From a virus: a stretch of DNA of 20,423 nucleotides. Shown here piece after piece: positions 1-20,423 of this stretch. A program made the translations under genes and the position numbers. The stretch spans positions 1 to 20,423 of IMG/VR virus record IMGVR_UViG_3300032401_000987, one strand, 5' to 3'. Within the stretch, counting starts at the first letter, position 1; the number at the start of each line of letters is the position of its first letter. The notes under the pieces are model-generated. The model saw only the letters and a program-made list of their open reading frames with translations. It was not told the DNA's origin and searched no databases.

Positions 1-738
1 TTATTTTAACTGGAAGCCGATGACTTTTCCACCAATAACGAAAAACTCAACATCGGCCAATCTACGCTCGGCCATCAGAACAGGAGCCGCGAATTTCTCC
101 ATCTCGTCTTGTTTGGCTTTCTTGAAACTGGTGACAAACTTGTCTTCCAGACCGCTCTCGGCATCTGTGAATGGAACCGCAAGAGCAAGGTTTCCCTTCT
201 CCACAACATCTGCCCGATTCTTGTCGCTATGAACAATCATCCCGCCTTCCAGCACATAGACCATCGCAGATTTGCCCACTCGGAAGTAGTACTTGCCTCC
301 GCTGAGTTCATAGTCGGCATAGTGAGTGCTAACATTAACACGGGATGTTGCATCTTTGTTGGAATAGACAATACAAAATTCTCCCTTGACCAGTTGTAGA
401 TTAAGAGTATGAGCACCGAATTTAGCCTTTTGAGGGTTGGCGTTGAGATTCTCAACTTCCTGATCAAATGAAAGAACTGCAAAAGATGAGTTTGATCCCA
501 CTTGAACCAACGGGCCTCCAGAAAAGAAAAATGCCGTGGCATTGTTGGGAGTTAACTCAAGGACAGCATTCCCCGTCTGGTAGGTTTTTCCAGCCTCAAG
601 TCGATTGGTTGCATTCCCACCCGCCTGAGTCACGAGAACACAATCTACACCACCATCCACGTAGAATACGCCATTCGTCAAATCTGCTCCAACCAAGGTT
701 GAAGCAAATACCATCATTGCCATCAGTATTGCTTTCAT
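1..738 (-). CDS. Secreted FecR-domain-like protein
   Basis: A 245-residue protein with a clear N-terminal signal peptide: Lys2, a hydrophobic core over residues 4-16, and a likely signal peptidase I site after VGA (residues 16-18). The mature part is beta-rich. It contains stretches typical of FecR-like periplasmic domains: GKTYQTGN near residue 50, a VQVGSNSSFAVL segment near residue 78, and VYVLEGGMIVHSD near residue 160. It lacks the N-terminal anti-sigma segment and transmembrane helix of true FecR regulators, so it is better described as a stand-alone exported FecR-like domain. It is the only gene here on the minus strand and has its own near-consensus promoter (793-821). An AGGTGG element lies about 16 nt before the ATG, far for a ribosome-binding site. 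The stop TAA is at the window edge and the gene looks complete. Its role in a phage-like genome is unknown; a secreted or envelope function is inferred. Confidence 0.75.
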   Translation of the reverse strand: MKAILMAMMVFASTLVGADLTNGVFYVDGGVDCVLVTQAGGNATNRLEAGKTYQTGNAVLELTPNNATAFFFSGGPLVQVGSNSSFAVLSFDQEVENLNANPQKAKFGAHTLNLQLVKGEFCIVYSNKDATSRVNVSTHYADYELSGGKYYFRVGKSAMVYVLEGGMIVHSDKNRADVVEKGNLALAVPFTDAESGLEDKFVTSFKKAKQDEMEKFAAPVLMAERRLADVEFFVIGGKVIGFQLK

Positions 739-792
739 CGTATAGGATAAATATCCACCTAAAATATCTTTACTCCTGTCTATTTCTGTGGT

Positions 793-821
793 ATTATACC
801 GCCAATGAATGATAAAGTCAA
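793..821 (-). promoter_or_regulatory. Sigma70-type promoter for the FecR-like gene
   Basis: Read on the minus strand: TTGACT (-35, 816-821), a 17-nt spacer, then TATAAT (-10, 793-798). This is 11 of 12 consensus positions with optimal spacing. Transcription would start near 786 and leave a leader of roughly 50 nt before the ATG at 738. It points away from the homing endonuclease gene. Confidence 0.85.
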
Positions 822-856
822 GCCAAAATTATTTTTGCCCATTTTGATGGTATTTT

Positions 857-865
857 TGAGATAAT
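857..865 (+). promoter_or_regulatory. Possible extended -10 element before the first homing endonuclease
   Basis: TGA (857-859) directly precedes GATAAT (860-865), matching an extended -10 (TGn plus a 5/6 -10). The best -35 candidate, TTGCCC at 835-840, is 19 nt away and weak. A start near 872 would give a leader of about 11 nt to the ATG at 883. Tentative. Confidence 0.35.
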
Positions 866-882
866 GATTAGTACTTATTAGT

Positions 883-1626
883 ATGACAACAAATCTCAAA
901 TCTCATCACGGCGTCTATAAAATAGCCAATCTTCTAAATGGTAAATTCTACATAGGATCGACAACTACCCCATTTTCGGTTAGATTCAGACATCACGAAC
1001 TAAATCTTCGAAAAAACAAGCACGGGAATCCACATCTCCAGCATTCGTGGAATAAATATGGAGCGGCAAATTTCCAGTTTTCCGTAGTAGAAATATGTGA
1101 TAAGACAAAATGTTTTGAACGAGAACAACATTACATCGATACACTTCATCCGGCTTACAATATTCTTCCTAAAGCCGGAATCGTGACAGGTTATAAACAT
1201 ACCGCCGAAACAAAAGCTAAAATCTCAAGAGCGTTTACAGGAAAAAATCACCCCGCGTACTCTGGAGAATACATGTTTTATCACCCCGTACATGGCATGT
1301 TCATTGGTGGTATGATGGAATTCAATAAAAGGTTTGGGCTTCGTAGAAACATTGGAAGTAAGCTCAAAACAAGGTTACTGGATAAATCCCACGGATGGAT
1401 TTATATTGGAAAATCTACTGATACCCCACCAGAACATATCGATGAATTCTATCACTCTCGTTGTTTCAACGATAGTCCAATTCATCATTTCATTCATACC
1501 GATGGAACTACGTTTAGCGGAAGAATGACGGAGTTTTACCACAAATATAAGTTGGATACCTCAACCATATCGAAACTGATAAGAGGAAAACGAAAATACG
1601 CTTTCGGATGGCGTATAAAAACTTGA
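883..1626 (+). CDS. GIY-YIG homing endonuclease with NUMOD3-like DNA-binding region
   Basis: A 247-residue protein. The GIY-YIG nuclease core is at the N-terminus: GVYKI at residues 10-14, FYIGST at 22-27, catalytic-type arginines around 34-36, and YNI near 92-94. A NUMOD3-like linker follows (residues about 104-128, with KHTAETKAKISRAFTGKNH). The C-terminal half holds two similar units of about 48 residues (about 129-177 and 199-247). Each has a hydrophobic start, an (M)MEF/MTEF helix and a GW(I/R)I end, which looks like a duplicated DNA-reading module. Free-standing enzymes of this kind spread by cutting alleles that lack them. The neighbouring genes are intact, so it is intergenic rather than inside a gene. 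Its TGA stop lies within the -35 box of the next gene's promoter. No Shine-Dalgarno sequence is seen before the ATG. Confidence 0.88.
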   Translation: MTTNLKSHHGVYKIANLLNGKFYIGSTTTPFSVRFRHHELNLRKNKHGNPHLQHSWNKYGAANFQFSVVEICDKTKCFEREQHYIDTLHPAYNILPKAGIVTGYKHTAETKAKISRAFTGKNHPAYSGEYMFYHPVHGMFIGGMMEFNKRFGLRRNIGSKLKTRLLDKSHGWIYIGKSTDTPPEHIDEFYHSRCFNDSPIHHFIHTDGTTFSGRMTEFYHKYKLDTSTISKLIRGKRKYAFGWRIKT

Positions 1627-1651
1627 CTATGAACCGAAGATAAGTTATAAT
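1623..1651 (+). promoter_or_regulatory. Sigma70-type promoter, likely giving a leaderless mRNA for the PD-(D/E)XK gene
   Basis: TTGACT (-35, 1623-1628), a 17-nt spacer, then TATAAT (-10, 1646-1651). The ATG of the nuclease gene is at 1658, seven bases after the -10 box, so the predicted +1 falls on or next to the A of the start codon. The -35 overlaps the stop codon of the homing endonuclease gene. Confidence 0.85.
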
Positions 1652-1657
1652 ACTTGT

Positions 1658-2545
1658 ATGAATGATGCGCCAAAAAAGAAAAAAGTAGTGTCGTACAGTC
1701 AATTTTCCAAATGGTATTCTTGTCCAAATTCGTTTTATCTCGATTATGTCAAGAAACTCAAGATGTTTGAGGAAAACCTGATCATGTCGTTCGGAACGGC
1801 AATTCACGAAACAATACAGACATACTTGAAAGCACTCTACAAAAAGACCGAAGAGAAAGCCGACAAAATGGATATGATGAAGTTTTTCATCTGGGCCTTC
1901 AAGAAGGAAATCACCCGAAAGAAAATCCCACATACTCCAGAGCAACTAGCCGAGTTTATTGAAGATGGACGGAAGATACTGGAAGCATTCCGCCAGATCG
2001 ATAACCGCCTGAAACATTTCCCCACAGACAAATACGAACTTCTGGACATCGAGCACGAACTCAAAATTGATATCAAGAACAACGTCGGTGTAGTAGCATA
2101 TCTCGATCTGGTTCTCAAAGAGAGAATGACTGGCAAAATCAAAATCATTGACATCAAGACGGCAACTCAAGGTTGGAATAACTACCAGAAAGAAGACTTC
2201 ACAAAGACAAGCCAGCTTGTCCTTTACAAAGCTCTTTATAGCAAGAAGTATAATATCCCACTCCACATGATTGATGTAGAGTTTTTTATCGTCAAGCGGA
2301 AACTTTACGAGAACTCCACCTTCCCTCAGAGCCACATCCAAATCTTCAAACCGAAGTCTCACCAAGCCGACGTTCTCCAAGTCATCAACGAGTTCTCTCG
2401 GTTTGTAGATGAATGCTTCGACCTCGATGGCGATTACAAACAAGATATGAGCCATCTCAAAATCCCCGGGAAATGGAGCAAAAACTGTAAGTATTGCACC
2501 CACAAAGGCAAGAATTGCGATGCGGTTCCTGATCTCTTGCCGTAA
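1658..2545 (+). CDS. PD-(D/E)XK nuclease, Cas4/RecB-like, with putative Fe-S cluster cysteines
   Basis: A 295-residue protein of the PD-(D/E)XK superfamily, close to the RecB C-terminal/Cas4/AddB-type nucleases. Visible motifs: YSQFSKWYSCP with Cys22; SFGTAIHE with Gly46 and His50 (GxxxH); acidic residues Glu132/Glu134; YLDLV with Asp150; IIDIKTA with Asp165 and Lys167 (the DxK core); and QLVLYK with Gln186 and Tyr190 (QxxxY). Three C-terminal cysteines (277, 280, 287; CKYC...C) together with Cys22 match the four-cysteine 4Fe-4S arrangement of Cas4 and AddB. The family degrades or trims DNA ends with metal ions. In phages it is usually linked to recombination, replication or host DNA breakdown; which applies here is not shown. 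Start: the ATG follows the -10 box by seven bases, so no ribosome-binding site is possible. No CRISPR array or other cas gene is present. Confidence 0.87.
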   Translation: MNDAPKKKKVVSYSQFSKWYSCPNSFYLDYVKKLKMFEENLIMSFGTAIHETIQTYLKALYKKTEEKADKMDMMKFFIWAFKKEITRKKIPHTPEQLAEFIEDGRKILEAFRQIDNRLKHFPTDKYELLDIEHELKIDIKNNVGVVAYLDLVLKERMTGKIKIIDIKTATQGWNNYQKEDFTKTSQLVLYKALYSKKYNIPLHMIDVEFFIVKRKLYENSTFPQSHIQIFKPKSHQADVLQVINEFSRFVDECFDLDGDYKQDMSHLKIPGKWSKNCKYCTHKGKNCDAVPDLLP

Positions 2546-2552
2546 ATTGCAA

Positions 2553-2558
2553 TATAAT
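2553..2558 (+). promoter_or_regulatory. Possible -10 box before the RHH-like gene
   Basis: A perfect TATAAT lies 73 nt before the preferred ATG at 2626. No good -35 is found at 16-18 nt spacing (TGATCT at 17). If used, transcription would begin near 2565, and two palindromes (2577-2590 and 2601-2610) would lie in the leader. Confidence 0.35.
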
Positions 2559-2576
2559 TAGTCGTTTTTTGGATAG

Positions 2577-2610
2577 GCATATATGTATGCTTGAAAGTGT
2601 ATATGCATAT
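2577..2610 (+). promoter_or_regulatory. Two TATGC/GCATA palindromes, possible operator
   Basis: 2577-2590 has 5-bp inverted arms GCATA/TATGC around a 4-nt centre. 2601-2610 is a perfect 10-bp palindrome, ATATGCATAT. GCATAT recurs at 2577 and 2605, 28 bp apart. Both lie just ahead of a small RHH-like gene, where such proteins commonly repress themselves. The AT-rich context means chance occurrence is possible. Confidence 0.3.
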
Positions 2611-2625
2611 CACAGGAAAATGACT

Positions 2626-2832
2626 ATGAAGAAAGTTGCAACTACAGTAAAGATTGTCTCCCCTATCTACGACGAATTCAAGGTACTCGGAATCCGAGGA
2701 CGATTAACCCTACAAACGTTGGTTGAGAAATGTGTTTATCGATACGTGACGGAAGAAACCTTCCGCAGTGAAATCAATAACATGATTCTGCCGGCATTCG
2801 CGGATAGCGGTTCAGTTACTCCTGCGGCCTAA
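2626..2832 (+). CDS. Small ribbon-helix-helix-like DNA-binding protein
   Basis: A 68-residue protein. An N-terminal strand (ATTVKIVSP, residues about 5-13) is followed by a helix (YDEFKVLG), a short turn (IRGRLTLQ) and a second helix (TLVEKCVYRYVTEE). This strand-helix-helix order is that of Arc/CopG/MetJ-type regulators, which dimerise and place the strand in the DNA major groove. The ATG at 2626 is preferred because AGGA (2614-2617) sits 8 nt upstream. The ATGs at 2620 and 2587 or the TTG at 2569 would add up to 19 residues. The reading frame overlaps neither neighbour. Palindromes just upstream make autoregulation plausible. The function call rests on pattern only, with no family-specific residue. 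Confidence 0.6.
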   Translation: MKKVATTVKIVSPIYDEFKVLGIRGRLTLQTLVEKCVYRYVTEETFRSEINNMILPAFADSGSVTPAA

Positions 2833-2852
2833 ACCAAGATTACATTATTCTT

Positions 2853-4361
2853 ATGCCAAAACCAAGAATGTGTTTACTCTCTGACGATCTCCGAATGAAC
2901 TCGGGCATCGCTACAATGTCACGGCAGTTGGTTCTCGATACCGTTCACATGTTTGATTGGGTACAAATCGCTGGTGCTATCACTCACCCAGACAAAGGAA
3001 AAGTCTTTGATCTTTCACAGGCGACCAATCAAATGAAAGGAATCAAGGATGCCTACGTGAAACTTTATCCAACCGATGGATACGGCAATGAGCAGATGCT
3101 TTTCCAGATCATCGCTCAAGAAAAGATTGATGCCATTTTACACTTCACCGATCCACGTTTTTGGTCGTGGTTATATTCAATAGAGAACCAGATCAGGGCC
3201 AGAATACCATTGACTTATCTCAATATTTGGGATGACATTCCATATCCAATGTACAATCGGGCATTCTATGAGAGTTGCGATGCTTTATTTAGCATCAGCA
3301 AGCAAACCATGAACATCAATCGGCATGTGCTTGGGCCAGAAAATACGTACTTCCTGACCGATGATATGGGCAACGACCCAAAGGCATATGCCCACGGAAA
3401 AACATTACTTCATCTTGTTCCACATGGCATTGATTCAGATGTTTTCAAGCCTCTCCCCAAAGACGACGCGAAGCTGGTTGAGATGCGTAAACGAGTTTTC
3501 CAAGGGCGGGATTACAAATTTGTTATCTTCTACAACTCCCGAAACGTTCAACGTAAACGCACAAGCAACATCATCCTTGCCTTCCGTGCCCTTTGTGATA
3601 ATCTCCCAGCCGACGAAGCCAGCAAATGCGTGTTGATTCTTCATACCGAAGTTATGTGTGATGCGGGTACAAACCTTCTCGCAATCAAAGAAGCATTCTG
3701 TCCCGACAACAACATCATCTTCTCGCCGGGCAAACTGTCACCCGAGGATATGTGTCTGATGTACAATCTTGCCGACATAACCATCAACGCATCCTCGAAC
3801 GAAGGATTCGGACTATCGGTTGCTGAAAGCATTATGTGTGGAACACCCGTATCTGTTGCCGTCACCGGAGGATTGCAAGACCAGATCGGGCAAACCGAAG
3901 AGGATGGAAAACCAGTTGAATTCAAGTTAGACTTCGGAAGCAACAACATCGGACGTTACAAAACTCACGGACCTTGGGCATATCCGGTCTGGCCAGTAAC
4001 TCGTATGGTTCAGGGATCTATTCCCACACCATACATTTTCGATGACCTTACCAAGTGGGAGGACTTTGCCGACAGCTACATGTACTGGTATCTCATGGGC
4101 GATGAAAAACGAGCCCGCTGTGGTCAGATCGGACGTGAATGGTGTCTCGGGGAAGGTGGGTTGAACTCTAAAAATATGGGCCAGCAGTTCATCAATGGAA
4201 TGGAGTTCCTCTTCAAAAACTGGACTCCGCCCAAGAAATTCGGGTTCTATACCAAAGATAACTATATCGGCAACCAGATGCCTCATAAGTGTTTGGGCTT
4301 CCCAATGCCTATTATCGACAAGGAAGAAATCCAGAAAAAGATCGAGTCACTAAAATTATGA
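2853..4361 (+). CDS. GT4-family glycosyltransferase
   Basis: A 502-residue GT-B fold retaining glycosyltransferase. The N-terminal half has a nucleotide-sugar transferase pattern with an early glycine stretch (MNSGIATMSRQL, residues about 15-26) and HGID at 191-194. The C-terminal half has the phosphate-binding stretch NSRNVQRKR (228-236) and the signature NEGFGLSVAE (316-325), giving the E-x7-E pair Glu317/Glu325 that contacts the donor sugar. It is followed by CGTPV and a GG loop. A long C-terminal extension after residue about 400 goes beyond a standard GT4. No signal peptide is visible, so it acts in the cytoplasm. It is separated from the RHH-like gene by 20 nt, and its TGA overlaps the next ATG (ATGA). 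Donor and acceptor cannot be told from sequence. No Shine-Dalgarno precedes the start. Confidence 0.88.
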   Translation: MPKPRMCLLSDDLRMNSGIATMSRQLVLDTVHMFDWVQIAGAITHPDKGKVFDLSQATNQMKGIKDAYVKLYPTDGYGNEQMLFQIIAQEKIDAILHFTDPRFWSWLYSIENQIRARIPLTYLNIWDDIPYPMYNRAFYESCDALFSISKQTMNINRHVLGPENTYFLTDDMGNDPKAYAHGKTLLHLVPHGIDSDVFKPLPKDDAKLVEMRKRVFQGRDYKFVIFYNSRNVQRKRTSNIILAFRALCDNLPADEASKCVLILHTEVMCDAGTNLLAIKEAFCPDNNIIFSPGKLSPEDMCLMYNLADITINASSNEGFGLSVAESIMCGTPVSVAVTGGLQDQIGQTEEDGKPVEFKLDFGSNNIGRYKTHGPWAYPVWPVTRMVQGSIPTPYIFDDLTKWEDFADSYMYWYLMGDEKRARCGQIGREWCLGEGGLNSKNMGQQFINGMEFLFKNWTPPKKFGFYTKDNYIGNQMPHKCLGFPMPIIDKEEIQKKIESLKL

Positions 4362-5149
4362 GTGATATTGAAAAAGTTATTTCTTACTGGAATAAACGGC
4401 CCTGCAACATTTTTCATTCCCAAAAAGAAATTGGAACCCGCGAGTATTTCGACGAAATCGAAGCGAGAAAGTACTTTGTCGAACCACACATTCCAAAATT
4501 TGCTGGGTTTGAAAAATGGAAAGGAAAACGAGTGCTGGAGGTAGGATGTGGAATTGGAACTGATACCATAAACTTTGCCAGAAATGGTGCTTCAATCACC
4601 GCAGTTGATATCTCAGAGAAATCCCTTGAAATTGCGAAAACGAGAGCCGAAGTATTTGGCGTATCAAACAAGATTACGTTCTACCGCTGTAATGCGGAAA
4701 AGCTTTGGCCGACGGTACCAAGGGAAGGATATGATCTGGTGTATTCATTTGGTGTAATTCACCATACACCAAACCCTCGGAAAGTCATTGAAGAAGTTCT
4801 TCAATATTACACGCACCGAGAAACAATCCTGAAAGTAATGGTCTATCATAAACATTCTCTAAAGGCGTTGAATATGTTTATGGGATTTGACAATACAACA
4901 GAAGCTCAAGAAGGATGTCCAGTCGCCTACACGTACACTCGACGTTCTCTCAAACACTTCCTCAAGGGCTTTGACATTCAGCAAATGGATGTAGAGCATA
5001 TTTTCCCTTACGTCTTGTCGGAATACATCAATTACAGTTATGTTAAAAAGTGGCCATATCAAATAATGCCTCCATCTTGGTTCCAATGGTTGGAGCATCG
5101 AGTTGGATGGCATCTTTGCATCACTGCGAAGAAAAAAGATCAGTTATGA
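4358..5149 (+). CDS. Class I SAM-dependent methyltransferase (Methyltransf_11/25-like)
   Basis: A 263-residue protein. Motif I VLEVGCGIGTD (residues 59-69) binds S-adenosylmethionine, Asp84 in ITAVDIS is the ribose-binding acidic residue, and the post-motif segment DLVYSFGVIHHTPNP (126-140) is typical of UbiE-like small-molecule methyltransferases. The start at 4358 is chosen because it forms an ATGA overlap with the GT4 gene stop. An upstream TTG at 4289 would add 23 residues lying inside the GT4 coding region. The start lacks a Shine-Dalgarno, so translation probably depends on reinitiation after the GT4 gene. Its place next to a glycosyltransferase suggests methylation of a sugar or glycan, but the substrate is not shown. 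Confidence 0.85.
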   Translation: MSDIEKVISYWNKRPCNIFHSQKEIGTREYFDEIEARKYFVEPHIPKFAGFEKWKGKRVLEVGCGIGTDTINFARNGASITAVDISEKSLEIAKTRAEVFGVSNKITFYRCNAEKLWPTVPREGYDLVYSFGVIHHTPNPRKVIEEVLQYYTHRETILKVMVYHKHSLKALNMFMGFDNTTEAQEGCPVAYTYTRRSLKHFLKGFDIQQMDVEHIFPYVLSEYINYSYVKKWPYQIMPPSWFQWLEHRVGWHLCITAKKKDQL

Positions 5150-5388
5150 ACGAAGTCAATTACACCATAGCCACTGAGCGAGGTGGCTCTCAAACACTTA
5201 CGTTTTGCTACCCATCGGAAAGGCCAGTTGCTCAATCCTATGGGATTTTCATTTCACTTCCAGAAAACAAATCTGTAGCCACTTTGATCTTTCCCGGGAA
5301 TACCATCGTAATTCAACTCAATAAAAACTTGAATTGGGTCCAGAGAATATGCTATAATGCCCTCGGTTTTAAGTACAAAACTCTATGA
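5146..5388 (+). CDS. Small protein of unknown function
   Basis: An 80-residue protein linked to both neighbours by ATGA overlaps (5146-5149 and 5385-5388). The context supports it as a real gene more than its content does. The sequence alternates hydrophobic and polar residues (FCYPS, IFISLP, VATLIFPGNTIVIQL), suggesting a compact beta-rich fold. There is no signal peptide, membrane helix or recognised motif. The promoter for the dUTPase gene lies inside its 3' end. Not recognised. Confidence 0.6.
   Translation: MNEVNYTIATERGGSQTLTFCYPSERPVAQSYGIFISLPENKSVATLIFPGNTIVIQLNKNLNWVQRICYNALGFKYKTL
5329..5358 (+). promoter_or_regulatory. Extended -10 sigma70-type promoter for the dUTPase gene
   Basis: TTGAAT (-35, 5329-5334), an 18-nt spacer ending in TGC, then TATAAT (-10, 5353-5358). 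The TGn immediately before the -10 makes an extended -10. It lies inside the 80-residue gene. Transcription would start near 5365, about 20 nt before the dUTPase ATG, and that leader has no visible Shine-Dalgarno. Confidence 0.75.
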
Positions 5389-6041
5389 AAATTTACGTCA
5401 AAAAAATCGAGGGGGTTACTCTTCCTGAAAAAGGTTCCGAACTTGCCGCTGGATACGACATTGTTGCGACCAGTGATCCAAAGATTGTGGGAGAACAGAT
5501 AGAAGCGTTGGCTTGGGCTCGAATCGATTACATCGAATACGAAACGAATTTATTCATTGCTCCCTCCACAGTCACATTTCACACCCTCATCTATCCACGA
5601 TCGAGTGTTTCGCGGTATAACCTTGTCCTTGCAAACAGCATTGGACTTATTGATAATGATTATCGAGGCATGGTAATCTGTCGATTCAAATACATTTGGC
5701 AACCACAGGATTATACCGGTCAACAAACTGAATATAAAACGTGTCAATTGTTTGGAACCCCCAACATGGAAAAAATATACAAACGAGGGGACAAAATCGC
5801 ACAACTTGTTATTGCTCCAACCGTACAAGTAGATTGGGAGTTTGTCGATGATTTGACACAGACAACAAGGGGTGAGGGTGGATTTGGATCGACCGATTCG
5901 TCACAGCATACTACCATTCAACCGAAGAAAGAAACAATACGGATTGGTGGAGGAGCAACCATAACCGAACGCTATTTGGAAACGGGAGGTATCCCCGTCA
6001 AAGAACGCTACATAGACGAAATCAGAAAGCGGAGTGAATAA
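5385..6041 (+). CDS. dut: dUTP diphosphatase (trimeric type) with an insertion and a C-terminal tail
   Basis: Hydrolyses dUTP to dUMP and pyrophosphate, keeping uracil out of phage DNA and feeding dTMP synthesis. All five trimeric-dUTPase motifs are present: I AAGYDI (21-26), II PRSS (71-74), III NSIGLIDNDYRG (84-95, with catalytic-type Asp90), IV RGDKIAQLV (134-142) and V GEGGFGST (163-170). At 218 residues it is longer than the usual 140-160. About 38 residues separate motifs III and IV (near 20 in E. coli Dut), and 48 residues follow motif V. An insertion between III and IV recalls the extra region of staphylococcal phage phi11-type dUTPases, known to serve in protein contacts; any such role here is inference. 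Transcription probably starts from the promoter at 5329-5358 as well as from upstream. Confidence 0.93.
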   Translation: MKIYVKKIEGVTLPEKGSELAAGYDIVATSDPKIVGEQIEALAWARIDYIEYETNLFIAPSTVTFHTLIYPRSSVSRYNLVLANSIGLIDNDYRGMVICRFKYIWQPQDYTGQQTEYKTCQLFGTPNMEKIYKRGDKIAQLVIAPTVQVDWEFVDDLTQTTRGEGGFGSTDSSQHTTIQPKKETIRIGGGATITERYLETGGIPVKERYIDEIRKRSE

Positions 6042-6043
6042 AC

Positions 6044-6385
6044 ATGAAGCATACTTGGAGAACTGCGATGGAGTTGATCTATAATAATACAGATGATATT
6101 ATCATATGGAGAACTACTCATCGCCCCTACATACTCAACGGAGAACCGTACGGTATGCAAATAGAAGTTGCACATAACGTTACCAAAGACGCTTGGGTCA
6201 AAATTACTCCGGGGTCAGGGTCTAGGATGAATATTATCACAGAAATAGAAGCGAGAGTGTTGATGGAAAGAGGTACCAAGCTACGAGCCGAACATAATAA
6301 AATAGAACGTGTTTGGTATGATCTGGATGATGGTAATAAAAAATACGTTTGGAAAAACTATGAAAAAGGAAATAGTTGCTGCTGA
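6044..6385 (+). CDS. Hypothetical protein
   Basis: A 113-residue soluble protein with no recognised motif. It is rich in Trp (seven, including WRT twice and VWYDLDDG) and in charged residues. It has mixed alpha/beta character, ends in Cys-Cys, and has no signal peptide or membrane segment. It begins 2 nt after the dUTPase stop. GGAG at 6031-6034 sits 9 nt before the ATG and is one of the clearer ribosome-binding sites in the window; fittingly, this is also one of the few starts without T at -1. An in-frame ATG at 6068 is an alternative start. Probably co-transcribed with dut. Function unknown. Confidence 0.6.
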   Translation: MKHTWRTAMELIYNNTDDIIIWRTTHRPYILNGEPYGMQIEVAHNVTKDAWVKITPGSGSRMNIITEIEARVLMERGTKLRAEHNKIERVWYDLDDGNKKYVWKNYEKGNSCC

Positions 6386-6575
6386 AACAAAGTATTTCTG
6401 TGATGTTCATCCAGATCGGGAATGCTTCTCCCAAGTGGAGAGTGTCAGTTGGTATGGGAGTACCAAGTTTGACATGATGCAGATGGAACTTCATCTGTGT
6501 GATGATTGTATGGTGGAATTCTATACGTACATGGAACAAAAATACAGAGTAAAACCAAAAGATGTGATATTATGA
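6360..6575 (+). CDS. Small putative zinc-binding protein
   Basis: A 71-residue protein with two metal-ligand clusters: Cys14-x2-His17 followed by Cys22, and His45-x-Cys47-x2-Cys50 (HLCDDC). The spacing suggests one zinc site built from a CxxH and a CxxC knuckle, a treble-clef or ribbon type. The ATG at 6360 overlaps the end of the previous gene by 26 nt; an upstream in-frame ATG at 6309 would add 17 residues but deepen the overlap. The gene ends in an ATGA overlap with the GT4-like gene. The role is not known; small zinc proteins in phages often bind nucleic acid or host proteins. Confidence 0.6.
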   Translation: MKKEIVAAETKYFCDVHPDRECFSQVESVSWYGSTKFDMMQMELHLCDDCMVEFYTYMEQKYRVKPKDVIL

Positions 6576-7897
6576 GTAAACCTATTTGCATTCTCCAGAG
6601 TCCTATTTGGACACGATCAGGATATGGTGACTGGGCAACGACCATCGCCAAGAGTCTTCTTCGTTACGACAAGTTTGACTTGATGCTTGCTCCAACAGTT
6701 TGGGGAGCGTGCAGCAAGAAAAATCTGGATGAAGAAATCAATGACCCCGAAGGAAAGGTGCTTCTCACCAAAGTTATTCGTGGACCGCTTCCTCGCCAAC
6801 CGGAGGTGTTTATACAAGTCACAATTCCGAATGAGTTTGCAACACCCGCAAAGTTCAACATTGGAATGACAGCGGGCATCGAAACAACTGTCCCACGTCC
6901 TGAATGGATCGAGGGATTGAACCGAATGAACTACAACATCGTGACTTCGGTTCATGCCCGTGACGTATTAGCACAGGCAACCTACTCCAAAAAGAACCCA
7001 GACAACAGCGTAGTACCTCTCCGAGTGGAGAAACCTATGGACGTTTTGTTCTGGGGAGCCAACACGAAAATCTTCAAGAAGACAAGTGAAAGAACCTCCA
7101 CGATTGATGCAACTTTCCAAGACATCAAAGACCAGTTTGGGTTCTTGTTCGTTGGTCAGTGGACGGGAGGCAATATGAATGCCGACCGTAAGGCCATCGG
7201 GTTCCTGATCAAAACTTTCTTGGAAACGTTCCGCGACGTGAAAGACCCGCCTTGTCTCATTCTCAAAACAAGCGGAGCCCAACTCAGTGTTATGGATCGA
7301 TACGAATGCATAGGCAAAATCAAGGAAGTCACCGAGATTGTCAGGGGACAACATCCTGCTTCTGCCTTTCCGAACGTCTATCTTCTTCACGGAGAACTAA
7401 CCGATATGGAAATGAACGCATTGTACAATCACGAAAAGGTGAAAGTACATGTGAGCTTCACACATGGAGAAGGATTCGGGCATCCGTTGCTTCTATCCAC
7501 GTTGAGTGGCAAACCTTTGCTAACTCCTCATTGGAGCGGGCACTTGGACTTCTTGAATCCGTCCTTTACCAAGTTCTTCGAGGGAAAATTGGTGCCCATC
7601 CCGGGAGAGGCTGTCAACGACTGGTTTGTCAAAGATGCTCAGTGGTATGAAGTGGATTATGAAGCCGCTGGAAGAAAGATGAAGGATTACTTCAACAACT
7701 ATACCGACAAATTGCCAGATGCCGAGAAGCTACGAGCCGAAAATGAGAAGAAGTTCTCGTTGGAAGCTATGGACAAAGTGTTCCACTCTATTCTTGACAA
7801 GTGCGTTCCGAAGTTTTCAACCGAGCAAACCATCAATCTGCCAAAGTTGAAAAAACTCAATCTTCCTCGTTTGGCAGTTAAAAAACAAGAAAATTAA
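6572..7897 (+). CDS. GT4-like glycosyltransferase lacking the second donor-site Glu
   Basis: A 441-residue GT-B type transferase. N-terminal features: ILQSPIWTRSGYGDWA (8-23), with the glycine-containing loop that follows strand 1. The C-terminal domain starts at a FVGQW strand (193-197) and holds THGEGFGHPLLLS (297-309), the equivalent of the GT4 E-x7-E signature. Only the first glutamate (Glu300) is present; position 308 is Leu. SGKPLLTPHWSGHLDF follows, as in many group-1 transferases from phage and metagenomes. The ATG at 6572 overlaps the upstream TGA (ATGA); an upstream frame extension to 6506 lies inside the zinc-protein gene. No signal peptide. Donor and acceptor are unknown. Activity is likely but not assured given the missing glutamate. 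Confidence 0.82.
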   Translation: MSKPICILQSPIWTRSGYGDWATTIAKSLLRYDKFDLMLAPTVWGACSKKNLDEEINDPEGKVLLTKVIRGPLPRQPEVFIQVTIPNEFATPAKFNIGMTAGIETTVPRPEWIEGLNRMNYNIVTSVHARDVLAQATYSKKNPDNSVVPLRVEKPMDVLFWGANTKIFKKTSERTSTIDATFQDIKDQFGFLFVGQWTGGNMNADRKAIGFLIKTFLETFRDVKDPPCLILKTSGAQLSVMDRYECIGKIKEVTEIVRGQHPASAFPNVYLLHGELTDMEMNALYNHEKVKVHVSFTHGEGFGHPLLLSTLSGKPLLTPHWSGHLDFLNPSFTKFFEGKLVPIPGEAVNDWFVKDAQWYEVDYEAAGRKMKDYFNNYTDKLPDAEKLRAENEKKFSLEAMDKVFHSILDKCVPKFSTEQTINLPKLKKLNLPRLAVKKQEN

Positions 7898-7923
7898 GTT
7901 TTTTGAGTTTTGGAATTATATTT

Positions 7924-8727
7924 ATGGATATGGAATACTACATATACCATTTAATAGATCCTAAAACACATCTACCATTTTACGTTGGTAGAGGTAAAAA
8001 TAACAGGATGTATGACCATGAATGTTTAGCAATAAATGGGCATATTCCAAACAACAACTTACATTTATATCATAAAATACGTAAAATAATGCGAGAATCA
8101 GGAAGCATTCAATACCTTAAAATTGCGGAACATCTGCCTTTCGCTGTTGCTAACCAAAAAGAAATAGAAGAAATCTCCAAATGGAAAAGAAAAAGAGATG
8201 GAGGAATTTTATGTAATTTAACACTGGGAGGAGAAGGATGGAACGGAAATCACACGCCATTAAGTAAAATAAAAATGTCAAGATTAGCCAAATCTCCTCA
8301 AAGATTAAGTACCGCAACCAACAACGTTCAAAAGGCAATTCAAAAAAATACAGGATGGAGAAAATTGGAAAGATTTCATTCAAAAATTATTCAAGATTAC
8401 GAATCCAAATGTCTAACGGAAGTACAAAAAAAGTATGGAGTATGTTTTCAAACATTACAAAAATATCTTAAAGAAAAAGGAATATTCGTTGCAAACAAAA
8501 ATAGAAAAGATACCGAAGAAGTTAGAAAGAAAAAATCTATAGCAAATCGGGGGAAAGCATCTCGGCCAGTAAATCAATATTCTTTGGATGGGAGTTTCTT
8601 AAAGGCATGGTCAAATATGTCATCTGCATGTGAATTTTTGGGAAAACCCAATCGACAAGGTGACATTTGTACCTGCTGTTTGGGAAAACAAAAAACGGCG
8701 TTCGGATATAAATGGAAATATAAGTAA
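7924..8727 (+). CDS. GIY-YIG homing endonuclease with NUMOD1-like C-terminus
   Basis: A 267-residue protein. The N-terminus has a GIY-YIG-type core in variant form: YYIYHLID (5-12), FYVGRGKNNRMYDH (19-32), a Glu-containing helix (QKEIEEISKW, 78-87) and CNLTLGGEGW (97-106). A helix-turn-helix-like segment lies near 160-185 (TEVQKKYGVCFQTLQKYLKEKG). The C-terminus (215-267; VNQYSLDGSFLKAW...CCLGKQKTAFGYKWKY) matches the NUMOD1 pattern. The gene is clearly more AT-rich than the flanking glycosyltransferase genes and uses many AAA/ATA/TTA codons, indicating separate acquisition. It sits 26 nt after one glycosyltransferase gene and 6 nt before another, both complete. Start: the ATG at 7924 is preferred over the TTG at 7903; the ATG at 7930 is also possible. 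No Shine-Dalgarno. Confidence 0.87.
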   Translation: MDMEYYIYHLIDPKTHLPFYVGRGKNNRMYDHECLAINGHIPNNNLHLYHKIRKIMRESGSIQYLKIAEHLPFAVANQKEIEEISKWKRKRDGGILCNLTLGGEGWNGNHTPLSKIKMSRLAKSPQRLSTATNNVQKAIQKNTGWRKLERFHSKIIQDYESKCLTEVQKKYGVCFQTLQKYLKEKGIFVANKNRKDTEEVRKKKSIANRGKASRPVNQYSLDGSFLKAWSNMSSACEFLGKPNRQGDICTCCLGKQKTAFGYKWKYK

Positions 8728-8733
8728 TAAGTT

Positions 8734-9438
8734 ATGAAAATCAGTTACTTGGTCACGTGCAGCACCGAAACAAAAACACTCAAAAACCTGTTTGAAAAAC
8801 TCATTCTGGTTCTTCCCAACTCGGAAGATGAAGCCGTTGTTCTTATTGATTCGGATTCTGTCATTCCCGAAACCAAAGAAATCTGCAATCGTTTCCTTTC
8901 GGGTTCTCTAGGTCAAATTCGTTTACTTGACCATTCATTATCGCGCAATTACGGTGCTCATAAAAATTGGGGAGCAGAGCAGTGTAACGGAAATTGGATT
9001 TTCCAGATTGATGGGGATGAGGTTCCATCTGAGTTTACCCTCGGTGATAACCTTCATGAAATCATAAAATCAAACCCAGATATGGATTTGATTTATGTCC
9101 CAAGAATCAATGATTTCAGGGGAGTGCAAGATATTCATGCCAAACAGTGGGGATGGCATCTGACCATTTCACCGATTTATAAACGATATCGTGTCAATTG
9201 GCCCGATTATCAGCCGCGAGTTTTTTTACGTGACCCATCTCGCATAAAATGGGATCGACGGCTTCATGAAAAGATTGAAGGATTCACCAATTATGCCACC
9301 TTACCTGCCGACGAGGAATTTGCTCTCTATCATGACAAAACCATTGAAAAACAAGTCGAAACCAATGTAAGATACAATCAGTGGTTCACCGAAGAGGAAA
9401 ACCGAGGACATGATGTCTTTTCCCAGAAGAAACTATGA
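8734..9438 (+). CDS. GT2-family glycosyltransferase (WaaE/KdtX-like)
   Basis: A 234-residue GT-A fold transferase. It has the acceptor/nucleotide-binding start KISYLVTCSTET, SRNYGAHKNWGAEQCNGNWIFQIDGDE with the metal-binding DGD at 93-95, and a downstream block YQPRVFLRDP...WDRRLHEKIEG typical of the WaaE/KdtX-type GT2 subgroup, which adds sugars to lipopolysaccharide core or similar acceptors. The canonical first segment with a DDxS motif is poorly kept (LIDSDS at 38-42 is the nearest). Cytoplasmic, no membrane helix. It starts 6 nt after the homing endonuclease stop, without a Shine-Dalgarno, and ends in an ATGA overlap with the next methyltransferase gene. The specific sugar is not identifiable. 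Confidence 0.85.
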   Translation: MKISYLVTCSTETKTLKNLFEKLILVLPNSEDEAVVLIDSDSVIPETKEICNRFLSGSLGQIRLLDHSLSRNYGAHKNWGAEQCNGNWIFQIDGDEVPSEFTLGDNLHEIIKSNPDMDLIYVPRINDFRGVQDIHAKQWGWHLTISPIYKRYRVNWPDYQPRVFLRDPSRIKWDRRLHEKIEGFTNYATLPADEEFALYHDKTIEKQVETNVRYNQWFTEEENRGHDVFSQKKL

Positions 9439-10070
9439 ATAAACTAGTAGATGATTACGATTGGCCGAACTACACCGACATTTACGCTCGTCAAACCGCC
9501 GATATGCAAGCCGAGAAAACTGATTTCTTGGTTAAGAACTCGTATGTAGAAAATGACAAAGATGTCATCGTGTGGAAGGACAACCTCCACCAAAACTGGA
9601 AAGAACTCTACACTCAAGCTACGCAGAGGAAAGTCGTTAGTGTCTTTGAGTGTGGGTGTGGTCCGGGGTACCACCTTTACAACATTCGCAAACTTATGCC
9701 GTGGATGGAAGTGTACGGGGCAGAACTTCTTCAAAGTCAACTCGACTTCGGCAGAAATACAATGGGAATTCCAGAGGACTTGTACGAAACCATTGAAATA
9801 GTGGACTTCTCGGTTCCCTGTGCATCGTGCTTGTTCAACTTCAAATATGAGTTTGTCTTTACACAGGCGGTAACCATGCACCTGAATCATGACAAGGCCA
9901 TCGAGTTCATTCGTAATATGGCAAATATCAGTTCCAAATACATCTTCTTGATGGAAAACTGGAACAACCACGATTATCCAACTTTACTGAAAGAATCGGG
10001 TATCCTAAACGTCTTCTCTTATGAAATGATAAAGGGAGAGTTCCAGACCTACCTATTACTCACCAAATAA
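9435..10070 (+). CDS. SAM-dependent methyltransferase
   Basis: A 211-residue class I methyltransferase. Motif I is SVFECGCGPGYHLYNI (69-84). VYGAELLQSQLDFGR (93-107) follows, with Glu97 in the place of the acidic ribose-binding residue, and FKYEFVFTQAVTMHL is the motif preceding the active-site loop. The C-terminal strand pair is present (SYEMIKGEFQTYLLLT). Coupled to the GT2 gene by the ATGA overlap and followed 5 nt later by rmlA. The neighbourhood of transferases and nucleotide-sugar genes suggests a sugar O-methyltransferase, but no substrate motif is visible. Confidence 0.82.
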   Translation: MNKLVDDYDWPNYTDIYARQTADMQAEKTDFLVKNSYVENDKDVIVWKDNLHQNWKELYTQATQRKVVSVFECGCGPGYHLYNIRKLMPWMEVYGAELLQSQLDFGRNTMGIPEDLYETIEIVDFSVPCASCLFNFKYEFVFTQAVTMHLNHDKAIEFIRNMANISSKYIFLMENWNNHDYPTLLKESGILNVFSYEMIKGEFQTYLLLTK

Positions 10071-10075
10071 AACCT

Positions 10076-10939
10076 ATGGGATACACACGAAAAGGAATCA
10101 TCTTGGCGGGAGGATACGGAAGCCGTCTCTTCCCACTCACTAAAGCCGTCAACAAACAGTTATTGCCTGTCTTTGACAAACCCATGATTTACTACCCGCT
10201 GACTACACTGGTCTCGTGTGGCATTCAAGACATATGCATTATATCGAGCTACGAATATCTTCCTCTCTATAGGGAGTTATTTGATGATGGAAGTCAGTGG
10301 GGGTTGACCATCACCTATCGTTTACAACCAGACCCAAAAGGCTTGCCACAAGCATTTACCATTGCCGAGGATCATTTGGGTGATGCCAACATATTGATCC
10401 TTGGGGATAATATCTTTCACGGGTTCAACTTCTTCCCGGAAACTCTACCCAAACATGATGGTGGAGGTGAAATATGGGCTTACGAAGTAGAAGACCCTCG
10501 GCGTTACGGAGTAGTTGTGTTTGGTGCCGATGGGAATCTCATTTCGTTGGAGGAGAAACCCACTCACCCAGCAAGCAACTACGCCGTCCCAGGCATCTAT
10601 ATGTTTGACAACAGAGTTGCTGAATACGCCAAGCAACTCGTTCCCTCGGCAAGAGGAGAGTTGGAAATTGTTGACCTTATCAAAAAGTATGCAGAAACCA
10701 GTAGGATTCACGTTCAAAAAATGCCTCGTGGTTCGGCTTGGTTAGATGCGGGGACTCCAGAGAGTTTGTCTCAAGCATCACTTTATGTTCAAACCATTCA
10801 AAGCAGACAAGGCATCATGATTGGATGTGTTGAAGAAGAATGTCTCAGGCAAAAGTTCATAACGGAGCCCGATATAGTGAAACTTCTTGCTACCTATCCA
10901 AAGTGTGCCTATCGGGATTACTTGGAGAAGATTCTATGA
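10076..10939 (+). CDS. rmlA: Glucose-1-phosphate thymidylyltransferase
   Basis: Makes dTDP-glucose from dTTP and glucose-1-phosphate, the entry step to dTDP-rhamnose and related deoxysugars. It has 287 residues, close to the normal RmlA length (about 290). Key elements: LAGGYGSRLFPLT (10-22, nucleotide loop with Arg17), NKQLLPVFDKPMIYYPL (26-42, Lys27 and Lys35), ILGDNIFHG (108-116, with metal-binding Asp111), LEEKP (158-162), RGELEIVD (193-200) and LDAGTPES (223-230, second metal Asp224). All expected catalytic residues are visible, so it should be active. Overlaps the next gene by ATGA; GGAG within its 3' end could act as ribosome-binding site for that gene. No rmlB or rmlC follows it here. 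Confidence 0.95.
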   Translation: MGYTRKGIILAGGYGSRLFPLTKAVNKQLLPVFDKPMIYYPLTTLVSCGIQDICIISSYEYLPLYRELFDDGSQWGLTITYRLQPDPKGLPQAFTIAEDHLGDANILILGDNIFHGFNFFPETLPKHDGGGEIWAYEVEDPRRYGVVVFGADGNLISLEEKPTHPASNYAVPGIYMFDNRVAEYAKQLVPSARGELEIVDLIKKYAETSRIHVQKMPRGSAWLDAGTPESLSQASLYVQTIQSRQGIMIGCVEEECLRQKFITEPDIVKLLATYPKCAYRDYLEKIL

Positions 10940-11805
10940 TTCACATCTACGGAGCAACAGGCTATGTAGGACGAGAGTTTTGCGTTTATTTGGATGCTTA
11001 CAACCGAGAGTATCGGGTGATTAGGGCCAGAGACCAGACTCGGGATACCCTCAACCAGATCTTCAAACATCAAAAACCAGAACTTGTTCTCAACTGTGCT
11101 GGCTACACGGGGCATCCTAACGTAGATGCCTGTGAAGACCACAGAATGGAATGTGCTTCGGGAAACATTACATTCCCCCACAGGTTAGCCGAAGTGTGCT
11201 ACTCACACGACGTTCCGATGGGCCATATTTCATCGGGATGCATCTATACGGGTAAGCGTCCTGATGGGAAGGGGTTCACAGAAGAGGACAAGCCCAACTT
11301 CACCTTTGAGCAGAAGAATTGTAGTTTCTACAGCGGGACGAAAGCTATGGCCGAAAAGTATCTATTCGATTTCCCCGAAGTCTGGCAATGGAGACTGCGT
11401 ATTCCCTTCAACAATGATATGGAATGCCCAAGGAACTACCTCTACAAACTCCTCAACTACAAACGACTCCTGAATGCAGAAAACTCTCTTTCGCAAATCA
11501 ATCAGTTTGTGGTAGCGTGCATGATTTGTGTGAAAAAACGATTTCCATTCGGTATCTACAACATAACCAACCCCGGATCAGTTACGACAAAACGGATTAC
11601 CGAATTGTTCAACAAATATATGGTTCCGCCCCGCGATTTTCAGTTTTTTGAGAGTGACGAAGCGTTCAATGCAACTGTCAAAGCCCCAAGATCGAACTGC
11701 GTTCTTGACTCTTCTAAAATCATCAACCTCGGGGTACCTTTGCCTCCATTGGAGGAAGAACTGGATAAGGCCATCCGAATAGGACTACACTATGACCCTC
11801 AATAA
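10936..11805 (+). CDS. 4-keto-6-deoxyhexose epimerase/reductase, NRS/ER- or RmlD-like
   Basis: A 289-residue short-chain dehydrogenase of the extended type. NAD(P)-binding GATGYVG (6-12); NCAGYTGHPNVDACE (53-67); catalytic-type Ser100 in HISSGCIY; Tyr132 and Lys136 in FYSGTK (YxxxK). The stretch GKGFTEEDKPNFT plus SFYSGTKAMAEKYL, and later FPFGIYNITNPG, resemble the NRS/ER (UER) enzyme and RHM C-terminal domain of plants and the equivalent in mimivirus more than bacterial RmlD. Those enzymes both epimerise and reduce dTDP- or UDP-4-keto-6-deoxyglucose to the L-rhamnose form. This would explain the lack of a separate rmlC. Product identity is inference. The start at 10936 (ATGA overlap, GGAG 8 nt upstream) is preferred over an upstream in-frame ATG at 10840. 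The 4,6-dehydratase needed to supply its substrate is not in the window. Confidence 0.8.
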   Translation: MIHIYGATGYVGREFCVYLDAYNREYRVIRARDQTRDTLNQIFKHQKPELVLNCAGYTGHPNVDACEDHRMECASGNITFPHRLAEVCYSHDVPMGHISSGCIYTGKRPDGKGFTEEDKPNFTFEQKNCSFYSGTKAMAEKYLFDFPEVWQWRLRIPFNNDMECPRNYLYKLLNYKRLLNAENSLSQINQFVVACMICVKKRFPFGIYNITNPGSVTTKRITELFNKYMVPPRDFQFFESDEAFNATVKAPRSNCVLDSSKIINLGVPLPPLEEELDKAIRIGLHYDPQ

Positions 11806-12898
11806 TATCTCTGTCATTGGAATAGGAAAACTTGGGCTCTGCTTCGCTCTCAACCTTGAAAAATGTGGATACAACGTCGTGGGCGTTGATATTGACCCCT
11901 CCTATGCTGCCTCGATCAACAACAAAACCTTTACGTCACCCGAGCCGAACGTGAATGAATATCTGCGAGCGTCGTCCAACTTTACCACCACGACCATCCT
12001 CGAAAGAGCATTGGATAATGACATTCTATTTATCGTTCTACAAACACCGTCTTCTTCTATCGGAACCTATGACCAGAACTACATCGACCGCGTGACCGAT
12101 GAAATCGTTTCCTTTGGTAAACCCAAAACACACAAGTACCTTGTCATTTCCTCTACCACAACTCCGAAATATTGTGAAGCCCTGAACTCGAAGATGATTC
12201 CCTTTAACTATGAAGTCATCTACAATCCAGAATTCATTGCCCAAGGATCGATCATTCATGACCAACAAGAACCTGATATTGTTCTCATTGGAGAATCGAA
12301 TATTGCTGGCGGTAATATTGTAAAGAACATCTACCAGAAACTCTGTGTCAATAATCCTCCCATGTGCCACATGAGTCTCACTGAGGCCGAGATTACCAAG
12401 ATTGCTCTCAACTGCTTCGTGACCACCAAAATCGCCTACGCCAATACAGTAGGAGATCTGGCAATCAGAATGGGGTGCAACCCCGATGTTATCCTCAAAA
12501 CCATTGGAACAGATACACGAGTTGGATCAAAGTGCTTGAAATATGGATTTGGTTACGGCGGGCCATGCTTCCCCCGAGACAATCGGGCATTCGGTGTTGT
12601 CTGTGAAATGAATGGTGTTAACCCCCATATCAGCTACGCGACAGACAAAAGTAATCAATCCCACCTTATTCAACAACTAATGAACTTTTCCCGTAAGCCA
12701 TATGATACCAACAAAATGGTGACTATTCGGGGAGTATCTTACAAAGAAGGAAGCGTCATACTGGAAGAATCACAAAAGTTGAAGTTTGCCATTGGGCTTG
12801 TTGATATGGGATATTCAGTTATGATCGAAGACCGGGCCGAAGTCATTCGTGAGCTTCGCCAAAAGTACGGGAACAAGTTTACCTACACCATCATCTAA
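11792..12898 (+). CDS. ugd: UDP-glucose 6-dehydrogenase family enzyme
   Basis: NAD-dependent four-electron oxidation of a UDP-hexose to a uronic acid (UDP-glucose to UDP-glucuronate is the usual reaction). It has 368 residues, slightly shorter than the typical 390-450. Rossmann loop GIGKLG (10-15); YNPEFIAQGS (144-153, with Glu147); Lys203 and Asn207 in EITKIALNCF; catalytic Cys259 in GYGGPCFPRD, with Asp263. The usual GGSCFPKD is replaced by GGPCFPRD, a variant, but the Cys and Asp are kept. The C-terminal UDP-binding domain is short. GDP-mannose or UDP-N-acetylhexosamine as substrate cannot be excluded. Overlaps the epimerase gene by 14 nt. It is the last gene before a 74-nt gap. Confidence 0.88.
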   Translation: MTLNNISVIGIGKLGLCFALNLEKCGYNVVGVDIDPSYAASINNKTFTSPEPNVNEYLRASSNFTTTTILERALDNDILFIVLQTPSSSIGTYDQNYIDRVTDEIVSFGKPKTHKYLVISSTTTPKYCEALNSKMIPFNYEVIYNPEFIAQGSIIHDQQEPDIVLIGESNIAGGNIVKNIYQKLCVNNPPMCHMSLTEAEITKIALNCFVTTKIAYANTVGDLAIRMGCNPDVILKTIGTDTRVGSKCLKYGFGYGGPCFPRDNRAFGVVCEMNGVNPHISYATDKSNQSHLIQQLMNFSRKPYDTNKMVTIRGVSYKEGSVILEESQKLKFAIGLVDMGYSVMIEDRAEVIRELRQKYGNKFTYTII

Positions 12899-12915
12899 TG
12901 AAACGAAAATTTTTA

Positions 12916-12935
12916 CACTTTTCCACTTTTCCACT
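12916..12935 (+). repeat. Short tandem repeat in the gap between gene blocks
   Basis: Two copies of the 8-mer CACTTTTC plus a partial third (CACT). They lie in the 74-nt non-coding gap that separates the nucleotide-sugar genes from the following transferase block. No hairpin terminator or convincing -35/-10 pair was found in the gap; TATTGA at 12966 is too close to the ATG at 12973 to serve it. Confidence 0.6.
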
Positions 12936-12972
12936 GTATTTGTTTGTTTTCCAGTAATTTTAGACTATTGAT

Positions 12973-14088
12973 ATGAAATCTGTTTTTCTAACTGAAATGG
13001 GGTTCCAAGGTCAAGTCCCTCCCGACCATCCCAACCTCAGAACCGAATTTTGCTGGATGCTTGCATTAGAGGCAGACCACTTTAACATTTATCATTATGA
13101 AATGGTAAAAGGATATGATGTTGTATTTGTCATTTTTCCAAAGGCAATGGTTAAACTAAACGCTTTTGGGGTCGAATTAGGAGACATTACTACTATTACT
13201 AAGCCCGCATTCCCCGAAGATAAAGTTGATTACCCAGATAATAAGTTACACGCAACCCCACTACCTAATGAATTACATTCATCTATTACTAATGATTCAT
13301 ATGAATTAAAAGATATATACAAGAAACAATTGAGCCTATACAAATTTCCTATAATAGAAACTTTACGTCTTCACAATAAAAAGGTATGTTTTGTTCAGGA
13401 AGGTGATCATTATTTGTTCAATGACTATGACATGGAGACTCAGTTTCATTTCTACAACCAACTTGCCGACTGTGATGTTCTCTTCGCTCACAATCAAACC
13501 GATGCCATTTTTTACAAGGGGTTGTTTCAAGGGAAACGGGTAGATGTCATTCCGACTCTCATGTATCCTCCTCCCTTGTCCGAACCAGCGGAGAAACAGA
13601 ACAAAGTAATCATAAGTGGAAACTTCTGTCGGTGGTATGGTGGATTCCAAAGCTATATGGTAGCCCAGACATTTGATTGCCCAATCTATGTTCCATCATC
13701 TCATTGTAAACGGAGAGGAGAAGAACAAGTCCCTAATCTAACTCATTTGCCATGGACTAACTGGACCGATTGGATGCAATGCTTATCCAACTTCAAGTAT
13801 GCTGTAAACCTCATGCCAACAGTAGCAGCGGGCACATTCAGTTTGAACTGTGCCTATTGGGGCATTCCGTGTATCGGTAATGTTGAAGTAGATACGCAAA
13901 AGGATCTATTCCCGCACTTGTCTGTTCACATCCACAATGTTCAAGGAGCTATGAATAGGGCCGAAATCCTGAAAAGTGAGAAAATGTATAGCCATATGGG
14001 CAGAATGGCAAACGAACTTATGAGAAACTCTTGGCATTTCGATCGAGACAAGTGGCTCGATCATATGGAAAGAACTGTCAATGGATAA
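12973..14088 (+). CDS. Putative GT-B glycosyltransferase
   Basis: A 371-residue protein with the general build of a GT-B transferase. N-terminal strand KSVFLTEMGFQGQ; central strand KVCFVQEGDHY (137-147); an inter-domain segment VDVIPTLMYPPPL; a C-terminal domain opening at KVIISGNFCRWYGGF; and a late glycine-containing segment VNLMPTVAAGTFSLNCAYWGIPCIGN that occupies the donor-binding region. The E-x7-E pair of GT4 is not visible, so the family is uncertain. Residues about 35-135 are encoded by noticeably AT-richer DNA than the rest and include a hydrophilic stretch (about 70-115) of low conservation appearance. It ends in an 8-nt overlap (ATGGATAA) with the fusion gene. No Shine-Dalgarno. 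No membrane segment. Confidence 0.65.
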   Translation: MKSVFLTEMGFQGQVPPDHPNLRTEFCWMLALEADHFNIYHYEMVKGYDVVFVIFPKAMVKLNAFGVELGDITTITKPAFPEDKVDYPDNKLHATPLPNELHSSITNDSYELKDIYKKQLSLYKFPIIETLRLHNKKVCFVQEGDHYLFNDYDMETQFHFYNQLADCDVLFAHNQTDAIFYKGLFQGKRVDVIPTLMYPPPLSEPAEKQNKVIISGNFCRWYGGFQSYMVAQTFDCPIYVPSSHCKRRGEEQVPNLTHLPWTNWTDWMQCLSNFKYAVNLMPTVAAGTFSLNCAYWGIPCIGNVEVDTQKDLFPHLSVHIHNVQGAMNRAEILKSEKMYSHMGRMANELMRNSWHFDRDKWLDHMERTVNG

Positions 14089-15598
14089 TCGTTTCATCAT
14101 CGTCATAGGCAGTCGTAACAACTCCCAATGGGTAGAGAGTAATCTTGGTTCTGTACTCAGTCAAGATTACACCAACTATAGGGTTCTCTATTTTGATGAT
14201 GCATCTGAAGATGATACCGCCGAAAAGGCCAGAGCAATAGTGAAAGGCGATAAGCGGTTTGAGATTTATGATCTTTACAAGAAGCGCAAATACAAGACGT
14301 GGTATTTTGCTCACATAGACCCCGAGAACGACAATGACATTCTGGTGTTCTTGGACGGCGATGACATGTTTGCTAGCGAGAATGTATTGTCATACCTCAA
14401 CTCGGTCTATAACCAAACAGGTTGTTGGATGACCTACGGAGGGATGCGAGTGTGGAATGGAGGAGAAGACATTGCCGAACCCTTTCCACAGAACTCTATC
14501 ATTCCAGATCAAGTCAAAGCCACGAAAGCATATCGCAAAGATACGTGGAGAAGTTCCCACCTTAAATCTATGCGGGGGTTCCTCTGGAAGGCATTTGACA
14601 AAAAAGACCTTTGCCCTGACGGAAAATATATGGTAGGGCCAGATGATCTGGCCATTATGTTTGCTATGCTTGAAATGTGTCCTCCTGAAAAAGTGTATCG
14701 GGTGACCGACCCCCTCTATATCTATAATCACAGTGAAGCCAATCAACATAGCCGAGCTTATACCGACCACAAAGAGAGCAAGATTGACTATGAGAGCATT
14801 GTAAGGAGCAGAAAGCCCTATGATACGATTTCGTTCGTTGCGCCAACACTCGCTGGAGGGCTGGGAAACCAAATGTTTGAGATTGCGGCTGCGGCTTCAC
14901 TGGCGAAAGACAATGGCGCAGTGCTCCTCATCAACAACGAGGAACACGTCCTCCCTAATCAGGGGAGGAATGTCAACAACTATCTCGACAACATCTTCTC
15001 TCGGATAATGATGGAGAAGAACCTTCCGATTCAAAATGTTTTTAGACAACGCAACTGTACGTACGAACCTATTCCATATCAACCAAATCTCAAACTCATG
15101 GGGCACTTTCAATCATGGAAGTATTTCGATCACAATCGAGAATACATTCAGAGGTTGTTTGGTCTCGACAAGCATGATAGTAGAGCGTTTGGCGATGTAG
15201 CCGTCCATGTCAGGCGAGGAGACTACTACAAGTTTCCAGATCATCATCCACAACTACCACCCAAGTATTTCATCGATGCTGTGAAGCTGGCAAAAGCCAA
15301 ACAGGTTGATGTATTCACTGATGACCCCAATTGGTGCAAAGAAAACCTCGATTTCGGAGTTCCTACTTTCTACGATTGTCCGTCTCCACCCAACGATTGG
15401 GTTGAGCTTTACCGAATGATGTGTTACCAAAACCTCATCATTTCCAACAGTAGTTTTGGGTGGTGGGGAGCCTATCTAAGCCGACACCCCGATGTCAAAA
15501 TTTATGTTCCATCCGTATGGTTTGGTCGAGCCATGATAGCCGAAGGATTCAATATAGACGATCTGGTATTACCAGAATGGATAAAGATGCAAGTATGA
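14081..15598 (+). CDS. Two-domain glycosyltransferase: GT2 fused to GT11 (alpha-1,2-fucosyltransferase-like)
   Basis: A 505-residue protein with two enzymes in one chain. Residues 1 to about 235 form a GT2 domain: IIVIGSRNNSQWVESNLGSV, YFDDASEDDT (37-46), the metal-binding VFLDGDD (89-95) and a late IYNHSEANQHSR. Residues about 250-505 form a GT11 domain: AGGLGNQMFEIAAAASLA (258-275), VAVHVRRGDYY (373-383, with the donor-binding HxRRGD) and SNSSFGWWGAYLS (455-467). GT11 enzymes transfer fucose from GDP-fucose in alpha-1,2 linkage; some relatives use other sugars. The chain likely adds two successive sugars. It is a single uninterrupted frame with no linker of low complexity. GGAAAG lies 8 nt before the ATG, compatible with weak ribosome binding; the start is one of the four without T at -1. 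Confidence 0.9.
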   Translation: MDNRFIIVIGSRNNSQWVESNLGSVLSQDYTNYRVLYFDDASEDDTAEKARAIVKGDKRFEIYDLYKKRKYKTWYFAHIDPENDNDILVFLDGDDMFASENVLSYLNSVYNQTGCWMTYGGMRVWNGGEDIAEPFPQNSIIPDQVKATKAYRKDTWRSSHLKSMRGFLWKAFDKKDLCPDGKYMVGPDDLAIMFAMLEMCPPEKVYRVTDPLYIYNHSEANQHSRAYTDHKESKIDYESIVRSRKPYDTISFVAPTLAGGLGNQMFEIAAAASLAKDNGAVLLINNEEHVLPNQGRNVNNYLDNIFSRIMMEKNLPIQNVFRQRNCTYEPIPYQPNLKLMGHFQSWKYFDHNREYIQRLFGLDKHDSRAFGDVAVHVRRGDYYKFPDHHPQLPPKYFIDAVKLAKAKQVDVFTDDPNWCKENLDFGVPTFYDCPSPPNDWVELYRMMCYQNLIISNSSFGWWGAYLSRHPDVKIYVPSVWFGRAMIAEGFNIDDLVLPEWIKMQV

Positions 15599-16281
15599 TC
15601 TATGCCATGGGAAACAGCCACGCCAATTTCTTCTCAAACTCTCACCCCGGCGTAATCGGATGGGGAGACCATACGAGATACCCCGAGCTTGGATGGAAAG
15701 GTACAAGGAACGAATACTTCATGTCTTATTCGGCGAACTTTCACAACCCCGAGTACCGACATGTATTAGCACACAAATTTGTTGAACGGCACTTTCCTTA
15801 CATCATCAACGCCATCAATCAAGTACCCATGACCAAGAAAGACTACATCATGTTCATTGTCGGGGAGATTGATTGTCGTTGGCATTTCCCCAAAAAAATC
15901 AAAACACAAAATTGCACAGTTGATGGTGTATTGACAGAAGAAATGGAATATTTCTTTCCGGCATTCCTATACCTGAAAGAAAATGGATATAACATCGTAG
16001 GATGGGGCGGTCACCCCTCTACTACAAAAGGACATAACAACGACCCCGACAATCCTATTTATGGAGATTGTTTGTTAAGAAACGAAATCAGCTTGAAATG
16101 GAACGATTTATTGAAAGATAGATGCCAACAAAACGATATCAAGTTCATATCCATTATCCGAAATCTGATCAACCCCGGCGGATTTACCAAGATGGAATAC
16201 TTTTGGGATGATTATCATCTAAAGCCAAGCGTTCTTCCAATAGTCATAGAAAAATGCAAAGCAGAAGGCATTATATGCTGA
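15595..16281 (+). CDS. SGNH/GDSL-type hydrolase or acyltransferase-like protein
   Basis: A 228-residue protein. The N-terminal block MGNSHANFF (5-13) places Ser8 as nucleophile in a G-N-S-H version of the SGNH block I. FIVGEIDCRWHF (87-98) resembles block III, and the C-terminal DDYHLKP (205-211) supplies the Asp-x-x-His dyad (Asp205/His208) of block V. This set is typical of SGNH carbohydrate esterases and related O-acyl-transfer enzymes. No signal peptide, so it is cytoplasmic, unlike secreted lipases. Position inside a glycan cluster suggests acetylation or deacetylation of sugars. The start at 15595 forms an ATGA overlap with the fusion gene; an in-frame extension to 15460 lies wholly within that gene. 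It overlaps the FkbM gene by 7 nt. Confidence 0.72.
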   Translation: MIYAMGNSHANFFSNSHPGVIGWGDHTRYPELGWKGTRNEYFMSYSANFHNPEYRHVLAHKFVERHFPYIINAINQVPMTKKDYIMFIVGEIDCRWHFPKKIKTQNCTVDGVLTEEMEYFFPAFLYLKENGYNIVGWGGHPSTTKGHNNDPDNPIYGDCLLRNEISLKWNDLLKDRCQQNDIKFISIIRNLINPGGFTKMEYFWDDYHLKPSVLPIVIEKCKAEGIIC

Positions 16282-16883
16282 AACCGTTACCAGAACTCAT
16301 TACCGAATACAAACTTGTTCTGCGAGGTGTAATCCATATTGGAGGGCATCGAGGGCAAGAGTATCCTTACTATAAATCGGCGGGATTGAAAAATATCATC
16401 TTTGTAGAGCCGCACCCTCATAACTTTCAATACCTGAAAGAAAACGTGGGGGCGGAATGTGTTCTCTTTGAAATAGCTCTTGGTAATACTAAAGGAACCA
16501 TCGAGATGTTTGTAGAAGAAGCAAACCAAGGTCAATCATCATCGATACTCGAACCAAGAGTTCATCTACTTCAGTATCCACAGATTGAGTTTCTCTATAA
16601 AATAGATGTTCCCATTACCAAACTCGACTTGCTTCCTTTTAGCCGGCCCGACTTCAACTTCATCAACATTGACGTTCAAGGATATGAGTTGGAAGTATTC
16701 AGGGGAAGTACTGAAACTTTGAAAAGTATTGATTACATTTATGCTGAAGTCAATCGCGACGAACTCTACAAGGATTGTGCCAGAGTGGAGGATGTGAGCA
16801 AATTCCTCGGCGAGTTTGGGTTTGAGATGGTAAATGTGTGGTGGTTAGGAGGGTCGTGGGGCGATGCTTTGTATGTCCGATAA
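16275..16883 (+). CDS. FkbM-family methyltransferase
   Basis: A 202-residue SAM-dependent methyltransferase. Family marks: GVIHIGGHRGQEYPYY (18-33; the SAM loop, commonly DVGA.xG, here HIGGHRG), FVEPHPHNFQYLKENV (43-58) and FINIDVQGYELEVFRGS (129-145), the highly typical D-x-x-G-x-E block. FkbM-type enzymes methylate hydroxyl groups, often on sugars in phage and bacterial glycan loci. The ATG at 16275 is chosen for the GAAGG element 6 nt upstream and small overlap; the ATG at 16254 would add 7 residues. It overlaps the GT10 gene by 20 nt. Confidence 0.88.
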   Translation: MLKPLPELITEYKLVLRGVIHIGGHRGQEYPYYKSAGLKNIIFVEPHPHNFQYLKENVGAECVLFEIALGNTKGTIEMFVEEANQGQSSSILEPRVHLLQYPQIEFLYKIDVPITKLDLLPFSRPDFNFINIDVQGYELEVFRGSTETLKSIDYIYAEVNRDELYKDCARVEDVSKFLGEFGFEMVNVWWLGGSWGDALYVR

Positions 16884-17685
16884 ACCAATGCTCAATATGA
16901 TAGGAGGAGGGTTTCAACATGCTTTCTCCTCCTGTGGATGGAATCATCCCAAGGAAATTGTATGGGATAAGACTACTCATAACAGTTCCATATCCGTTCA
17001 TATCGACGCGGCTGTCTTTGACATCCTTCCTAATAAATCCAAACTGAACATTGCGTTCTTCTGTGAATCGCCTTACTTCATGCGTCCGTATGCCGCGAGA
17101 TTTGACAACCCCACCGTCAAAGCGTGGGCTCTAGAGAACTACAAGTGGATTTTCACCAGCGACAAAGGAGTACTGAAAAAGCATCCTGAATTCAAATACA
17201 TCATTCCTCATGCTCATCCGTGGATTCAGGATCGAGCCATCTTCCCCAAGACAAAGTTGGCATCCATCATCGCATCAGCAAAGCGGGAATCACCGGGTCA
17301 TCAGCTACGACATATCGTTGTGAAGAACTATGGCGATTCTATAGATGCTTTCGGTGGAGGATATAAACCCATAAAGCTCAAAGGAGAAGGTTTGAATGAT
17401 TACATGTTTTCTTTTGCCATCGAAAACGTAGAGATTGAGGGCTATTTCACCGAAAAAATAACTGATTGTTTCGCCTGCGGAACTATACCTATATACTGGG
17501 GAGACCCTACCATCTCCGACCACTTTGTCGAAGAAGGTATCGTTCGGTTGAACGATGGGTTTGATGGAAGTTGTCTTACCCAAGAGTTTTACGAGTCCAA
17601 AATGAGTTACATCAAAGAAAACTTCGAACGAGTCGTCAATTTTCCAATACCGGAGGATTATATTTACCTCAACTACCTGAAATAA
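16864..17685 (+). CDS. GT10-family glycosyltransferase (alpha-1,3-fucosyltransferase-like)
   Basis: A 273-residue protein. The C-terminal donor-binding part carries the GT10 hallmark: YMFSFAIENVEIEGYFTEK (180-198) with the FxFxxEN and Y-x-TEK elements, then CGTIPIYWGDP (205-215). The N-terminal half includes FFCESPYFMRPYA (65-77) and IFTSDKGVLKKHP (96-108). GT10 enzymes transfer fucose from GDP-fucose in alpha-1,3/1,4 linkage. AGGAGG (16847-16852) lies 11 nt before the ATG at 16864 and is the only perfect Shine-Dalgarno-like hexamer noted at a start. The ATG at 16873 is an alternative that would have T at -1. The stop TAA at 17683-17685 is the first codon of the 56-bp direct repeat. Confidence 0.87.
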   Translation: MLCMSDKPMLNMIGGGFQHAFSSCGWNHPKEIVWDKTTHNSSISVHIDAAVFDILPNKSKLNIAFFCESPYFMRPYAARFDNPTVKAWALENYKWIFTSDKGVLKKHPEFKYIIPHAHPWIQDRAIFPKTKLASIIASAKRESPGHQLRHIVVKNYGDSIDAFGGGYKPIKLKGEGLNDYMFSFAIENVEIEGYFTEKITDCFACGTIPIYWGDPTISDHFVEEGIVRLNDGFDGSCLTQEFYESKMSYIKENFERVVNFPIPEDYIYLNYLK

Positions 17686-17738
17686 CCTATGAGCGAATAC
17701 ACATTAGTTTCATCTTTGCACAACCAAGGAACTTACTA
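17683..17738 (+). repeat. 56-bp perfect direct repeat, copy 1
   Basis: Runs from the TAA stop of the GT10 gene, through the 3-nt spacer CCT, to codon 17 of the methyltransferase gene. It is identical base for base to 18340-18395. The copies are 657 bp apart, a multiple of three and exactly one gene plus its spacer. Confidence 0.97.
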
Positions 17739-18342
17739 TTATCCAGATAATATCAAAGCAATAATAGACCTTCCGAGATTTTACTGGTCCCAATGTAGAT
17801 TTGATAACAATAACCGAGGAGATTGGGAAAGTGGTACCTTAGCAAATGGAGGCATCAACTTTCTCTATGGACTTTACGATTTGATTGTAGAAAACTTTGG
17901 CGAGAATTGTAAAGATTTTGTCGTTGCTGAAATCGGATGTTATGCGGGGGTATCTACTTCATTGTTTGCCGCTACCTGTAAATTCGTGTACGCCATCGAT
18001 CCATGGGGGAGTGTAACACCTGATGGCATAGAATCGGAGAGGCGATTTGATGAAGTGCTGAAAACCAGATCGAATATCAAAAAAATGAAAATGTACAGTG
18101 TAGAGGCCAGTCCTCTCTTTGAACCCGAATCACTGGATGCCGTGTACATCGATGGAGATCATTCTTACAAAGCCGTGCTGGAAGATATAGACGCTTGGTA
18201 CCCAAAAATCAAGAGGGGAGGAATTCTATGTGGGCACGATTTTACATGTGTCGATGTATCAAAGGCTTTACAAGAACGATTTCCAGAAAAATTTCCACCC
18301 AAACATTATTGCGATGTTAGTTGGGCGTTCAAAAAAGACTAA
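17689..18342 (+). CDS. SAM-dependent methyltransferase (Methyltransf_24-like)
   Basis: A 217-residue protein. SAM-binding VVAEIGCYAGVSTSLFA (78-94), VYAIDPWG (100-107), and the C-terminal block AVYIDGDHSYKAVLEDIDAWYPKIKRGG (from 151), whose IDGDHSY and GG...CGHDF elements are typical of the Methyltransf_24 family found in glycan and natural-product loci. The first 17 residues (MSEYTLVSSLHNQGTYY) are shared exactly with the next protein although the two enzymes are otherwise unrelated. The SAM fold begins only near residue 75, so the leader is unlikely to be part of the active site. No Shine-Dalgarno; the start follows the GT10 stop by 3 nt. Likely modifies a sugar hydroxyl; substrate unknown. 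Confidence 0.87.
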   Translation: MSEYTLVSSLHNQGTYYYPDNIKAIIDLPRFYWSQCRFDNNNRGDWESGTLANGGINFLYGLYDLIVENFGENCKDFVVAEIGCYAGVSTSLFAATCKFVYAIDPWGSVTPDGIESERRFDEVLKTRSNIKKMKMYSVEASPLFEPESLDAVYIDGDHSYKAVLEDIDAWYPKIKRGGILCGHDFTCVDVSKALQERFPEKFPPKHYCDVSWAFKKD

Positions 18343-18395
18343 CCTATGAGCGAATACACATTAGTTTCATCTTTGCACAACCAAGGAACTTACTA
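18340..18395 (+). repeat. 56-bp perfect direct repeat, copy 2
   Basis: Identical to 17683-17738. It covers the TAA stop of the methyltransferase gene, the CCT spacer, and the first 17 codons of the GT23-like gene except the final base of codon 17 (TAC here, TAT in copy 1). Flanks diverge immediately on both sides. Confidence 0.97.
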
Positions 18396-19212
18396 CTTCG
18401 TCAAGCCCGAAATAGCGGGCGTTGGATTGATGGGCTATTTCATGCAAGTGGTGAGGGCCATATTCAAGTTCCCAGATCAAAAGTACTACATCTACATTGG
18501 GCCTCCCACGGGTGGAGAAAATGTATGGGATTTCTACTTCAAGCAACCAAATCCCGAAATCAACCCGAATAAAGATCAAAAGATTGCCGACGTGGGAATC
18601 ATCTTCGATGAGGAAAGTGAATTCGTGGAGATTTACCCGTGCATGAAGAAGTTAACACCCGACCAGATCAAAGACCGCTGGAGAAAATTCAACGGCATCA
18701 CGAAGAAGTACTTCGTGTTGCACGAGCCCCTCCAAGCGAAAATCAATGAGTTCAAAGCCAATCATTTTACTGGCAAGAAAGTCATGGGGCTTCATTACCG
18801 TGGAGCCGATGCGTTTACGAGAGTAAGCGGCGATGCTCCTCCTCATGTGACCACGCTCTTTGAGAGAATAGACAAAGAACTTGAGGGGTTTGATGCTATC
18901 TTTGTCTGTACCGACGACACCGAAACGTTTGGGTTACTCACGTCCCGTTATGGATCGAAAGTCATTCACTACGAAATAACAACCCGAAGTACTGTCGATC
19001 ATGGCAACTATCCTATGTCTCGTGATGCCTTATCCAGTTGGACTCGAAACAACAAGGGATACAAGATTGGAGAAGATCTGGTCATGGAAACACATTTGCT
19101 TGCCTCTACAGATTTGTTACTATGCGGATGTTTTGGAAACGTCAATGCGTTTGTAAGAGCATTAAATCCAGAACTGCCCGCCAAGATTATGTTCGTTCCA
19201 ACAATACTATGA
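18346..19212 (+). CDS. GT23/O-fucosyltransferase-superfamily-like glycosyltransferase
   Basis: A 288-residue protein. After the borrowed-looking 17-residue leader, a usual start of such enzymes follows: YYFVKPEIAGVGLMGYFMQVVRAIF (residues 16-40, a glycine-containing loop then a helix). The C-terminal half has MGLHYRGADAF (147-157), equivalent to the H-x-R-G-x-D motif that binds GDP-fucose in NodZ, FUT8 and protein O-fucosyltransferases; IFVCTDD (185-191); and DLLLCGCFGNVNAFVRALNP (256-275), the position of the S/T-x-FG-type motif. Related proteins in bacterial glycan loci are mostly of unproven specificity, so fucose is a family-based inference. No Shine-Dalgarno; ends in ATGA overlap with the next gene. 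Confidence 0.75.
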   Translation: MSEYTLVSSLHNQGTYYFVKPEIAGVGLMGYFMQVVRAIFKFPDQKYYIYIGPPTGGENVWDFYFKQPNPEINPNKDQKIADVGIIFDEESEFVEIYPCMKKLTPDQIKDRWRKFNGITKKYFVLHEPLQAKINEFKANHFTGKKVMGLHYRGADAFTRVSGDAPPHVTTLFERIDKELEGFDAIFVCTDDTETFGLLTSRYGSKVIHYEITTRSTVDHGNYPMSRDALSSWTRNNKGYKIGEDLVMETHLLASTDLLLCGCFGNVNAFVRALNPELPAKIMFVPTIL

Positions 19213-19979
19213 GCAATGTAGTGTTCATTCATGCCGCCAATATGGCAATAGATAAGCGGGGACGACCCAGCCTTGGGCGGTGTCAGCAAATCATCGATCG
19301 AATGATTGTGTTCATCATGGACGCAAGAATCTACGAAGATGTGTCGGCAATCTACTTGAACTATACAGGTGAAAAAGAACTCAAGTTTGACGTGCCGAAG
19401 GCGGTTTTGAAGCACCATGAAGGAGACGTTCACCAGTGGGAGTTTCCAACTCTTCAACAAATGAGAGCCCATTGCAGGGCCAATCCAGAAGACAACGTGC
19501 TTTACCTTCACACACAAGGAGTCAGCGAGGGATTTCACCATATTGAAGGAGAGTTCATCCACAACCTTATTGAGCAAAGGCGCGATTATCACTTCTATTG
19601 GAACATCACCAAGTACAAAGAAGTATTGGAGCATCTCAAAACGTATGATACTTGCGGAGCTATGCTCGTTGCTCTGAACGCCGATGTAGAGAGAGGCGCG
19701 GATGGTCGCCCACACGCCAAAAGCTTGCCCGCTCGTCCAGTCTGGCATTACTCTCAGAACTTCTGGTGGTCGCGGGCCGCTCATATCAATTCCTTGCCAG
19801 ATCCGCAAAACTACCCTTTGATTTTAGATGAGAGGCATCAGGCCGAGTTTTGGCTTTGTTCATCCACGGGTACTGGCAGACACAAGTGTATTCATCAGTT
19901 GTACGAATCGTGGTGTTACGCCGATGATTTCAGTAAATCCCTCTATATGGACGAGGAACACATCAGGAAGTTCTCCTAA
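19209..19979 (+). CDS. Putative glycosyltransferase
   Basis: A 256-residue soluble protein. It contains NVLYLHTQGVS (96-106), HFYWNITKYKEVL and, most tellingly, WHYSQNFWWSRAAHINSLPDP (179-199). This resembles the HYSGNFWW-type block of a set of uncharacterised transferases found in cyanobacterial and viral glycan loci, followed by RHQAEFWLCS. No classic DxD is seen. The start at 19209 forms an ATGA overlap with the GT23-like gene; the open frame extends upstream to 19038 but lies inside that gene. It has no membrane segment. The transferase call is by resemblance and context and has not been tested. Confidence 0.6.
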   Translation: MSNVVFIHAANMAIDKRGRPSLGRCQQIIDRMIVFIMDARIYEDVSAIYLNYTGEKELKFDVPKAVLKHHEGDVHQWEFPTLQQMRAHCRANPEDNVLYLHTQGVSEGFHHIEGEFIHNLIEQRRDYHFYWNITKYKEVLEHLKTYDTCGAMLVALNADVERGADGRPHAKSLPARPVWHYSQNFWWSRAAHINSLPDPQNYPLILDERHQAEFWLCSSTGTGRHKCIHQLYESWCYADDFSKSLYMDEEHIRKFS

Positions 19980-19984
19980 AACTT

Positions 19985-20423
19985 ATGCTACAAATCAACA
20001 TCTTCGGGTTCACCAAAAAACGATTCCCGTTTACGCAGTTTGCGATGAATGAAATCTGCAACATCTCTCCAGAGAACAAGGAGAAGATTATGCTTCATCT
20101 CTATTGCCACAAGGACGACAAGGATATGTGGTACAAGGAAGCCACGCAGGAGAAGTACCAAGATCTGGATGTTGCCATTCATTTGATGGACAATGCCGAT
20201 TACGTTCACAAAGTTCCCATCGCCCATCAAACAACTGCCGAGTTCTCCTGTAAACTGGACGAAGATTGTTTCATGAGCCGTTACCTGTGGGATTATGCCA
20301 TTGAGAATCTCGGATTACTGAACACCGACCCAAGGGTATCGGTCATCGTTCCTTTGCTGTCCAATGGAATACCATCCGTGGACTTGTTCCTTTTGGACTT
20401 CCTGCCCTTGGAAGAAAGAGAAC
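19985..20423 (+). CDS. Partial gene, possible GT-A glycosyltransferase (runs off the right edge)
   Basis: An open frame from the ATG at 19985 to the last base: 146 codons with no stop, so the 3' end is outside the window. The N-terminus (MLQINIFGFTKKRFPFTQFAMNEI) resembles the first strand and helix of a GT-A fold. FSCKLDEDCFMSRYLWDYAIENL (near residues 87-109) contains a D-x-D (Asp93/Asp95) in a K-x-D-E-D context, as in metal-dependent transferases, and VSVIVPLLSNGIPSVDLFL follows. It begins 5 nt after the previous gene, without a Shine-Dalgarno, with T at -1 like most starts here. The family cannot be settled from this part. Confidence 0.55.
   Translation, partial: MLQINIFGFTKKRFPFTQFAMNEICNISPENKEKIMLHLYCHKDDKDMWYKEATQEKYQDLDVAIHLMDNADYVHKVPIAHQTTAEFSCKLDEDCFMSRYLWDYAIENLGLLNTDPRVSVIVPLLSNGIPSVDLFLLDFLPLEERE

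Follow-up and report, generated by a model that had tools for sequence, protein, structure and literature searches.

It has long been asked how T4-like phages bring new genes into operons that are tightly packed. In T4-related phages, the junctions of imported genes have been reviewed as typically devoid of a familiar mobile-element signature (Petrov et al. 2010, PMC2993671), while in cluster K mycobacteriophages a short repeat has been described upstream of start codons (the SAS/ESAS elements: 13 bp, 11-19 copies per genome; PMC3203893). Here we describe a locus in which two neighbouring, unrelated genes begin with the same 56 bp. The window (i.e. the whole stretch of DNA that was analysed) is an IMG/VR fragment of 20,423 bases, a metagenome contig, as are its relatives, that represents a partial genome only. 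We regard it as reasonably probable that its repeat is a duplicated gene start, in which the 56-bp 5' piece of a methyltransferase gene (MT) was copied onto the gene that follows it (GT23-like). The features to which the text refers are given below.

8734..9438, plus strand: GT2 gene, whose orthologue in G012/G015 bears a 29-bp duplicated start
12973..14088, plus strand: island gene, whose orthologue in L111 bears a 28-bp duplicated start
16864..17685, plus strand: GT10-family gene (fucosyltransferase C-terminal domain; Pfam PF00852, E 2.9e-6), directly upstream of MT
17683..17738, plus strand: left copy of the repeat (GT10 stop codon TAA, CCT spacer, ATG and the first 17 codons of MT, the 17th incomplete)
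17689..17708 and again 18346-18365, plus strand: 20-nt leader core ATGAGCGAATACACATTAGT, which recurs at gene starts in L188 and G001
17689..18342, plus strand: SAM methyltransferase gene (MT, Methyltransf_24; 217 aa)
18340..18395, plus strand: right copy of the repeat, identical to the left one (MT stop codon TAA, CCT, ATG and the first 17 codons of GT23-like)
18346..19212, plus strand: gene for a GT23-like transferase with a predicted FUT8/NodZ fold (288 aa), residues 1-14 being an extension absent from ~18 distinct homologues
19209..19979, plus strand: downstream gene (256 aa; homologues in L187/L260), whose ATG overlaps the GT23-like stop codon

The two copies of the repeat, whose starts are 657 bp apart, are identical in all 56 nt, and each of them places 47 coding nucleotides behind the TAA (of GT10 or of MT), the CCT and the ATG. 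Codon 17 ends in T in one gene and in C in the other, both encoding Tyr, so that the proteins share 17 identical residues (MSEYTLVSSLHNQGTYY, hereafter the leader). Since the whole window contains no other exact direct repeat of at least 22 nt (imperfect ones reach 23 nt), this one lies far beyond chance expectation, and the perfect identity of its copies, which extends to silent sites, suggests that the duplication may have been recent. The gene bodies are assigned on different grounds: MT matches Pfam PF13578 (Methyltransf_24) over residues 81-185 (E 2.5e-17; 64.1 bits against a curated cut-off of 26.3), GT23-like matched nothing in Pfam and PHROG, and the protein encoded at 19209..19979 had no family in either of these collections. 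The earlier note had proposed that a perfect 56-bp repeat gives two unrelated enzymes the same N-terminus, which is exactly what the window contains, and that recombination between the copies would excise MT cleanly. This also held in silico: the loss of one 657-bp unit removed exactly MT, and left both the GT10 stop codon and the 288-aa leader-GT23 ORF intact. Recombination in T4 requires about 50 bp of homology. As the repeat would satisfy this need and flanks exactly one gene, a clean loss of MT by homologous recombination is plausible and would be expected.

Searches for a function or a wider distribution of the repeat gave little. RNA structure predictions yielded no signal (z -0.3 to -0.9), Rfam matched no family, nothing notable was seen in the repeat in the way of promoters or terminators, and no recombinase signal was found within or adjoining it. 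An exact 50-mer of the repeat had no match in IMG/VR, and a distant-mode search of phage records with the 56-mer returned one chance-level match (E 4). Relatives of the window, in which the earlier note had suggested that the 56-mer be sought, yielded no second occurrence of it: the full 56-mer was found nowhere outside the window in the collections searched, whose scans may omit records nearly identical to the window.

Since single-sequence searches (MT or GT23-like in IMG/VR, GT23-like in GTDB genomes and phages) returned nothing, relatives were reached through conserved genes of the glycan island and then through a GT23-like alignment. The glycosyltransferase (GT) gene at window 2853-4361 retrieved 15 related records, and further loci were drawn with GT2, the 12973-14088 family and the GT23-like alignment, the comparison set comprising ~220 loci of related phages. 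Most of the 15 records share a gene order (exonuclease, small ORF, GT, dUTPase-like, GT, GT2), and in most related records GT2 precedes an island of variable content, whose genes for glycosyltransferases, methyltransferases and enzymes of nucleotide-sugar metabolism abut almost without gaps. Among these phages, G001 has genes for a recombinase (UvsX-like), a helicase (DnaB-like), a DNA polymerase and a ribonucleotide reductase, which together constitute a T4-like replication/recombination gene set. The closest relative found (L188) shares ~66-69% DNA identity with the window over long collinear stretches, and the MT-GT23 pair itself was not found in any relative among these loci.

Several other features of these genomes were observed. 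The ORF at window 14081-15598, which has a collinear orthologue in L188, combines GT2 and GT11 (fucosyltransferase) domains in one protein, and window 883-1626 encodes a NUMOD3-containing homing endonuclease of the GIY-YIG type, adjoining a RecB-like exonuclease gene. The GT gene that is intact at window 2853-4361 is split at almost one and the same position, residue ~164-183, in G005-G008 and G012-G014, and at ~314 in G010/G011 (in which the orthologue of 6506-7897 is split as well); the interruptions in relatives span ~40 to 1,100 bp, and a group I intron was considered for them, with no match in Rfam. Tandem 213-aa paralogues, whose repeats of 24-74 bp recur at a distance of 637 bp, occur in L138/L252, L210 (e.g. 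14365-15640) and L254, and indicate that the islands also undergo whole-gene tandem duplication. G010 (L089-L107), a 368-kb phage contig, carries at ~337,000-349,500 small ORFs in a long tandem array. The starts of these ORFs are nearly identical, their stop and start codons overlap, and their proteins consist almost entirely of a [S/D]QV[R/W/Y/E/L] repeat (e.g. MNNKLINDQIYLQVEDQIRSQVLSQVELQVWSQV...). Tandem arrays of a 13-bp repeat, different in sequence, are present in G001 (~50291) and G011 (~92288).

The comparison with homologues bears directly on the question of which gene the leader belonged to. An AlphaFold model of GT23-like, built from a six-sequence alignment (mean pLDDT 72), matched FUT8 (E 3e-9, probability 1.00) and NodZ (4e-6) in a Foldseek search of the PDB, with a TM score of ~0.5. 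We therefore assign to it a predicted FUT8/NodZ fold and a putative transfer of fucose from GDP-fucose, and we use the label 'GT23-like' only, because no curated family profile matches. The homologues recovered from island loci are 31-35% identical to it. In all five that were aligned the initial methionine passes directly into the body of the protein, the window protein having exactly 14 additional residues behind its Met, and ~18 distinct, clearly comparable GT23-family ORFs begin 2-10 residues ahead of the first strand (e.g. MYRYLHPTQ, MKYIIIKNNG, MSDYIVIKPE). As the homologues start at the first strand without a leader, the leader is, on this comparison, a foreign N-terminal extension of ~14 residues that was added to GT23-like. 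In the model, the first strand sets in at residue 16 and residues 1-12 have pLDDT values under 50, i.e. the leader residues are modelled as disordered. Because the first internal methionine lies only at residue 29, within the conserved body, GT23-like depends on the start codon that the leader supplies, and providing a functional start codon is probably all that the leader does there.

A mixed picture emerged for the methyltransferases. In L188, L189 and L195 the native methyltransferase N-termini (EYTLVRDITTYDYP, EYTLTKDITTYTYP and YKLINSVNIYNYP, respectively) are comparable to EYTLVSSLHNQGTYYYP and can be aligned both with the leader and with a YP motif which follows it. At the DNA level, the methyltransferase gene of L188 opens with an exact copy of the core ATGAGCGAATACACATTAGT (21 nt if the T ahead of it is counted), and a methyltransferase-like ORF of 105 aa in G001 opens with a version that differs at two bases; the earlier note had suggested that other genes with the leader be sought. 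In both phages an epimerase gene, the same in each, immediately follows the gene with the core. The L188 match, which ties for second-longest among the exact runs shared by the window and L188 in spite of unrelated gene bodies, ends sharply after 20 nt of leader, and the remaining part (SSLHNQGTYY) had no DNA match within the compared set. A degenerate 20-mer (ATGARYGAATACACATTAGT) detected in IMG/VR only the L188 and G001 contigs (in both cases at ORF starts, and within the same phage group), and the exact 20-mer was absent from GTDB genomes. Other starts shared across phages by non-homologous genes were reduced to AT-rich low complexity or to distant Rossmann-fold homologues. We consider that the leader is most likely of methyltransferase origin, and since it most likely belongs to the methyltransferase, the start would have been copied from MT to GT23-like. 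The earlier idea that a 5' end was copied between the two genes is thereby retained, and refined in its direction by the leaderless GT23 homologues. Against an MT origin, the nearest homologue of the MT body (L116, 35%) has no leader and starts at the equivalent of MT residue 15 (the same position at which the GT23 homologues start), so that the leader may be native to neither gene.

The same matches bear on the possibility that the leader, as a selected start module, is passed between genes and acts as a translation enhancer or as a targeting/docking tag for glycan-modifying enzymes. In three related phages, four genes whose bodies differ begin with its first 7 codons (or nearly so), and the silent sites are perfectly conserved within the window, as such a module would have it. 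On the other hand, these three phages are the only ones concerned, the remainder of the leader is unshared, the repeat shows neither RNA structure, Rfam match nor notable promoter, the leader is predicted to be disordered, and the versions in L188, L189 and L195 diverge just as ordinary sequence does. We thus hold this explanation to be improbable, and a general reusable start module, as the earlier note had envisaged, weakly supported: the first part of the leader does stand on methyltransferase-like genes of L188 and G001, but two IMG/VR contigs do not amount to wide reuse.

The occurrence of duplicated starts was surveyed across 3728 distinct gene starts of island loci and related genomes, by recording copies of at least 25 nt that lie 150-3000 nt upstream of a start and outside the same ORF (G010, with its many internal repeats, was excluded from the statistics). 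Three of the 3728 starts were duplicated (those of the window, G012/G015 and L111), and a further 445 starts (L270-L314) added none; as controls, gene ends gave one tRNA-like repeat, and gene middles gave tandem paralogues together with one contig-end repeat. G012 and G015 are contigs from different samples that are 100% identical over 20 kb, and their 29-bp duplicated start (copies 663 bp apart) surrounds an inserted 201-aa gene: a remnant of the left copy (MNNPFISYLVISGNIK-stop) is followed by the 201-aa gene and by an intact GT2. The start duplicated in L111 (28 bp, 619 bp apart) surrounds an inserted FkbM-type methyltransferase gene, with a remnant (MKTAFLTEMEFV-stop) ahead of the FkbM-like methyltransferase and the intact 12973-14088 orthologue behind it. 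The two events are independent of each other, and the genes inserted in them are ~600 bp long. Both junctions are tight in relatives (from -4 to ~+25 nt in ~35 relatives for the GT|GT2 junction of the G012 type, and at most 30 nt in 58 of 65 relatives for the L111 type). Some relatives (G010/G011 and L113) carry homologues of the G012 insert at other places, which marks it as a phage-family gene that changes position, and in L116 a gene of the window's MT type is itself inserted in the GT|GT2 junction. In the window this junction contains 7903-8727, a GIY-YIG-like homing endonuclease gene; a homologue (44%) lies at the corresponding site in G014, and other small genes occupy the site in L112 and L192. 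From these gene arrangements the GT|GT2 junction is apparently an insertion hot spot.

In G012 and L111 it is the start of the downstream gene that was duplicated, with a left copy that survives as a remnant of 12-16 codons. In the window the start most likely came from the upstream gene, and both copies are in use. The outcome is alike in the three cases, but polarity and fusion differ between the window and G012/L111, and a single mechanism is unproven with n=3 events. If the polarity of G012 and L111 also applied to the window, the leader would be native to GT23-like and MT would be the newcomer, inserted in its first codons with a duplication of the start and a chance in-frame fusion. These two loci display exactly that polarity, and the nearest MT body (L116) is leaderless and is an insert in a junction that is tight in ~35 relatives; none of the GT23-like homologues possesses the N-terminal extension, and the closest matches to the leader are methyltransferase-like genes. 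We regard this polarity as rather unlikely for the window.

The spacing of the repeats (657, 663 and 619 bp) is of the size of one unit, the inserts lie at gene junctions, and the window has GIY-YIG homing endonuclease genes (including one at the junction that is interrupted in G012), all of which could be read in favour of a dedicated cassette system, i.e. a site-specific recombinase, a homing endonuclease or a transposon that uses the repeat as its site. We consider such a system very improbable: no sequence is common to the three repeats, neither recombinase nor endonuclease was found among the inserted and flanking proteins scanned, and the invariable position of the repeats at a gene start is explained by selection for intact genes. 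The cassette-exchange scar of the earlier note is kept as a recombination scar (a gene of the MT family does insert at a junction, in L116), and a dedicated exchange of cassettes finds no support, no recombinase having been found in the repeat or beside it. The contig comes from a short-read metagenome, which could raise the suspicion of an assembly artefact, yet 56 bp is shorter than an ordinary read, the leader supplies the start codon of both MT and GT23-like, a similar duplication is identical in G012 and G015 (from different samples), and the leader core recurs in independent assemblies, all of which leave this explanation with hardly any credibility.

The reading that we prefer, a methyltransferase start copied onto GT23-like, could have come about as follows. 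MT would have arrived with the leader or would already have had it, and a piece of 56 bp, from the upstream neighbour's stop codon through MT codon 17, would have been copied onto the start of GT23-like, where it would replace the gene's own start codon and add ~14 residues. Short-homology (illegitimate) recombination or template switching during replication may have been the route, with TAA as the left joint and, close to where GT23 natively starts, TACTA as the right one; read off the window sequence, both motifs are compatible with the putative microhomology. A tandem duplication of MT, with a subsequent deletion reaching into GT23-like, is equally possible and would yield the same product. 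As the island genes abut almost without gaps, an insertion would be viable only if the ends of both neighbours were kept, and a template switch or an illegitimate crossover that carries a copied neighbour start would keep them.

More tentatively, and with the odds against it, we propose that genes enter the glycan islands of this UvsX-encoding phage group at zero-gap junctions, by a route in which a neighbour's start is regularly duplicated. Were this true, duplicated starts of 28-56 bp would be the scars of that route, which would keep all genes expressed and, through the direct repeat left behind, would make the newcomer reversible. The duplicated starts of the related phages hint at the addition of genes without the breaking of neighbours and, if general, the route would explain how a gene can be inserted between touching genes with neither being silenced, and why unrelated enzymes may share an N-terminus. 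The duplicated start of a neighbour would then be a readable scar of import for which any phage collection could be screened, and it would predict the clean loss of exactly one gene.

Compared with known systems, the locus resembles a transposon target-site duplication in that an insert lies between direct repeats; it differs in the length of these repeats (28-56 bp, with no common sequence), in their constant position at a gene start and in that no transposase was found (no match in MT or the flanking proteins scanned, and no terminal inverted repeats at the 657-bp unit), and the proteins scanned did not include an integron integrase. The insertion of free-standing homing endonucleases in T4-like phages (PMC2988022) likewise places small genes between conserved ones, and GIY-YIG genes are present in the window; the inserts with duplicated starts are instead methyltransferases or an unknown protein (MT being a methyltransferase, and the G012 and L111 inserts lacking an endonuclease match), and the start of a neighbour is duplicated. 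With SAS/ESAS (PMC3203893) the window repeat has in common that it is short, tied to translation starts and shared by genes of different families, whereas it is 56 bp long, mostly coding and present in two copies in a 20-kb fragment. The closest parallel is the mosaicism of T4-related phages (PMC2993671), which also involves non-core genes at junctions, a phage group with UvsX-like and DnaB-like proteins and the absence of mobile-element signatures; in contrast to it, the junctions of the window's group bear a specific scar, the duplicated start of a neighbour.
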